Source of the DNA: Pseudorhodobacter sp. MZDSW-24AT | GTDB lineage: Bacteria > Pseudomonadota > Alphaproteobacteria > Rhodobacterales > Rhodobacteraceae | DNA length: 64,000 nt | NCBI RefSeq assembly: GCF_002794355.1 | Contig: NZ_PGOI01000013.1 | Coordinates: forward strand, 62,001 to 126,000 | Direction of reading: 5' to 3' | Shown: piece after piece, positions 1 to 64,000 of the stretch | How positions within the stretch are numbered: position 1 is the stretch's first letter | How the letters are laid out: every line of letters begins with the position of its first letter | Made by a program: the position numbers and the translations under genes | The notes under the pieces: model-generated | Database searches by the model: none | What the model saw: the letters and a program-made list of their open reading frames with translations, nothing else | What the model was told of the DNA's origin: nothing

Positions 1-165
1 GCCCTTCTGGTCGAGCGCAACGCTGGCTGGATTCCGGTGATCGAGGCTGCGGCACAGGCGGGCCCCGTGGTCGCCGCCTTCGGCGCGCTGCACCTGCCGG
101 GCGAACACGGCATCCCCGCCTTGTTGCAAGACCAAGGCTGGACGCTCACCCCGCTCGCCCCCTGA
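1..165 (+). CDS. TraB/GumN family protein, C-terminal fragment
   Basis: Only the last 54 codons are present; the 5' part lies before the window. The frame is open from base 1 to a TGA at 163-165. The fragment contains RNAGW, then a hydrophobic strand and FGALHLPGEHG, followed by a GWTLTPL tail. This matches the conserved end of TraB/GumN proteins, where a G-A-x-H-L-P-G-x-x-G motif closes the domain. Family members are proposed metalloprotease-like or membrane-associated proteins and their function in this group is unsettled. The assignment rests on this C-terminal motif alone. Confidence 0.7.
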   Translation, partial: ALLVERNAGWIPVIEAAAQAGPVVAAFGALHLPGEHGIPALLQDQGWTLTPLAP

Positions 166-171
166 TGGCCG

Positions 172-195
172 CAGGGCGGGGGGAACCCCGCCCTG
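172..195 (+). terminator. GC-rich hairpin after the TraB/GumN gene
   Basis: A perfect 10-bp stem (172-181 with 186-195) and a 4-base GGAA loop begin seven bases after the TGA. No T-tract follows, so it is a weak candidate for an intrinsic terminator; it may instead protect the mRNA 3' end. Confidence 0.35.
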
Positions 196-289
196 CCCCG
201 CGCAGCCACATCCGGGGCCGCCGGGCAGGTGACAAGGCCAGACCGAGCGCCTATAAGCCGCCTCAGATCTCTTGCCTCAAGGTGCTTGC

Positions 290-1210
290 ATGACCACACT
301 TGTTTTCGGCCACAAATCCCCCGACACCGACTCCACCGGATCGCCCCTCATCTGGGCGTGGTATCTGACCCATGTGCAAAACACCCCGGCCAAGGCCGTG
401 CTTCTGGGGGAGCCGAACACCGAAGCCGCCTTCATGCTCAAGCACTGGGATCTGCCCAAGCCCGAGATCATTGCCGATGTCACCGCCGATGATACCGTGG
501 TGATCGTCGACACCAACAATCCGGCGGAACTGCCGCCCTCGATCAACGAGGCCAAGATCACCGGCATCATCGACCACCATCTGCTGGTCGGCGGCATCAA
601 GACCAAAACCCCGATCAACATCACCATCCGCCCGCTCGCCTGCACCGCCACCATCCTACACGATCTGATGGGCGATGCGCTGGCGCAGGCCCCGCGCGCC
701 ATCAAGGGCGCCATGCTGTCCTGCATTCTCTCCGACACGCTGGAATTCCGCTCGCCCACCACCACCGCGCATGACCGCGCCGTGGCCGAAAAACTGGCAG
801 CCGATCTGGGCGTCAGCATCCCCGAACTCGCCACCGCGCTGTTCGAGGCAAAATCCGACGTCTCCGCCTTCACCGATGCGCAACTGCTGCGGATGGACTC
901 CAAGGAATACACCGTCGCGGGCAAGGATCTGCGAGTCTCGGTCCTCGAAACCACCGCGCCCAAGATCGTGCTCGACCGCAAGGCCAGCCTGATGGCCGCG
1001 ATGGACGCCGTGGCGCAAGAAGACGGCGCCGATCAGGTGCTGTTGTTCGTCGTCGACATCCTGCGCGAAGAGGCCACGCTCTTGGTCCCCAACGATCTGG
1101 TCCGCCAGATGGCCGAAGCCTCCTTCGGCTGCACCGTTCAAGGGGACAGCGTGGTGCTGCCCGGCGTGATGAGCCGCAAAAAGCAGATCATTCCCGCCCT
1201 CAAACTCTGA
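290..1210 (+). CDS. ppaC: Manganese-dependent inorganic pyrophosphatase
   Basis: Family II inorganic pyrophosphatase: hydrolyses cytosolic pyrophosphate to phosphate with Mn2+, pulling biosynthetic reactions forward. The 306-residue protein has the DHH-family ligand set: H8, D12 and D14 in FGHKSPDTD, D74 in VIVDTN, and the D95-H96-H97 motif. The C-terminal substrate-binding SRKKQ motif is at the end, as in Bacillus PpaC, and the length fits the family (about 309). I chose the ATG at 290 over an in-frame TTG at 272 because MTTLVFGHK is the family's usual N-terminus. The next gene starts 110 bp downstream in the same direction. Confidence 0.93.
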   Translation: MTTLVFGHKSPDTDSTGSPLIWAWYLTHVQNTPAKAVLLGEPNTEAAFMLKHWDLPKPEIIADVTADDTVVIVDTNNPAELPPSINEAKITGIIDHHLLVGGIKTKTPINITIRPLACTATILHDLMGDALAQAPRAIKGAMLSCILSDTLEFRSPTTTAHDRAVAEKLAADLGVSIPELATALFEAKSDVSAFTDAQLLRMDSKEYTVAGKDLRVSVLETTAPKIVLDRKASLMAAMDAVAQEDGADQVLLFVVDILREEATLLVPNDLVRQMAEASFGCTVQGDSVVLPGVMSRKKQIIPALKL

Positions 1211-1320
1211 AAAACACGCCATCAGGCGTCGTGCCCACAGCGCATGACGCCTGCCATACGTTGACCATACGCAAACCAGACGCAGAACTCCCCCTCGTCT
1301 CGCCCCGAAAGGCCCGTCGC

Positions 1321-2196
1321 ATGACCCAGATCATCCGTTCCCTCGCCGACCTGTCGGGCCGCTATGACGCGCTGTTCTGCGATCTCTGGGGCTGCCTGCA
1401 CAATGGCGTGACCCCGTTTCCGGCCGCCGTCGCCGCCTTGCAAGCCTTCCGCGCCCAAGGCGGCAAGGTCATCCTTGTCACCAATGCGCCCCGCCCAAAA
1501 TCCAGCATTGTCAAGCAGTTGGATGCCATGGGCCTGCCCCGCGACACGTGGGATGATGTGGCCTCCTCGGGCGACGCCACCCAAGCGGCCATGCTGTCAG
1601 GCGCGGCAGGGTCGCAGGTCTACCACATCGGCGCGCCCAAGGATGAACCCTTCTTTACCGATTTCGAAGATGATCTGGCCGCTCTGGCAGCCACCAGCAC
1701 CATCACCCGCGTCCCCCTCGACCAAGCCACCGGCGTGATCTGCACTGGCCTCGCCGACGACCTGACCGAAACGCCCGAGGATTACCGGGCCAAGCTCTTG
1801 ATGGCAAAGGCAAAGGGGCTCAAAATGCTTTGCGCGAACCCGGATATCATCGTCGATATGGGCGAACGGCGCCTCTACTGCGCCGGAGCGCTCGCCAAGG
1901 CTTACGAAGACATGGGCGGCGAGGCACTTTACTACGGCAAGCCGCACCCCCCGATTTACGATCTCGCCCGCAAGCGTCTCGGGATGGAGGAGGCCCGCAT
2001 TCTTTGCGTCGGAGATGGCATCCATACCGATGTGCAAGGCGGCGTGGGCGAAGGGCTCGACACTCTTTTCGTCACCGGCGGCATCGCAGCGCATGAATTC
2101 GGCCCCGATGTCGAAAACCCCGATGCCGCCCTCTTGCACCCTTGGCTCGAGGGACACCAACTCTCGGCCACCTATGCGATTGGCTTCCTGCGCTGA
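1321..2196 (+). CDS. HAD superfamily class IIA hydrolase (TIGR01459-like)
   Basis: A 291-residue HAD phosphatase of the NagD/pyridoxal-phosphatase type. Motif I is degenerate but recognisable as CDLWGCLHNG with the nucleophile Asp at residue 21. A VTNAPRP segment supplies motif II, and the C-terminal CVGDGIHTDVQG holds the metal-binding acidic residues. It resembles the TIGR01459 HAD subfamily common in alphaproteobacteria. The substrate is unknown; sugar phosphates or pyridoxal phosphate are possible by family. The ATG at 1321 is preferred to upstream in-frame codons because motif I then sits at the normal distance from the N-terminus. Confidence 0.88.
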   Translation: MTQIIRSLADLSGRYDALFCDLWGCLHNGVTPFPAAVAALQAFRAQGGKVILVTNAPRPKSSIVKQLDAMGLPRDTWDDVASSGDATQAAMLSGAAGSQVYHIGAPKDEPFFTDFEDDLAALAATSTITRVPLDQATGVICTGLADDLTETPEDYRAKLLMAKAKGLKMLCANPDIIVDMGERRLYCAGALAKAYEDMGGEALYYGKPHPPIYDLARKRLGMEEARILCVGDGIHTDVQGGVGEGLDTLFVTGGIAAHEFGPDVENPDAALLHPWLEGHQLSATYAIGFLR

Positions 2197-2256
2197 CCGC
2201 AGGGTAACAAAATTGCGCCAAATGCGCAAAAATAGAAAATAACTTGCGCGACCGAA

Positions 2257-2285
2257 TTGCGCTGCGCCGCGGCATTTGTTATTGT
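2257..2285 (+). promoter_or_regulatory. Candidate sigma-70 promoter for the MaoC-like gene
   Basis: TTGCGC (2257-2262) and TATTGT (2280-2285) are separated by 17 bp, in a locally A/T-rich gap. Transcription would start near 2292, about 23 bases before the ATG at 2315. Identified by eye only. Confidence 0.4.
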
Positions 2286-2314
2286 CGCGCCAGCTCACTC
2301 ACGGGAATCGCCAG

Positions 2315-2758
2315 ATGTTGGACAATTCGCCCCGCGGCACGATCTGTATCGAAGACCTTGAAATCGGCATGACCCGGGGCCTGTCGAAACAGGTCACCGC
2401 GCGCGACATCGACCTCTTTGCCGAGGTGTCGACGGACCGCAATCCCGTGCATCTGGATGACTCTTACGCGCAAGACACCATATTTGGGGGCCGCATCGCC
2501 CATGGCATGCTCACCGCCGGGCTGATTTCTGCGGTGATCGGCGAACAGCTTCCGGGTCACGGCACCGTCTATCTGGGCCAGTCCTTGCGCTTTCTCGCCC
2601 CCGTCCGCCCCGGTGACCGGGTGGATGCTGTGGTCACCGTCACCGCAATCGACCATGCAAAACGTCGCGTGACCCTTGAAACCCACTGCTCTGTGGGTAA
2701 AACGATGGTGCTAAAGGGTGAGGCGCTGGTTCTGGCACCAAGCCGCAAGTTCGACTGA
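2315..2758 (+). CDS. MaoC-like (R)-specific enoyl-CoA hydratase
   Basis: A 147-residue single hot-dog-fold protein of the MaoC dehydratase family. The hydratase-2 motif is visible as FAEVSTDRNPVHLD, with the catalytic Asp and His, followed by GRIAHGML. Relatives hydrate trans-2-enoyl-CoA to (R)-3-hydroxyacyl-CoA and often feed polyhydroxyalkanoate synthesis in Rhodobacterales; that role is inferred here. The ATG at 2315 gives the standard length and follows a candidate promoter. The ribF start lies 28 bp after its stop codon, so the two may be co-transcribed. Confidence 0.88.
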   Translation: MLDNSPRGTICIEDLEIGMTRGLSKQVTARDIDLFAEVSTDRNPVHLDDSYAQDTIFGGRIAHGMLTAGLISAVIGEQLPGHGTVYLGQSLRFLAPVRPGDRVDAVVTVTAIDHAKRRVTLETHCSVGKTMVLKGEALVLAPSRKFD

Positions 2759-2786
2759 CGGGGCAGCTGCCCCAGACCGGGGTAGA

Positions 2787-3710
2787 ATGCAGATCCACCG
2801 ATCTTGGCAGGGGCTCGCCCCATCCGCCCGCGGCGCCTCGTGTGCCATGGGCAATTTCGATGGCGTGCATCTGGGTCATCAGGCCGTCATCAACCTTGCG
2901 CGCGGGGCCGCCCCTTTGGGGGTCGTCACCTTCGAGCCGCATCCGCGCGAAGTCTTTGTCCCCGATGCCCCGCCGTTCCGCCTCATGAACCCCGAGGCCC
3001 GCGCCAATCGGCTGGCCAAGCTGGGGGTGCAGCACCTGTTTGAACTCCCCTTCTCGCCCGAGCTTGCCGCCCTGACACCCGACGACTTCGCCCGCGATGT
3101 GCTGGCCGAAGGGCTGGGCATCCGCCATGTGGTTGTCGGCGCTGATTTTTGTTTCGGCAAAAGCCGTGCCGGCACCGCCGCCGATCTTCAACGGCTGGGC
3201 CAGACCTATGGCTTTGCCACCACCATCGCCGATCTGATCACCACCGCCGACCGCCCGATTTCATCCTCCGCCATCCGCACGGCGCTCAGCGACGGCCGCC
3301 CGCGCGACGCCGCCGCCATGCTGGGCCATTGGCACCGGATCGAAGGCGAGGTGATTCACGGCGAAAAGCGCGGCCGCGAGCTGGGCTATCCGACCGCCAA
3401 CATGTCGGTCAAAGGCCTGCACCTGCCCCGGCTTGGGGTCTATGCCGTCAAGGCCGATGTGCTGACCGGCCCGCACAAGGGCAGCTACAGCGGCGCCGCC
3501 AGCCTTGGCGTGCGCCCGATGTTTGGCGAAAACCAGCCCAATCTGGAAACCTTCCTCTTTGATTTCAAAGGGGATCTCTATGGCGCCCACCTCTCTGTCG
3601 CCTTTGTCGATTACCTGCGCCCCGAGCTGAAGTTTGACGGCCTGCCCGCGCTCATCTCCCAGATGGCCGCCGACTGCGACCGTGCCCGCGCCATCCTCTC
3701 TGCCCTGTAA
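2787..3710 (+). CDS. ribF: Bifunctional riboflavin kinase / FAD synthetase
   Basis: Converts riboflavin to FMN and then FAD. The N-terminal nucleotidyltransferase domain carries GNFDGVHLGHQ and, further on, the SSAIRTAL motif that corresponds to the family's S-S-T-x-I-R. The C-terminal flavokinase domain carries RGRELGYPTANM, ASLGVRPMFG and the NLETFLFDF segment with the catalytic Glu. At 307 residues it matches the usual bacterial length. The ATG at 2787 is preferred over an upstream in-frame start at 2718 that would overlap the MaoC gene and add 23 non-conserved residues. Confidence 0.96.
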   Translation: MQIHRSWQGLAPSARGASCAMGNFDGVHLGHQAVINLARGAAPLGVVTFEPHPREVFVPDAPPFRLMNPEARANRLAKLGVQHLFELPFSPELAALTPDDFARDVLAEGLGIRHVVVGADFCFGKSRAGTAADLQRLGQTYGFATTIADLITTADRPISSSAIRTALSDGRPRDAAAMLGHWHRIEGEVIHGEKRGRELGYPTANMSVKGLHLPRLGVYAVKADVLTGPHKGSYSGAASLGVRPMFGENQPNLETFLFDFKGDLYGAHLSVAFVDYLRPELKFDGLPALISQMAADCDRARAILSAL

Positions 3711-3732
3711 CCTTTTTCTCCAAGGCCCCCTT

Positions 3733-4176
3733 ATGCGTCCGAAGTTCTGGGAAACCGTCCCGCTGACGAAAATGACGCCTCAGGAATGGGAGGCGCTGTG
3801 TGACGGCTGCGGCAAATGCTGCCTGAACAAGATTGAATACGAAGACACCGGCGAAGTGGAATACACCCGCGTCGCCTGCCGCCTTCTGGATGGCGAAACC
3901 TGCCGCTGCAAACATTATCCCACCCGCAAGCAATATGTGCCCGATTGCGTGCAACTTTCGCCAAAGACGCTGCCGAAGATCGCCTATTGGATGCCCCGCA
4001 CCTGCGCCTATCGCCTGCTGCACCAAGGCCAGCCCCTGCCGGACTGGCACCCCCTGCTGACGGGCGATCCCGAAAGCACCCATAAGGCCGGGGCCTCGGT
4101 GCGTGGCTGGACAGTGCCGGAATACGAAGTCTCCGAGGATGACTGGGAAGATTACGTCATCGAGGAAACCCCCTGA
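3733..4176 (+). CDS. YcgN family cysteine-cluster protein (UPF0260)
   Basis: A 147-residue protein rich in conserved cysteines: CDGCGKCC near residue 25, then CRLLDGETCRCKHYP and VPDCVQL, the pattern of YkgJ/YcgN putative zinc or iron-chelating proteins. The function is unknown; the Cys cluster suggests metal binding. The start MRPKFWETVPL matches other UPF0260 members. Its TGA shares a base with the ATG of the following aldolase gene (TGATG), implying coupled translation. Confidence 0.9.
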   Translation: MRPKFWETVPLTKMTPQEWEALCDGCGKCCLNKIEYEDTGEVEYTRVACRLLDGETCRCKHYPTRKQYVPDCVQLSPKTLPKIAYWMPRTCAYRLLHQGQPLPDWHPLLTGDPESTHKAGASVRGWTVPEYEVSEDDWEDYVIEETP

Positions 4177-5192
4177 TGTTCTTTGCTTCAGACAACGGCG
4201 CCCCCGTCCACCCCAACGTCTTTGCCGCGATGGAGCGGGCCAATGCAGGCTACGCCCTCTCCTATGGCAATGATGCCGCGACAGAGGCGCTGCGCGACCG
4301 CATCCGCACCCTGTTCGAGGCACCGCAGGCCGAGGTTCTGCTGCTCACCACCGGCACCGCCGCCAATGCGCTGGCGCTGTCGCTCTTGACCCCGCCTTGG
4401 GCCACCACCTTCTGCCACCGCCATGCCCATATCGCCGAAGACGAATGCGGCGCGCCCGAGTTCTTTTCGGGCGGCGCCAAGCTGACGCTGATCGACGGTG
4501 CGCATGGCAAGATCACCCCCGAGGCCTTGGCGCACAGCATCGCGCAAACGGGTGGCTCGGTGCATGTGGCGCAGCGCGGCGCCCTCAGCCTCACCAATGT
4601 GACCGAGGCCGGAACGCTTTACACCGCCGACGAACTTCGGGCGCTGGCGCAGGTGGCCAAGGCCCACCACCTGCCCGTCCATCTGGATGGCGCGCGGTTC
4701 GCCAACGCTCTGGCCGCCACCGGCGCCAGCCCCGCCGATCTGTCTTGGCGCGCGGGTGTCGATGTGCTGTCACTGGGCGGCACCAAGAACGGGCTCCTTG
4801 CCGCCGAAGCCGTGGTGCTGTTCAACCCTGCCCTCGCGTGGGAGGCGGCCCTGCGCCGCAAGCGGGCGGGCCACCTGAACTCCAAACTGCGCTATGTCGC
4901 CGCGCAGTTTGATGCTTGGTTCACCGATGACCTCTGGCTGCACATGGCCCAACACGCCAACCAGATGGCCGCCCGCTTGGCGACCGGGCTGGCAGATGTG
5001 GCAGGGGTTGAAATCCAGCACCCCATCCATGCCAACATCGTTTTCGCGCGCCTGCCCGCCGCCACCCATGCCCGCGCCAAGGCGGCAGGCGCGGTATATT
5101 ACCAAAGCGACGAAACGCTCTGCCGCCTCGTCGCCTCTTGGTCAACCACTGCCGCCGATGTCGACGCGCTTCTGGCCGCCTTTCGCGGCTAG
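4176..5192 (+). CDS. Low-specificity threonine aldolase / beta-eliminating lyase
   Basis: A PLP-dependent fold-type I enzyme of 338 residues. The N-terminus [12 protein letters not shown] is the family signature and [11 protein letters not shown] supplies the PLP-binding Asp. LGGTKNG carries the Schiff-base Lys. Threonine aldolases cleave L-threonine or L-allo-threonine to glycine and acetaldehyde. Substrate preference cannot be read from sequence. Start and stop overlap with the upstream YcgN-like gene, and its stop lies only four bases from the convergent isomerase gene. Confidence 0.9.
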
Positions 5193-5196
5193 CGCG

Positions 5197-5790
5197 TCAG
5201 ATCTTGCCCGCCAGATACAGGTCCAGATCTTCCAGCCGGTCCTGCCCCCAGAACATCTCGTCGCCCACCATATAGGTCGGCACGCCGAACACGCCGCGTG
5301 CCACCGCCTCTTCCAGATTGGCGGCATAGGTCTCTGCCCCGGCCAGCAAACCGCTGTCGGCAAGTTTGGGGTCAAATCCATTGGCGGCCAGAATATCACG
5401 CACCACGGCATCGTCCGAGATATCCCTATCCTCGGCCCAGACCGCCCGGCAAAACGCATGCACCAGCGGCCCGACATCACCCCCCGTCGCCGCCGCTGCG
5501 ATGATCGCATAGCAGGACGGCGCCGCATTGGCCGGGAAATGCGCAGGCTTCAGGTTCAGCGGCATCCCCAGCTTGGCCGACTGTCGCCGCAACTCCTGCA
5601 AGCGATAGGCCTTGCGGCTTTCATGCCGGTCCGCCAGCACCTGCCCACCCGTGCGCGGCAGCAGCGCCAGAATGGCAATCGGCTTATACACGACCTTGGC
5701 CCCGTGCCGCGCGGCGATCTCCTCCAGACGGGTTCCTGCCAGATAGCAATAGGGCGACATCGTTGCGAAAAAGTAGTCGATCTGTCTCAT
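5197..5790 (-). CDS. 2-hydroxychromene-2-carboxylate isomerase (DsbA-like fold)
   Basis: A 197-residue member of the kappa-class GST/DsbA-like group. The N-terminus has [14 protein letters not shown], where the active-site Ser (here in MSPY) sits in the glutathione-binding position. The C-terminal half has [23 protein letters not shown], shortened here as GVPTYM and FWGQDRL, both diagnostic of HCCA isomerases. Such enzymes act in naphthalene-type aromatic catabolism, but isolated copies such as this one often have unknown substrates. The start at 5790 removes a long non-homologous extension. Confidence 0.85.
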
Positions 5791-5883
5791 TTGCCGCCTT
5801 GGCTCCCCTGCTTTGGTTTGCAAGACCCTAGTCGGGTGATAAGCGGTGTCAACATCCCGAATCCGTGGCCCCGGAGACCCAAC

Positions 5884-6903
5884 ATGCCCGCCATCACCGA
5901 ACCCAAGCTGATTTCCGGCAATGCGAACATGCCGCTTGCCAAAGCCATTGCGCGCCGCATGTCGGTGCATCGCGGCATGTCCGTCGGGCTGGTCGACGCC
6001 CGGATCGAGCGGTTCAACGACCAAGAGATCTTCGTCGAGGTGTTTGAGAATGTGCGCGGCGAGGATATGTATGTCATCCAGCCCACCTCGAACCCGGCCA
6101 ATGACAACCTGATGGAACTCCTCATCATGGTCGATGCCCTGCGCCGGTCTTCCGCCGCACGCATCACCGCCGTGATCCCCTATTTCGGCTACGCCCGCCA
6201 AGACCGCCGCGCCAAGGCGCGCACCCCGATTTCCGCAAAACTGGTCGCCAACCTGATCGAAAGCGCCGGGGTGGACCGCGTGCTCACGCTCGACCTGCAC
6301 GCCGCCCAGATCCAAGGCTTCTTCGACATTCCGGTGGACAACCTCTATGCGAGCCCCGTTTTCGCACTGGACATCGAGCATCACTTCAAAGGCCAGATGG
6401 ACGATCTGATGGTCGTCTCGCCCGACGTCGGCGGTGTGGCTCGCGCGCGCGAACTGGCCAAGCGCATCAACGCCCCCCTCGCCATCGTTGACAAGCGCCG
6501 CGAGAAAGCGGGCGAGATTGCCGAGATGACGGTGATCGGCGACGTTCGCGGCAAGAAGTGCATCATCGTCGACGACATCTGCGACACCGCCGGCACCCTG
6601 TGCAAGGCGGCCGAAGTGCTGATGGAGAACGGCGCCACCGAAGTGCACAGCTACATCACCCACGGCGTGCTGTCTGGCCCGGCGGTGGAGCGGATTCGCA
6701 ACTCGGTGATGAAGTCCTTGGTCATCACCGATTCCATCGAACAAAGCGCCGCCGCCACCGCTGCCTCCAACATCCGCGTGGTTCCCACGGCGCCGATGTT
6801 CGCGCAGGCCATCCTGAACATCTGGAACGGCACCAGCGTGTCGAGCTTGTTCGAAACCGAAACCCTCGTGCCGATCTACGAAGGCATGTATCAGCGCGGC
6901 TAA
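5884..6903 (+). CDS. prs: Ribose-phosphate pyrophosphokinase
   Basis: Makes PRPP from ribose 5-phosphate and ATP for nucleotide, histidine, tryptophan and NAD synthesis. The 339-residue protein shows the class I motifs: [42 protein letters not shown] (the flexible loop) and the PRPP-binding [13 protein letters not shown]. It is longer than the usual 310-320 residues because of a slightly extended N-terminus and internal loops. The ATG at 5884 is chosen because the homologous region begins just after it; the frame is open far upstream but that part is antisense to the isomerase gene. Confidence 0.96.
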
Positions 6904-6912
6904 GCCCGGGTC

Positions 6913-6934
6913 AGAGCGGGGGAAGCCCCGCTCT
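6913..6934 (+). terminator. Hairpin between prs and the convergent lectin-domain gene
   Basis: A 9-bp perfect stem (6913-6921 with 6926-6934) and GAAG loop sit between the two convergent genes and overlap the last two bases of the lectin-domain coding region. No T-run is present. It could act as a bidirectional mRNA end. Confidence 0.4.
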
Positions 6935-7283
6935 ACGCCACATCCCAGTCGTCCTCATCCGGCACGTGGCCAATGGCCATCCAATCCGCCCGGATGCGGG
7001 CGACGCGGGTATCCCCCCACGTTCTGAACACCAGATGAAACCCGGTCGACGTGATGTTTTCGGCCGTCAGATCGGCGCGCGAATTGGTGTTATGGTCAAT
7101 GTCCCACATCGACATCCCCACATGCACTGCCGGCGGCTGCCGGAAGGCCTCCTTGAACTGGACGATATGTCGACTTTCGCGGTCGCCCTCCCCCGTCCAC
7201 ATCGCACCACCATCGGCAAAATCCGAGAACAGGACGCGCGACCCCTGCAACACGCCAAGACTGCCGGATGAGAAACGCTTCAT
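6933..7283 (-). CDS. H-type lectin domain-containing protein
   Basis: A 116-residue protein with the features of the H-type lectin domain: a KRFSSGSLGV start, FSDFADGGAMWTG, a conserved FKEAF-PPAVHVG segment, WDIDHNTNSRADL and a closing FRTWGDTRVARIRADWMAIG. In eukaryotes this domain binds N-acetylgalactosamine. The ligand here is unknown and there is no signal peptide, so it is probably cytoplasmic. The gene follows atpC in the same direction with a 119-bp gap holding a hairpin. The ATG at 7283 is chosen over an upstream in-frame codon because the domain begins there. Confidence 0.8.
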   Translation of the reverse strand: MKRFSSGSLGVLQGSRVLFSDFADGGAMWTGEGDRESRHIVQFKEAFRQPPAVHVGMSMWDIDHNTNSRADLTAENITSTGFHLVFRTWGDTRVARIRADWMAIGHVPDEDDWDVA

Positions 7284-7351
7284 GTCCAAGACCTGTTGTC
7301 GTGCCTTGGGGTCAGCTTCCGACCCACCCCATTGGCCTGCCCCAAAAGCAA

Positions 7352-7377
7352 CAGGCCCCAGCATATGCCGGGGCCTG
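7352..7377 (-). terminator. Hairpin downstream of atpC
   Basis: Arms CAGGCCCC (7352-7359) and GGGGCCTG (7370-7377) enclose an internal GCATATGC palindrome after one mismatch. It lies 25 bp past the atpC stop on the minus strand. Only a mixed TTGCTTTT tract follows, so it may attenuate rather than fully end the atp transcript. Confidence 0.45.
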
Positions 7378-7402
7378 CGCTAACTTCAACTGTTTCAGAG
7401 CC

Positions 7403-7789
7403 TTACTGCCCGATCGTGCTCCGGGCGGCCATCAGGTCGGCCACAGCCCTATCAGCTGCGTCCCGATCATCAAGACCCGCCGTTGCCGCACGCACATCGG
7501 CCAACAGGCTCTCCATCACGGCTGGCGTCGCCTCCTCCACCGGAACTGCACGCTCCGCCAGCACCGAAACGCCCGTGGCGGTGATCTCGGCAAAGCCACC
7601 GGTCACGACATAGGACGTGGTCCCAGCCGCACCGACAGCTTTCAGAATGCCGGGCCGCAGCGTGGTGATGGTGGGGGCATGCCCCTCCATCGCCGTCAGG
7701 TCGCCCTCTGCGCCCGGGATCTGCACCTCGGTCGCCTGAACCGACGCAAGGCGCCGTTCCGGGCTGACGAGGTCGAACTGAACTGCCAT
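7403..7789 (-). CDS. atpC: F1 ATP synthase subunit epsilon
   Basis: The 128-residue epsilon subunit of the central stalk couples rotation to catalysis and inhibits ATP hydrolysis. The beta-sandwich domain begins with [10 protein letters not shown] and includes [16 protein letters not shown], a classic epsilon motif. The C-terminal helical part is short, as in other Rhodobacterales. It is the last core gene of the minus-strand atpHAGDC operon, 10 bp after atpD. Confidence 0.95.
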
Positions 7790-7799
7790 GATCCCCTCC

Positions 7800-10126
<2,327 letters not shown>

Positions 10127-10146
10127 ATCCCTGTCCTTTCAGACGC

Positions 10147-11685
10147 TTAAGCGAAGGTTTTGGCGAATTCAGCGATAGCGTCTTTCAGCTTTTGCTCATC
10201 TGCGCCTTTGATTTTCGGGTCAGCGGTGGTGATCCAGTCCAGAATATCCTTGCGCTGATTGCGCAAGAACGACAGCAGACCCGCTTCGAACCGGCCCACA
10301 TCCTTCACCGCCACCTTGTCAAGGAAGCCCGCGGTGCCTGCATAGATCACGCAGACGATTTCCGCGTTGGTCAGCGGCGAATACTGGTTCTGCTTCATCA
10401 GCTCGGTCAGACGTGCCCCACGGCCCAACAGCTGCTGGGTCGACGCGTCGAGGTCGGAACCGAACTGCGCGAAAGCCGCCATCTCACGATACTGAGCCAG
10501 CGACAGTTTCACCGGACCAGCCACGGTTTTCATCGAGTTGGTCTGCGCGGACGATCCCACGCGGGAAACCGACAGACCGGTGTTCACAGCCGGACGGATG
10601 CCCTGATAGAACAATTCGGTTTCCAGGAAGATCTGACCGTCGGTGATCGAGATCACGTTCGTCGGAATAAAGGCCGACACGTCGCCGCCTTGGGTTTCGA
10701 TGATCGGCAGCGCCGTCAGCGAGCCCGAGCCGAATTCGGCGTTCAGCTTCGACGACCGCTCCAGCAGGCGCGAGTGCAGATAGAACACGTCGCCCGGATA
10801 GGCTTCGCGGCCCGGCGGGCGGCGCAGCAGCAGCGACATCTGACGGTAAGCCACAGCCTGCTTGGACAGGTCATCATAGATGATCAGGGCATGGCGGCCG
10901 TTGTCGCGGAAGTATTCCGCCATCGCGGTGGCCGAATAAGGCGCAAGGAACTGCATCGGTGCCGGGTCCGAAGCGGTGGCGGCCACGACGATCGTGTAGG
11001 CAATCGCGCCGGTCTCTTCCAGCTTCTTCACCAGCTGTGCCACGGTCGAACGCTTTTGACCGATCGCAACATAGATGCAGTACAGCTTCTTCGACTCGTC
11101 GTCGCCAGCCGCTTCGTTGTAGGACTTCTGGTTCAGGATGGTGTCCAGCGCCACGGCGGTCTTGCCGGTCTGACGGTCCCCGATGATCAGCTCGCGCTGG
11201 CCACGGCCAACGGGGATCATGGCGTCCACGGCCTTCAGGCCGGTGGCCATCGGCTCATGCACCGACTGGCGCGGAATGATGCCGGGGGCCTTCACATCGG
11301 CGATCCGGCGCTCGGTGGCCGCGATCGGGCCTTTGCCGTCGATCGGGTTGCCCAGACCGTCCACAACGCGGCCCAGCAGGGCGTCGCCCGCAGGCACGTC
11401 CACGATGGACTTGGTGCGCTTGACGGTGTCGCCTTCCTTGATGTCTTGGTCAGAACCGAAGATCACGACACCGACGTTGTCGATTTCAAGGTTCAGCGCC
11501 ATCCCGCGGATACCGCCGGGGAATTCCACCATTTCACCAGCTTGGACATTGTCCAGCCCGTGCACACGGGCAATCCCGTCGCCCACCGAAAGAACACGGC
11601 CAACCTCGGCCACTTCGGCATCTTGGCCAAAGTTTTTGATCTGCTCTTTCAGGATCGCAGAGATCTCAGCAGCCTGAATTCCCAT
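10147..11685 (-). CDS. atpA: F1 ATP synthase subunit alpha
   Basis: The 512-residue non-catalytic nucleotide-binding subunit. It has the P-loop GDRQTGKT, the [11 protein letters not shown] segment and the arginine-finger region [11 protein letters not shown] choose the ATG at 11685 (MGIQAAEIS), the usual alphaproteobacterial N-terminus, rather than the GTG one codon earlier. This ATG shares its first base with the TGA of atpH, giving a TGATG overlap and likely translational coupling. Confidence 0.97.
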
Positions 11686-12245
11686 CACCCAACCTCTTTC
11701 ATTGCATTCTGGAGAGCTGCGAGCTTTGCCTTGACCGAGGTATCGATCATGGTCGAGCCGAGCTTGACGACAAGACCGCCGATGAGGCTTTCATCAACGG
11801 TGGTTTTCAATTTCACATCCTTGCCCACGCGCGCTTTCAGCGTCGCAGCAAGGGTCTTGGCCTGTTCCGCCGAAAGCGCGGTGGCCGACGTCACTTCTGC
11901 CGTCATCTCACCCTTTTCCTCCGCAATGCGGGCGGCAAGGCTGGTCAAAACCTGCGGCAACACAAACAGGCGGCGCTTGGATGCCATCAGTTGCAGGGTG
12001 TTTGCGGTCAGGGACGACAGGCCCATCTTGGCAGCGATCGCCGCCATCGCCCGCGCCTGATCGTCACGGCTGATCACGGGCGACGAAATCAACGTCCCGA
12101 AATCATCACTGGTGGTCAATGCGGCAGTCAGCGCGTCAGCGTCGGACTCAAGAGCCGCAAGGGCCCCGGTTTCCTTAGCCAGCTCAAACAGAGCAGTGGC
12201 GTAGCGCGCGGCGATGCCGGAGGAGATCGAAGCTGGTTCGGACAC
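11685..12245 (-). CDS. atpH: F1 ATP synthase subunit delta
   Basis: The 186-residue peripheral-stalk subunit joins F1 to the b subunits of F0. The signature is the N-terminal [13 protein letters not shown] and the C-terminal [19 protein letters not shown]. It starts with GTG at 12245; a GGAAGGG Shine-Dalgarno sequence sits 5 bases upstream of it and no in-frame ATG is suitable. It is the first gene of the atpHAGDC operon; the F0 genes must lie elsewhere, as is normal for alphaproteobacteria. Confidence 0.95.
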
Positions 12246-12307
12246 GTCATCCCTTCCGTTGTCTTAGGCCCGTCGCCGCACGTCGGCAGGTCAGAGGCCG
12301 CCAATGG

Positions 12308-12325
12308 CGCATACAGGGGTATGCG
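12308..12325. repeat. Perfect inverted repeat in the atp operon leader
   Basis: CGCATAC (12308-12314), a 4-base spacer AGGG, and GTATGCG (12319-12325). It lies between the candidate promoter and the atpH start, so it would be transcribed. It could be an operator or a leader hairpin. Confidence 0.5.
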
Positions 12326-12340
12326 TCTTGATTTTCGGCG

Positions 12341-12369
12341 TCTCTAGCAGAGCCTTTGTCACCCCGCAA
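12341..12369 (-). promoter_or_regulatory. atpH: Candidate sigma-70 promoter for atpHAGDC
   Basis: On the minus strand TTGCGG (12369-12364) and TAGAGA (12346-12341) are separated by exactly 17 bp. Transcription would start near 12334, giving a leader of about 90 bases that includes the inverted repeat at 12308-12325. Confidence 0.4.
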
Positions 12370-12551
12370 CCGTGTAGGTCGCCACTTTGTGACCCTTCGA
12401 TGCAGGTTTCGCACATGTTTGCGCTGCACCTGCACAAGTGCGACTCTTTGGCACCTGCGCAAGGCGCTCTTCGCCGGGAAACATCCGCTTCAGCGTCGCC
12501 GTCAAGGCCCGCGCCGGCAGCAAACCACGGGCGCAGGCGAATCCCCTCTGC

Positions 12552-13334
12552 CTATCCTGCCTCGGGGCCGCGCTGCTTGCTGCGGTTGGTGCCCGCCGGG
12601 GTCGGAACCGGCTGCCCCACCCCTTCCAAAATACGCAAGGGGCGGCGCACCGCGGCGGCCAAGCCGCCCCGCGTGGGCGCATAGACCTGCTTGGTCGCCT
12701 CCACCATCAACACGCCCCCGACGAGCCAAGGCGCATGCCGCCCCAGACGCTCCCAGAAATCGGCGGTGCGCAGCCAGAATCGCCCGCTCGACGGCGGCGC
12801 GAAAAGTGCGGCCGCCGCCCGATCCGGGGTAAAGCCATGCCGCTTCAGCTGTGCCTCCAACTGGCTCACGCTGTAGGGGCGGCCAAAGCCAAAGGGCGTG
12901 CCATCACGCCGCGCCCAAAGGCCCGAGCGGTTCGGCACGATGAACAAAGCCCGCCCCCCCGGCCCCAGCACCCGGTGCGCCTCTTCCAGAACGGCACTGG
13001 GCTGTTCCGAGGTTTCCAGCCCATGCATCAACACCAACCTGTCGACAAAGCCGGTCGACAGCGGCCAATCCGTCTCTTCGCACAGCACCGAAACATTCAG
13101 CATTCCGGCAGGCCAAGGCATCACCCCCTGCGGCCCCGGCATCAGCCCGATCACCCGGCGCGCCTTGGCCAGATAAGGCCGCAGCAAAGGCACCGCAAAG
13201 CCAAAGCCCGCCACCGTCTGCCCCGCCGCCGGGGGCCAGAAATGCACCACCTGATCCCGGATGGCCCGCTGCGCGACGCGCCCCAGCTGGGTGCGGTAAT
13301 AGAAGTTGCGCAGATCAAGCACATCAAGATGCAT
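12552..13334 (-). CDS. SAM-dependent methyltransferase-like protein
   Basis: A 260-residue class I methyltransferase-type protein. The glycine-rich SAM loop is degenerate ([11 protein letters not shown]), followed by [21 protein letters not shown] and a post-motif strand with [18 protein letters not shown], the typical Methyltransf_11 pattern. The substrate is not evident. It is divergent to gloB with 64 bp between starts and has a strong GGAAGGAGG ribosome site before the ATG at 13334. This gene pair is often found together in Rhodobacteraceae, from memory. The unusual Gly loop leaves open a reduced or altered activity. Confidence 0.8.
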
Positions 13335-13398
13335 TGCGGTCCGTCCTCCTTCCGGGCCATGCTGGCCTCTTGTGCCACAGTCTACCATAAGGATGACC

Positions 13399-14166
13399 AT
13401 GCCCCTGGAACTTGTGACAATCCCTTGCCTGAAAGACAACTACGCCTTTCTCATCCATGATGCTGCAAGCGGCGCTACGGCTGTGATCGATGTGCCCGAT
13501 CACGCGCCCATCCTCACCGCGCTGCAAGGCCGGGGCTGGCGGCTGACAGATATCCTCATCACCCATCACCACGATGACCACATCGCTGGCGTCCCCGCCC
13601 TGCGTGATGCCACCGGGGCCAAGGTCTGGGGGGCGCGCGCCGATGCCCACCGTCTGCCGCCGCTTGACCACGCCCTGTCCGAAGGAGACCGCATCACCAT
13701 CGGGTCCGAGACCGGCCATGTCCTTGACGTCTCGGGCCACACCATGGGCCACATCGCCTTTCACTTCCCCGAGTCTGCGCTGGTCTTCACCGCCGACAGC
13801 CTGATGGCGGCCGGATGCGGGCGCCTGTTTGAAGGCACCCCTGAAACCATGTGGGAAAGCCTGTCCAAGCTCGCGGCCTTGCCTCCTGAAACGCGGGTCT
13901 GCTCGGGCCACGAATACACCACCTCCAACATCCGCTTCGCGCTCTCCCTTGAACCCGACAATCCGGCGCTTATCTCTCGTGCATCGAAGGTGGCCATGGC
14001 GCGCGAGGATGTTCGCCCCACCGTGCCTTCGTCCCTGTCCGAAGAACTGGCCACGAACCCGTTCCTTCGCGCCGCTTTGCCCGAACTCAAGGCTGCTGTC
14101 GGACTGCCCGACGCAACCGATGCCGAAGCTTTTGCCGAAATCCGCAAGCGCAAAGACAGGTTCTGA
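13399..14166 (+). CDS. gloB: Hydroxyacylglutathione hydrolase (glyoxalase II)
   Basis: Hydrolyses S-D-lactoylglutathione to D-lactate and glutathione in methylglyoxal detoxification. The 255-residue protein has the metal site THHHDDH, SGHTMGH, FTADSLM and CSGHEYT, and ends with RKRKDRF, which matches the glutathione-binding C-terminus. Two ATGs lie close together (13393 and 13399); I prefer 13399, which has AAGG at normal spacing and gives [11 protein letters not shown]. Confidence 0.95.
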
Positions 14167-14199
14167 TCGTCAAACGCTTAGGGGCTGATCACTTTTGAT

Positions 14200-14213
14200 G
14201 TGACAACTGTCAC
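14200..14213. repeat. Short dyad upstream of clpA
   Basis: GTGACA-AC-TGTCAC, a perfect 6-bp dyad with a 2-bp centre, within the 176-bp gap between gloB and clpA. The rest of this gap is A/T-rich and includes CTTGAA at 14239-14244, which resembles a heat-shock -35 element, but I could not pair it with a convincing -10. Confidence 0.35.
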
Positions 14214-14342
14214 CAAGGCCCGAAGTGTAAATATTCTTCTTGAAGTACGGCAAATAAAACCGAACTTTAAACTTATGAGGCAACGGTTGGTAAGGGTGCA
14301 GCATCACCCGAACCTGCCCCGAGGAACAGGAGCACGCAGCAA

Positions 14343-16661
<2,319 letters not shown>

Positions 16662-16686
16662 ACCGGGCCCCTGCCCTTAGAAGATC

Positions 16687-16714
16687 GGCCCCTGCGCAAG
16701 CAGGGGCCTTTTTT
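16687..16714 (+). terminator. Rho-independent terminator of clpA
   Basis: A perfect 9-bp stem, GGCCCCTGC with GCAGGGGCC, has a GCAA loop and is followed by six T residues (16709-16714). It lies 25 bp after the clpA stop codon. Confidence 0.92.
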
Positions 16715-16867
16715 CTGATCCCTGTTGGCCGCGTCGGCCCTATGCGGTGGCCTTGTCCCAGCGGCAGCGACCATCGCAGCCTTAGCCGCCCTGCCCGTCA
16801 CCCGCCACGTCAAGCCGCCGCAGCTCGGGAGTGAACATCCGTGGCCTCCGGCCACCCCCGCCCAGAT

Positions 16868-18481
16868 CTAGCGTTCAGTCAGCTTCAGCTCGATCCGCCG
16901 GTTCTGCTGGCGTGCCGCTTCCGACGTGCCCGCCACAACGGGGCGGTATTCGCCAAAGCCGGTGGCCGCCATCCGCTCGGGCGGAAAGCCCAGCACATCC
17001 TGCATGTAGCGCACCACCGACAAGGCCCGCGCCTGACTCAGCTCCCAATTGTCGGCAAAGGCCCCAGTGCCCGAGAGCGGCACATTGTCGGTATGCCCAT
17101 CCACCCGGATGATCCAGTCGATGCTCTCGGGGATCTCCGCCCGCACATCGTTAAGGATTTCGACCACCCCGGCGATCTGCGCGCGTCCCTCGGGGGCCAG
17201 ATCGGCGGCGCCGGGTTGAAACAGCACCTCGCTTGAAAACACAAAGCGATCGCCCACCACCCGCACGCCTTCACGCCCGCCCAGCAACTGGCTCAGTTGC
17301 CCAAAGAATTCGCTGCGGAAGCGCTCCAGATCGGCGTTTTCGGCCTCAAGCCGCAGCCGTTCCGCCTCTTCCAGCGCCGCGCGCTGGCGCTGCTCTGACG
17401 CCACCTGCGCCAAGGCGGCGTTCAACTGCGCCCCCAGCGCCTCCAGCTGCACCTGCGCCTGTGCATCCTTGTCGCTCGCCTCGTTCAAAACCGCCTGCAA
17501 GCTGCCCAACTGCCCGCGCAAGGCGGCGATCTGTGCGTTCAGCAGCGCCACCCGCTCTGCCGCCTCGATCACCTTGGCCTGCTCTTCCGTCAGCGCACGC
17601 TCCGCCGCCGCCAACAGCGCCGCCGACTGGTCTTCTGCCGCCGCTGCCTGCGCCGCCTCGGTCTGCGCGGCCGCCAGCAGCCGCAGGGTCTCCTCGGCCC
17701 GCTTGCGCTGTTCTTCCAGCGCCAGCGTCATCGCCGTCATCTCCTCATCCGCCCCGGCCAGACGCGCGCGCAAGGCGTCCAGCGCCGCCGCATCCACCAG
17801 CCGCGCGGCTTCCGCCTCCGAAAGCTCCGCCTGTGCCGCCGTCAGCGCCGCCGCATCGGCGGCGGCCTTGCGCTGCAGATCCGCCAGCAAGGCTTCCACC
17901 GCCTCGCGCCGCGCTGCCGCCAAACGTGCAGCTTCACTGCTCTCGTCAATTTCCGTCCGTGCCCGCGCCAAGGCCAATTGCAACGCATCCCGCTCGGTGA
18001 TCAAAGCCGCCCGCGCCGCGTCCAGCTCGGCATTGCTCACCGACAGATCGGCCACCTCCCCGCGTGCCGCATCGCGTTCGGCCAGCAGCGATGCCACCTG
18101 CGCTTCGAAACTTGCCACCCGCGCTTCGGCGGCCTGCAGAGCAGACTCCGCCGTCGCCAGCCGTCCCGTCAGCCCGGCCACCAGCGCCGCTTGGCGCGCG
18201 CCTTCCGCCTCGCTCGCCGCAAGATCCGACCGCAGCGCCCCCACTTCGGCCTGCAAGTCGCTCACCCTCACCCGCTCCAGCCCCAGCGCATCGGCCAAAG
18301 CCGCCACCTGATCGGTGAGCGAGCTCAGTTCGCTGTCCTGCGTCGTGATGGTTTCCTGCAGCACCGATTGCATGACGGTAAAGATCGTCAGCACAAACAT
18401 CAGCACCATCACCAAGGTGGTGACCGCGTCCACAAATCCGGGCCAGATGATCGACGCGTCCCGCCGCCGCGACAGGCCCAT
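16868..18481 (-). CDS. OmpA/MotB-like peptidoglycan-binding protein with long coiled coil
   Basis: A 537-residue inner-membrane protein. Residues 12-38 form one membrane helix with an Asp at 18 (FVDAVTTL), placed like the proton-binding Asp of MotB/ExbD. A long Ala/Glu/Leu/Arg-rich coiled coil covers about residues 45-385. The C-terminal OmpA-like domain has VDGHTDNVPL, WELSQARALSV and ATGFGEYRPV, which bind diaminopimelate in peptidoglycan. It lies 3 bp after an ExbB/MotA-like gene, so the pair probably forms an ion-driven stator complex of unknown target. The size and internal coil set it apart from MotB. Confidence 0.88.
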   Translation of the reverse strand: MGLSRRRDASIIWPGFVDAVTTLVMVLMFVLTIFTVMQSVLQETITTQDSELSSLTDQVAALADALGLERVRVSDLQAEVGALRSDLAASEAEGARQAALVAGLTGRLATAESALQAAEARVASFEAQVASLLAERDAARGEVADLSVSNAELDAARAALITERDALQLALARARTEIDESSEAARLAAARREAVEALLADLQRKAAADAAALTAAQAELSEAEAARLVDAAALDALRARLAGADEEMTAMTLALEEQRKRAEETLRLLAAAQTEAAQAAAAEDQSAALLAAAERALTEEQAKVIEAAERVALLNAQIAALRGQLGSLQAVLNEASDKDAQAQVQLEALGAQLNAALAQVASEQRQRAALEEAERLRLEAENADLERFRSEFFGQLSQLLGGREGVRVVGDRFVFSSEVLFQPGAADLAPEGRAQIAGVVEILNDVRAEIPESIDWIIRVDGHTDNVPLSGTGAFADNWELSQARALSVVRYMQDVLGFPPERMAATGFGEYRPVVAGTSEAARQQNRRIELKLTER

Positions 18482-18484
18482 GGT

Positions 18485-19699
18485 TTACCGCCCCACACCC
18501 GTGCGCGAAAGCTGCCGCACCGCCGCCGTCAACGCGGAAATCTCGCCGCGCAGATCGGCCACGCTTTCTTGCCGCCCGGCTGAAATCTCTTCCAGAATGC
18601 GCAGCATCTGCACGTCGATCGACCGCAGCCGCATCCGGCTTTCCGCATCGGCATGCGCGCCGCCCTCGGCCCCCGTCAGGGCCGCGATCAGCCGCTCCTG
18701 CCCCTCGGCCAGTCGCTCCAAGGCCGCCGTCTGCCCCGTCTCTGCCTGCAACCGCGCCGCAAGCGTCTCCACGGCCGAGGTCAAGGCTGCGATCCGCGTG
18801 TCCCCTGCCTCGCGGCTCGCCTCCGCTTGCGCATAAAGACCCTGCAGCACTTCCATCTGGCCCGCCATCTGGTCCAGCATCACCGCCACGGCCTCGCCAT
18901 CGGCGACGCCTTCCCCATCGCTTTCACCGCTCGAATAGCCCAGACGGGTGATCGACGACAGCCACTCTTCCAGCTCGCGGTAAAACCGGTTCTGCCCATG
19001 CCCGGCGAACAGCTCCAGCAGGCCCACGACCAAAGACCCGGCCAGCCCCAGAAGCGAAGACGAAAACGCCGTGCCCATGCCCCCCAATTGCGCTTCCAGC
19101 CCGCCCATCAGCTTTTGGAACACCGCGGTGCCGCTTTCCCCCGGCTGCGGCGACAGCGAGCGGATCGTCTCCACAATCGCGGGGACGGAGGTCGCAAGCC
19201 CATAGAACGTGCCCAAAAGGCCAAGGAAAATCAGAAGGTTGGTCAGATAGCGCGTGATATCGCGCGCCTCGTCGATCCGCGTTGCCACCGACTCGAGGAT
19301 CGAACGCGAGCTGGAAGACGAAATCTGCATCTGATGCCCGCGGCTGCGCAGCAAGGATGCCAGCGGGGCCAAAAGACGCGGCGCGCGCTGGGTTTCCGCC
19401 CCCGGCTTGTGACGCACGAACTCCTCGATCCAGCTGACCGACTGGATCAGGATGAACACCTGCCAAAAGCAGGTGAACACCCCCAGCACAAAGATCACGG
19501 CAATAAAGCCGTTGAGCCAAGGGTTGGTGCGGAACACCTCTGCCACTTGCCCATGAATCAGCCATCCACCCGCGGCCACCAGCCCCACGATGACCAGCAT
19601 CGTCACGATCTGCTGGATCGGCTGTGTAAAGGTCGCAACCCTGCGTTCTCGCCGGGTGCGGCGTGTCGTGGCCCTGTCCTCGGCCTTGGTCTGCTTCAT
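18485..19699 (-). CDS. MotA/TolQ/ExbB family proton channel protein
   Basis: A 404-residue membrane protein with N-terminal helices at about residues 30-48 and 63-88. The conserved C-terminal channel region has LTNLLIFLGLLGTFYGLATSV, cited here as LLGTFYGL, followed by GGMGTAFSSSLLGLAGSL. The tail contains a Glu/Gln-rich coiled segment and a final helical part. It partners the OmpA-like protein encoded immediately downstream, by analogy with MotAB, TolQR and ExbBD. There are no TolA/TonB or flagellar genes nearby, so the energised process is unknown. Confidence 0.88.
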   Translation of the reverse strand: MKQTKAEDRATTRRTRRERRVATFTQPIQQIVTMLVIVGLVAAGGWLIHGQVAEVFRTNPWLNGFIAVIFVLGVFTCFWQVFILIQSVSWIEEFVRHKPGAETQRAPRLLAPLASLLRSRGHQMQISSSSSRSILESVATRIDEARDITRYLTNLLIFLGLLGTFYGLATSVPAIVETIRSLSPQPGESGTAVFQKLMGGLEAQLGGMGTAFSSSLLGLAGSLVVGLLELFAGHGQNRFYRELEEWLSSITRLGYSSGESDGEGVADGEAVAVMLDQMAGQMEVLQGLYAQAEASREAGDTRIAALTSAVETLAARLQAETGQTAALERLAEGQERLIAALTGAEGGAHADAESRMRLRSIDVQMLRILEEISAGRQESVADLRGEISALTAAVRQLSRTGVGR

Positions 19700-19781
19700 C
19701 AGACGCTGCCTGCCTGTTTGTTCTGCCCAAATCGACGATACGCCACGAAACCCCCGTGTGCCAAAGAAATTCTCCGTGTCG

Positions 19782-20318
19782 TCACCGGGTAAGTGCCCGC
19801 ACGCGCGCGGCCAGCCACTCCAGCTCAGGGTCCGACAGCCCCAGATCCGCCAGATGCTGCGCGGTCGACCACAGATAATCGCGGTTCAATCCCCGCCCGC
19901 CTTGCGCGCGCGCAATGATCTGCGCCTGTTCTTCCAGCGCCAGACCGCCGCAATACTGCCAATGCGCCGGATCAATCACATAGACCAGCGCCTCGCAGCC
20001 GCCGCCTTCGGGCCAGTCTGCGCGCACTTGCGCCTCAAGATAGGCCGAGGAAATCAGCTCCCGCTCGCGCAGCAGCGCCAGCGTTTCGGCTTCGGCCCCC
20101 GGCTGCACCCGGAACGTCACGCCATCACAATGATGCCCCGCCGCCGCGTCGAGTGCCAGCACCAACCCCGGCGCCGTCTCCGATCCGCGGTGGTGGATCG
20201 ACCGCATACAGAAAGACCGCCGCCAGCCCTGCACCCGTGCAATGCGCGTCTCGGCCACCGGAAACTCCGGGTTCCAGATCAGCGATCCATATCCAAAGAC
20301 CCACATCGTCTCGGTCAC
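19782..20318 (-). CDS. ChaC-like gamma-glutamylcyclotransferase
   Basis: A 178-residue protein with the ChaC signature: VFGYGSLIWNPEFP at the start (substrate-binding YGSL), GWRRSFCM, HHRGSETAPGLVLAL, and a RERELISSAYLE segment containing the catalytic Glu. ChaC enzymes degrade glutathione to 5-oxoproline and Cys-Gly. The start is GTG at 20318, supported by GGAGGG 8 bases upstream; an in-frame ATG four codons later is the alternative. It is divergent to the DUF2125 gene. Confidence 0.9.
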   Translation of the reverse strand: MTETMWVFGYGSLIWNPEFPVAETRIARVQGWRRSFCMRSIHHRGSETAPGLVLALDAAAGHHCDGVTFRVQPGAEAETLALLRERELISSAYLEAQVRADWPEGGGCEALVYVIDPAHWQYCGGLALEEQAQIIARAQGGRGLNRDYLWSTAQHLADLGLSDPELEWLAARVRALTR

Positions 20319-20379
20319 GTGACTGGCCCTCCGCTTGCGCAGCCTCTAAACAACACAGGCGAATGAATGAAAAGGGCCG

Positions 20380-21384
20380 ATGATGCGCGTCTTGCTTTGG
20401 GTTGCCACGCTGATGGTGGCACTGTGGTCTGGCTACTGGTTTGTCGGCAAGTCTTGGGTCGAAAGCGGCGTCGCCAGCTTTTTGGAAAACGCCCCCGCCC
20501 AAGGGCTGACCATCACGCACGAAGGTTATGGCGTCGCAGGCTATCCCAACCGCTTCGACCTGACCGTGACAGAACCGCGCGTGACGGACCAGATTTCAGA
20601 AATCCGCTGGGAAGCGCCCTTCTTGCAACTGTTCTCGCTCAGCTACAGGCCTTGGCATGTGATCGCCGCCTTCGCGCCGGAACAAACCATCCGCACTCCG
20701 GCGGAAGATCTCACCCTGACGGCGGGCAAGCTGCAAGGCAGCCTCGTGGTTACCCCCGGCTCTGCGCTCGCCCTCGACCGCAGCACGCTGGTGGGCGAGT
20801 CGCTCACCCTTGCCTCAAGCCTTGGCTGGACAGTTGCCACCGAAACGCTGCGCCTTGGCCTGCGCGCCGATCCCAGCCGCACCCATGCCTATGACATCGG
20901 GCTCGAGCTTCTGAACCTGCGCCCCGATCCCTCCGTCGCCGCGCGGATCCCCGACCTGCCGCCGGAAATCACCCTTGCCCGGCTGGATGCCAATGCCACC
21001 CTGACCGGGCCGCTCGATCAATTTGCCGGCGTCACCCGCCCCCAGATCACCAGCCTGTCGCTGCGCGAAGGTCTTGTCACATGGGGCGATCTGTCGCTTG
21101 CGGCACGGGGCGATCTTCAGGCCGTCAACGGGTATCCCGAAGGCCGCATCCAGATCCGTGTCACGGGATGGCGCAATCTGGTGACGCTGGCCACCTCGAT
21201 GGGAATGATCCGCGCCAATATGGCCCCGATGGTCGAAAGCATGATGCAGGCCATCGCCGGAAGCTCGGACGATCCCGACACGCTGGAAATGCCGCTCATC
21301 TTCCGCGAGGGTCAGATGCTGCTCGGCCCGCTGCCACTGGGGCCTGCCCCAAGCCTCGGGATCGGGCCAGAAGGCCTGAACTAG
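20380..21384 (+). CDS. DUF2125 domain-containing protein
   Basis: A 334-residue protein with a single N-terminal membrane/signal helix (LLWVATLMVALWSGYWFVG) followed by a beta-rich periplasmic domain. The motif GYGVAGYPNRFDLTVTEPRV, cited as GYPNRFDLTV, and repeated short strands identify the DUF2125 family of alphaproteobacteria. The function is unknown. Two adjacent ATGs exist (20380 and 20383); the second has better spacing from AAGGG. Its TAG overlaps the stop of the convergent extensin-like gene through a shared CTAG. Confidence 0.82.
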   Translation: MMRVLLWVATLMVALWSGYWFVGKSWVESGVASFLENAPAQGLTITHEGYGVAGYPNRFDLTVTEPRVTDQISEIRWEAPFLQLFSLSYRPWHVIAAFAPEQTIRTPAEDLTLTAGKLQGSLVVTPGSALALDRSTLVGESLTLASSLGWTVATETLRLGLRADPSRTHAYDIGLELLNLRPDPSVAARIPDLPPEITLARLDANATLTGPLDQFAGVTRPQITSLSLREGLVTWGDLSLAARGDLQAVNGYPEGRIQIRVTGWRNLVTLATSMGMIRANMAPMVESMMQAIAGSSDDPDTLEMPLIFREGQMLLGPLPLGPAPSLGIGPEGLN

Positions 21385-22256
21385 CGGCAGTAGGTGCTGC
21401 CGCGCTGTGCCACGTCGAAATGCAGATGATCCTCGTGCATCCCGTCCGATCCGGGGCCAAGGGTCGTCTTGAAGATGCCGCAGGCCGCTTTGTGCGCTTT
21501 TCGCATGGTCCGGTCAAAGTTACGCGCCACTGAAACCGTCCTTCCGTTGGAAAAGGTAAAGCCGGAAATGTCGATCGCGCGGCCGCGCCCGTGCTCGCTC
21601 ACCTTGGCCCCAGCGCGATGGTTGCGGGTGCGGCACACATAACTGCCCGCCACCTGCAACTCCACCACCTTGCCTCGGCCATAGGCAGGCTCTACTCCGC
21701 GCTCCACCCATGTCTTGAGCGCGCGCGCTGTCGCGCAATCCACCGTCGCCGCTTGGCTCAGCCGCACGCCCGCCACGCTGGTGATCCGCACCGGCTCGGC
21801 CACACCGCAGCCCTGCACGCGAGAGGTGATCGGGGCCAGCGTCTCGCCCCGGATCGACGGATCGCCACACACCGCGCCCTTCTGGGACACCACGCCTTGT
21901 CGGCCGGGTGCCACCGGCGCAAGGGTCGCCGCCACCAATTGCTTGTCCACCAACCCCGTCGGGCGCTTGGCCGGGCGCAGCAAAGAAAACAGACCGGGCT
22001 TCGGCACGGACGCGGTGGCCATCACCACCTGCGCCCCCTGCGGCGGCTCCGCCACGGCGGGCCGCGCCTTGGGCCGCAAAGACCGGGCCAGCGCAGGCAA
22101 GGCGGCCACCTGAGCCGTCACCCCCACCGCCTGCGGATCGGTGACAGCCACCATGCCCGGACGGGCCATCGGCCGGGGCGATACACTCGGCGGCTCCGCC
22201 ATCGCGGTTCCTGCCACAGCCAGCAAAAGAACCCCCGTCAGCACGCCCCGCCGCAT
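21381..22256 (-). CDS. Extensin-like C-terminal domain protein (LAS-type peptidase fold)
   Basis: A 291-residue exported protein. The N-terminal signal peptide (residues 1-20, ending TAMA) is followed by a Pro/Ala-rich linker to about residue 110 and an extensin-like domain. The domain contains SEHGRGRAIDISGF and HEDHLHFD, which match the metal-binding S-x-H-x(3)-G-x-A-x-D and H-x-H of LAS peptidases such as D-Ala-D-Ala carboxypeptidases. Conserved cysteines suggest disulfides. A cell-wall peptidase role is inferred. The ATG at 22256 is chosen over an upstream TTG. Confidence 0.83.
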   Translation of the reverse strand: MRRGVLTGVLLLAVAGTAMAEPPSVSPRPMARPGMVAVTDPQAVGVTAQVAALPALARSLRPKARPAVAEPPQGAQVVMATASVPKPGLFSLLRPAKRPTGLVDKQLVAATLAPVAPGRQGVVSQKGAVCGDPSIRGETLAPITSRVQGCGVAEPVRITSVAGVRLSQAATVDCATARALKTWVERGVEPAYGRGKVVELQVAGSYVCRTRNHRAGAKVSEHGRGRAIDISGFTFSNGRTVSVARNFDRTMRKAHKAACGIFKTTLGPGSDGMHEDHLHFDVAQRGSTYCR

Positions 22257-22270
22257 CACGCCCCCTCGCG

Positions 22271-23206
22271 TCAAGCCTTGCCCTCTCCTCCGCCTTGCGG
22301 GCTGCGCCCGAAGTCTGGAGCAGAAGTATCCTGACCCGCTTCGATAATGCCACGCCGGATTGCGCGGGTGCGGCTGAAATAGGCGTGAAGATGCTCACCA
22401 TCCTCCATCCGAATGGCCCGCTGCAACACGAACAACTCTTCGGTAAAGCGCCCCAGAATGTCCAGCACCGCATCCTTGTTGGTCAAGAACACATCGCGCC
22501 ACATCACCGGGTCACTGGCCGCGATCCGCGTCAGATCGCGAAAACCGCCCGCCGAATATTTGATGACCTCGGAATTCGACACCCGGCGCATATGCTCCGC
22601 CACGCCCACCATCGTATAGGCAATCAGGTGCGGCGTGTGGCTGGTCACCGCCAGCACAAGGTCATGATGCGCCACATCCATCTCGTCGACATTGGCGCCC
22701 ATCCCCTCGCACAATGCGCGCAGCCGCGCCACAGGCGCATCCTCCGCCCCTGCAAGCGGGGTAAGCAACCACCAGCGGTTGCGGAACAGCGTGGCAAAGC
22801 CCGACCGAGGCCCGGAATGTTCCGTCCCGGCAATCGGATGGCCCGGAATGAAATGCACGGCAGGCGGCATATGCGGCGACACCGCCTCCACCACCGCACC
22901 CTTGACCGATCCCACATCTGTCACCGTGGCGCCCGGCGCCAGATGCGGCCCGATCTCGGCCGCCACCGCGCCCATCACGCCCACGGGCACACAAAGCACC
23001 ACCAGATCGGCATCGACCACCGCTTCGGCCGCGGTGTCATAGACCCGGTCGCACAGCCCGATCTGCAAGGCAATCTCCCGGCTTTCCGCCGATTTCGCAT
23101 GGCCCACGATCTCTCCGGCCAGCCCGTATTGCCGCATCGCATGCGCCATAGAAGACGCGATCAGCCCCAGCCCGATCAGGGCCACACGCTTGTAAATGGC
23201 CGTCAT
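22271..23206 (-). CDS. tyrC: Prephenate/arogenate dehydrogenase
   Basis: Oxidative decarboxylation of prephenate or arogenate in tyrosine synthesis. The 311-residue protein starts with a Rossmann fold ([13 protein letters not shown], a G-x-G-x-x-A variant) and has [11 protein letters not shown] and [15 protein letters not shown], which are diagnostic of the family. [11 protein letters not shown] holds a conserved His. Its ATG overlaps the stop of hisC (ATGA), an arrangement common in Rhodobacterales, where hisC2 and tyrC form an aromatic amino-acid operon. Confidence 0.92.
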
Positions 23207-24288
23207 TTAAGCCCCTTGAACTGCCCCACGGCATAGGCCACCCGGCGGCATCCCGCCTCGTCGCCCACAGTGATCCGCAGGCAATGCGGCAGCTTGTAGC
23301 CCGCCACCCGCCGCACGATCAGGCCTTGGCTTTGCAGAAACGCATCACAGGCTTCGGCCTCCTCGACGCTGGCAAAGCGTGCCAGCACGAAATTGGCCAT
23401 GCTGGTGTCCGACGGCACCCCCACTTCGGCCAAGGCTTCCGCCAGCCAGTGCCGCATGCGCGCATTCTCGGCCCGGCACTTGTTCACCCAGTCCTGATCC
23501 CGCACCGCCGCCTCGGCCACCTCCAGCTGGGTGGTCGACAGGTTGAAAGGCCCCCGGATGCGGTTCAGCACATCGACGATATGCCTTGGCCCATAGCCCC
23601 AGCCGATCCGCAACCCGCCCAGACCGTAGATCTTGGAAAATGTCCGCGTCATGAACACGTTGTCGCGCGCCGTCGCCAGCCCCGCGCCGCCATCATAGCC
23701 ATCGACATATTCGGCATAGGCACCATCAATCACCAGAATGGCCTGCGCAGGCAGCCCCGCCGCCAGCCGCTCCATCTCGGCAGGCGAAATCATGGTGCCC
23801 GTCGGGTTGTTCGGGTTCGCGATGAAGACAAGCTTGGTGCGCTTGGAGCAGGCGCGCAGGATCGCATCCACATCCGTCATCCGCTCGCGCTCGGCCACCT
23901 CCACCGGAGTGGCCCCCACCGCCAGCGCGGAAATGCGATACATCAGAAAGCCATGCTCGGTGAACACCACCTCATCCTTCGGCCCGGCATAGGCCTGACA
24001 CAGGAAGGTGATGATCTCATCCGAACCCACGCCACAGATGATCCGCTCGGGGTCAAGCCCGTGCACATCGCCAATCGCCTGCCGCAAGGCCGCGTGATCG
24101 GTGCCGGGATAGCGGTGCAGCGTGTGCACCGTCTTGCTGAACACCTCTTTCGCGCGATCGCCGGGACCGAACGGATTTTCGTTCGACGACAGTTTCAGCG
24201 CATTCGACACACCGGCCAGATGCGCCTTGCCGCCTTCATAAAGCGCGATGTCCAGAATTCCGGGCTGCGGGCGGATGGTGTCGTGCAT
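23203..24288 (-). CDS. hisC: Histidinol-phosphate aminotransferase
   Basis: A PLP aminotransferase of 361 residues. It has the N-terminal [10 protein letters not shown] motif, [10 protein letters not shown], the DGAYAEYV strand and [17 protein letters not shown] with the Schiff-base Lys. The family acts on histidinol phosphate; linked to tyrC, this copy may also or instead transaminate aromatic keto acids. The ATG at 24288 ([10 protein letters not shown]) is preferred over an upstream TTG. It is the first gene of the hisC-tyrC operon. Confidence 0.92.
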
Positions 24289-24345
24289 AGTGGCCTCCAA
24301 GTCACCCGGCGGTTCTAGCGGGCGAGGGGCGGTTAGACCAGTGCG

Positions 24346-24351
24346 ATTATA
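24346..24351 (-). promoter_or_regulatory. Possible -10 element for hisC-tyrC
   Basis: The minus strand reads TATAAT at 24351-24346, a perfect -10 hexamer 58 bp upstream of the hisC ATG. No good -35 hexamer lies 16-18 bp further upstream, so the call is weak. Confidence 0.3.
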
Positions 24352-24376
24352 GCGCGCAGGGGTCCCCGGAGCGCCC

Positions 24377-24913
24377 CTATTTGCTGGAGTAGGATTTTGC
24401 CTGCAGCCAATCCATCACCGCCAGCAACACACCCGAGACCACAAAGGTCAGATAGATCACCACCAGCCAGTAAAGTTCGGTCTCGCCAAACTTCGCATCC
24501 GCCACCGACTCCCCGATCTCCATAAAGCGCTTGAGCAGGTGGATGCCTGAAATCGCAACGATGCTGGCGACCAGCTTCATCTTCAGCCCGCCGAAATCCA
24601 CCTTGCCCATCCAGTCCGGGCGGTCCTGTCCGGTGTCGAAATCGAACTTGGACACAAAGTTTTCGTAACCGGAAAACATCACGATCAGCAGCAGATTGGC
24701 GGCCAGCGTGAGATCAATCAAGGTCAGGCTGACCAGAATGACCTCTTCAGCCGACATCGACAGCACCTGTGGCACATAATAAACCAGATCGCGCAGGAAA
24801 ATCACCACCAGCATCCCCAAGCTCACGACAAGCCCCAGATACATCGGTGCCATCAACCAGCGGCTGGCAAACAGCCCTGCTTCCAGCCGGTTCTCAAGCG
24901 ATTTTCTATCCAT
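24377..24913 (-). CDS. UPF0114 / YqhA family membrane protein
   Basis: A 178-residue protein with four predicted membrane helices (about residues 17-42, 55-85, 105-128 and 145-168). The [12 protein letters not shown] start and [11 protein letters not shown] motif are typical of the UPF0114 family. The function is unknown. Three in-frame ATGs lie within 18 bases (24928, 24922, 24913); I chose the one giving MDRKSLENR, the usual N-terminus. It is followed by hisC after 88 bp. Confidence 0.87.
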
Positions 24914-24980
24914 GCCATCCATCCACACTGCGATCCCGCGCCAAGCCTAGATCGCGCAGCGCCAACACCACGTAAAGGCC

Positions 24981-25036
24981 CCCCGTGCCGCCTCGGCGGC
25001 AAAGCCCCCCCCGTGCCGCCTTAGCGGCAAAGCCCC
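24981..25036. repeat. 28-bp tandem repeat containing hairpins
   Basis: Two adjacent 28-bp units (24981-25008 and 25009-25036) differ at two positions. Each contains a small hairpin: TGCCGCC-TC-GGCGGCA in the first and TGCCGC-CTTA-GCGGCA in the second. They lie between the rpsD terminator and the UPF0114 gene. Confidence 0.7.
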
Positions 25037-25062
25037 CTCGCGTGGCAAGGGGCCGCCCATGC

Positions 25063-25089
25063 AAAAGGGCCGCCCCAAGGGCGGCCCTT
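25063..25089 (-). terminator. Rho-independent terminator of rpsD
   Basis: A perfect 11-bp stem (25065-25075 with 25079-25089) and 3-base loop is followed on the minus strand by TTTT. It lies 20 bp after the rpsD stop. Confidence 0.88.
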
Positions 25090-25109
25090 CCAAAGTCCGA
25101 CGCGAAAGA

Positions 25110-25730
25110 TCAGTTCTTCGCGTAATATTCGACGACGAGGTTCGGCTCCATCACAACCGGATACGGCACATCGCCAAGACCGGGGGTGCGGACGAAGGTC
25201 ACGACCATCTTGTTGTGGTCGACTTCCAGATAATCCGGCACGTCACGCTCGGTCGACTGCACGGCTTCCAGAATGATTGCCAGCTGACGCGACTTCTCGC
25301 GGACCGAGATCACATCGCCTTCCTTCACACGGTAGGACGCGATGTTCACGCGCGACCCGTTCACCAGCACATGGCCATGGTTCACGAACTGACGTGCGGC
25401 GAAGATCGTCGGCACCAACTTGGCGCGGTAAACCACCGCATCCAGACGGCGCTCCAGCAGACCCACCAGCATCTCACCGGTGTCGCCCTTGACGCGCTCG
25501 GCTTCGCCATAGATCTTGCGGAACTGCTTTTCGGTCAGGTCGCCGTAGTAGCCTTTCAGCTTCTGCTTGGCGCGCAGCTGGGTGCCGAAGTCCGACAGCT
25601 TGTTCTTGCGGCGCTGGCCGTGCTGGCCCGGGCCATATTCCCGCTTGTTGACCGGCGACTTGGCGCGGCCCCAGATGTTCTCGCCCATGCGGCGGTCAAT
25701 TTTGTACTTGGCAGACGTGCGTTTGGTCAC
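25110..25730 (-). CDS. rpsD: 30S ribosomal protein S4
   Basis: A 206-residue primary 16S rRNA-binding protein needed for 30S assembly. The N-terminus [13 protein letters not shown], the [17 protein letters not shown] region and the S4 RNA-binding domain ([24 protein letters not shown]) are all present. The start is GTG at 25730, with GAAGGAG 7 bases upstream, unusual for such a highly expressed gene. It is a single-gene unit with its own promoter and terminator, away from the main ribosomal operons. Confidence 0.97.
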
Positions 25731-26044
25731 GGCTGATCTCCTTCGTCAGATGTGAAGGGCGTTGTCCTTGTGCCCCACCTTCGAAAAGGCTTCGGCCCGA
25801 CAGGCATCCCCTTGCGGGGTCCACCAACACCAATGAAAAGCCCCGGAGGTTTCCCGCCGGGACGTGGCGCGCTTATACGCCCGCAAACCCCAGAGTCAAC
25901 GCCCCCTCACCGACAATCTCCGCCACCGGCACATTTTCTGTCGACACCTCTCCTCGGGAAGGGTCGGGCAGCGACGGGGGGGACAGCCCTCCCCGGCCCT
26001 GCCCGCCTGGGGCGCAGCGCGCAGCACATCGGGCACAGGCACGG
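25731..26044. other. Intergenic region between rpsD and the Hint-domain gene
   Basis: Both flanking genes are on the minus strand. The segment holds the rpsD leader (about 135 bases) and its promoter; the remaining 145 bp up to the Hint-protein stop contain GC-rich sequence without a clear gene or T-tailed hairpin. Confidence 0.6.
25872..25899 (-). promoter_or_regulatory. rpsD: Sigma-70 promoter for rpsD
   Basis: TTGACT (25899-25894) and TATAAG (25877-25872) with a 16-bp spacer on the minus strand, one of the best sigma-70 matches in the window. The 5' leader would be about 135 bases, long enough for autoregulatory structure. Confidence 0.6.
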
Positions 26045-27121
26045 TCAGGCCGCCGCCGCATGCCGCAGGATGGCCACCTCGGAAGACGAAAGGTTGCGCC
26101 GCGCGTAATCGCCATAGCGCGCCGGGTTGACCGCGATGTCCGGCAGGATCGCCAGCAGGCGGTCCCGCTGCGACGCCTCGATCGTGTCAAGCGCGGTGTT
26201 CGCGGGGTGAAAGCTTTCGGTTTCCATTCCATTGGCCCAGACGATGTTGTGCCGGTCCAAAAGGATGTGGATATAGGTCACTTCGCGCAGCGCATGATCC
26301 ACGCAGATGGTGCGGTCGTTCAGCAGATCCTCGGCCTTCACCAGCACCTCTTCCGTGTTGAACAAGGCGCGCGCAGCCGGCCCACTCAACACCATCCGGT
26401 GCTGCGGCGACACCACAAGATCGGCCTCTGGCCGGTCCAAACCCAGCGCACCCGCCTTGAAGCGCACAGGCCGCAGATGCGGCATCGCGTAAAGCCGCGC
26501 CCCGCTCATCCGGCGGCTGCCGGTCCAGCGAATGGCCTGCGCGCCATTGTCTTTGGTCAGGATGCGGTCGCCGGGCCGCAGATCCTGAATCAGCCGCGCG
26601 CCGCCGGGGGTGGCGATCCGGGTGTCGGGCGTAAAGCAGATCACCCCGCCCGCCCCCTTCGCTCCGGCGCCCGAAGGGGTGCAAGGCACCGCCATGCGGA
26701 CCACCCACAGGTCCTGACCGGGCGGCGGCAGGTCGCCCACGAACATCAACAGATGCGCGCCCGTATCGGGCACAGGCAAAATCGTCACCGACCAGCTTTG
26801 ATGCCCATCCGTCACGATGAAGCCCTGATCGGGGGTGTCGTCTTCCTCTTCCTGTGATGCCGCCTTGGGGTCTGGCGTCGCGCCCGCCACCGCCACACCA
26901 ATCAGACGGCGCACCATCCGCGCCGCACGCCTGCGCATGTCCGCAACCCCGTCGGCCCCCTCCAGCAGAAGACACCCGCCCTGACCATCCACCTGCACGG
27001 GTCTGCCCGTCCAGCGCCACGAGGCGCCAACGGCCAGCACATCCAGCGGCGCGGCACTCAGGCCGTCAATTTCTGTCTGAGACCAGGAAATCACGAACGT
27101 GCCTTTCCGGCCCGTTCCCAT
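26045..27121 (-). CDS. Hint-domain (hedgehog/intein-type) protein
   Basis: A 358-residue protein. Residues about 10-165 form an unrecognised N-terminal region with an acidic EEEDD stretch. A Hint module follows, starting at CFTPDTRIATPGG and continuing with LRPGDRILTKDNG, IRWTGSR, and VVSPQHRMVLSGP. The first Cys and the SPQHR motif are the self-cleaving chemistry residues of Hint domains. The Hint_2 form in Rhodobacteraceae is usually at the C-terminus of secreted proteins; here no signal peptide is evident. There is no C-extein, so whether it cleaves is unknown. Confidence 0.8.
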   Translation of the reverse strand: MGTGRKGTFVISWSQTEIDGLSAAPLDVLAVGASWRWTGRPVQVDGQGGCLLLEGADGVADMRRRAARMVRRLIGVAVAGATPDPKAASQEEEDDTPDQGFIVTDGHQSWSVTILPVPDTGAHLLMFVGDLPPPGQDLWVVRMAVPCTPSGAGAKGAGGVICFTPDTRIATPGGARLIQDLRPGDRILTKDNGAQAIRWTGSRRMSGARLYAMPHLRPVRFKAGALGLDRPEADLVVSPQHRMVLSGPAARALFNTEEVLVKAEDLLNDRTICVDHALREVTYIHILLDRHNIVWANGMETESFHPANTALDTIEASQRDRLLAILPDIAVNPARYGDYARRNLSSSEVAILRHAAAA

Positions 27122-27300
27122 GCCTGCCCCTGTGTTGGTCTGCTCATGTTTTTATGGCCATCAGCCTAGCAAGCGTGCCCGCCCTTGCCTATTGCAAAAC
27201 CGCCACAAGCCTACGGAGATTTGCGCACCGCGGGCGACTGCACATCGCCCTTGCAACCGCTGGCAGAGACGCAGCCCCCACGGCGCCAAGCTGCGGCGCG

Positions 27301-28311
27301 CTACTTGCCAAAATGCGAGAATCGATAGGGAGAAACCCCGTATTTCACCCGGAAAGACTTGGAAAAATGCGAGCTGCTGGCATAGCCGCAGGCAATCGCC
27401 ACTTCGGTCACACTCATGTCGGTTTCCGCCAATAGCGCACGCCCGTGTTGCAGGCGCAGATCATTCATATAGCGCACCGGGGTCACCCCCATGTAACGGC
27501 TGAACAACCGCTCGATCTGTCGGCGCGACAGGTGCAGTTGCGCGGCGCAGGCATCCAGATCAAAGGGCTCCTCGATCCGCGCCTCCAGAAAGGCCACGGC
27601 CTCGATCAGCTTCTCATGCCGGGTGCCCAGACGCGCGGCCAGCGAGGTCATCTGCTCATCCCCCTGCCGTCGGCGCTGGGTCAGAAGGCACATGTTCATC
27701 ACCTCTTGGCTCAGCGCAATGCCAAACCGCTCGTGGATGATCTCCAGCATCAGATCCGCCGCCGCCACCCCACCCGCGCAGGTCACGATCCGCTCATCCA
27801 CGCAAAACACCTGCCGCGCCGCGACAAGATCGGGGTAGGTCTCGCTGAACCCGGTCAGGTTCTCCCAATGCAGGGTGAACCGCCGCCCTTTCAGAATGCC
27901 GGCCCGCGCCAGCGCATAGGCCCCGGTGCACAGCCCTCCCACCACGCGCCCGCGTCGCCAAAGCCCGCGCAGCCAATCGGCCAGCGCCGCGCTCGCCTGC
28001 TGCTCGGGCTCCACCCCGGAACAGACCAGCACGATCCCTTCGGGCTGCGCTGCGCCAAAGGCGCCGTCCACCATCACCGGCACCCCGTTCGAGCAGGTGA
28101 CCGGACGCCCATCCTCCGACAGCACATCCCAGCGAAACAGCGCCTGTCCGGTCAGCTGATTGGCAATGCGCAAAGGCTCGATGGCCGAGGCAAAGGCCAG
28201 CATGGTGAATTTCGGCAGCAAGACAAAGCTTACCGCCACCGGGCTGGCCACGGCGGGCAGTTCCACATGGGCCACACCCTTGGCGATGTATCGCGCCGCG
28301 TTCTCGCTCAT
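27301..28311 (-). CDS. GlxA family transcriptional regulator (DJ-1/PfpI plus AraC HTH)
   Basis: A 336-residue regulator. The N-terminal DJ-1/PfpI-like domain (about residues 25-190) contains the nucleophile-elbow-like GGLCTGAYALARAG. The C-terminal AraC DNA-binding domain (about 230-330) has LDACAAQLHLSRRQIERLF and the second helix-turn-helix SVTEVAIACGYASSSHFSKSF. Such proteins often control arginine, choline or carnitine catabolism; no target can be assigned here. It is divergent to the GNAT-like gene at 28485 with 173 bp between, so control of that gene is possible. Confidence 0.9.
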   Translation of the reverse strand: MSENAARYIAKGVAHVELPAVASPVAVSFVLLPKFTMLAFASAIEPLRIANQLTGQALFRWDVLSEDGRPVTCSNGVPVMVDGAFGAAQPEGIVLVCSGVEPEQQASAALADWLRGLWRRGRVVGGLCTGAYALARAGILKGRRFTLHWENLTGFSETYPDLVAARQVFCVDERIVTCAGGVAAADLMLEIIHERFGIALSQEVMNMCLLTQRRRQGDEQMTSLAARLGTRHEKLIEAVAFLEARIEEPFDLDACAAQLHLSRRQIERLFSRYMGVTPVRYMNDLRLQHGRALLAETDMSVTEVAIACGYASSSHFSKSFRVKYGVSPYRFSHFGK

Positions 28312-28484
28312 TCACCAGCCCCCTCAGACTGCCGCCTTCTGCCACCAGTCCGCAGCATAAGCCATATCCCGAAAGGCGTGCGCAGGAAATCACCTGCCTC
28401 CGCCCGCCTTCCCCTCCGCCGTCCCCTGCGCCTTGCGCGCAAGGCAGTTGTGCCCCCCCTCCCCCTGTGGCACCACAGCGGGGC

Positions 28485-29555
28485 ATGTGCCCTTCGCCCG
28501 CCCACGCCTTTCGCACGCTCTGGACCGACGGCAGCACCGCGCTCGTCGCCAATCTGCACGCGCGGCTTGACCGCACACAGACCATGGGCGCTGATCTGCC
28601 CGTCACCCTGTCGGATGCCGCGCAGCGACCCAATTGCTACCTGTGCCGTCCCTCCACCGCCTATATCGACTATGGCATCGAGGAAACGCGCCACTTCACC
28701 CGCATGCCGCTGCTGCGCGCCGCGCTGACGGGCCTGCTTGGCAGCGCCGCCCCGTTGTTGCGGGCCAGCGGTCTCGACCATCAGGCCCAGATCAACAACT
28801 GGCTTTTGGCCACCAACCCGCCACCACCGCCCGGCATCCGTGCTGCGATGCACGATCTGGCCCGGCGCCACCCCGACCGCGTTATTGTCCTGCGCTCGCT
28901 GAACGATGCCACCGATGCCCCGCTGCTGGCCGAGTTGCAGGCGGCCGGGTTCGCCCTCTTGCCCGCACGTCAGGTCTGGATCTGGCATCCCGGCCCCGGC
29001 CCCATCCCGCGCGACCGACGCCGCGACGCGGCGCTTTTGGCCGACGGCCGGTTCACCCTGTTGCCCGGCGCCGCCTTCACCCAAGCGCAGTTCGCCACCG
29101 CCGCCGCCCTTTATGCGCAGCTTTATCTGCAAAAATACACGCCCTTGAACCCGCACTACACCCCCGCCTTCCTGCGCGGGATGGCGCAGACAGGGCTGAT
29201 GCGCCTCACGGGGCTGCGCGCAGGCGACCAGCTTCTGGGCGTCATCGGCACGGTCGCGCTGGGGGGCATGCTCACCGCCCCGGTCGTCGGCTACCGCACC
29301 GATCTGCCGCAATCCCTCGGCCTTTACCGCCGCCTCCTCGCCCTCGCCATGGCCGAGGCCGAAGCCGCCCGCATCCCGTTCCACATGTCGGCCGGGGCCG
29401 CCAGCTTCAAACGCAACCGCGGCGCAAGGCCCGCGATCGAATACACCGCCGCCCTCGTCTCGCATCTGCCGCGCCGCAACCGGATCGCCACCGCCGCGCT
29501 GGCCAGCCTGCTCACCCGCATCGGCGTGCCGGTGATGCGCCGATACGGGCTTTAG
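28485..29555 (+). CDS. GNAT-like N-acyltransferase fold protein beside the KAS III operon
   Basis: A protein of about 356 residues with no strong motif of a named enzyme. The C-terminal half looks like an acyl-CoA N-acyltransferase: GLRAGDQLLGVIGTVALGG, PVVGYRTDLPQSLGLYRRL, and SAGAASFKRNRGARPAIEYTA, cited in short form as SAGAASFKRNRG. This resembles FemAB/GNAT-type proteins and is only a fold-level guess. The start is uncertain: ATG 28485 (MCPSPAHAF) or an in-frame GTG at 28467. Its TAG overlaps the TAA of the convergent ATP-grasp gene, and it may belong to the same pathway. Confidence 0.65.
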   Translation: MCPSPAHAFRTLWTDGSTALVANLHARLDRTQTMGADLPVTLSDAAQRPNCYLCRPSTAYIDYGIEETRHFTRMPLLRAALTGLLGSAAPLLRASGLDHQAQINNWLLATNPPPPPGIRAAMHDLARRHPDRVIVLRSLNDATDAPLLAELQAAGFALLPARQVWIWHPGPGPIPRDRRRDAALLADGRFTLLPGAAFTQAQFATAAALYAQLYLQKYTPLNPHYTPAFLRGMAQTGLMRLTGLRAGDQLLGVIGTVALGGMLTAPVVGYRTDLPQSLGLYRRLLALAMAEAEAARIPFHMSAGAASFKRNRGARPAIEYTAALVSHLPRRNRIATAALASLLTRIGVPVMRRYGL

Positions 29556-30682
29556 CCATTCCACTCGATATCCGCGGTCGAGGCCGCCTGCAGCCCTTGC
29601 CTTCGGCGCAGGGCAATCGCGCCGATCTCGGCCACCGCGCGCAGCTGCGCGGCCACGCCCACCCGCGCGCCGCCCCAGACCAGCGCCTCTTCGGCCCGCG
29701 CCAGATCGGCCCGGAAGGCGCCAAAGCGCCCGCGCGCGCCCCAAGCGCCATACAGCCACATCGCCAAGCGCACGCATTGCGGGCCTCGCGCATCGGGCAG
29801 CACCAGCGGCCCGCCGCCCTCAAGCGCTGCCACCAAAGCGCCCGGCGCGCGCAACAGATGCAGCCCGCTGGTCGCGCGCGGATTGCACTCGATCGGCGCC
29901 AGCCCCGCTTCCGTCTCGATCAGGTCGAAAGACAGCTGGCCGCTCCACCCCGTCGCTTGCGCAAAGGCGCGCACGAAACGCAGCGCCGGACCGGGATCGA
30001 CCGGCTGAAAATAGATCCCCGCCCCCCGTCCCGCGCGATAAAGCGGGTGATACACCGCCAGCGCCGTGACCTCCCCCTCCACCGCAATCGCATAGGCACA
30101 GATCTCGCGCCCGGGCAGAAACGCCTGCGCCACCCAAGGCGCCTGCGCCGTTGGCCGCAGCCGCGCCACCTGCGCCGCACTGGGCCGCAGCAGCGTGCGG
30201 GTGGCAAAGCGCGAAAACACCGGCTTCAGCACCAGCCCTGCCGGATCGGGCAATCCTTCCAGATCCGCTTGCGTGCTCAGCCGCCACGTCTGCGGCACAT
30301 GCGGCCAGAATCCGGCACAGAGCGCGATGAACGCCGCCTTGTCATGCGCCTGCGCCAGCACAGGAAAAGGCGGCGCCAGCACCCGCACCCCTGCCGCCGC
30401 CAGATCGGGGGCAATCTGCGCCAGCCAGAGCACCTCTTCGCAGGTTGGCACGATCTGCCCGATCCCGTGCTCCGCACACAGCCGCAGCAGATCGCGCCGA
30501 AACCCGTCCAGATCAAAGGCGGGCGGCGCATGGCGCAAATAACCCGCCGCGAAACCGCGCCCGATGGGCCAGCGCAAACTGTCGGCCAGATGCACAGGCC
30601 GCCCCGCCGCGCGCAGGGCCCAAGCCCAGTGCAGCGCCACCGGTGCCCGTGCGCCCGTCACCAGCACCGCCTCAGCCGCCAT
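29552..30682 (-). CDS. ATP-grasp ligase
   Basis: A 376-residue ATP-grasp protein. It starts with a pre-ATP-grasp domain (VLVTGARAPVALHWA, VPTCEEVLWLA), then the ATP-binding lobe (GLVLKPVFSRFATRTLL) and the metal-binding IECNPRATSG near residue 260. ATP-grasp enzymes join a carboxylate to an amine or thiol through an acyl phosphate. The substrates are unknown. Its ATG overlaps the end of the adenylate-forming enzyme gene by 11 bases, making it the last gene of a five-gene operon. Its own stop overlaps the convergent GNAT-like gene. Confidence 0.82.
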   Translation of the reverse strand: MAAEAVLVTGARAPVALHWAWALRAAGRPVHLADSLRWPIGRGFAAGYLRHAPPAFDLDGFRRDLLRLCAEHGIGQIVPTCEEVLWLAQIAPDLAAAGVRVLAPPFPVLAQAHDKAAFIALCAGFWPHVPQTWRLSTQADLEGLPDPAGLVLKPVFSRFATRTLLRPSAAQVARLRPTAQAPWVAQAFLPGREICAYAIAVEGEVTALAVYHPLYRAGRGAGIYFQPVDPGPALRFVRAFAQATGWSGQLSFDLIETEAGLAPIECNPRATSGLHLLRAPGALVAALEGGGPLVLPDARGPQCVRLAMWLYGAWGARGRFGAFRADLARAEEALVWGGARVGVAAQLRAVAEIGAIALRRRQGLQAASTADIEWNG

Positions 30683-31883
30683 CCAGCGCCACCCGCACCC
30701 GGCGCAGCTTGCGCGCATCGCTCTGCAACGGGGCCATCTCCCCCACCACCGCCACCTCCAGGCCGCGCGCCGCAAACAGCGCCCGCAAGGCCGCCAGCGC
30801 CGCCGCCATCCCCGTCTCATCGGCCAGCGTCAGCACCACGATGCTCGCGCCCCTCTGCTCCAGCCGGAAATCGGTGATCCCCCGGTCCGCATCCAGCACC
30901 GCATTGCGCAGCACATCGGGTGTGATCCACACCGCACCAAAGCGGAACACGTCATCTGCCCGCCCCACCACTTCATCCACGGCCTGCAACGGGCTGCCAC
31001 AGGCGCAAGGCCGCTCGGACAAGCGCAGCAAGTCATTCATGCGGTAGCGCGCCAAAATCTGCGTGCGCCGGGTAAAGCTGCTGACAATGGGCGAGACCAG
31101 ATCCCCCACCGGCTCGAACTCGAAGCGGACCACATCCTCGGCCAGATGCAACACCCCCTGCGCGCAGCTCACCCCCAGCAGGCCTTCGGTCGCCATATAG
31201 ATCTGCCCCAAAGGCACCCCGAACCCCGCCTCGATCGCCGCGCGGTCGGGCGGGTCCAGCGTCTCCGCAGCCGAAAACACCCGCTCTGGCCGCAGCCGCG
31301 CTTGCCCGGCCAGCCAGACCAGCACCTTGGGCGGTGCCACGATCACGGTCGGCTGCTCCAGCCGCAAATCCTCCAGCCAGCTGCTCCAGTCGCGGTTCAG
31401 GTCATAGAAGGAAAGCCGCAGCATGCGGCTTTGCCCCGCGCTGTCATACAGCGCGGTGTGCAGCGGCAGGATCACCGCCACCCGATGCCGCCGCCGCCAC
31501 ACATCCGGCAAGGCCTTGGCCAGCATCACCCCCAGCCATTGAAAGCGCTCGGCCTCGGAAATCACGAACAGGCCCCGGTTGCCACTGGTGCCAGTGCTGG
31601 CCCCCACCGTCAGCCCGTCGATCTGCCGCGATCCCGCAAAGGCCGCCCACCCCTGCTCTGCGGTAATCCCCGCCCGGTTGAAGGCGGCGAATGCCGCCAT
31701 CAGCTCTGCCTTGCCCAAGACCGGCAGATCGGCCCGCCCGGCATAAAACGGCACCCCCGGCACGTCGCGCCGCAGCCAGCGGGCAAAGGCCCGCTCCTGC
31801 CAGCGCAGAAACGCCGCCCGCGACCGCCGCCGCGACACCCAGCGCGTGCGCACAAAGGCCATCAGCGCCCGCATCCGCCGCAT
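30672..31883 (-). CDS. F390 synthetase-like adenylate-forming enzyme
   Basis: A 403-residue member of the ANL (acyl/aryl-CoA ligase, phenylacetate-CoA ligase/F390 synthetase) group. It has the phosphate-binding loop ASTGTSG at about 95-101, the YMATEG motif at 229-234, RYRMNDLL at 279-286, and a CACGSP segment at 293-298 that may bind metal. The N-terminal helical RTRWVSRRRSRAAFLRWQ is typical of the TIGR02304-like subgroup. It probably activates a carboxylate as acyl-AMP. The ATG at 31883 shares its last base context with the MBL gene's TGA (TGATG). Confidence 0.8.
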   Translation of the reverse strand: MRRMRALMAFVRTRWVSRRRSRAAFLRWQERAFARWLRRDVPGVPFYAGRADLPVLGKAELMAAFAAFNRAGITAEQGWAAFAGSRQIDGLTVGASTGTSGNRGLFVISEAERFQWLGVMLAKALPDVWRRRHRVAVILPLHTALYDSAGQSRMLRLSFYDLNRDWSSWLEDLRLEQPTVIVAPPKVLVWLAGQARLRPERVFSAAETLDPPDRAAIEAGFGVPLGQIYMATEGLLGVSCAQGVLHLAEDVVRFEFEPVGDLVSPIVSSFTRRTQILARYRMNDLLRLSERPCACGSPLQAVDEVVGRADDVFRFGAVWITPDVLRNAVLDADRGITDFRLEQRGASIVVLTLADETGMAAALAALRALFAARGLEVAVVGEMAPLQSDARKLRRVRVALDGG

Positions 31884-32704
31884 CACAGCGCCTCGGTCTG
31901 GGGCAGATCCCACGCGCAGGGCTCCGGGTCATGGCACAGCACCACCTGCCCGCCCGCCGCCTGCCATGCTGCCACCCGCGCCGCACTGCGCGCCGCCGCC
32001 GCCCGGTCTTCCAGCACCAGCCGCAAGGGCAGGCCCGGCGCCGTCTCGGGCAACAGCCCCTCCCGCAGCCATGCCGCATCGCAGGCATAGAGCAGCCCCG
32101 CCCCCGGAAAGGCCAACCCAAAATGCCCTGCCGCATGGCCGGGCAGATCCACCGCCACACAAGATCCGTCGCCAAACAGATCGGCCCCTTTGCCCAACCC
32201 ATGGGGCAGCGCCACGTGCGGCAGGCCCGTCACACAGGTCAGCCGCGCCTCCACCCCCTGCGGGATCAGCCCCGGGAAAACCCCGTGCCGCAGGTTCGCA
32301 AGCTTTCCTGCCGCCCGGATCTGTGTCAGCGCTGGCCCATGCGCCACGATCCGCGCCCTCGGAAACGCGTCCAGCCGCGCCACATGATCGGCGTGGAAAT
32401 GCGTGACAATCACCCCAGCCACATCGCGTGGATGCAGTCCCCTCTGCGCCAGCACCGCCTCCGGCGCCCCTTCCGCGCTCAGCCGATACCGCAAGGCCCC
32501 CGCATAAGCCCGCAGCGCCAGCCCCCGACCCTGCGCGCTCACCGCCTGCGGCCCGATCCCGGTGTCCACCAGCCACAGCCCCTGCTCGGGATGGCGCAGC
32601 ACGCCATAGCGCACCCGCAGATCGCGCCAGCGCCACGCGCCCCCCCGGCGCAGCACCGCTTCGGGCGCGGGCACAAAACCGCTGTTGGCAAAGGAAATCT
32701 CCAT
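31883..32704 (-). CDS. MBL-fold metallo-hydrolase
   Basis: A 273-residue metallo-beta-lactamase-fold enzyme. The metal motif is THFHADH (H102, H104, D106, H107), with H190 in DLPGHAAGH, D209 in YACDAAW and a final His in VVLCHDP, a complete two-metal site. It resembles lactonase/quorum-quenching-like MBL hydrolases in layout, so it could open a lactone or hydrolyse a thioester. It is the third gene of the KAS III operon; its start overlaps the SDR stop (TGATG). Confidence 0.85.
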   Translation of the reverse strand: MEISFANSGFVPAPEAVLRRGGAWRWRDLRVRYGVLRHPEQGLWLVDTGIGPQAVSAQGRGLALRAYAGALRYRLSAEGAPEAVLAQRGLHPRDVAGVIVTHFHADHVARLDAFPRARIVAHGPALTQIRAAGKLANLRHGVFPGLIPQGVEARLTCVTGLPHVALPHGLGKGADLFGDGSCVAVDLPGHAAGHFGLAFPGAGLLYACDAAWLREGLLPETAPGLPLRLVLEDRAAAARSAARVAAWQAAGGQVVLCHDPEPCAWDLPQTEAL

Positions 32705-33651
32705 CACGCCTCCCCGACAAAGGTGCGGCGCAGGCCGTCTTCGAACCCCACCACGGGCCGCCAGCCCAAAACGCGCGCCGCGCGGCCAATGTCCAGCGTC
32801 TGCGTATAGGCAAACTGCCCCACGCCAAAGCGGGTCACGCGCGGCTCGCGGCCCGTCACCGCGCCTTGCCACTCCAGCGCCCGCGCTGCCGCCATCACCA
32901 GCGGCACCGGCAGCGCCCGCCAACGCGGCACCACCCCCACCTTGGCCGCCACCGCCGCCACCACGCTCTGGATCGGCAACGCCACCCCGCCCGAGATATG
33001 AAAGATCCCGCCCGCGTCACAGCCCAGCGCCGCGCGAATGGCCGCCACCACATCCGCCACATGCGTCAGATCGGTCGCCGCCTGCCCGCCGCGCATCAAG
33101 GGCAACGGCCCCGCCTGCATCGCCCGCACCAGACGCGGCAGCAGCGCCCGGTCGCCCGCGCCATAAATCCCGCGCGGCCGCAACACCACCGCCCCCGCCG
33201 CCAAGGCCAAGGCTTCAGCCTCCGCCTTGGTCGCCGCATAGGCGTTCACCGGTGGCGGCAATGCCGCCTCCTCGCGCAGACCTCTCTGATCGGCAAAGCG
33301 AAAACACACCGACGGGGTCGAGATATGCACCACCCGCACGCCCCCCAGCCGCCGCGCCACCTCTAGCACCGTCCGTGTGGCCTCGACATTGCAGCGCCGG
33401 AACGCCGCCATCCCGCCCCAAGGCGCCGACAGCGCCGCCGCATGCACGATCCCCGTCACCCCCTCCCGCGCCGCCGCCGCTGTCAGCTCCTCCACCGCCC
33501 CCGGCGCGCCCAGATCCAACGACAGCAAGCCCCGCGCCGCGCAGATCTGCGCATCCCGGCCCGTGGCCAGCACCGCCTGCCCTTCGGCCCGCAGCGCGCG
33601 CAACACAGCGCCCCCCAGAAAGCCCGAGGCCCCCGTGATCAGAACCGCCAT
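32704..33651 (-). CDS. Extended SDR (NAD(P)-dependent epimerase/3beta-HSD-like)
   Basis: A 315-residue extended short-chain dehydrogenase/reductase. The nucleotide-binding GASGFLG begins at residue 7. The catalytic Tyr and Lys are Y138 and K142 in YAATK, with S111 upstream in HISTPSV. A C-terminal helical portion is typical of the 3beta-HSD/epimerase group that includes OleD. It likely reduces the beta-keto product of the condensing enzyme encoded immediately upstream, but that is inferred. Its ATG directly abuts the KAS III TAG. Confidence 0.86.
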   Translation of the reverse strand: MAVLITGASGFLGGAVLRALRAEGQAVLATGRDAQICAARGLLSLDLGAPGAVEELTAAAAREGVTGIVHAAALSAPWGGMAAFRRCNVEATRTVLEVARRLGGVRVVHISTPSVCFRFADQRGLREEAALPPPVNAYAATKAEAEALALAAGAVVLRPRGIYGAGDRALLPRLVRAMQAGPLPLMRGGQAATDLTHVADVVAAIRAALGCDAGGIFHISGGVALPIQSVVAAVAAKVGVVPRWRALPVPLVMAAARALEWQGAVTGREPRVTRFGVGQFAYTQTLDIGRAARVLGWRPVVGFEDGLRRTFVGEA

Positions 33652-34626
33652 CTAGACATCCATCACCACACCGCCAAACGACACCCCGGCCGAGGTGCCC
33701 AGCATCATCACCCGCGCCCCCGCAGGCAGCTGCCCCGCACGCCGCGCATGGTCCAGCGCGAAGGGAATCGAGGCCGCAATCTGATTGCCCACCTGCCCCG
33801 CAATATCCACCACCCGCGCGGCATCAAAGCCGCACAGCCGGATCATGTGCTGCAAGGCACCGGGGCTCGCCTGATGCGGCACCACCAGATCAATCTCCGC
33901 GCGGTCAACCCCCGCCTCGGCCAGCACCTCCTCGACAAAGCCACCAAAATGCTGCGCCGTCAGCCGAAACAACGCCCGCCCATCCATCGCAAACAGCGCA
34001 TGCGCCTCAAAGGCCGCCCGCTCTTGCGCAAAATCAAACCGCGTGCCTCCGGCGCCAATCTCGCAGGCGCCATAGCCCGAGGGATAGCTGCGAAACCGCG
34101 CCGCCCGCAGCTTGCCGCCGCCCCGCCCCAGCACCGCCGCCGCCGCGCCATCGCCAAACAGCGCCGCCACCTCCGGCTGCGTCGCCCAAGGCAGCGCGCG
34201 CGAGGCCACTTCGGCCGAAACGATCAAGGCCCGCGCATAGCGCCCGCTGTGCAACAGCCCGTCCACCACCTCAAGCGCGCTCAGGAAAGACAGGCAAGTG
34301 CTGTTCAGGTCAAAGGTCGCCACCGCCCCATCCGCCAGCCCCAGCCCGCGCTGGATCAAGGGCGCGGTCGATGGCAGCGTCTGATAGCCGATCCCACAGG
34401 CCGAAACGACCAGATCCAGCGCCCCGGCGTCCAGCCCCGCATCCGCCAGCGCCGCGCGCGCCGCCTGCACCGCCAGATCCACCTGCGTGCCTCGCGTCAT
34501 CACATGCCGACGGGCCACCCCGCTCGCCGCCAGCGTCCAGCCCGCCGCCCGGCCCAAGCGTGCGTCAATCTCCTCCGCCGTCAAAACGGTTTCCGGCAGC
34601 GCTGATCCCGTCCCGATGATCCGCAT
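33652..34626 (-). CDS. KAS III-like (FabH/OleA-type) condensing enzyme
   Basis: A 324-residue thiolase-fold enzyme that would perform a Claisen condensation on acyl-thioesters. The full triad is present: C111 in LNSTCLSFL, H251 in VPHQASPG and N281 in VGNQIAASIP. The overall length fits FabH-type enzymes, but the N-terminal SGVARRH segment and specialist location argue against a housekeeping FabH. No acyl carrier protein gene is nearby, so CoA thioesters are possible substrates. GGGGAGG precedes the ATG at 34626. It is the first gene of the five-gene operon and is divergent to a sugar-kinase gene. Confidence 0.87.
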   Translation of the reverse strand: MRIIGTGSALPETVLTAEEIDARLGRAAGWTLAASGVARRHVMTRGTQVDLAVQAARAALADAGLDAGALDLVVSACGIGYQTLPSTAPLIQRGLGLADGAVATFDLNSTCLSFLSALEVVDGLLHSGRYARALIVSAEVASRALPWATQPEVAALFGDGAAAAVLGRGGGKLRAARFRSYPSGYGACEIGAGGTRFDFAQERAAFEAHALFAMDGRALFRLTAQHFGGFVEEVLAEAGVDRAEIDLVVPHQASPGALQHMIRLCGFDAARVVDIAGQVGNQIAASIPFALDHARRAGQLPAGARVMMLGTSAGVSFGGVVMDV

Positions 34627-34658
34627 CCCGCCGCCTCCCCGCCGCCTGCCTGCCCCCC

Positions 34659-34687
34659 GTCATAGCCCCAACCCGCCCCAGCCTCAA
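34659..34687 (-). promoter_or_regulatory. Candidate promoter for the KAS III operon
   Basis: TTGAGG (34687-34682) and TATGAC (34664-34659) are 17 bp apart on the minus strand. Transcription would start about 26 bases before the KAS III ATG. A second TTGAGG lies 12 bp upstream in a short tandem repeat (CCTCAATCGCGG-like units). Confidence 0.4.
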
Positions 34688-34783
34688 TCGCGGCCTCAAT
34701 CGCCGCCGCAGTGCCACGCCCGGTTGCAGCCCCCCGGCCCCTCGGCTACGGTCGCGCCGACCCGAAAAACAGGAGCCGCACCC

Positions 34784-35692
34784 ATGTCGAAATCCCTGCT
34801 CTGCCTTGGCGAATGCATGGTGGAACTGTCGCCCACCGCCACGGGCGATTATGCGCGGGGGTTTGCCGGCGACACTTTCAACACCGCGTGGTATGCGCGC
34901 CGCCTCCTGCCCGCCGACTGGTCGGTGGCCTATGGCTCCTGCATCGGCACCGATGCGATCTCAGAGGAAATGGCCGCCTTCATGGCGGGTGAAGGCATCG
35001 ACACCACGCCCCTGCGCCGCCTGCCCGACCGCACCGTCGGCCTTTACATGATCAGCCTGCGCAAGGGCGAACGCAGCTTTTCCTACTGGCGCGGCCAATC
35101 CGCCGCCAAGGCGCTCGCCGATGATCCCGTCTGGCTCGCCAGCATCCTGCGCGGCCGCAGCGTGATCCATTTCTCCGCCATCACCCTCGCGATTCTCGGC
35201 CCCGACCAACGCCACGCCTTCTGCGCCGCTCTGGCGCAGGCCCGCGCCGAGGGCAGCCTGATTGCCTTCGACACCAACCTGCGCCCGCGCCTGTGGGAAG
35301 GGCCCGAGGCGATGCGCGCAGGCGTCCTCCTCGGCGCGTCGGTGGCCGATATTGTCCTGCCGTCCTTTGACGAAGAAACCGGCCTCTGGGGCGATCAAAG
35401 CCCCGCCGAGACCATCGCGCGCTACCAAAAGGCCGGGGCCGCCCGCGTGGTGGTCAAGGATGGCGGCGGCCCGGTCACCCTCTGGTCGGCGGCCCATGGC
35501 AGCCGCCAGCACGCCGCCACTCCGGTGGCCCAGATCGTCGACACCACCGCCGCAGGCGACAGCTTCGCCGGAACCTTCCTGGCCCATCTCGCCCAAGGCG
35601 CCACCGAGGATGAGGCCGCCCAAAAGGCGATGGCCTTGGCCGCCCGCGTCATCCAGTCGCGCGGCGCCCTCGTGCCCAGCCTCTTCGCCTGA
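34784..35692 (+). CDS. PfkB-family sugar kinase (2-keto-3-deoxygluconate kinase-like)
   Basis: A 302-residue ribokinase-fold enzyme. GECMVELS starts the chain, FAGDTFNTAWYARRL is the N-terminal sugar-binding segment typical of KDG kinases, FDTNLRPRLW follows, and the catalytic DTTAAGDSFAG lies near residue 250. The likely reaction phosphorylates 2-keto-3-deoxygluconate, but other ketoacid sugars cannot be excluded. The ATG at 34784 has AGGAG at good spacing; the frame is open much further upstream but antisense to KAS III. Confidence 0.88.
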   Translation: MSKSLLCLGECMVELSPTATGDYARGFAGDTFNTAWYARRLLPADWSVAYGSCIGTDAISEEMAAFMAGEGIDTTPLRRLPDRTVGLYMISLRKGERSFSYWRGQSAAKALADDPVWLASILRGRSVIHFSAITLAILGPDQRHAFCAALAQARAEGSLIAFDTNLRPRLWEGPEAMRAGVLLGASVADIVLPSFDEETGLWGDQSPAETIARYQKAGAARVVVKDGGGPVTLWSAAHGSRQHAATPVAQIVDTTAAGDSFAGTFLAHLAQGATEDEAAQKAMALAARVIQSRGALVPSLFA

Positions 35693-35702
35693 ACCAGAAC
35701 CC

Positions 35703-35731
35703 GCCGCCGGGGCCGTCTTGCCCCCGGCGGC
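35703..35731 (+). terminator. Hairpin after the sugar-kinase gene
   Basis: A perfect 10-bp stem (35703-35712 with 35722-35731) with a 9-base loop, 10 bp after the stop. No T-run follows, so termination would be weak or factor-dependent. Confidence 0.4.
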
Positions 35732-35821
35732 CTCCCCCCGCTTTGCTGCTTGCCAAATCCTGCCGTCCGAACCGTCGCCCCGGTTCCCCCCCCCGCCGGC
35801 CGCAGCCGCAAACGCCCCCCA

Positions 35822-35844
35822 TTGCACCTTTCCCAAATACTCCC
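35822..35844 (-). repeat. Dispersed intergenic repeat, copy 1
   Basis: The minus strand reads GGGAGTATTT, a 3-base spacer GGG, then AAAGGTGCAA. The same element recurs at 39593-39615, 42152-42174 and, inverted, 42196-42216. Confidence 0.7.
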
Positions 35845-35932
35845 GCCGGAGGCGTCCGCCCGCGCCGCCCTCCTGCCGCATCCGGACAGGCGCCCATCAG
35901 CGCGACGCCTATCACAGCTGCGCCCAAAAATG

Positions 35933-35961
35933 TTGCAAACGCACCCCCACATGCCTAACAT
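35933..35961 (+). promoter_or_regulatory. Candidate sigma-70 promoter for the ABC transporter operon
   Basis: TTGCAA (35933-35938) and TAACAT (35956-35961) with a 17-bp spacer. Start near 35968 would leave a leader of about 96 bases. Confidence 0.4.
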
Positions 35962-36063
35962 CCGGTCATTCAGCGCCCGTCAACGCCGTCGCCGCCGCGC
36001 GCCCCTGTGACTCGGCCCCACAGTCTTTACCGTCTGGAAAACCCTCAAACCGGAGTCCGTTCC

Positions 36064-37071
36064 ATGATCCGCACCGCCCTGTCCGGCCTTGCCGCTGCCC
36101 TTCTTCTGGCCCCGGTGGCTCAGGCCGAAACCGCCATGCCCTTCGCGCTCGACTGGAAGTTCGAAGGCCCCGCCGCGCCCTATTTCGTGGCGCTGGACAA
36201 GGGCCACTTCGCCGCCGAAGGCCTTGCGGTCGAAATCACCGAAGGCGCGGGCTCGCTGGATGCGATTCCAAAAGTGGCGACCGGTGCGTTCCCTGTGGGT
36301 TTTGCCGATATCAACAGTCTGATGAAATTCCTCGATCAGAACCCCGGCGCGCCGGTGGTGGCTGCGATGATGATCTATGACAAACCGCCCTTCGCGATGG
36401 TGGGGCGCAAATCGCTGGGCGTCACGGCGCCGGGCGATATCGCGGGCAAGGTGCTGGGCGCACCGCCCCCGGATGGCGCTTGGGCGCAATTCCCGATCTT
36501 CGCCGCCGAAAATGGCATCGACATGGCCTCTGTCACGGTCGAACCCGTGGGCTTCCCCGTGCGTGAACCGATGCTCGCCGAAGGCAAGGTCGCGGCCGTG
36601 ACCGGCTTCAGCTTCACCTCCAGCCTCAATGTCAAACGCCTCGGCGTGCCCGAAGACGATATCTCGGTCATCCTGATGGCCGATCACGGCGTGGCGCTTT
36701 ATGGCAATGCCGTCATCGTCAACACCGACTTCGCCGCCGCCAACCCCGAGGCCGTCACCGGCTTCCTGCGCGCGGTGGCCAAGGGCTGGAAGGACACCGT
36801 GGCCGATCCGGATGCCGCCATCGCCAGCCTGATCAGCCGCAACCCTGCCGCAGATGCCGAACTCGAAACCGAACGTCTGGCGCTCTCGATCCGCGACAAT
36901 GTGATGACCGATTGGGTCATGGCCAATGGCCTTGGCAACATCGACCCGGCCCGGATGGAAAAGGCGATCGAGCAGACCAAATCGGTCTACACCTTCACCA
37001 ACGCGCCCGATGCCGCGCTCTATTTCAACCCCGCTTGGCTGCCCACCGACGGCAGCCTGTCGATGCAATAA
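36064..37071 (+). CDS. NitT/TauT-type ABC transporter substrate-binding protein
   Basis: A 335-residue periplasmic binding protein of the NMT1/THI5/SsuA-like class. The signal peptide ends at VAQA around residue 21, followed by FALDWKFEGPAAPYFVALDKGHF, whose WKFEG-APYFVALDKG pattern is typical of the class. The ligand is not evident; relatives bind pyrimidine precursors, sulfonates or riboflavin. It is the first gene of a three-gene uptake system with ATPase and permease downstream, separated from the ATPase by a GC hairpin. Confidence 0.9.
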   Translation: MIRTALSGLAAALLLAPVAQAETAMPFALDWKFEGPAAPYFVALDKGHFAAEGLAVEITEGAGSLDAIPKVATGAFPVGFADINSLMKFLDQNPGAPVVAAMMIYDKPPFAMVGRKSLGVTAPGDIAGKVLGAPPPDGAWAQFPIFAAENGIDMASVTVEPVGFPVREPMLAEGKVAAVTGFSFTSSLNVKRLGVPEDDISVILMADHGVALYGNAVIVNTDFAAANPEAVTGFLRAVAKGWKDTVADPDAAIASLISRNPAADAELETERLALSIRDNVMTDWVMANGLGNIDPARMEKAIEQTKSVYTFTNAPDAALYFNPAWLPTDGSLSMQ

Positions 37072-37079
37072 GGTTTTGG

Positions 37080-37100
37080 CCGCCCGGCCCCGCCGGGCGG
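37080..37100 (+). other. Intra-operon hairpin between binding-protein and ATPase genes
   Basis: A perfect 9-bp stem, CCGCCCGGC with GCCGGGCGG, and a CCC loop, ending 8 bp before the ATPase ATG. It may stabilise the upstream message or limit ATPase translation; no T-run follows. Confidence 0.55.
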
Positions 37101-37108
37101 CACCCCTC

Positions 37109-37897
37109 ATGACCCATCTCATCGACATCAAGGGCGTCACCCACGCCTACCGCACCAAATCGGGCCCGCTTCCGGTGCTCGACGGTCTCAACATCGCCGT
37201 GCCGCATGGCGAATTCGCCGCCGTCGTCGGCCCCTCGGGCTGCGGCAAATCCACCCTCACCCGGCTGGTGGCGGGCCTGATGAAGCCCGATCAGGGCGAG
37301 GTCTGGCTGCATGGCGAACGCGTCACCAGCCCGCGCAAGACCGTGGGCATGGCCTTTCAGAATCCGGTGCTGCTCGAATGGCGCAGCATCCTGCAAAACG
37401 TGATCCTGCCACTGGAAATCGTGGCCCCGCGCATGCCACAGGCCGAGCGCGAGGCGCGCGCGCGCCATCTGCTCGACATGGTGGGCCTCAAGGGGTTCGA
37501 GGGCAAGCGCCCCAGCGAACTCTCCGGCGGGATGCGCCAACGCGCCAGCCTGTGCCGCGCCATCGTCCACAAGCCCGATGTGCTCATCATGGACGAACCC
37601 TTCGGCGCGCTCGACAATTTCACGCGCGAAGATCTGTGGCAAACCATGCGCGACCTGCGCGCGGCGGAGCCGTTCACATGCGTGCTCATCACCCATGACC
37701 TGCGCGAGGCCGTGTTTCTTGGCGATCAGGTCTTTGTGCTATCAGGGCGGCCCGCGCGCACCCAGATGGTGCTCAAGGTGGATCTGCCCGCCGACCGCAA
37801 GCTCGACGTGCTCTACCAGCCCCGCGCGCAAGAGATGCTGCACACCTTGCGCGACCAGATCCGCATTGCCCAAGGCCGCGACGGCGAGGTGCATTGA
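37109..37897 (+). CDS. ABC transporter ATP-binding protein (NitT/TauT type)
   Basis: A 262-residue importer ATPase. Walker A is GPSGCGKST, the Q-loop is MAFQNPVLL, the signature is [10 protein letters not shown], Walker B is [11 protein letters not shown] and the H-loop is ITHDLREAV. It powers the permease encoded next. No clear Shine-Dalgarno precedes the ATG at 37109 apart from the hairpin's GGGCGG. The stop overlaps the permease start (TGATG). Confidence 0.94.
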
Positions 37898-38661
37898 TGG
37901 AAACCGCGCAGAAAATCGCCGTGCCGCTGATCGCCGTGCTTTTGTTCCTCTTGGCATGGGAAGCCTTGGTCTGGGTCAACGACTGGCCCAATTACAAGAT
38001 GGCCTCCCCTTCCGATCTGCCGCCCGCCTTCTGGAAATTCCGCTGGCTGTTTCTGGAAATGGGCTGGCAAACCCTGTGGCGCACCGTGCTGGGCCTTGGG
38101 TTGGCGGTGGTCTTTGGCACGCTGATCGGCATGCTGATGGGCTTCTCCCGGATCGCCCGCGACGGGCTTTACCCGCTTCTGGTGGGGTTTAACGCCATTC
38201 CAAAGGCCACGCTTGTCCCCGTGATCTCGCTCATCTTCATCGGCCAGCATGATTTCAACACCGTGCTGATGGCCTTCCTGATCAGCTTCTTTCCCATCGC
38301 GGTGTCGGTCGGCATCGGCCTGTCCACGCTGGAACCCGAATACCGTGATATCCTGCGCAGCCTTGGCGCCTCGCGGCTCACGATCTTTCGCAAGATCGCC
38401 TTGCCCAAGACCCTGCCCGAGTTCTTTGGCGCCCTGAAGGTGTCGGTCACGCTGGCCTTCATCGGCACCAATCTGGTGGAAATCGTGGCCCCCCACGGCC
38501 GCGGCCTTGGCGCGCTGTTCAAATCCGGCGAAACCAATGGCGATTACCCGCTGATGTTCGCGGTGCTGATCGCGCTCGCCGCACTTGGCATCCTGCTGTA
38601 CTACGCGGTGCTGGTGCTTGAACGCATCTTCGCCGGCTGGGCCGAACGCCCGCAAAGCTGA
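37897..38661 (+). CDS. ABC transporter permease (NitT/TauT type)
   Basis: A 254-residue membrane permease with about six helices. The EAA coupling loop is visible around YRDILRSLGASRLTIFRKIALPKTLP, cited as LGASRLTIF. The NAIPKATLVPVISL segment is typical of the SsuC/TauC group. The ATG at 37897 shares a base with the ATPase TGA. The substrate follows that of the binding protein and is unknown. Confidence 0.92.
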   Translation: METAQKIAVPLIAVLLFLLAWEALVWVNDWPNYKMASPSDLPPAFWKFRWLFLEMGWQTLWRTVLGLGLAVVFGTLIGMLMGFSRIARDGLYPLLVGFNAIPKATLVPVISLIFIGQHDFNTVLMAFLISFFPIAVSVGIGLSTLEPEYRDILRSLGASRLTIFRKIALPKTLPEFFGALKVSVTLAFIGTNLVEIVAPHGRGLGALFKSGETNGDYPLMFAVLIALAALGILLYYAVLVLERIFAGWAERPQS

Positions 38662-38693
38662 CGCAAAGCCCGCAGGGCCGCTGGTGACAGCGG

Positions 38694-39500
38694 TCATGCG
38701 GGAAGGGCGGCCCCGTCCGGCGCGAAAGGCGCGGCAAACGGGTCCACCGGATAACCCACCCCGGTCAGATACAGGCCCTGCGGCGGGCAGACGGGGCCAC
38801 AGGCCGCGCGGTCGCGCGCCGCCAAGGCCCGGCCCACATCCTCGGGCGTCCAGCCGCCCGCCCCCACCCGCTCCAGCGTGCCAACGATCGAGCGCACCTG
38901 ATTGTGCAGAAAGCTCCGCGCCCGCAGCGCAAAGCGATATTCCACCCCCCCGGCATAAGGATGCGCGCTGATGGTGATCTCATCCAGCGTCTTCACCGGC
39001 GACGCCGCCTGACACATGGTCGAGCGAAAGGTGGTGAAATCATGCAGCCCGATCAACTGCGCCGCCCCCGCCCGCATCGCCCTGAGGTCCAGCGGGTTCA
39101 GCACCTGCCACACCCGCCCCCGGTCATGCGTGACGGGCGCGCGCCGCGCCACCAGCCGGAACAGATAGCGCCGCTCGGTCGCGGAGAACCGCGCGTGAAA
39201 ATCATCCGCCACCCGCGCCGCCGCAATCACCGCCACCGGCGCGGGCTTCATGTGCCAGTTCAACGCCTCGGACAGCCGGAAAGGCGACCAGTCGCGCGCC
39301 AGATCCACCGTCGCCACCTGCCCGGTGCCATGCACCCCGGCATCCGTCCGGCCCGCAGCGGCAATCGTATGCGGCCCCGGCTCCAGCCGCGCCAAGGCGG
39401 CCTCCACCGTGGCCTGCACCGAAGGCTGCCCGGCGGCCTGCCGTTGCCAGCCCTGAAACGGGCCGCCGTCATAATCGATTTTCAGCGCAAAGCGGGGCAT
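38694..39500 (-). CDS. truA: tRNA pseudouridine synthase A
   Basis: Makes pseudouridine at positions 38-40 of tRNA anticodon stems. The 268-residue protein has the catalytic Asp53 in [10 protein letters not shown], the N-terminal [15 protein letters not shown], the RRYLFRL strand and [13 protein letters not shown], all family hallmarks. The start [12 protein letters not shown] is chosen at 39500 because the frame extends upstream without conservation. It is convergent with the ABC permease, with a 32-bp gap. Confidence 0.95.
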
Positions 39501-39592
39501 GGCGCTGGTCTTAGCGGATTTGGCCTGCGCCGCAAGCCTGTCATGCATCTGAAGCCCCGCGCCCGGCGGCAAGGGCAGGAGCGCTCCGCGCG

Positions 39593-39615
39593 GGGAGTAT
39601 TTCAGAAAGGTGCAA
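39593..39615 (+). repeat. Dispersed intergenic repeat, copy 2
   Basis: GGGAGTATTT-CAG-AAAGGTGCAA, preceded by GCGCTCCGCGC as in the copy at 42152. It lies in the 208-bp gap between truA and the YcjX-like gene, whose starts are divergent. Confidence 0.7.
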
Positions 39616-39708
39616 GCCCGAAGGGCATCGCCATTGCCCCCACCACTCCCCCCTACCCAGCGCCCGCCGCCATGCCTATGTTAAGGCCCAGCACAAGGAA
39701 ACTCTGAC

Positions 39709-41118
39709 GTGGTTCTCTCCTCTCTGACCGATGGCCTCTCGCGCAGGGTGGATGCGCTGACCGGATCGGTGACCGATCTGTTCGACCCCAGCCTGCGCTT
39801 GGGCGTCACCGGCCTGTCAGGCGCGGGCAAGACCGTGTTCATCACCGCGCTGGTGGCCAATCTGCTGGACCGGGGCCGGATGCCCCAGCTGACGGCGCAG
39901 GCGCAAGGCCGGATCGAAACCGTGCTCTTGCAGCCCCAACCCGACCTGACCTTGCCGCGCTTTGATTACGAAAGCCATCTCACCGCCCTGATGGGCGCCG
40001 ATCCGCGCTGGCCGCAATCCACCCGTACGGTGTCGGAACTGCGCCTGTCTTTCCGGCTGCGCCCCTCGGGCTTTCTCGGGCTGACAGGACCCGGCCGCCT
40101 GCATCTCGATATCGTGGATTACCCCGGCGAATGGCTGCTTGACCTGTCGCTTCTGGACAAGGACTACACCCGCTGGGCCAGTGAAACGCTGGAGCGCATC
40201 GCCAAGCGCCCCGAAGCCGCCGCCTTTCTGGCCGAGGCCCGGGCCGAGGACGGGGCGCTCACGCTGGATGAGCTGCGGGCGCAATCGCTTGCTGCCGCCT
40301 TCACCGCCTATCTGAACGCCGCACGCGGCAAGGGCTGGTCGGATCTCACCCCCGGGCGCTTTCTCTTGCCGGGGGAGCTTGCGGGATCACCCGTGCTGAC
40401 CTTCGCGCCGATCCCGCAACCCGCCAGCGCCCCGCGCGGCAGCCTCTGGCGCGAGATGGAGCGGCGGTTCGAGGCCTATAAGGCCAAGGTCGTCAAACCC
40501 TTTTTCCGTGAACATTTCTCGCGCATCGACCGGCAGGTGGTGCTGATGGATGTGCTGGGCGCCATCCACGCGGGCCCGCGCGCGGTGGAAGACCTGCGCC
40601 GCACCATGGCCGAGATCCTCTCGGCCTTCCGCCCGGGCGCGAATGGCTGGCTCAGCCGCATTCTGGGCGGCAAGCGGGTCGAGAAGATCCTCTTTGCCGC
40701 CACCAAGGCCGACCATTTACACCACCATCAGCACCCGGCGCTCACCGCGATCACCGAGGCACTGTTGTCCGATGCCCGCCGCCGCGCCGATTTTTCCGGC
40801 GCGCGCACGATGGCGCTGTCGCTGGCCAGCCTGCGTGCCACGGTCGAAGACTCGGTGCAACGCGACGGCGCTCCGCTCGATCTGGTGCGCGGGCGGCTGA
40901 TCTCCACCGGCAAACAGGCCGCGATGTATGCGGGCGATCTGCCCGGCGATCCCGCCCGCATCCTTGCCCCCGCGCGCGAAGGGGCGGAACGCTGGCTGGA
41001 TGCCGATTTCTCGCTGATGGGCTTTGCCCCCGCCCGCATGACCCTGCGGCCCGGCGAAGGGCCGCCCCATATCCGACTGGACCGCGCCGCCGAATTCCTG
41101 ATCGGAGACCGGCTGTGA
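39709..41118 (+). CDS. YcjX family (DUF463) P-loop protein
   Basis: A 469-residue predicted nucleotide-binding protein. The P-loop GLSGAGKT is at residues 35-42. LHLDIVDYPGEWLLDL (about 140) is a Walker B-like segment and the C-terminal half has VEKILFAATKADHLHH, a G4-like TKAD motif. YcjX is a stress-associated protein of unknown function in gammaproteobacteria. The start is GTG at 39709 with AAGGAA at a spacing of 8. It is paired with the YcjF-like gene through a GTGA overlap. Confidence 0.9.
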   Translation: MVLSSLTDGLSRRVDALTGSVTDLFDPSLRLGVTGLSGAGKTVFITALVANLLDRGRMPQLTAQAQGRIETVLLQPQPDLTLPRFDYESHLTALMGADPRWPQSTRTVSELRLSFRLRPSGFLGLTGPGRLHLDIVDYPGEWLLDLSLLDKDYTRWASETLERIAKRPEAAAFLAEARAEDGALTLDELRAQSLAAAFTAYLNAARGKGWSDLTPGRFLLPGELAGSPVLTFAPIPQPASAPRGSLWREMERRFEAYKAKVVKPFFREHFSRIDRQVVLMDVLGAIHAGPRAVEDLRRTMAEILSAFRPGANGWLSRILGGKRVEKILFAATKADHLHHHQHPALTAITEALLSDARRRADFSGARTMALSLASLRATVEDSVQRDGAPLDLVRGRLISTGKQAAMYAGDLPGDPARILAPAREGAERWLDADFSLMGFAPARMTLRPGEGPPHIRLDRAAEFLIGDRL

Positions 41119-42110
41119 CCGACCTGCCCCCGCCCGCCCGCAAGCCCTTGATCCTCGAGCTGGAGGAAGAGCTCGATCCCGCCGCCGCCGCCCCGGTGCC
41201 GGATGATCTGCCGCAAGGTCAGGCCATGCAGCTGGCCGCCCGCCTCCGCGCGCCGCGCTCGCCGCTGGCGCGCTTTGCGCTCTGGGCCTTTACCGCCTTC
41301 TTCACCTTCGCCCTCTCGGTCGCGGCCTATGATTTCGTGACCGGCCTCTTTGCCCGCAACCCGCTCTTGGGCTGGGTCGCGGGGGTGCTCTTGGCGCTGG
41401 CCTTGCTGGCCGCTGTCCTGCTGGCGGGGCGCGAATGGTCTGCCTATCTGCGCCTGCAACGGCTCGATCATCTGCGACAAGCGGCGCGCACCGCCCGCCA
41501 AAGCGCCGATCTGAAATCCGCGCGGCGCACGGTCGCGGCGCTCACCGGGCTTTATGCCGCGCGCGCCGACACCGCCTGGGGCCGCGCCCGCCTCGCCGAG
41601 CGTGAGGCCGAGGTGCTTGACGCCGATGCCCTCCTCTCCTTGGCCGAGGCAGAGCTTCTTCCCCCCCTCGACGCCCGCGCCCGGGCCGAGGTCGAGGCGG
41701 CGGCACGCCAAGTGGCGATGGTCACGGCGCTGGTGCCACTGGCGCTCGCGGATGTGGCGACGGCGCTGGTGGCCAATCTGCGCATGGTCCGCCGCATTGC
41801 CGAGATTTACGGCGGGCGCTCGGGCGCGCTGGGCTCATGGGGCCTGTTGCGCCGCGTCTTCGCCTCGCTGCTGGCCGCCGGCGCTTTGGCGCTCACGGAC
41901 GATCTGATCGGCTCGGTCGCGGGCGGCGGCGTGCTTGCAAAACTCTCGCGCCGCTTTGGCGAAGGTGTGGTCAATGGCGCGCTCACCGCCCGCGTGGGCC
42001 TTGCCGCCATCGAGCTGTGCCGCCCGATGCCTTTTGTCGCGGTGGAACGCCCCTCCACCTCTGGCACCGTCAGCCGGGCGCTGGCAGGGCTCATCCCGCG
42101 CAAGTCCTGA
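41115..42110 (+). CDS. YcjF / TIGR01620 family membrane protein (DUF697)
   Basis: A 331-residue inner-membrane protein. Two adjacent N-terminal membrane helices (about residues 52-75 and 85-105) are followed by an Arg/Ala-rich helical segment and a DUF697 region with ALVPLALADVATALVANLRMVRRIAEIYGG, cited as LRMVRRIAEIYGG. YcjF partners YcjX in many genomes. The GTG start at 41115 overlaps the YcjX stop by four bases, so their translation is coupled. The function remains unknown. Confidence 0.88.
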   Translation: MTDLPPPARKPLILELEEELDPAAAAPVPDDLPQGQAMQLAARLRAPRSPLARFALWAFTAFFTFALSVAAYDFVTGLFARNPLLGWVAGVLLALALLAAVLLAGREWSAYLRLQRLDHLRQAARTARQSADLKSARRTVAALTGLYAARADTAWGRARLAEREAEVLDADALLSLAEAELLPPLDARARAEVEAAARQVAMVTALVPLALADVATALVANLRMVRRIAEIYGGRSGALGSWGLLRRVFASLLAAGALALTDDLIGSVAGGGVLAKLSRRFGEGVVNGALTARVGLAAIELCRPMPFVAVERPSTSGTVSRALAGLIPRKS

Positions 42111-42151
42111 CCCCGCAGCACATCTCGCCATCGGTCGGATGCGCTCCGCGC

Positions 42152-42174
42152 GGGAGTATTTGGAAAAGGTGCAA
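42152..42174 (+). repeat. Dispersed intergenic repeat, copy 3
   Basis: GGGAGTATTT-GGA-AAAGGTGCAA, preceded by GCGCTCCGCGC. Together with the inverted copy at 42196 it forms a large dyad. Confidence 0.75.
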
Positions 42175-42216
42175 ATCAGGCGGGCGCTCTTGGATTTGCA
42201 CCTTTCTCAAATACTC
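42154..42216. repeat. Large inverted repeat between convergent genes
   Basis: Two 24-bp arms (42154-42177 and 42193-42216) match at 22 positions with a 15-bp spacer. It sits between the YcjF-like gene and the convergent amino-acid permease gene, a location fitting a bidirectional transcript end. The second arm is the inverted fourth copy of the dispersed repeat. Confidence 0.8.
42196..42216 (-). repeat. Dispersed intergenic repeat, copy 4 (inverted)
   Basis: The minus strand reads GAGTATTTGAG followed by AAAGGTGCAA, lacking the leading GG of the other copies. Confidence 0.7.
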
Positions 42217-42234
42217 AAAATCCGACAGCGCCGC

Positions 42235-43032
42235 TCAGCGGTCAGCCTGCGCCCGCAACCGCGACTCGACCCGGCGCAGGATCAGGCTCAGCCCGATCGT
42301 CATCGTCAGATAGATCAGCGCGGCCACGTTATAGGTCTCGAAATAGCGGAAATTGGCCGCCGCCGTCACCTTGGCCAGCTGCGCCACATCCGTCACCCCC
42401 AGCACCGACACCAGCGAGCTGTCTTTCACCATCGCCACAAAGTCATTGCCCAAAGGCGGCAGGATCATGCGAAAAGCCTGTGGAAAGACGATGTGGCGAA
42501 AGCGCTGCCAGCCACTCAGGCCCAGCGCCTGCGCCGCTTCCACCTGCCCCGCAGGCACCGCCTGCAGCCCGGCACGGAAGATTTCGGCCAGAAAGGCGGA
42601 ATAGGCCAGCATCAGCGCGATCACCGCCCGCGCGATCAACGGGAAATCCCGGGTGCGCCAAGGCTCCAGCCCCAAGGGTTCGATCACCGCATTGACTGCC
42701 GCCACCATGAGCGGCGCCAGCACAAAGGCCACGTAAAGCAGAAGCACCAGGATCGGCACGCCCCGCATGATCTCGATATAAAGCCGCGCCAGCTGCCGCA
42801 GCAGGACAAAGCGCGACAGCCCCATCACCGCAAGGCCAAGGCCGATCACACAGGCGCCCAGATAGGCGACCACCGCGACGATCACCGTCACGCCGATCCC
42901 CTTGGCCAGCGTGGAGAGCACCGCGCCATAGACCGGGTCCGACATCACCTGCCAGAACAGCGCAAGGCCGGTGATCACAAGGATCACCAGCCACCAGGGA
43001 AAATCCTTGTCAGGCGCGGTTTGCGGCGTCAT
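42235..43032 (-). CDS. Polar amino-acid ABC transporter permease
   Basis: A 265-residue permease with about five helices. The His/Glu/Gln-type family features are ARLYIEIMRGVPILVLLLY, cited as EIMRGVPILV, and the EAA-loop ALGLSGWQRFRHIVFPQA. It lies 39 bp downstream of its binding-protein gene. There is no ATPase gene next to them; one must be borrowed from another locus. Confidence 0.93.
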   Translation of the reverse strand: MTPQTAPDKDFPWWLVILVITGLALFWQVMSDPVYGAVLSTLAKGIGVTVIVAVVAYLGACVIGLGLAVMGLSRFVLLRQLARLYIEIMRGVPILVLLLYVAFVLAPLMVAAVNAVIEPLGLEPWRTRDFPLIARAVIALMLAYSAFLAEIFRAGLQAVPAGQVEAAQALGLSGWQRFRHIVFPQAFRMILPPLGNDFVAMVKDSSLVSVLGVTDVAQLAKVTAAANFRYFETYNVAALIYLTMTIGLSLILRRVESRLRAQADR

Positions 43033-43071
43033 GGCGCGCGTGCCCCGGCAGCGGCGCCGGGGCTTTTGGCC

Positions 43072-43869
43072 TTACTCGCCCATCTTATACTCAAGGAACC
43101 ACTTGGTGTTCAGCGCCTCCAGCGTGCCATCCGCCTCCAGCGCCGCGATGCCGGCGTTGATCGGCGCCACCAGATCGGATCCCTTGGGGAAGATGAAGCC
43201 GAAATCCTCGGTCCCCAGCTTGTCGCCCACGATCTTCAGCCCGCCGTTGGACGCATCGACATAGCCCTGCCCCGCCGTGCCATCGGTCAGCACCAAGTCA
43301 ACATCGCCCGCCCGCAGCGCCTCGACCGTGGCGCCAAAGGTCTCGAACAGCTTCACGCGCGGATTGGCCTCGTTGCCATCCAGCACCTCATAAACCCCGA
43401 CATAGAACGGCGTCGTCCCCGGCTGCGCCGCCATCAGCAGATCCGCATCCGCCGCAAAGCCCGCCGCATCGCTGAACCGTGTCTCGTCGCCGCGCACCAG
43501 CATCACCATCTCGCTGGTCATGTAGCGATCCGAGAAATCCACCATCGCCTTGCGGTCCTCGCGGATGGTGATCCCGGTCATGCCAAGGTCGAACTGCCCC
43601 TCCGACACCGCCGGGATCATCGCATCCCAGGAGATCGTCTGATAGCGGGGGGTAAAGTTCAGCCGCTCGGCCAGCGCCGCCATCGCGTCATATTCCCAGC
43701 CCACCGCCGCGCCCGATGCGTCCAGAAACTGCAAGGGCGGATAGGCGTTCTCTGTCACCACCACCACCTCGCGCCCCCCCAGATCCGGCAGATCCTGCGC
43801 CTGCGCGAAAGGGGCGGTCAGGGCAAGAGCAGCAAGGGCAAAGGCAGCACAGGCAAGGGTCGGCGTCAT
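43072..43869 (-). CDS. Amino-acid ABC transporter substrate-binding protein
   Basis: A 265-residue family 3 periplasmic binding protein. The signal peptide ends FAQAQ near residue 24. [40 protein letters not shown] and [14 protein letters not shown] are the conserved ligand-binding segments. The GITIREDR and TGTAG-like regions suggest a polar amino acid, but specificity is not resolvable. It is the first gene of a two-gene unit with the permease. Confidence 0.93.
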
Positions 43870-43899
43870 GGGTCAGGCTCCCGAAGTGATGATGACAAG

Positions 43900-43928
43900 A
43901 CTATGACGCGGCCTCCCCCCCTCGGCAA
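43900..43928 (-). promoter_or_regulatory. Candidate promoter for the amino-acid transporter
   Basis: TTGCCG (43928-43923) and CATAGT (43905-43900) with a 17-bp spacer on the minus strand; start near 43893, 24 bases before the binding-protein ATG. Confidence 0.38.
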
Positions 43929-44023
43929 GAGCGCCCCCGCCCGCCCGCTTCGCAAAACGTCGCAGCCCTCCGTGGCAACGCCGCTGCGGGGGGCTCGATG
44001 CCCCCTGCGGCGGCGGCCCCGCG

Positions 44024-45055
44024 TCAGGCACCGCCCCCGCATGCCGCACAGCCCGGGCGCCGCTTCACGCCAATCACCCGCGTCTGGGCATAAAGCGCGT
44101 CGTGAATCAGCAAGCGTCCGGTCAGGCCTTCGCCCGCCCCGGTCAGATGCTTCACCGCCTCCATCGCCATCATCGCCCCGATCACCCCCGGCAAGGGCGC
44201 CGCCACCCCGGCCTCGGCACAGCTGGGCACCATCCCAGGTGCGGGGCGCTCGGGGAAGACGCATTCGAAACACGGCCCCCCCGCCGCCGGATCATAAACC
44301 CCGATCTGGCCTTCCCATTGCGTGATCGCCGCTGCAATCAACGGCTTGCCCGCCGCCGCGCAGACCCGGTTCACCAGATAGCGGGTGTCAAAATTATCCG
44401 TGCCGTCCAGCACCAGATCATATTCGGCCACCAGCTCCGCCGCGAAGGCGGCCTCGAACCGCCGATGATAGGGGCGCACCTCGATGAACGGGTTCAAGGC
44501 CTTCATCGCGATCTCGGCGGAAAACACCTTCGGCATCCCGATTCGCGCATCGGCATGGATGATCTGACGTTGCAGGTTCGACCCTTCGACCACATCGCCA
44601 TCGATCACCCCGATCACCCCCACCCCGCTGGCCGCCAGATACATCAGCGCCGGGCTTCCCAGCCCGCCCGCGCCCACCACCAGCACCCGCGCGGCCTTCA
44701 GGCTCTTCTGCCCCGGTCCGCCAATCTCGCGCAGCATGATGTGGCGCGCATAGCGGTCCAGCTCCACCGGTGAAAACGCCCCTCGCGGCGCCTCGGCCAC
44801 CGGGGCCACCACCCGTCCGCGCAAGCGCACCAGCCCCGCGCGGTAAATCCGCACCACCGCCGCCAAGACCCCCAGCAGGAACCAGCCGCGCAGATCGCCG
44901 CCGACGAAATCCCCCAGTTGCGCAGGCATCGCCGGGGAATGCGCCAGAAGCAACACCACCAGCCAGCCCCAGGCCGCCAGCCAGACCCAACGCCCGGGCC
45001 AGCCCAGCACGCGCCCCGCGCCAAACACCACCGCAAAGCCCAAAAGCCCGATCAC
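44024..45055 (-). CDS. HesA/MoeB/ThiF family adenylyltransferase with N-terminal membrane helices
   Basis: A 343-residue E1-like protein. Two to three hydrophobic helices occupy residues 1-70 (GLLGFAVVFGAGRVLG, WLVVLLLAHS), then the ThiF domain: VLVVGAGGLGSPAL (nucleotide loop), RQIIHAD, VLDGTDNF, a catalytic Cys in MVPSCAEAGV, and paired CxxC (CFEC, CAAC) that bind zinc. It would adenylate a ubiquitin-like sulfur carrier such as ThiS/MoaD. The GTG start at 45055 includes the helices. It lies 13 bp after dut. Confidence 0.87.
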   Translation of the reverse strand: MIGLLGFAVVFGAGRVLGWPGRWVWLAAWGWLVVLLLAHSPAMPAQLGDFVGGDLRGWFLLGVLAAVVRIYRAGLVRLRGRVVAPVAEAPRGAFSPVELDRYARHIMLREIGGPGQKSLKAARVLVVGAGGLGSPALMYLAASGVGVIGVIDGDVVEGSNLQRQIIHADARIGMPKVFSAEIAMKALNPFIEVRPYHRRFEAAFAAELVAEYDLVLDGTDNFDTRYLVNRVCAAAGKPLIAAAITQWEGQIGVYDPAAGGPCFECVFPERPAPGMVPSCAEAGVAAPLPGVIGAMMAMEAVKHLTGAGEGLTGRLLIHDALYAQTRVIGVKRRPGCAACGGGA

Positions 45056-45068
45056 GCCGCGCCCCCGC

Positions 45069-45536
45069 TCACGCGCGCCCGGTGGAGCCAAAGCCCCCTG
45101 ACCCGCGCGCCGTATCGTCCAGCGCCTCCACCACGGCAAAGCGCGCCTGCACCACCGGGGCCACAATCATCTGCGCCACCCGGTCGCCATGCTGCACCGT
45201 ATAGGGCTGATCGCTCAGGTTCACCAAAGCCACCCCCAAAGGCCCGCGATAATCGCTGTCAATCGTGCCCGGCGTATTGGGCAGGGTGATCCCCGATTTG
45301 GTGGCCAGCCCCGAACGGGGGCGGATCTGCATCTCGAACCCCACCGGAATCTCCACCCGGATGCCCGTCGGGCAAATCGCCCGCTGCATCGGGGCCAGCG
45401 TAAAGCCGGTGCCACGCATCTCGGGCGGCAGATTGGCGCGGATATCCGCCCCCGCCGCCCCCGGCGTCTCATAGCGCGGCAAGGGCAAATCACGGTCCGC
45501 CCAGTCTTCAAACACGATTTTCACCACCGGGCTCAT
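45069..45536 (-). CDS. dut: Deoxyuridine 5'-triphosphate nucleotidohydrolase
   Basis: Hydrolyses dUTP to dUMP, keeping uracil out of DNA. The 155-residue trimeric dUTPase has the five motifs: AGADIRA, RPRSGLA, PGTIDSDYRGPLGVAL, RVAQMIVAP and GSGGFGSTGR. It sits between coaBC (ATGA overlap) and the ThiF-like gene; dut-coaBC linkage is widespread in bacteria. Confidence 0.97.
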   Translation of the reverse strand: MSPVVKIVFEDWADRDLPLPRYETPGAAGADIRANLPPEMRGTGFTLAPMQRAICPTGIRVEIPVGFEMQIRPRSGLATKSGITLPNTPGTIDSDYRGPLGVALVNLSDQPYTVQHGDRVAQMIVAPVVQARFAVVEALDDTARGSGGFGSTGRA

Positions 45537-46738
45537 GGCACCAATGCTCCTATCTCTGTCGCAATCTTTTCGGCCAGCCGCCGCGCCACCGCCTCCTTGG
45601 CCATGCGCGGCCAGACCTCGGCCCCGGCCTCGGAAATCACCGTCACCGCGTTTTCCGCGCCGCCCATGATCCCGGTCGCGGGCGACACATCATTCGCCAC
45701 GATCCAGTCACAGCCCTTGCGCAGCCGCTTGGCAGTCGCATGCTCTTCCACCCGCTCTGTCTCGGCGGCAAAGCCCACCACCAAGGCCGGACGCGGCACC
45801 CCGCGCGACACGCTGGCCAGAATGTCGGGGTTTTCCGCGAATTCAAGCTGCGGGGCACGGCCCGCGCTGTCCTTCTTCATCTTTTGCGCGCCCGCATTGG
45901 CCACCCGCCAATCGGCCACCGCCGCCGCCATCACCGCCACATCGGCAGGCAAGGCCGCCTGCACAGCCCGGAGCATCTCGGCCGCCGTCTCCACCCGCAC
46001 CACGCGCACCCCCATGGGTGGCGGCACCGCCGCAGGCCCGGTGACAAAGGTCACTTTGGCCCCCAGATCGCGCAAGGCCGCCGCAATCGCCGTGCCTTGC
46101 GCGCCGGAACTGCGGTTGGCGATATAGCGCACCGGGTCAATCGGCTCATGCGTCGGCCCCGAGGTCACAATCACATGCCGCCCGGCCAGCGGCCCCTCCC
46201 CCAGCGCCGCCTCCACCGCCGCGACAATCTCGGCCGGTTCCGCCATCCGCCCCGGCCCGAACTCGCCGCAGGCCATCTCGCCCGCATTGGGGCCCACCAC
46301 CTGCACGCCATCGCCTTGCACCAGCGCCAGATTGCGCTGCGTCGCCGGATGCTGCCACATGCGCACATTCATCGCAGGCGCGATCAGCACCCGCTTGTCC
46401 GTCGCAAGGAGCAGGGTCGAGGCCAGATCATCCGCCCGCCCCGCCGCCATCTTCGCCATCAGATCCGCCGTCGCCGGAGCCACCACCAGCAGATCCGCCG
46501 CGCGGCTCAACTGGATATGGCCCATCTCGGCCTCATCGGTCAGATCGAACAAATCCTGATACACCTTGTGCCCGGCCAGCGCCGATACGCTCAGCGGCGT
46601 CACGAACTCCGCCCCCGCCCGCGTCAGGACCGGCACCACACTTGCCCCCGCCTTTTGCAAAATCCGGATCAATTCCAGAGACTTATAGGCCGCGATGCCG
46701 CCGCCGATGATCAAAAGCACCCGTTTTCCGGCCAGCAT
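45533..46738 (-). CDS. coaBC: Bifunctional phosphopantothenoylcysteine decarboxylase/synthetase
   Basis: Two steps of coenzyme A synthesis in one 401-residue protein. The CoaC flavin domain has IGGGIAAYKSLELIR, the catalytic His in GHIQLSRAA and the PAMNVRMWQHPA substrate-recognition clamp. The CoaB domain has VTSGPTHEPIDPVRYIANRSSG, cited as SGPTHEPIDPVRYI, and the C-terminal AKRLRKGCDWIVANDV. It overlaps dut by four bases. Confidence 0.97.
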   Translation of the reverse strand: MLAGKRVLLIIGGGIAAYKSLELIRILQKAGASVVPVLTRAGAEFVTPLSVSALAGHKVYQDLFDLTDEAEMGHIQLSRAADLLVVAPATADLMAKMAAGRADDLASTLLLATDKRVLIAPAMNVRMWQHPATQRNLALVQGDGVQVVGPNAGEMACGEFGPGRMAEPAEIVAAVEAALGEGPLAGRHVIVTSGPTHEPIDPVRYIANRSSGAQGTAIAAALRDLGAKVTFVTGPAAVPPPMGVRVVRVETAAEMLRAVQAALPADVAVMAAAVADWRVANAGAQKMKKDSAGRAPQLEFAENPDILASVSRGVPRPALVVGFAAETERVEEHATAKRLRKGCDWIVANDVSPATGIMGGAENAVTVISEAGAEVWPRMAKEAVARRLAEKIATEIGALVP

Positions 46739-46799
46739 CCCGCGCCCCCTGTTTGCCCCCGGACGTTAGGGCGCAATGTGCGCCAAAGGCAACACCCCC

Positions 46800-47594
46800 T
46801 CAGCGGAACGCGTCGCAAGGGTCTTCGCGCAAAATCGGCTCGGTGACCAGCCAAAGATCATAGGGCGCCTCCGTCGGAGCGGTGCCCTCCATCTGCCCGA
46901 CCGAAATCACCGACACCCCCGGCGCCGCCTCGGCCAGCACCGCAGGCACCCCCCAATCGCGCCGCGCATGGCCCGATCCGGTGATCACCGCCACCGGCGG
47001 CCCCACCTCTTCCAGCGCGCGCAAGACCGCCCGCGCAAGGTAGGCGTCACGCAGCCGCTGCGCCTGCACCATCCCGGGCAAGATCTCGGGCGGCATCGCG
47101 TTGCAATGCGCCGCCAACTGCTCGGCCTCGCGCGCGGCCTGCTCCGCCTCGGGCAGCACGCGCGCAAGTCCCGGCCCCCCCGGCATCACCGCCAGCGCGC
47201 CTTCGGTTACCGACCGCCGGGCAAGCGCACGCGGCACTTCTGCCCCGTAATGCCGTGCGTCGCGGGCGGCCACGAAAATCGGGTAATACATCTGGAAATC
47301 CGGCCAGCCACTCTCGGCCCAGCCCAGCGCCCGCGCCACGGCCTCTGCATCGCCCAGATCCTCCGGCACCCGCTCCGCCGCATCCGCGCTCAACTGCTCC
47401 CACACCACCGCGCGCGGGGCCAGCGAAAACACCGCCCGCGCCTGATTCATATGGTGGTCCGGGTTGTCATGCACCTCGCCCAGCACCACCACATCGGCGC
47501 GCGGCATCGCATCCAGCACATCAGGCGTGATCTGCTCGGCCCGGGCCACAGCGCCCCAGCCCAGCAGGGCGATGGCCAGAATCCCACCTTTCAT
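46800..47594 (-). CDS. ChaN-like haem-binding-family protein
   Basis: A 264-residue exported protein (signal peptide about residues 1-19, ending VARA). The conserved GEVHDNPDHHMNQ motif near residue 40 and the later ITGSGHARRDWGVP define the ChaN family, a proposed haem/iron-uptake group related to TraB-like proteins. There is no lipobox Cys, unlike Campylobacter ChaN. Its ATG overlaps the rpoH stop (ATGA), implying translational coupling and a stress-related role, which is inferred. Confidence 0.85.
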   Translation of the reverse strand: MKGGILAIALLGWGAVARAEQITPDVLDAMPRADVVVLGEVHDNPDHHMNQARAVFSLAPRAVVWEQLSADAAERVPEDLGDAEAVARALGWAESGWPDFQMYYPIFVAARDARHYGAEVPRALARRSVTEGALAVMPGGPGLARVLPEAEQAAREAEQLAAHCNAMPPEILPGMVQAQRLRDAYLARAVLRALEEVGPPVAVITGSGHARRDWGVPAVLAEAAPGVSVISVGQMEGTAPTEAPYDLWLVTEPILREDPCDAFR

Positions 47595-48469
47595 AGCAGG
47601 AAGTGATGCACTTCCCGCGTCTGCGTTTCCAGATTCCGCCGCATCTTGGTGAATGCCGCCGCCTCCAGCTGCCGCACCCGCTCCTTGCTCAGCCCCAGCT
47701 CTTCGCCAAGGCTTTCCAGCGTGCGCGGCTCCTCACGCAGCTTGCGCTCGGCCACGATGAACCGCTCGCGCGGGTTCAGCGCCTGCATTGCGGTGATCAG
47801 CCAGCCGCGCAGCCGTTCGGCATCATGCGACAGCTCCACCTGCTCGGCCGCGCCCGCCGCATCATCCTCCAGCGCGTCAATCCACTCGCGCCCGTCCTCA
47901 TCGCTCGACTGCGTGGCGTTGAGCGAGAAGTCGGACCCCGACAGCCGCCCCTCCATCATCTCGACATCGGCCAGCGGCACGCCCACCTCGGTGGCCACCA
48001 TCTGCCGCAGCTGGAACTGGTCCAACACCTCACCGCGCTGTGCCGCCTCGCGCTCCAGCTTGGCCTGCACCCGGCGCAGGTTGAAGAACAAGGCCTTCTG
48101 GCTGCTGGTCGAACCGGTCCGCACCATCGACCAGTTGCGCATCACGTAATCCTGAATGCTCGCCTTGATCCACCACACCGCATAGGTGGAAAACCGCACG
48201 CCACGGTCCGGATCAAACTTGTCCGCCGCCTTCATCAGGCCCAAGGACGCCTCTTGAATCAGATCCGGCATCGGCGCGCCATAGCGGCGGAACTTGGCTG
48301 CCATGCTGATCGCCAAGCGCATATAGGCCGTGATCAACCGATGCAGCGCCCGCTCGTCGCGCTGGTCGCGCCACGCATAGGCCAGCTTCAACTCCGTCTC
48401 GGCATCCAGCAATTCAGCCCGCATCGCTTGGCGGGACATGGTTTGGTCGCTATATCCGTCCAGTGCCAT
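47591..48469 (-). CDS. rpoH: RNA polymerase sigma factor RpoH (RpoHII type)
   Basis: A 292-residue alternative sigma factor of the heat-shock family. Region 2 carries LIQEASLGLMKAADKFDPDRGVRFSTYAVWWIKASIQDYVMRNW, cited as DPDRGVRFSTYAVWWI. The RpoH box is represented by SQKALFFNLRR, and region 4.2 ends the protein with LGLSKERVRQLE. The start MALDGYSD and short N-terminus look like the RpoHII paralogue of Rhodobacter, which serves the singlet-oxygen response, rather than RpoHI; this is from memory. The ATG at 48469 is chosen on that basis. It is divergent to cobU with 74 bp between. Confidence 0.93.
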   Translation of the reverse strand: MALDGYSDQTMSRQAMRAELLDAETELKLAYAWRDQRDERALHRLITAYMRLAISMAAKFRRYGAPMPDLIQEASLGLMKAADKFDPDRGVRFSTYAVWWIKASIQDYVMRNWSMVRTGSTSSQKALFFNLRRVQAKLEREAAQRGEVLDQFQLRQMVATEVGVPLADVEMMEGRLSGSDFSLNATQSSDEDGREWIDALEDDAAGAAEQVELSHDAERLRGWLITAMQALNPRERFIVAERKLREEPRTLESLGEELGLSKERVRQLEAAAFTKMRRNLETQTREVHHFLL

Positions 48470-48543
48470 TTCGCTTCCCCCAGTGTTCGCTTGCCGCAAG
48501 AATACTGCGGCTCAGATCCCGCTTTTGAAAGGTTATACGCCGC

Positions 48544-49113
48544 GTGCCGCCAACCGGATCACTTCTTGCATCGACTTTTTCTCTCCCCGCGCTAACGCTG
48601 GTCGTGGGGGGCGCCCGTTCGGGCAAATCGCGGCTCGCGGAACGCCTCGTCACCGCCAGCCGCCGCCCCCGCAGCTACATCGCCACCGCCCAAGCCTTCG
48701 ACGATGAAATGCGCGCCCGCATCGCGCAGCACCGCGCCGACCGTGGCCCCGACTGGCACACGCGCGAGGCGCCGACCGACCTTGCCGCCGCCCTCGCCGC
48801 CTGCCCGCCCGGCAGCGCCATCCTGATCGATTGCGCCACGCTCTGGCTGACAAACCACCTGCTCGCGGGCGATGACCTCGCCCTGGCCAGCGACGCGCTG
48901 ATCCACAGCCTCACCACCCACCCCGACCCCATCGTCATCGTCTCGAACGAGGTGGGCTGGGGCATCGTCCCCGAAAACGCCCTTGCCCGGCAGTTCCGTG
49001 ATGCCCAAGGCCGCTTGAACCAGCAGATCGCCGCCCGCGCGGACAGCGTGCTCGGCGTGATGGCGGGCCTGCCCTTCGCGCTCAAGGGGCCCTTGCCCGA
49101 GGGGGCGCTCTAG
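48544..49113 (+). CDS. cobU: Adenosylcobinamide kinase / adenosylcobinamide-phosphate guanylyltransferase
   Basis: Two late steps of cobalamin assembly: phosphorylates adenosylcobinamide and then adds GMP. The 189-residue protein has the unusual P-loop GGARSGKS, YIATAQAFDDEM, LIDCATLWLTNHL and VSNEVGWGIVPEN. The start is a GTG at 48544; a short variable N-terminal segment precedes the P-loop. It directly abuts the phosphatase gene. Confidence 0.94.
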   Translation: MPPTGSLLASTFSLPALTLVVGGARSGKSRLAERLVTASRRPRSYIATAQAFDDEMRARIAQHRADRGPDWHTREAPTDLAAALAACPPGSAILIDCATLWLTNHLLAGDDLALASDALIHSLTTHPDPIVIVSNEVGWGIVPENALARQFRDAQGRLNQQIAARADSVLGVMAGLPFALKGPLPEGAL

Positions 49114-49677
49114 ATGCGCCTGCATCTCGTTCGCCATGGTCCCACCCATGCCAAAACCATGATCGGCTGGACCGACCTGCCCGCCGATCTGTCCGACACC
49201 GCCGCCCTCGCCCGGCTGTCGGCCCACCTTCCTGCCGATGCCGCCCTGATCTCCTCCGATCTCTCCCGTGCCGTCACCACCGCCGACGCGCTCGCCCGCC
49301 CCGGCCGCCACCGCCTGCCGCATGATCCGTCATGGCGCGAACTCCACTTCGGCGCGTGGGAGCAACAAACCTTTGCGCAGGCCGAGGCCGGCGATCCCGC
49401 CCATATCCGCGCCTTCTGGGAAACCCCCGGCCCCATCCGCGCGCCGGGCGGCGAAAGCTGGGATGACATCACCGCCCGCATCGGCGCGGCCCTTGCCCGC
49501 CTGCCCGACACCACCATCGTCGTCTGCCATTTCGGCGCCATCCTTGCCGCATTGCAATGCTGCCTTGGCCTCTCCGCCACCGATGTCTTTGCCCATAAGA
49601 TCGACAATCTTTCGGTGACCGAATTGCACAAAACCGCAGCAGGCTGGCAGGCCGCGCGCATCAATCACATTCCGTGA
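49114..49677 (+). CDS. Histidine phosphatase family protein (possible alpha-ribazole phosphatase)
   Basis: A 187-residue RHG-type phosphatase. The N-terminal LHLVRHGPT holds the phospho-His, WRELHFGAWEQQ the proton-donor Glu, and VVCHFGAIL the second His. Because it begins directly after cobU, a CobC-like role in removing the phosphate from alpha-ribazole 5'-phosphate is likely but not proven; other phosphomonoesters are possible. Confidence 0.87.
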   Translation: MRLHLVRHGPTHAKTMIGWTDLPADLSDTAALARLSAHLPADAALISSDLSRAVTTADALARPGRHRLPHDPSWRELHFGAWEQQTFAQAEAGDPAHIRAFWETPGPIRAPGGESWDDITARIGAALARLPDTTIVVCHFGAILAALQCCLGLSATDVFAHKIDNLSVTELHKTAAGWQAARINHIP

Positions 49678-49759
49678 TGGACCTGCGCAAGATTCATCAC
49701 TTGCCTTTGCGCCGCCTCTGACGCTCGCTGCGCGGAAAGCAACCGGAAAGGCCCCGCCC

Positions 49760-50641
49760 ATGACCCAACCTTATGATCTTGTGATTGGCGACCGCGCCTA
49801 TTCCAGCTGGAGCTTGCGCGGCTGGCTGCTGTTCGATGCCTTTGGCATTCCGGTCACCCTGCACCGCGCGCGGCTTTATACCGATGAACTGCCCACCCTG
49901 CTCCGGCAGTTTCATCCGGCCCGCACCGCGCCCACCATCCGCACGCCCGACGGGGTGGTCATCCCCGAAAGCCTTGCGATTGCCGAAGAACTGGCCTCGC
50001 GCCACCCGCAGGCCGGGATCTGGCCCGAAACCCCCAAGGCCCGCGCCATCGCCCGGGTGCTGGCGGCCGAAATGCACGCAGGCTTTACCGCGCTGCGCAG
50101 CCATTGCCCGATGAACCTCCGCGTGAGCTACACCGACTGCGCGCCCCCGCAAGGCGTGCTGGATGATCTGGCGCGGCTCGAAACCCTGTGGGACTGGGCA
50201 TGGGAGCAAACGGGGGAGCAAACGGGCGCGGCCACATGGCTTTGCGGCGCCTATTCCGCCGCCGATGTGTTCTTCGCCCCCGTCGCCACCCGCATCGCCA
50301 CCTACAACCTTCCGGTCGGCCCGCGCGCCATGGCCTATGTGCAGGCGCATCTGGCGCATCCCTCCTTCCGCCAATGGCGGGCAATGGGCCTTGTCGATGG
50401 CGCCGATCAGGCGTTTTACCGCCGCGATTACCCCACCCGGGCTTGGCCCGGCCCCGCGCCCTTGCTCGCCCATGCCGTAGAGGGAACCGAGGCCGAAAAC
50501 ACCGCCTGCCCCTATTCCGGCCAGCCCGTCACCCATGTGCTGGCGCTTCAAGGGCGCCGCTTTGGGTTCTGCAACGCCTTCTGCCGCGACAAAACCGTGG
50601 CCGACCCCGCGGCATGGCCGAAGTTCATGGCCTTGTTGTAA
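49760..50641 (+). CDS. Glutathione S-transferase with C-terminal YHS-like Cys module
   Basis: A 293-residue fusion. Residues 1-85 form a GST thioredoxin-like domain (DRAYSSWSLRGWLL, with a SSW active-site pattern, and PTIRTPDGVVIPESLAIAE), followed by an all-helical GST C domain to about residue 230. The last 50 residues, from CPYSGQPVTHVL through FGFCNAFCRDKTVADP, look like a YHS metal-binding motif. Such fusions are seen in alphaproteobacteria from memory. The substrate is unknown. Confidence 0.85.
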   Translation: MTQPYDLVIGDRAYSSWSLRGWLLFDAFGIPVTLHRARLYTDELPTLLRQFHPARTAPTIRTPDGVVIPESLAIAEELASRHPQAGIWPETPKARAIARVLAAEMHAGFTALRSHCPMNLRVSYTDCAPPQGVLDDLARLETLWDWAWEQTGEQTGAATWLCGAYSAADVFFAPVATRIATYNLPVGPRAMAYVQAHLAHPSFRQWRAMGLVDGADQAFYRRDYPTRAWPGPAPLLAHAVEGTEAENTACPYSGQPVTHVLALQGRRFGFCNAFCRDKTVADPAAWPKFMALL

Positions 50642-50728
50642 TGGGGCGCCGCACAGGCGCGCCGCAGCGGCGTTAACCGATCGCTAACCCTGCCCCGTTA
50701 ACCCATTGCCACGGGATCGGGGGAAGGC

Positions 50729-52243
50729 ATGGTCGCCAAAGCCTATACAGTGGCCTTCGAAGGGGTCGAGGCGCGTCTGGTCGAGGTGCAATGCGCCGTC
50801 TCGCCCGGCATGCCCGCCTTCACGGTGGTGGGCCTGCCCGACAAGGCGGTGTCCGAAGCGAAAGAGCGGGTGCGCGCCGCGCTCAGCGCCATGTCGATCG
50901 CGCTTCCGACCAAGAAAATCACCATCAACCTCTCGCCCGCCGACCTGCCGAAAGAAGGGTCACACTTCGATCTGCCCATCGCACTGGCCTTGCTGGCCGC
51001 CATCGACATCCTGCCCCGGGATGAGGTGGAGGGCACGGTGGCCTTGGGAGAACTCGCGCTGGATGGCCGCCTGATCGCGGTGATCGGCGCCCTGCCCGCC
51101 GCCATGGCCGCCGCCGACAGCGACCGCGCGCTGCTCTGCCCGCGCGCCTGCGGCGCCGAAGCGGCATGGGTGGGGGCCACCGAAGTGCTCGCCGCCGCCT
51201 CGCTGGACGAGGTGGTGCGCCACTACACCGGGCAAAGCCCCCTCCCCCCCGCCGAAGCGGGCGAGGTGGTCTCGGCCCGCAACGGCCGCGACATGGCCGA
51301 GGTCAAAGGCCAAGAACGCGCCAAGCGCGCGCTGGAAATCGCAGCGGCCGGCCGCCACCACATGCTGATGGTGGGCACGCCCGGTTCTGGCAAATCGATG
51401 CTGGCCGCCCGCCTGCCCGGCATCCTGCCCCCCCTCTCGGCGGTCGAGGCCTTGGAAACCTCGATGATCCACTCGCTGGCAGGGCTTTTGTCCGAAGGCG
51501 GCATCTCCCGCGACCGCCCGTTTCGCGAACCCCACCACACCGCCTCGATGGCCGCGATCGTGGGCGGCGGCAAAGGCGCCAAACCCGGTGAGATCTCGCT
51601 GGCCCATAACGGGGTGCTGTTTCTGGACGAATTCCCCGAATTCCCGCGTCAGGTTCTGGAAACCCTGCGCCAACCCATCGAAACCGGCGAGGTGATGGTG
51701 GCCCGCGCCAATGCGCATATCCGTTATCCCTGCCGCTTCCTGCTGCTCGCCGCCGCCAACCCCTGCCGCTGCGGCTATCTCTCCGATCCGGCCCGCGCCT
51801 GCGCCAAGGCCCCGCTCTGCGGCGACGACTATCTGGGACGCATCTCCGGCCCGCTGATGGACCGCTTCGATCTGCGCGTCGATGTGCCCCCCGTCGCCTA
51901 TGCCGATCTCGACCTGCCCGCAACGGGCGACTCATCGGCCAGCATCGCGGCCCGCGTGGCCGCGGCCCGCGCCCGCCAAGCCAGCCGCTACGCCGACACC
52001 CCCGGCCTGCGTGTGAACGCCGATCTCGAAGGCCACCGGCTGGAAGAGGTGGCCACCCCCGATGCCCAAGGCCGCGCGCTGATCACCCGCGTCGCCGAGC
52101 GCATGGGCCTCACCGCACGCGGCTATCACCGTGTGCTGCGGGTGGCGCGCACCATCGCCGACCTCGACGCCTCCGCCCAAGTCCGCGCGCCCCATGTGGC
52201 CGAAGCGGTCAGCTACCGCTTCTCGCCCACCGCCAAAGAATAG
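50729..52243 (+). CDS. comM: YifB/ComM-type Mg-chelatase-like AAA+ ATPase
   Basis: A 504-residue protein with an N-terminal Lon-like (ChlI) domain (PGMPAFTVVGLPDKAVSEAKERV), then an AAA+ module: Walker A GTPGSGKSM, Walker B VLFLDEFPEF and the LLAAANPCRCGYLSDP zinc-ribbon-like segment. A final C-terminal Mg-chelatase domain carries YHRVLRVARTIADL. In other bacteria ComM is a branch-migration helicase aiding natural transformation. It is convergent with gshB, separated by a double palindrome. Confidence 0.94.
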   Translation: MVAKAYTVAFEGVEARLVEVQCAVSPGMPAFTVVGLPDKAVSEAKERVRAALSAMSIALPTKKITINLSPADLPKEGSHFDLPIALALLAAIDILPRDEVEGTVALGELALDGRLIAVIGALPAAMAAADSDRALLCPRACGAEAAWVGATEVLAAASLDEVVRHYTGQSPLPPAEAGEVVSARNGRDMAEVKGQERAKRALEIAAAGRHHMLMVGTPGSGKSMLAARLPGILPPLSAVEALETSMIHSLAGLLSEGGISRDRPFREPHHTASMAAIVGGGKGAKPGEISLAHNGVLFLDEFPEFPRQVLETLRQPIETGEVMVARANAHIRYPCRFLLLAAANPCRCGYLSDPARACAKAPLCGDDYLGRISGPLMDRFDLRVDVPPVAYADLDLPATGDSSASIAARVAAARARQASRYADTPGLRVNADLEGHRLEEVATPDAQGRALITRVAERMGLTARGYHRVLRVARTIADLDASAQVRAPHVAEAVSYRFSPTAKE

Positions 52244-52255
52244 CACCCCCGGCCA

Positions 52256-52313
52256 CAAATTTTCTGCGAAAATTTGCTCTCTGCCCCACCCCCGAATTTT
52301 CGCAGAAAATTCG
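52256..52313. repeat. Double AT-rich palindrome between comM and gshB
   Basis: Two 21-bp palindromes, CAAATTTTC-TGC-GAAAATTTG (52256-52276) and CGAATTTTC-GCA-GAAAATTCG (52293-52313), 16 bp apart and nearly inverted copies of each other. They occupy the gap between the two convergent genes, where they could end transcription in both directions. Confidence 0.75.
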
Positions 52314-52319
52314 TATCAG

Positions 52320-53264
52320 CTAGGCCCGGCGCTTCGCCTCGATCACCTCCCAGATCCGCGCCGCCGTATTGGTGCCGTCGAATCGCTCCAGCTCCTGTAT
52401 CCCGGTGGGCGAGGTCACGTTGATCTCGGTCAGCCAATCACCGATCACGTCAATGCCCACAAACACCTGCCCATTGTCGCGCAGCACCGGACCGATCTTG
52501 GCACAGATCTCCAGATCCCGCGCGGTCAGCCCCACCTTCTCGGGGCGCCCGCCCGCATGCATGTTTGACCGGGTCTCGCCGTCCTGTGGCACGCGGTTGA
52601 TCGCCCCGACCGGCTCCCCGTTGACCAGAATCACCCGCTTGTCCCCTGCCGAAACCGCCGGCAAGAACTTCTGCACGATCAGCGGCTCGCGGTTCATGCC
52701 AGTGAACATCTCATGCAGACTGGCCAAATTGCGGTCATTCGGGTCCAGCCGAAACACCCCCGCGCCCCCATTTCCATACAGCGGCTTCAGGATGATATCG
52801 CCATGCCGCGCCTTGAAGGCACGGATCGTCTGCAAATCCCGCGCAATCGCCGTCGGCGGCGTCAACTCCGGAAAGCGCAGCACCAGCAGCTTCTCCGGGA
52901 AGTTGCGCACCCAGAACGGATCATTCACCACCAAGGTCCGCGGATGAATCATCTCAAGCAGATGCGTCGTCGTGATATAGCCCATGTCAAACGGCGGGTC
53001 TTGCCGAAGCCAGACCACATCCATCTCCGACAGGTCCACCTCCACCTCGGGCCCGTAACTCACATGGTTCCCGACCTCGCGCCGCAGCTCGATCCAGAAC
53101 CCCCGCGCCATCACCCGACCTTCAACAAAGGCCAAGCGGTCTGGCGTGTAATAAAACAACGTATGGCCCCGCGCCTGCGCCTCCAGCGCAATGCGGAACG
53201 TGCTGTCGGCATTGATATTGACCGACCCGATCGGGTCCATCTGCAAGGCAACCTTGAGCGGCAT
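52320..53264 (-). CDS. gshB: Glutathione synthetase
   Basis: Joins gamma-glutamylcysteine and glycine using ATP. The 314-residue ATP-grasp protein has [21 protein letters not shown], the [16 protein letters not shown] loop, [15 protein letters not shown], and the [20 protein letters not shown] metal site. The start [10 protein letters not shown] at 53264 is the conserved N-terminus; upstream in-frame sequence is not conserved. It is transcribed after yraN and rsmI on the same strand. Confidence 0.95.
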
Positions 53265-53321
53265 GGGCAATCCTCCGTGATCGCGCAAGCTTTGGCGCAA
53301 ACCCAAGGAAGATGCAAACCG

Positions 53322-53675
53322 TCAGGCCGCGAAGGCGTTTTCCAACACCGCGATCCGGCCGGCGCCATCCACCAGCGCCACGTCAAACCGCACAGGCGTG
53401 GCCTGCCCTGCAGGCTCCCCCCCCAGAAAACAGGCGGCCGAGGCCGTGATTCGCGCCATCTGCCGCGCAGTCACCCGCTCGGCCGCGATGGCATGGCTGC
53501 GCGCCTGCTTCACTTCGATGAAAATCACCTCGGCGCCGTCACGCGCGATCAGGTCGATCTCTCCGCCGGGCCCGCGCCAGCGCCGCGCCACCACCGGACG
53601 GCCGGACCGATCGTAAAGCCGCGCCACCTGATCTTCGGCGGCAACCCCGGCATGAAAGCTTCTGCGCCCTGTCAT
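53322..53675 (-). CDS. YraN family protein (UPF0102)
   Basis: A 117-residue endonuclease-fold protein of unknown role. The motif GGEIDLIARDGAEVIFIEVKQA, cited as EIDLIARDG and FIEVKQA, is the nuclease-like signature of the family. Its ATG overlaps the rsmI stop by four bases. A similar rsmI, yraN, lpoA neighbourhood exists in Escherichia coli. Confidence 0.92.
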   Translation of the reverse strand: MTGRRSFHAGVAAEDQVARLYDRSGRPVVARRWRGPGGEIDLIARDGAEVIFIEVKQARSHAIAAERVTARQMARITASAACFLGGEPAGQATPVRFDVALVDGAGRIAVLENAFAA

Positions 53676-54583
53676 TCTGCCTCCTCCCCCGCGCGTCCCC
53701 GCGCCAAAGCAAGTTGATACACATCACGCTTTGGCATGCCGAACGCATCGGCGATGGCCGCAGCGGCATCTTTCACCGTCATCGTGGCCAAGGCGCGGTC
53801 CAGCGCCGCCTCCACCGTTCCGGCATCGGCCTGCACCGCTTCCCCGCGATCAATCAGCAACACGATTTCGCCCTTCACATCCCGCCCTTCATAGGCGGCC
53901 ACAAGTTCGCCCAAGGTGCCCCGGGTGACCTCTTCAAACCGTTTCGTCAGTTCCCGGCACACCACCGCCTGTCTCTCTTCTCCGAAGCATTGCACGCTGA
54001 CCATTAATGTTTCCCGAATTCTCTTCGGGCTTTCATACAAAATCACCGTCGCCCCGACATGGGCGAGTCCGCTCAGAAAGCTGCGGCGCGCGGCCTTGGC
54101 GCTTGGGGGAAAGCCTGCGAACAAGAAGCGGTCCGAGGGCAGGCCCGACACGGTCAGCGCGCACAGCACCGCCGAAGCGCCGGGGGCGGCCAGCACCGGC
54201 AGCCCCGCGCCGATCGCCGCGCGGGCCAGGCCGAAGCCGGGGTCCGAGATCAGCGGCGTGCCCGCCTCGGAGGCATAGACCACCGATTTTCCCTCCTGCA
54301 GCGCCCGCATCAAGCGCGGCAGCGCCTGCGCCTCATTGTGCTCATGATAGGGCACCAGCGGCCGGTCTTTCAGCGCAACGCCATGAATTTCCATCAGATG
54401 TCTCAGGCTGCGCGTGTCTTCTGCCGCAAGCACATCCGCCCCCGCCAGCAGATCCAGCGCCCGCAGCGTGATGTCGCGGGCCGCACCGATCGGGGTCGCG
54501 ATGAAATGCAGTCCCGGCGCGATCTGGCGGGCCGCGGCCACAAAGGCAGGCATATCGGGCAGGTTTGGGCTTTCGGCTGGCAT
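53672..54583 (-). CDS. rsmI: 16S rRNA (cytidine(1402)-2'-O)-methyltransferase
   Basis: Methylates the ribose of C1402 in 16S rRNA. The 303-residue TP-methylase-fold protein has FIATPIGAARDITLRALDLL, AAEDTRSLRHLM, YHEHNE, YASEAGTPLISDPG and LYESPKRI, all conserved in RsmI. I place the start at 54583 (MPAESPNLPD); further upstream is antisense to the lipoprotein gene. It is divergent to that gene. Confidence 0.95.
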   Translation of the reverse strand: MPAESPNLPDMPAFVAAARQIAPGLHFIATPIGAARDITLRALDLLAGADVLAAEDTRSLRHLMEIHGVALKDRPLVPYHEHNEAQALPRLMRALQEGKSVVYASEAGTPLISDPGFGLARAAIGAGLPVLAAPGASAVLCALTVSGLPSDRFLFAGFPPSAKAARRSFLSGLAHVGATVILYESPKRIRETLMVSVQCFGEERQAVVCRELTKRFEEVTRGTLGELVAAYEGRDVKGEIVLLIDRGEAVQADAGTVEAALDRALATMTVKDAAAAIADAFGMPKRDVYQLALARGRAGEEAE

Positions 54584-54599
54584 CGGGCTGGTCCTGACA

Positions 54600-54627
54600 A
54601 GTTTACTTCGTCCGCCATTGCCCGTAA
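54600..54627 (-). promoter_or_regulatory. Candidate promoter for rsmI-yraN
   Basis: TTACGG (54627-54622) and TAAACT (54605-54600) with a 16-bp spacer on the minus strand. It overlaps the oppositely oriented candidate promoter at 54602-54630. Confidence 0.35.
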
Positions 54628-54630
54628 GTT
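54602..54630 (+). promoter_or_regulatory. Candidate promoter for the LpoA-like lipoprotein gene
   Basis: TTTACT (54602-54607) and TAAGTT (54625-54630) with a 17-bp spacer on the plus strand, within the 87-bp divergent gap. Confidence 0.35.
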
Positions 54631-54670
54631 CAGCCTCAGAAGCTGCGCCTTTCGGGAAAAGGAAGTCCTT

Positions 54671-55849
54671 ATGTTGTCTGTTCTGAGCCGGGCCCGCAAG
54701 TCGCTGGGTCGTGCCGCCATTGCTGCCGCAGCGCTTGCCTTGGCGGCCTGCCAACCCGCTGCCGGCCCGGGGGCCAGCGGTCCTGCCATCGATTCGTCCG
54801 CCCCTGTCGTCGTCGCGCTTCTGGTGCCCTCGGGCTCCGGTCAGGCCAGTGACGAGCTTCTGGCGCGCTCCTTGCAGAATGCGGCGCGGCTCGCCGTCTC
54901 GGATCTGGGCACCAACCGCATCGACCTGCGCGTCTACAACACGTCCGGCCAGCCGGCGACCGCACAGGCGATGACCACGCAGGCCATCGCCGACGGGGCA
55001 AAGATCATCCTCGGCCCGGTGTTCGCGCAAGAGGCCAATGCCGCCGGGGCCGCCGCGCGCGCCCAAGGGGTCAATGTGCTGGCCTTTTCCAACAATCCCG
55101 ATATCGCGGGGGGCAATGTCTTCATCCTCGGCCCCACCTTCGGCAACACCGCCGCGCGTCTGGCCACCTATGCCGTGCGCAACGGCAAGCGCCGGATCAT
55201 GGTGGTGCATGACCAGAACACCGCAGGCCAGCTGGGCCGCGCCGCCATCGAACAGGGCGTTGCCCGCGCCGGTGGCACGGTGGTCGGGGTCGATTCCTAT
55301 GAATTCTCGCAAAACGGCGTCGTGTCGGCCGCGCCGCGCATCGCCGCCACCGCGCGCGACACCAGCGCCGATGCCGTCTTCCTCACCGCCGATACCGCAG
55401 GCGCCCTGCCGCTGATCAGCCAGTTGCTGGCCGACAATGGCATGGGTCCCGCCGCCACCCAGTTCATCGGCCTGACCCGCTGGGATATCCCGCAGGCGAC
55501 CCTCGCGCTGCCGGGCGTGCAAGGGGGCTGGTTCGCCCTGCCGGATCCGGCGCTTTACCAGCAGTATCAGTCGCGCTATCAGGCCGCCTTCGGCGAGGCA
55601 CCGCACCCGATTTCAGGCCTTGCCTATGATGGCATCGCGGCAATCGGCGCGCTGCTCAAGCAAGGCCGCGCCACGGCGCTGACCGGACAGGCGCTCACCC
55701 AATCGGCAGGCTTCGTGGGGGTCAACGGCATCTTCCGCCTGCGCTCCGATGGGCAGAACGAACGCGGGCTCGCAGTGGCCGAGATCCGCAACAATCAGGT
55801 CATGATCATTGACCCCGCCCCGCGCAGCTTCGGCGGCGCCGGCTTCTAA
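54671..55849 (+). CDS. LpoA/LppC-like penicillin-binding protein activator
   Basis: A 392-residue lipoprotein. The signal sequence ends in the lipobox LAAC at residue 27. The rest is a periplasmic-binding-protein fold (PVVVALLVPSGSGQ, ILGPVFAQEA, NVLAFSNNPD, FILGPTFGNTA). This is the leucine-binding-like domain of LpoA/YraM, which stimulates PBP1A at the outer membrane in Escherichia coli; here the N-terminal TPR part of enterobacterial LpoA is missing, as in other alphaproteobacteria. It is divergent to rsmI-yraN, matching the conserved neighbourhood. Confidence 0.88.
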   Translation: MLSVLSRARKSLGRAAIAAAALALAACQPAAGPGASGPAIDSSAPVVVALLVPSGSGQASDELLARSLQNAARLAVSDLGTNRIDLRVYNTSGQPATAQAMTTQAIADGAKIILGPVFAQEANAAGAAARAQGVNVLAFSNNPDIAGGNVFILGPTFGNTAARLATYAVRNGKRRIMVVHDQNTAGQLGRAAIEQGVARAGGTVVGVDSYEFSQNGVVSAAPRIAATARDTSADAVFLTADTAGALPLISQLLADNGMGPAATQFIGLTRWDIPQATLALPGVQGGWFALPDPALYQQYQSRYQAAFGEAPHPISGLAYDGIAAIGALLKQGRATALTGQALTQSAGFVGVNGIFRLRSDGQNERGLAVAEIRNNQVMIIDPAPRSFGGAGF

Positions 55850-55864
55850 GGCGGCACCCCGCCG

Positions 55865-58693
55865 ATGGCGCAGGCCCATCCGCCGTCGCAGCCCCTCTCT
55901 GGCGCCGCCCTTACGGCTGCGCCAGAGAGCGATCTTGTCGCCGCTCCCCTGCCCGACATGCTGCTCCCCCCCGCGCAGATCTTCGACCCGAAGGCCTGCC
56001 TCTCCGCGATTGCCGCCGAGGCCGCCACCGCGCCCGACAGCCGGGCGCTGCGCAGCCTTGCCGTGCAGCACCTGAGCGAGGCGCGCCACCGTGGCAACGC
56101 CGCGCTGGCCGAGGCCTTCACCCGCCGCCCGCGTGACGCACGCGCGCTGGTGCTGGGCCAGTCGGTGTTGACCGATGGGCTGGTGCGCGTGGCGCTCGAA
56201 GTCGCCTGCCGCTGGCTCCACCCGCTCCCGAACCCCACCGAGTCCGAGCGCATCGCCGTCGTCGCCGTCGGCGGCTATGGCCGCGCCGAGATGGCCCCCG
56301 CCTCCGACGTCGATCTGCTCTTCCTCACCCCGTGGAAGACCACGCCTTGGGCAGAGAGCGTGGTGGAATCCATGCTCTACATCCTGTGGGACCTGAAGCT
56401 GAAGGTCGGTCACGCCACCCGCACCGTCAAGGATTGCATCCGGCTCGGGCGCGAGGACATCACCATCCGCACCGCCTTGCTCGAACACCGTTTCATCGCC
56501 GGTCACCAGCCGCTGGCCACCGAACTCGGCGACCGGCTCTGGGCCGAACTGTTCCGCAACTCCGGCCCCGAATTCATCGAAGCCAAGCTCACCGAACGCG
56601 CCGAGCGTCACAAACGCCAAGGCGGTCAGCGCTATGTGCTGGAACCCAACGTCAAAGAGGGCAAGGGCGGCCTGCGCGATCTGCAAACCCTCTACTGGAT
56701 CGGCAAATACCTGCACCGCGTCCCCGCCGCCCGCGAACTCGTCGCCATCGGCCTGTTCCGCCCCGAGGAATATGAAACCTTCCGCACCGCCGAAGAATTC
56801 CTCTGGGCCGTGCGCTGCCATCTGCATTACATCACCGGCCGCGCCATGGACCAGCTCACCTTCGACCTTCAGGTCGAAGTCGCCGACCGCATGGGCTACC
56901 GCGATGCCGGTGGCCGCCGCGCGGTGGAAATCTTCATGCAGGATTACTTCCGCCACGCCACCCGCGTGGGCGAGCTGACCCGCATCTTCCTCACCGAACT
57001 CGAAGCCCGCCACGCCAAGCCCGAAGCCAGCCTCTTCGGCATCTTCAAGCGCAAGAAACGCGTCCGCGAAGGCTACCGCCTGATCCAAGGCCGCATCGAT
57101 GTGGTGGATGAGGTCGCCTTCCTGCAAGACCCGCTCAACCTCTTGCGCATCTTCGAAGAAGCCCTGCGCACCGGCTATCTGCTGCACCCCAACGTGATGC
57201 GGATGATCGCCGCCAATCTTTCACTCATCGACGATTCGGTGCGCGACACCCCCGAGGCCGTGCGGCTCTTCACCGACATGCTGCTCAAACACGGCAACCC
57301 CGAACGCGCGCTGCGCCGGATGAACGAGCTTGGCGTGCTCGGCGCCTTCATCCCCGATTTCGAACGCATCGTCGCCATGATGCAGTTCAACGTCTACCAC
57401 CACTACACGGTGGACGAACACATCATCCAATGCATCTCCGTCCTCGCCCAGATCGAACGCGGCGAGCTGGTGGAAGAACTGCCCATCGCCTCGCGCATCC
57501 TCGCGGGCGGCGTCAACCGCAAGGTGCTCTACGTCGCCCTTTTGCTGCATGACATCGGCAAGGGCCGCCCCGAAGACCATTCCATCATCGGCGCGCAGAT
57601 GGCGCGGCGCATCGCGCCCCGGCTTGGCCTCACGGCGGAAGAGGTGGAAACCGTCGAATGGCTGGTGCGCTATCACCTCTTGATGTCGGATGTCGCGCAA
57701 AAGCGTGACATCGGCGATCCGCGCACGCTGCGCGATTTTGCCAAGGCGGTGAAAACCCGCAAACGGCTCGATCTGCTGACCGTGCTCACCGTCTGCGACA
57801 TCCGTGGCGTCGGCCCCGGCACGTGGAACAACTGGAAAGCCATGCTGCTGCGCAGGCTTTACAACGAAACCGCCGAGGCGCTGGAAAACGGGCTGGAAAA
57901 CGTCAACCGCACCAAGCGCGAGGATGAAGGCAAAAAGGCGCTGCGCATCGCGCTGGCCGATTGGCCACAGGCCGATATCCGCGCCGAACTGGCCCGCCAT
58001 TACCCGCCCTATTGGCAAGGCCTGCCCACGGAAACCCAAGCCGTCTTTGCCCGTCTCTTGCGCGGACTGGGCGATGATGAAATCCGCATCGACCTGCACC
58101 CCGAGCCCGACCGCGATGCCACCCGCGCCGCCTTTGCGCTGGCCGATCATCCGGGCATCTTCTCGCGCCTTGCCGGTGCGCTGGCGCTTGTGGGCGCCAA
58201 TGTGGTGGATGCGCGCACCTATACCTCGAAAGATGGCTATGCCACCGCCGTTTTCTGGGTGCAGGACAGCGAAGGCAAACCCTATGACGAAGCCCGCCTG
58301 CCCCGCCTGCGCAGCATGATCGACAAAACCCTGCGCGGTCAGGTCGTCGCCCGCGACGCGCTCAAGGACCGCGACAAGGTGAAAAAGCGCGAAAGCGAAT
58401 TCCGCTTTCCCACCCATATCACCTTCGACAACGAAGGCTCGGATATCTACACCATCATCGAGGTCGATACCCGCGACCGTCCCGGTCTGCTCTATGATCT
58501 CACCCGCACGCTGGCCAACAACAACATCTATATTGCCTCCGCCGTGATCGCGACCTATGGCGCGCAGGTGGTCGACAGCTTTTACGTCAAGGATATGTTC
58601 GGGTTGAAAATGCACGCCAAACCCAAGCAGGACGCCTTGGAAAAGAAACTGCGCCAAGCCATCCTCGAAGGCCGGGAGCGCGCCGCCACATGA
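55865..58693 (+). CDS. glnD: [Protein-PII] uridylyltransferase / uridylyl-removing enzyme
   Basis: The nitrogen sensor that adds or removes UMP on PII proteins according to glutamine. The 942-residue protein has a nucleotidyltransferase domain with GGYGRAEMAPASDVDLL, an HD domain with LLHDIGKGRPEDHS for deuridylylation, and two C-terminal ACT domains (DHPGIFSRLAGALALVGANVVDA and DRPGLLYDLTRTLANNNIYI, each cited by its first residues) that bind glutamine. The last four bases overlap the murJ start (ATGA). Confidence 0.97.
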   Translation: MAQAHPPSQPLSGAALTAAPESDLVAAPLPDMLLPPAQIFDPKACLSAIAAEAATAPDSRALRSLAVQHLSEARHRGNAALAEAFTRRPRDARALVLGQSVLTDGLVRVALEVACRWLHPLPNPTESERIAVVAVGGYGRAEMAPASDVDLLFLTPWKTTPWAESVVESMLYILWDLKLKVGHATRTVKDCIRLGREDITIRTALLEHRFIAGHQPLATELGDRLWAELFRNSGPEFIEAKLTERAERHKRQGGQRYVLEPNVKEGKGGLRDLQTLYWIGKYLHRVPAARELVAIGLFRPEEYETFRTAEEFLWAVRCHLHYITGRAMDQLTFDLQVEVADRMGYRDAGGRRAVEIFMQDYFRHATRVGELTRIFLTELEARHAKPEASLFGIFKRKKRVREGYRLIQGRIDVVDEVAFLQDPLNLLRIFEEALRTGYLLHPNVMRMIAANLSLIDDSVRDTPEAVRLFTDMLLKHGNPERALRRMNELGVLGAFIPDFERIVAMMQFNVYHHYTVDEHIIQCISVLAQIERGELVEELPIASRILAGGVNRKVLYVALLLHDIGKGRPEDHSIIGAQMARRIAPRLGLTAEEVETVEWLVRYHLLMSDVAQKRDIGDPRTLRDFAKAVKTRKRLDLLTVLTVCDIRGVGPGTWNNWKAMLLRRLYNETAEALENGLENVNRTKREDEGKKALRIALADWPQADIRAELARHYPPYWQGLPTETQAVFARLLRGLGDDEIRIDLHPEPDRDATRAAFALADHPGIFSRLAGALALVGANVVDARTYTSKDGYATAVFWVQDSEGKPYDEARLPRLRSMIDKTLRGQVVARDALKDRDKVKKRESEFRFPTHITFDNEGSDIYTIIEVDTRDRPGLLYDLTRTLANNNIYIASAVIATYGAQVVDSFYVKDMFGLKMHAKPKQDALEKKLRQAILEGRERAAT

Positions 58694-60237
58694 AACCCAT
58701 CCGCCTGATCCGCTCGATCATGGTGGTCGGCGGCTGGACGTTGCTGTCGCGCGGCGCGGGCTTTGCCCGCGACATCCTGATGGCCGCCTATCTTGGTTCC
58801 GGCCCGGTGGCGCAGGCCTTTCTGATCGCCTTCTCCTTGCCCAATATGTTCCGCCGCTTCTTTGCCGAAGGCGCCTTCAACATGGCTTTCGTGCCGATGT
58901 TCGCCAAAAAGCTGGAAGCCGGCGAAGACCCCAAAACCTTTGCCCGCGATGCGTTCAGCGGGCTTGCGGGCATCTTGCTGGTGTTTTCGGTGCTGGGCAC
59001 CTTGGCAATGCCTTGGCTGGTCTGGGCCATGGCCTCGGGCTTTGCGGGCGATGAACGCTTTGATCTGGCCGTGCTTTATGGCCGGATCGGCTTTTCCTAC
59101 ATTCTCTTCATCAGCCTCGTCGCGCTGCTCTCGGGCGTGCTCAATGCCTTTGGCCGCTTCACCGAAGCCTCTTTCGTGCCCGTGCTGATGAACCTCATGT
59201 TCATCGCCGCCATGCTCATGGCCGACCGCTTCGGCTGGGATATGGGCCTGACACTGGCGTGGACGGTGCCGATCACCGGTGTGGCGCAATTCGCCTTCAC
59301 GTGGTGGGCGGCAGCCCGCATGGGCTTTGCGCTGGTGCCGACATGGCCAAAGCTCACGCCCGAACTGAAGCGCCTGTTCGTCATCGCCGCCCCGGCTGTG
59401 CTGGCGGGCGGGGTGGTGCAGATCAACCTGCTTGTGGGGCGTCAGGTCGCCAGCTTCACCGATGGCGCGGTCGCTTGGCTGTCTTACGCCGACCGGCTTT
59501 ATCAGCTTCCCTTGGGCGTGGTGGGCATCGCCATCGGCACCGTGCTCCTGCCCGATCTCTCGCGCCGCCTGCGGGCGGGGGATGCCCAAGGCGGGCGGGA
59601 CAGCTTCAACCGGGGCAGCGAATTCGCCATGGTGCTGACGGTTCCTTCGGCGGTGGCGCTGGTGGTGATCGCGATGCCGCTCTGCGCGGTGCTGTTCGAG
59701 CGCGGCGCCTTTGGCCCCGATGACACCGCCAATACCGCGATGGCCTTGGCGGTCTATGGTCTGGGCCTTCCCGCCTTCATGCTGCAAAAGATGCTGCAAC
59801 CGCTGTATTATGCGCGCGAAGATACGAAACGGCCGTTCCGCTATGCCGTGATCTGCATGATCGTGAATGCGATCATCGCCGTGGGCCTGTTGCCGCTGAT
59901 CGGTTTTGTCGCGGCGGCACTGGCCACCACGCTCTCGGCTTGGGTCATGGTCTGGCAACTCTGGCGCGGAAGCCGTGGCATGGGGCCCGAAGCGCAGTTC
60001 GATGACCGCTTTCGCGCGCGGGCGTGGCGGATCGTGCTGGCGGCGCTGGGGATGGGCGGGGTGCTGTTCGTCGCGATGATGGCGCTGGCGCCGATGCTGG
60101 GCACCGACGGGCTGCGCTACCCGGCGCTGGCGCTGCTGATCCTCGCAGGGGTGCTGGCCTATTTCGGCGCGGGCACCCTGCTCGGGGCGTTTCACTTGTC
60201 TGATTTCAGATCGGCGCTGCGCCGCAACCGCGGCTGA
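58690..60237 (+). CDS. murJ: Lipid II flippase MurJ
   Basis: A 515-residue polytopic protein with about 14 membrane helices that moves the peptidoglycan precursor lipid II across the inner membrane. Family segments include RGAGFARDILMAAYLG, SLPNMFRRFFAEGAFNMAFVP, cited as NMFRRFFAEGAF, LYQLPLGVVGIAIGTVLLP, and YYAREDTKRPF. It is translationally coupled to glnD and convergent with the rhomboid-family gene after 124 bp. Confidence 0.96.
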   Translation: MKPIRLIRSIMVVGGWTLLSRGAGFARDILMAAYLGSGPVAQAFLIAFSLPNMFRRFFAEGAFNMAFVPMFAKKLEAGEDPKTFARDAFSGLAGILLVFSVLGTLAMPWLVWAMASGFAGDERFDLAVLYGRIGFSYILFISLVALLSGVLNAFGRFTEASFVPVLMNLMFIAAMLMADRFGWDMGLTLAWTVPITGVAQFAFTWWAAARMGFALVPTWPKLTPELKRLFVIAAPAVLAGGVVQINLLVGRQVASFTDGAVAWLSYADRLYQLPLGVVGIAIGTVLLPDLSRRLRAGDAQGGRDSFNRGSEFAMVLTVPSAVALVVIAMPLCAVLFERGAFGPDDTANTAMALAVYGLGLPAFMLQKMLQPLYYAREDTKRPFRYAVICMIVNAIIAVGLLPLIGFVAAALATTLSAWVMVWQLWRGSRGMGPEAQFDDRFRARAWRIVLAALGMGGVLFVAMMALAPMLGTDGLRYPALALLILAGVLAYFGAGTLLGAFHLSDFRSALRRNRG

Positions 60238-60361
60238 CCCGCCGCGACTGCGCCTGTGCCTGCGCTTGCGCTTGCCCTCGCGCCAAACCTTAACAGAGCC
60301 TTAAATCGAAATCCTAACCCCTTGATTTCACCGCACTGCCCTGCGTGTAACACAGCGGGCA

Positions 60362-61048
60362 CTACCGCTGGCGGAGTTTCTCAAGCACCCGCCCCCAGCC
60401 CCCCGGGCTGACCACGAAAGACAGGGCAAATCCGGTGGCAAAACCGGTCAGGTCCGCCACCCACTCATACCCGCCCCCGAACAGCAGCCCAAAGATCAGC
60501 TGGATGCCCAGCAGGAACCCGATGAGCGTGAAGGCCCGGTATTTGTTGGCCCCCACCGCCGCAAGGTTCACCCACAACAGGAAGGTGAACCCTCCGATCA
60601 ACCCATAGACCGAAGGATACCCCCCGATCAAAGGCGCGCGCACCCCCGGCAGAACCAGCGTGTAGACCAAGGCCCCCACGATGGCCGAGGCAAAGAAGAT
60701 GAGCAGCACCGCCCACCACCGGAACACCTCCCCCACCATCTTCCCCAAGGCCAGCAGGATGACGACCACGAACAGCACATGCGTCACCCCCCCATGCACG
60801 AAGGGATAGCTCACCAACCGATGCAGCCCCTCCAGCGGATACTGCCCGGTGTCGAGGAAATACCGCATCAACTCGGGCGAGAAGGCAAAGCGCTCCAGCG
60901 CCTGCAACCGCCAGCCGATCCCCTCCGCCCCGCCCACCAGCCCCGCGCCCGCAGCGCTCAGGACCAATTCCATCGCGATCATCGGCAAGGCCAGCACCCA
61001 CACCACCACCGGCAACGGGTTCAAAGGGGCGGCGTTTGTGTTCTGCAT
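60362..61048 (-). CDS. Rhomboid-family membrane protein lacking catalytic residues
   Basis: A 228-residue protein with about six membrane helices and the rhomboid layout. By eye the active-site positions are altered: the helix-4 motif reads GGYPSVYGLIGG with Tyr144 where the catalytic Ser of G-x-S-G normally stands (a Ser occurs two residues later). The helix-6 motif reads ADLTGFATG with Asp199 in place of the catalytic His, and the H-x-x-x-N of helix 2 reads HVLFV (Val94 for Asn). It is therefore probably a non-proteolytic pseudorhomboid. It is divergent to trpS. Confidence 0.85.
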   Translation of the reverse strand: MQNTNAAPLNPLPVVVWVLALPMIAMELVLSAAGAGLVGGAEGIGWRLQALERFAFSPELMRYFLDTGQYPLEGLHRLVSYPFVHGGVTHVLFVVVILLALGKMVGEVFRWWAVLLIFFASAIVGALVYTLVLPGVRAPLIGGYPSVYGLIGGFTFLLWVNLAAVGANKYRAFTLIGFLLGIQLIFGLLFGGGYEWVADLTGFATGFALSFVVSPGGWGRVLEKLRQR

Positions 61049-61137
61049 GGCATGCTCCTGCGCGAAGGCGCCCCGATTGACGCCCCCTTGCCCATGGATT
61101 ACGCCAGCCTCAGCACTTTATCCAGATGGAGACGACC

Positions 61138-62184
61138 ATGTCAGAGCCTTCGGCGGTCCAAACGCCGCAAGCCTTTCCGCCGCGGATTTTCTCAGGCATC
61201 CAGCCCTCGGGCGGGCTCACGCTTGGCAATTACCTCGGCGCTCTGAAACGCTTCGCCGAAAAGCAGAACGAAGGCATCGAGACAATCTATTGCCTCGTCG
61301 ACATGCATGCGATCACCGTCTGGCAAGATCCGGCCAAGCTGCGCCAGCAAACCCGCGAAGGCGCGGCGGCCTTCATCGCCTCGGGCGTCGATCCGGCGCG
61401 GTCCATCCTGTTCAACCAAAGCCAAGTCTCTGCCCATGCCGAACTGGCGTGGATCTTTAACTGCGTGGCGCGTCTGGGCTGGATGAACCGGATGACCCAG
61501 TTCAAGGACAAGGCGGGCAAGAATGCCGAAGCCGCCTCTCTTGGGCTTTACGCCTACCCGGCGCTGATGGCCGCCGACATCATGGCCTATCACGCCACCC
61601 ATGTGCCCGTGGGCGAGGATCAGAAGCAGCATCTGGAACTGACCCGCGACATCGCGGCCAAGTTCAACCATGACTTCGGCGTCGATTTCTTCCCCATCGT
61701 CGAGCCGCTGATCGAGGGCGCCGCGACGCGCGTGATGTCCTTGCGCGACGGCACCAAGAAGATGTCGAAATCCGACCCGTCCGACCAAAGCCGCATCAAC
61801 CTGACCGATGATGCCGATGCCATCGCCACCAAGATCCGCAAGGCCAAAACCGACCCGGAGCCGCTGCCAGCGCACCTTGACGGCTTGAAGGACCGCCCCG
61901 AGGCGCGAAACCTCGTGAACATTTACGCGGCCCTGTCTGGCATGACCGCGGCAGAGGTGATCGCCGAGAACGCGGGCGCGCAATTCGGCACCTTCAAGCC
62001 CAAGCTGGCCGATCTGGCCGTCTCGGTGATGGCGCCGATCACCACCGAGATGAACCGGCTGATGCAGGACCCGGCCGAGATCGACCGTATATTGGGCGAA
62101 GGCGCAGGCCGGGCGGAGGCCATTGCACGGCCCGTTCTGGACCAAGTCTACGACATCGTCGGCATGATCCGCAAAGCACGCTGA
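61138..62184 (+). CDS. trpS: Tryptophanyl-tRNA synthetase
   Basis: A class Ic synthetase of 348 residues charging tRNA-Trp. The HIGH-like signature is in [13 protein letters not shown] and the KMSKS motif in [27 protein letters not shown], cited as [10 protein letters not shown], recognises tryptophan and ATP. Two in-frame ATGs are near (61126 and 61138); GGAG at a spacing of 7-8 favours 61138. It is divergent to the rhomboid-family gene by 89 bp. Confidence 0.95.
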
Positions 62185-62266
62185 TGCGCGGGGGGGCATC
62201 TTGCCGCCCCCGTTTCCCCACGGGGAAAGTTGATGCCCGGACCACCCACTCTGGCAGGGTAACGCG

Positions 62267-63319
62267 ATGAAACGTCTGGCGCGTCTTGTCTTGTTCTTGC
62301 TGTTTGTTGGCTCGGTCGGGCTGACGCTGCGGTCGGCGGCGGAGATAAGCGCATCCCCGGCCCTTCAGCCCGTGATCACCCGCAGTGCTGCCGAGATCGA
62401 GGCGGTGACTGATCGCATGATGGCGCGCGCGGCGACGCCAGAGCGGCTGAACACCCTGATCGAGGCGCGGCTGGCCGAGGTGCCGCGCAACTGGGTGGCC
62501 TTGCAGGCACTGGCCGAGGTGGTCGAGGCGCAGGGGCATCCGCTGCCCGCCGCCTATGCACAGGCTTGGGACGACGAGTCCGGCCTGATGGCGCTGTCGG
62601 GGAACTGTCTGGCCTGTATCTGGGACATCGGCACCTGCTCCCTGTCCACCGCCTTGATCTGCAAGGCACCGATCCTGTTGACCCCGGTCGAGGATCTGCG
62701 CGGCGTGGTCAAGGCGGGGGCGGATTACACGTTTGGCAACCCGATTGATCAGCTGGATCTGGGCCTGTCGGTGCTGGGGCTGGGGGCGACGGCGGCCTTT
62801 GTGGCGACGGGCGGCACCTCGGCCACCGTGAAGGCCGGCACGGCAACGATCCGGCTGGCGCGCGGGATGGGGCGGCTTTCGCCCGCGCTCGCAGCGCGGA
62901 TGGGGGCCGCGGTGACCGATGGCATCCGCTGGGCGGATTTGCCGATGGTGCGCAGTGCCGATGATGCGGCTGCCCTGCTGCGCACCGATGCCTTGCGCCC
63001 GATGATCGACACGGTGGCCGATCTTGGTCGGGTCGCCGATGCCACCGGGCCGGTGCCTGCGCTGCATCTGCTGCCCTTGGTGGATGATGCTTCCGACGCG
63101 CGGCGGCTGGCACACGCCGCCGAGGCTTTGGGGCCAAAGACGGTCTCACGTGCGGAAGTCTTGGGAAAATCGCGGCTTTTGCGCGCCACCTTGCGCTATG
63201 GCGATGAGGCGGTTGCACTGATTGTGGGGATGGTGGGGGCGCTGTTGTCTTTGGCGCTGATGCTGGCCGGAGCGGTGCAAAGCGCAATGCTGCGCTGGCT
63301 GCAGGCCCGTGTCACATGA
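62267..63319 (+). CDS. Unrecognised membrane-associated protein with a Cys patch
   Basis: A 350-residue protein I cannot assign to a family. An N-terminal signal or anchor helix spans about residues 4-20 and a C-terminal helix about 321-342. A Cys-rich stretch has C114, C117, C124 and C132, which could bind metal or form disulfides in the periplasm. A Gly/Ala-rich hydrophobic segment lies at about 167-183. The codon usage remains high-GC but is richer in G-ended codons than its neighbours. It follows trpS on the same strand after 82 bp and precedes a strong terminator. Confidence 0.7.
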   Translation: MKRLARLVLFLLFVGSVGLTLRSAAEISASPALQPVITRSAAEIEAVTDRMMARAATPERLNTLIEARLAEVPRNWVALQALAEVVEAQGHPLPAAYAQAWDDESGLMALSGNCLACIWDIGTCSLSTALICKAPILLTPVEDLRGVVKAGADYTFGNPIDQLDLGLSVLGLGATAAFVATGGTSATVKAGTATIRLARGMGRLSPALAARMGAAVTDGIRWADLPMVRSADDAAALLRTDALRPMIDTVADLGRVADATGPVPALHLLPLVDDASDARRLAHAAEALGPKTVSRAEVLGKSRLLRATLRYGDEAVALIVGMVGALLSLALMLAGAVQSAMLRWLQARVT

Positions 63320-63413
63320 CTGACGCCAATCCGCGCTAAGACAACAGACGGCGGGTCTGTCCCCTCTCTGCTGCTGATCGGGGCGTCCCCTGCCCCGTGG
63401 CGTCCCGCCTTTT

Positions 63414-63449
63414 GCCCCCGGATCGCCTTGGCGACACGGGGGCCTTTTT
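63414..63449 (+). terminator. Rho-independent terminator
   Basis: GCCCCCG (63414-63420) pairs with CGGGGGC (63437-63443) around an inner TCGCC-TT-GGCGA stem. Five T residues follow at 63445-63449. It ends transcription from the unrecognised protein gene before the VOC gene. Confidence 0.8.
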
Positions 63450-63539
63450 CACACGAGTTGTGCATTCTTGGAGGCTTGGTCGGTGGCAAAAGCCCGGCTA
63501 TCCTGCTGCTGAAAGACTTTCAGCCCAAGGGAGGGCACC

Positions 63540-64000
63540 ATGACCAGTATTCACCCCGGAACCCGCGTCGGCCATGTCCATCTGAAGGTGGCGGATCTGG
63601 ACCGTGCCATTGGGTTTTACTCTGGCTTGCTGGGGTTTGGCGTGACACAGCGCTATGGGCCACAGGCGGCCTTTCTGGCGGCAGGCGGCTATCATCATCA
63701 CATCGGGCTGAACACATGGGAGAGCGCCGGGGGCACACCGCCGCCGCCCGGGCACACCGGGCTGTATCACACCGCCTTTCTGTTCCCCGACCGCAAGGCG
63801 CTGGCGCAAGTGTTCAAGCGGCTGGTCACAGCAGGCTGGCCGATTGACGGCGCGGCCGACCATGGGGTGAGCGAGGCGATCTACCTGCGCGATCCCGACA
63901 ACAATGGGGTCGAGCTTTACGTAGACCGCCCCGAGAGCGACTGGCCGCGCGATGCGCAGGGCACGCTGGCGATGGTGAACAGGCGCTTTGACCTCGCGGC
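63540..64000 (+). CDS. VOC-family (glyoxalase/dioxygenase-fold) protein, 3'-truncated by window end
   Basis: The frame is open from the ATG at 63540 to the end of the window, at least 153 codons. The N-terminus GHVHLKVADLDRAIGFYSGLLGF, cited as HLKVADLDRAIGFY, is the VOC signature. Likely metal ligands are the His in GHVHL, the His in LYHTAFL and the Glu in GVELYVDRP. This layout resembles CatE-type extradiol dioxygenases or glyoxalases. A strong GGGAGGG site precedes the start. The substrate is unknown. Confidence 0.85.
   Translation, partial: MTSIHPGTRVGHVHLKVADLDRAIGFYSGLLGFGVTQRYGPQAAFLAAGGYHHHIGLNTWESAGGTPPPPGHTGLYHTAFLFPDRKALAQVFKRLVTAGWPIDGAADHGVSEAIYLRDPDNNGVELYVDRPESDWPRDAQGTLAMVNRRFDLA

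Follow-up and report, generated by a model that had tools for sequence, protein, structure and literature searches.

The genes at 28485-34626 of the window, the 64,000-nucleotide stretch of DNA that was analysed, form a cassette in which a four-gene core is followed by exchangeable tail genes. This cassette is biosynthetic and probably lipid-related. In the pathway that we propose, which has about an even chance of being right, it is modular: the core would make a two-chain lipid, reduced and activated, and a lineage-specific tail would attach the head group.

Gene content and organization

All six open reading frames are present, five on the minus strand and a convergent one on the plus strand:

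33652-34626, minus strand: core gene 1, KAS III-fold ketosynthase of 324 aa, kin of MxnB/CorB, with Cys111-His251-Asn281
32704-33651, minus strand: core gene 2, extended SDR; OleD is the nearest NCBIfam model, with a score below the cut-off
31883-32704, minus strand: core gene 3, metallo-beta-lactamase (MBL)-fold hydrolase; lactonases are the nearest solved relatives
30672-31883, minus strand: core gene 4, F390 synthetase-related (PaaK-like) adenylate-forming enzyme, kin of TIGR02304
29552-30682, minus strand: tail gene, ATP-grasp ligase, kin of PRK06849
28485-29555, plus strand: tail gene, convergent, GNAT-fold protein (Acetyltransf_6)
28348-34718: block absent from five same-genus relatives, approximate limits

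The first-pass annotation had described five abutting minus-strand genes and a GNAT gene that meets them with overlapping stop codons, and the junctions read from the sequence agree. The TAG of the KAS III gene (33654-33652) abuts the ATG of the SDR gene at 33651. Position 32704 is common to the SDR TGA and the MBL ATG, and position 31883 to the MBL TGA and the ATG of the F390-like ligase. The ATP-grasp gene starts with ATG at 30682, an 11-bp overlap with the ligase end at 30672, and its stop codon overlaps that of the GNAT gene at 29552-29555. For the latter gene, GTG 28467 and ATG 28485 are both possible starts. A promoter proposed at 34659-34687 found no support, as a scan of 28200-34900 with the consensus of one promoter type, sigma-70, gave 0 sites versus 0.3 expected by chance.

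The families assigned earlier were confirmed with Pfam and NCBIfam. The F390-like and ATP-grasp proteins passed no Pfam cut-off, and their assignment is based on TIGR02304 and PRK06849, both also below the NCBIfam cut-off. The GNAT protein has no NCBIfam match, and those window proteins that do have one stay under the cut-off of the closest model, so function by homology is remote. TIGR02304, PRK07204 and PRK06849 are curated names that match cassette members but come without a function. The NCBIfam cut-offs are exceeded by the KAS of Paenibacillus and by the ligases of both Paenibacillus and E. coli, whereas the window members are just or well below them.

Inheritance and distribution

Two relatives carry all six genes between the same flanking neighbours. 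Exactly these ~6.35 kb are missing from five same-genus relatives, where homology ends on the left at 28293-28369 and resumes on the right at 34712-34741, depending on the relative. Because the six genes are kept together in two relatives and missing together in five, they are one inherited unit, which bears out the operon-like unit seen in the first pass. By the same empty-site comparison, the GNAT gene, whose convergent position was described correctly, belongs to this unit as well. All six genes are under purifying selection (omega 0.18-0.31 versus two relatives).

The core is also kept together far beyond the genus. In the GTDB sample, which comprises the best 80 of at least 589 confirmed matches and is biased to Alphaproteobacteria, 75 of the 80 loci have all four core genes, and the other five run off contigs. 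The core is likewise complete in 11 of 12 plasmid-collection loci (12 of 54 records examined). Overall, 87 of 93 loci have a complete core, and five of the remaining six are truncated at contig ends. The carriers belong to at least three phyla (Pseudomonadota, Bacillota and Fusobacteriota) and include Paenibacillus, Pontibacillus, Fusobacterium and E. coli, in which 671 of 5,426 complete genomes (~12%, about 1 in 8) have the core. Hence, the conserved-synteny check run here shows that the set is not scattered among relatives, and the name "small" operon understates how widespread the cassette family is. No description of the cassette was found among the papers listed in full-text searches of open-access literature, in line with the first-pass remark that this set has no known named product.

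Three loci depart from the synteny. On plasmid pMPPla107 (L037), only the ligase and ATP-grasp genes occur; in genome G022 (L170), the ligase exceeds the TIGR02304 cut-off and the other core genes are absent within 15 kb; in genome G008 (L171), KAS, MBL and ligase genes occur without the SDR gene in between. With the KAS profile, 7 of 249 genomes of the phylum score high (351-460 bits; next 274), and all seven have an SDR matching the OleD model within ~1 kb. The ligase search across the class, whose first look scored at most six candidates per genome, gave matches in 3 of 289 genomes, namely the window's own and two weak ones (~154 bits), one of which lacks the other core genes within 9 kb. 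A phage-borne origin was rejected, as neither the KAS (E limit 1e-40) nor the ligase (E limit 1e-5) of E. coli had a match in 50,697 phage records. The Fusobacterium cassette adjoins a GT21 gene, and the Paenibacillus cassette adjoins an SDR gene with partial KdsR similarity.

Tail genes

The first pass listed the ATP-grasp and GNAT genes alongside the others; the wider set of loci shows this pair to be one of several swappable tail modules and not part of the invariant core. Near the ligase gene, a GT28 tail occurs in 6 of 93 loci. DUF3419, which we take to have the BtaA function, is found in nine, a sulfotransferase in three, and PAP2 with a fatty acid hydroxylase (best model OlsE) and a desaturase in two. 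A scan of two DUF3419 proteins against NCBIfam gave no match. A further 66 loci have ATP-grasp and/or GNAT genes, and the two co-occur in 63 of 93. Profile searches found none of these tail types in seven loci, two of which (L051, L106) end there. Judged by their families, the genes after the core would be alternative lipid-head enzymes or lipid hydroxylases.

The tail changed repeatedly: the core tree (57 labelled rows) shows ten or more exchanges. This is a quick tree with SH-aLRT support only, made from 62 of the 93 loci; the 31 left out are mostly Mesorhizobium near-copies and contig-edge loci, plus L037, L040 and L041. Two loci, from an Acidobacteriota MAG (L109) and a Flavobacteriaceae MAG (L075), are probably misbinned, and the count stays at ten without them.

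The window ATP-grasp protein scores 271.6 bits against PRK06849 (cut-off 406). For the GNAT protein, A-PGS, MprF, L-PGS and FemX are among the top matches of the structural model (E 3e-7 to 1.4e-6). These matches have a probability of 1.0 but TM values of only 0.28-0.50; the top one is a GNAT that has not been characterised, and GNATs using acetyl-CoA match too. The overall fold may be like that of MprF/FemX (TM ≤0.50); the GNAT protein has no membrane domain. A sequence search of the PDB gave nothing for it at E 0.1. Tails of ATP-grasp and MprF/FemX-like GNAT genes occur with or without a Rieske gene. A congener has this gene at the corresponding site; the window's cassette lacks it. No Rieske homologue was detected in the window's genome, while a nearly identical query finds one in the congener (G013).

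Proposed pathway

We infer substrates, step order, product and head group as follows. The KAS III cysteine would load one acyl chain, which would then be condensed with another acyl thioester or a beta-ketoacyl thioester, as in MxnB/CorB. This would yield a thioester or acid that is branched (2-alkyl-3-keto). The MBL enzyme would cleave a thioester or lactone intermediate, and the OleD-like SDR would turn the keto group into a hydroxyl. The F390-like enzyme would then adenylate the carboxylate, and the acceptor would be an amine, an alcohol, a thiol or the lipid's own hydroxyl (beta-lactone). The lipid leaving the core would thus have two chains and either a free hydroxyl or an activated acid. 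The tail would supply the polar part; here, the ATP-grasp and GNAT proteins, possibly using aminoacyl-tRNA like MprF, would add an amino-acid or peptide-like head group. As suggested in the first pass, the product may be of the amide or lactone type.

Two-chain lipids with a hydroxyl are also made by the bacterial sphingolipid (SPT) pathway, and the GT21 gene and the partly KdsR-like SDR beside two of the cassettes are a further likeness, but the backbone inferred for the cassette would come from chain joining. The sphingolipid pathway itself was rejected, since none of the six genes encodes a serine palmitoyltransferase.

Core enzymes and alternative pathways

KAS III: C111, H251 and N281 are invariant in an alignment of ten rows from two phyla. 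Among characterised enzymes, it is closest to MxnB and CorB, the chain-joining ketosynthases of myxopyronin and corallopyronin synthesis, with 31-32% identity and TM 0.91-0.94 among the matches listed. With the family profile, MxnB (315 bits) and CorB (305) score above the best FabH (266) and OleA (117); when only the window KAS is the query, a FabH (154.7) ranks between MxnB (158.6) and CorB (145.4). Among the matches listed, MxnB has the highest TM to the model (0.93-0.94, 1.8 A), followed by CorB, BioZ and PqsD (≤0.91), FabH (0.87-0.90) and OleA (0.84-0.85), although by Foldseek E-value FabH entries come first and MxnB fourth. In a small tree, cassette KAS and MxnB/CorB form one clade (support 90/84). 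The wider tree is compatible both with this clade (p-AU 0.43) and with a clade of the cassette rows without MxnB/CorB (0.30); it omits six FabH rows, a fragmentary OleA row and the long-branch cassette rows L041 and L044. FabH rows form a separate clade in both trees (4 rows, and 21 rows at 100/100) with no cassette row inside. OleA rows, so labelled because these thiolase genes lie beside OleD-model hits (two above the cut-off, two below at 383-396 bits) and not by an OleA model, also form their own clade (100/100). Cassette KAS and OleA rows have the C-L active-site motif in common (four duplicates left out). MxnB couples two long chains in vitro, according to PMC5724707 and PMC4901931. MxnB/CorB serve type I PKS chains, whereas the cassette unit has no PKS or carrier protein gene.

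The Cys-His-Asn triad is also compatible with decarboxylative condensation using malonyl-ACP. In a single-chain pathway, KAS III would condense an acyl thioester with malonyl-ACP/CoA, the SDR would form a 3-hydroxyacyl thioester, the MBL enzyme would act as thioesterase and the F390-like enzyme would re-activate the 3-hydroxy acid for amidation, so that the product would be a lipopeptide or an N-(3-hydroxyacyl) amino acid. The complete triad, the closeness of FabH to the window KAS queried alone and the frequent pairing of ATP-grasp with GNAT are in favour of it. We consider this pathway unlikely, because the FabH clade holds no cassette rows, a second KAS III in the genome is taken as FabH, and the SDR is kin to OleD rather than to ketoacyl-ACP reductase. 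A FabH starter role by kinship was rejected, as the window KAS lies outside the 21-row FabH clade and scores 180 bits against TIGR00747 (FabH; cut-off 292.1).

MBL: The HxHxDH motif, H190 and D209 are invariant in ten rows from two phyla. Among solved structures, the enzyme is closest to AHL lactonases and pyridoxolactonase; against the AttM model (AHL lactonase), the metal motif is present, but the score is 46.7 bits (cut-off 390). A lactonase-like enzyme could serve turnover or self-protection if the cassette made a small diffusible lactone or pyrone as a signal or antibiotic. MxnB/CorB make alpha-pyrones (PMC4901931, PMC5724707), and OleC-type adenylation can give beta-lactones (PMC7064751). 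This pathway is less probable again, as the MBL gene belongs to the conserved core and the recurrent glycosyltransferase, sulfotransferase, DUF3419 and fatty acid hydroxylase/desaturase tails suit a membrane lipid better.

SDR: S111, Y138 and K142 are invariant in ten rows from two phyla; the claim of intact KAS III, SDR and MBL catalytic residues thus holds. A strict residue pattern applied to 62 loci missed the MBL motif in four and the SDR motif in two. On inspection, the motif is there in three of these MBLs and in the two SDRs, with a different filler residue; the fourth MBL is that of L098. OleD (2-alkyl-3-oxoalkanoate reductase) is the best NCBIfam model for the SDRs of the window (147.9 bits), E. 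coli (154) and Paenibacillus (241), and the window SDR is far under the equivalog cut-off of 580.

Ligase: The F390-like ligase retains the adenylation motifs. It scores 244.8 bits against TIGR02304 (cut-off 251.9), and the E. coli and Paenibacillus cassette ligases score 755 and 490. Apart from TIGR02304 and PaaK-type models, it matches Pfam AMP-binding at E 0.016 only. In the available passages of PMC5467263 and PMC9823363, an F390 synthetase gene is named only in a table.

Like the cassette, OleABCD combines a condensation step, an OleD-type SDR for keto reduction, adenylation of the acid and a hydrolase, without a PKS. A true Ole (olefin/beta-lactone) cluster, which the OleD-like SDR and the order condense, reduce, adenylate would fit, is nevertheless very improbable and was rejected, since the KAS is MxnB/CorB-like and outside the OleA clade, the SDR falls well short of the score required for OleD, a TIGR02304/PaaK-type ligase stands in place of OleC and an MBL fold in place of OleB, and the tails are swappable.

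Significance

For the modular two-chain pathway, we tentatively propose, at somewhat less than even confidence, that the product is a new class of bacterial membrane lipid: a hydroxy acid whose two chains are linked by a C-C bond, distinct from glycerolipids and sphingolipids alike. A portable core of four genes would make it, and swappable genes would finish it with an aminoacyl, glycosyl, sulfo, homoserine-type or hydroxyl head group, in Pseudomonadota, Bacillota, Fusobacteriota and ~12% of complete E. coli genomes. If this is true, well-studied bacteria, among them rhizobia, roseobacters and the 671 E. coli genomes, contain a lipid class that has escaped notice, with a single backbone and different heads per lineage. 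The cassette KAS family would then be a possible source of the myxopyronin chain-joining ketosynthases.

Inheritance of the six genes as one unit

Window: G000:C5:62001-126000, own genome, genome size 3.86 Mb

The cassette consists of a four-gene core (KAS III, SDR, MBL hydrolase, and F390-like ligase) and an accompanying tail, which in the window is an ATP-grasp ligase and a convergent GNAT-fold gene. ORFs and sequence agree with the six positions that the first-pass annotation gave within 28485-34626, and the gene ends abut or overlap as it described. Pfam and NCBIfam assign the families KAS III, extended SDR, MBL fold, F390 synthetase-related ligase, PRK06849-like ATP-grasp protein, and Acetyltransf_6 GNAT. 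The catalytic residues are intact, as had been claimed for the KAS III, SDR, and MBL proteins, and are conserved in ten homologues from two phyla; the ECNPR region of the ATP-grasp protein is conserved in six homologues. A sigma-70 scan gave no support for the proposed promoter.

In the own genome and the relative G006, the block is flanked by the same AraC-type regulator and KDG-kinase-like genes, about 6.5 kb apart. These two genes are only 142-263 bp apart in five relatives (G001, G002, G004, G009, and G011). Compared with these empty sites, the extra block covers about 28.35-34.72 kb of the window by local alignment, and the six genes are all that it contains. Six further genomes of the genus are uninformative on the empty site, as the flanking neighbours were not found together. 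Another relative, G013, carries all six genes in unchanged order between the same two neighbours; the conserved synteny proposed as a check is seen in both G006 and G013. Since the block is present or absent in relatives as six genes, the GNAT gene is part of the inherited unit despite its opposite strand. For all six genes, dN/dS is 0.18-0.31 against G006 and G013, and stop codons are absent. G013 has a Rieske gene between GNAT and ATP-grasp (L213:1562-2521), which is absent from the window and G006. Hence, this gene was lost or gained within the genus.

A GbdR-like AraC-family regulator (window 27301-28311; 317 bits, cut-off 480) is divergent from the GNAT gene. It is not cassette-specific because relatives without the cassette also carry it. 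An ORF at 26045-27121 encodes a protein with the Hint/intein-like motif CFTPDTRI...GDRIL.

Distribution of the core

A tblastn search of a plasmid collection with the ligase matched 54 records; in 12 of them the cover was at least 80%. The four-gene core is present in 11 of the 12 loci fetched from this collection, from Rhizobium, Roseateles XES5, Paenibacillus, Pontibacillus, Paracoccus, Ketogulonicigenium, E. coli, Fusobacterium, Burkholderia, Paraburkholderia, and Pseudomonas FeN3W. The sole exception, Pseudomonas amygdali pMPPla107 (L037:7890-11478), has only the F390-like ligase and an ATP-grasp relative. The latter lies about 0.9 kb downstream of the ligase among hypothetical proteins, and the locus has no KAS, SDR, or MBL.

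Scanning the contigs of GTDB yielded 589 confirmed matches, and among the best 80 of these, 75 have the full core; the five incomplete loci (L048, L051, L072, L099, and L122) all run off contig ends. Two loci labelled as Acidobacteriota and Flavobacteriaceae MAGs (L109 and L075) group with alphaproteobacterial cassettes in the core tree, and their contigs are probably misbinned. In Fusobacterium vincentii (L041:3180-10123), the order is SDR-MBL-F390-KAS, with KAS last. In E. coli ABU 83972 (L125:5372-12253), the core forms a seven-gene operon-like cluster with PAP2, fatty acid hydroxylase, and desaturase genes between narI and tRNA-Tyr/purU; at least 80% of this cassette is held by 671 of 5,426 complete genomes.

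In an even phylum sample, cassette-type KAS occurs in 7 of 249 genomes, the own genome included (351-460 bits; next score 274), each time with an OleD-model SDR match within about 1 kb. The ligase search within the class gave matches in 3 of 289 genomes, two of them weak. Among 61 relatives, five have a strong ligase match: the own genome, G006, G013, G008, and G022. KAS, MBL, and ligase are present in G008, with the SDR missing between them. G022 has a lone F390-like ligase (L170:6696-8135), the only one above the TIGR02304 cut-off among the 61 relatives, and no other core gene lies within 15 kb of it. The cassette is patchy and accessory, yet conserved across great distances.

Core enzymes

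KAS III: With a profile of the cassette family, the top solved relatives are MxnB and CorB; FabH comes next, and OleA scores far lower. When the query is just the KAS III of the window, one FabH ranks between MxnB and CorB. The predicted model (pLDDT 93.6) has its highest TM-score with MxnB (0.93-0.94, 1.8 Å), and FabH entries come first by Foldseek E-value. In a first tree, MxnB and CorB were nested in the cassette group with FabH and OleA outside. A wider tree gives FabH and OleA as separate clades and leaves the remaining branching open. PMC5724707 describes MxnB as condensing two beta-ketoacyl chains and having two long tunnels.

SDR: In all three cassettes tested, the top NCBIfam match is an OleD-type model, with 148 bits for the window, 154 for E. 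coli (Shewanella-type model), and 241 for Paenibacillus, all below the 580-bit cut-off. Elsewhere, the profile of the cassette SDR matches an SDR at L167 (G121:C1:4879500-4890500) at 302 bits, and no cassette KAS, MBL, or ligase was found near it. This SDR is possibly a separate OleD-like branch.

MBL hydrolase and ligase: The closest solved relatives of the hydrolase are lactonases. The ligase is PaaK-like with complete adenylation motifs, and its closest solved relative is PaaK (73 bits).

Exchange of the tails

Over 93 loci, the window counted, the tail is ATP-grasp with GNAT and Rieske in 53, ATP-grasp with GNAT in 10 (including the window), and ATP-grasp only in 3. DUF3419 occurs in 9 (3 alone, 4 with Rieske, 1 with GNAT, and 1 with both), GT28 in 6, sulfotransferase in 3, and PAP2 with fatty acid hydroxylase and desaturase in 2; 7 have none of the searched tails. 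The GT28 gene abuts or overlaps the ligase gene in 6/6 loci. DUF3419 lies about 110 bp or less from the ligase in 5/9; in the remaining 4 it comes after the Rieske gene. In Ruegeria haliotis, the sulfotransferase gene directly adjoins that of the ligase; in Paracoccus and Ketogulonicigenium, it lies upstream in divergent orientation. For the fatty acid hydroxylases, the closest model is OlsE, which hydroxylates ornithine lipids (56.7 and 66.6 bits, cut-off 475). DUF3419 presumably includes BtaA, which puts a homoserine-type head on diacylglycerol.

Genes for a short-chain SDR and a GT21 protein stand before the Fusobacterium cassette; the GT21 family includes ceramide glucosyltransferases. An SDR also follows the Paenibacillus cassette; its best model is general (362 bits), and the model for 3-ketodihydrosphingosine reductase gives it 204.6 (cut-off 400).

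For GNAT, no solved sequence relative was found in the PDB at E 0.1. The Foldseek list for its model (pLDDT 93.8) is rich in MprF synthase domains (A-PGS, L-PGS) and FemX and also contains other aminoacyl-tRNA-dependent transferases and ordinary GNATs, with modest TM-scores.

Mapped on a concatenated-core tree of 62 loci, the tail label changes at least 15 times, or at least 10 with "none" left uncounted. If all the tails draw on one precursor made by the core, a constant core with an exchanged tail is what one would expect.

Proposed pathway

From the kinship of the enzymes, we infer that KAS III would join two chains, the SDR would reduce the keto group, the MBL protein would hydrolyse, and the ligase would adenylate. 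The tail may then attach a head group to a hydroxyl or to the activated acid. Because glycosyl-, sulfo-, BtaA-, and MprF-like enzymes all act on hydroxyls, the last by esterifying a lipid hydroxyl, a free hydroxyl from the SDR would be the simplest common acceptor.

NCBI names several cassette members and assigns them no function. Among the papers listed in full-text searches of open-access PMC, none describes the cassette or a pathway for this gene set. The cassette would work similarly to the Ole pathway, yet falls outside it by the Ole membership tests. We place it among the condense-reduce-adenylate lipid pathways, as an apparently undescribed variant.
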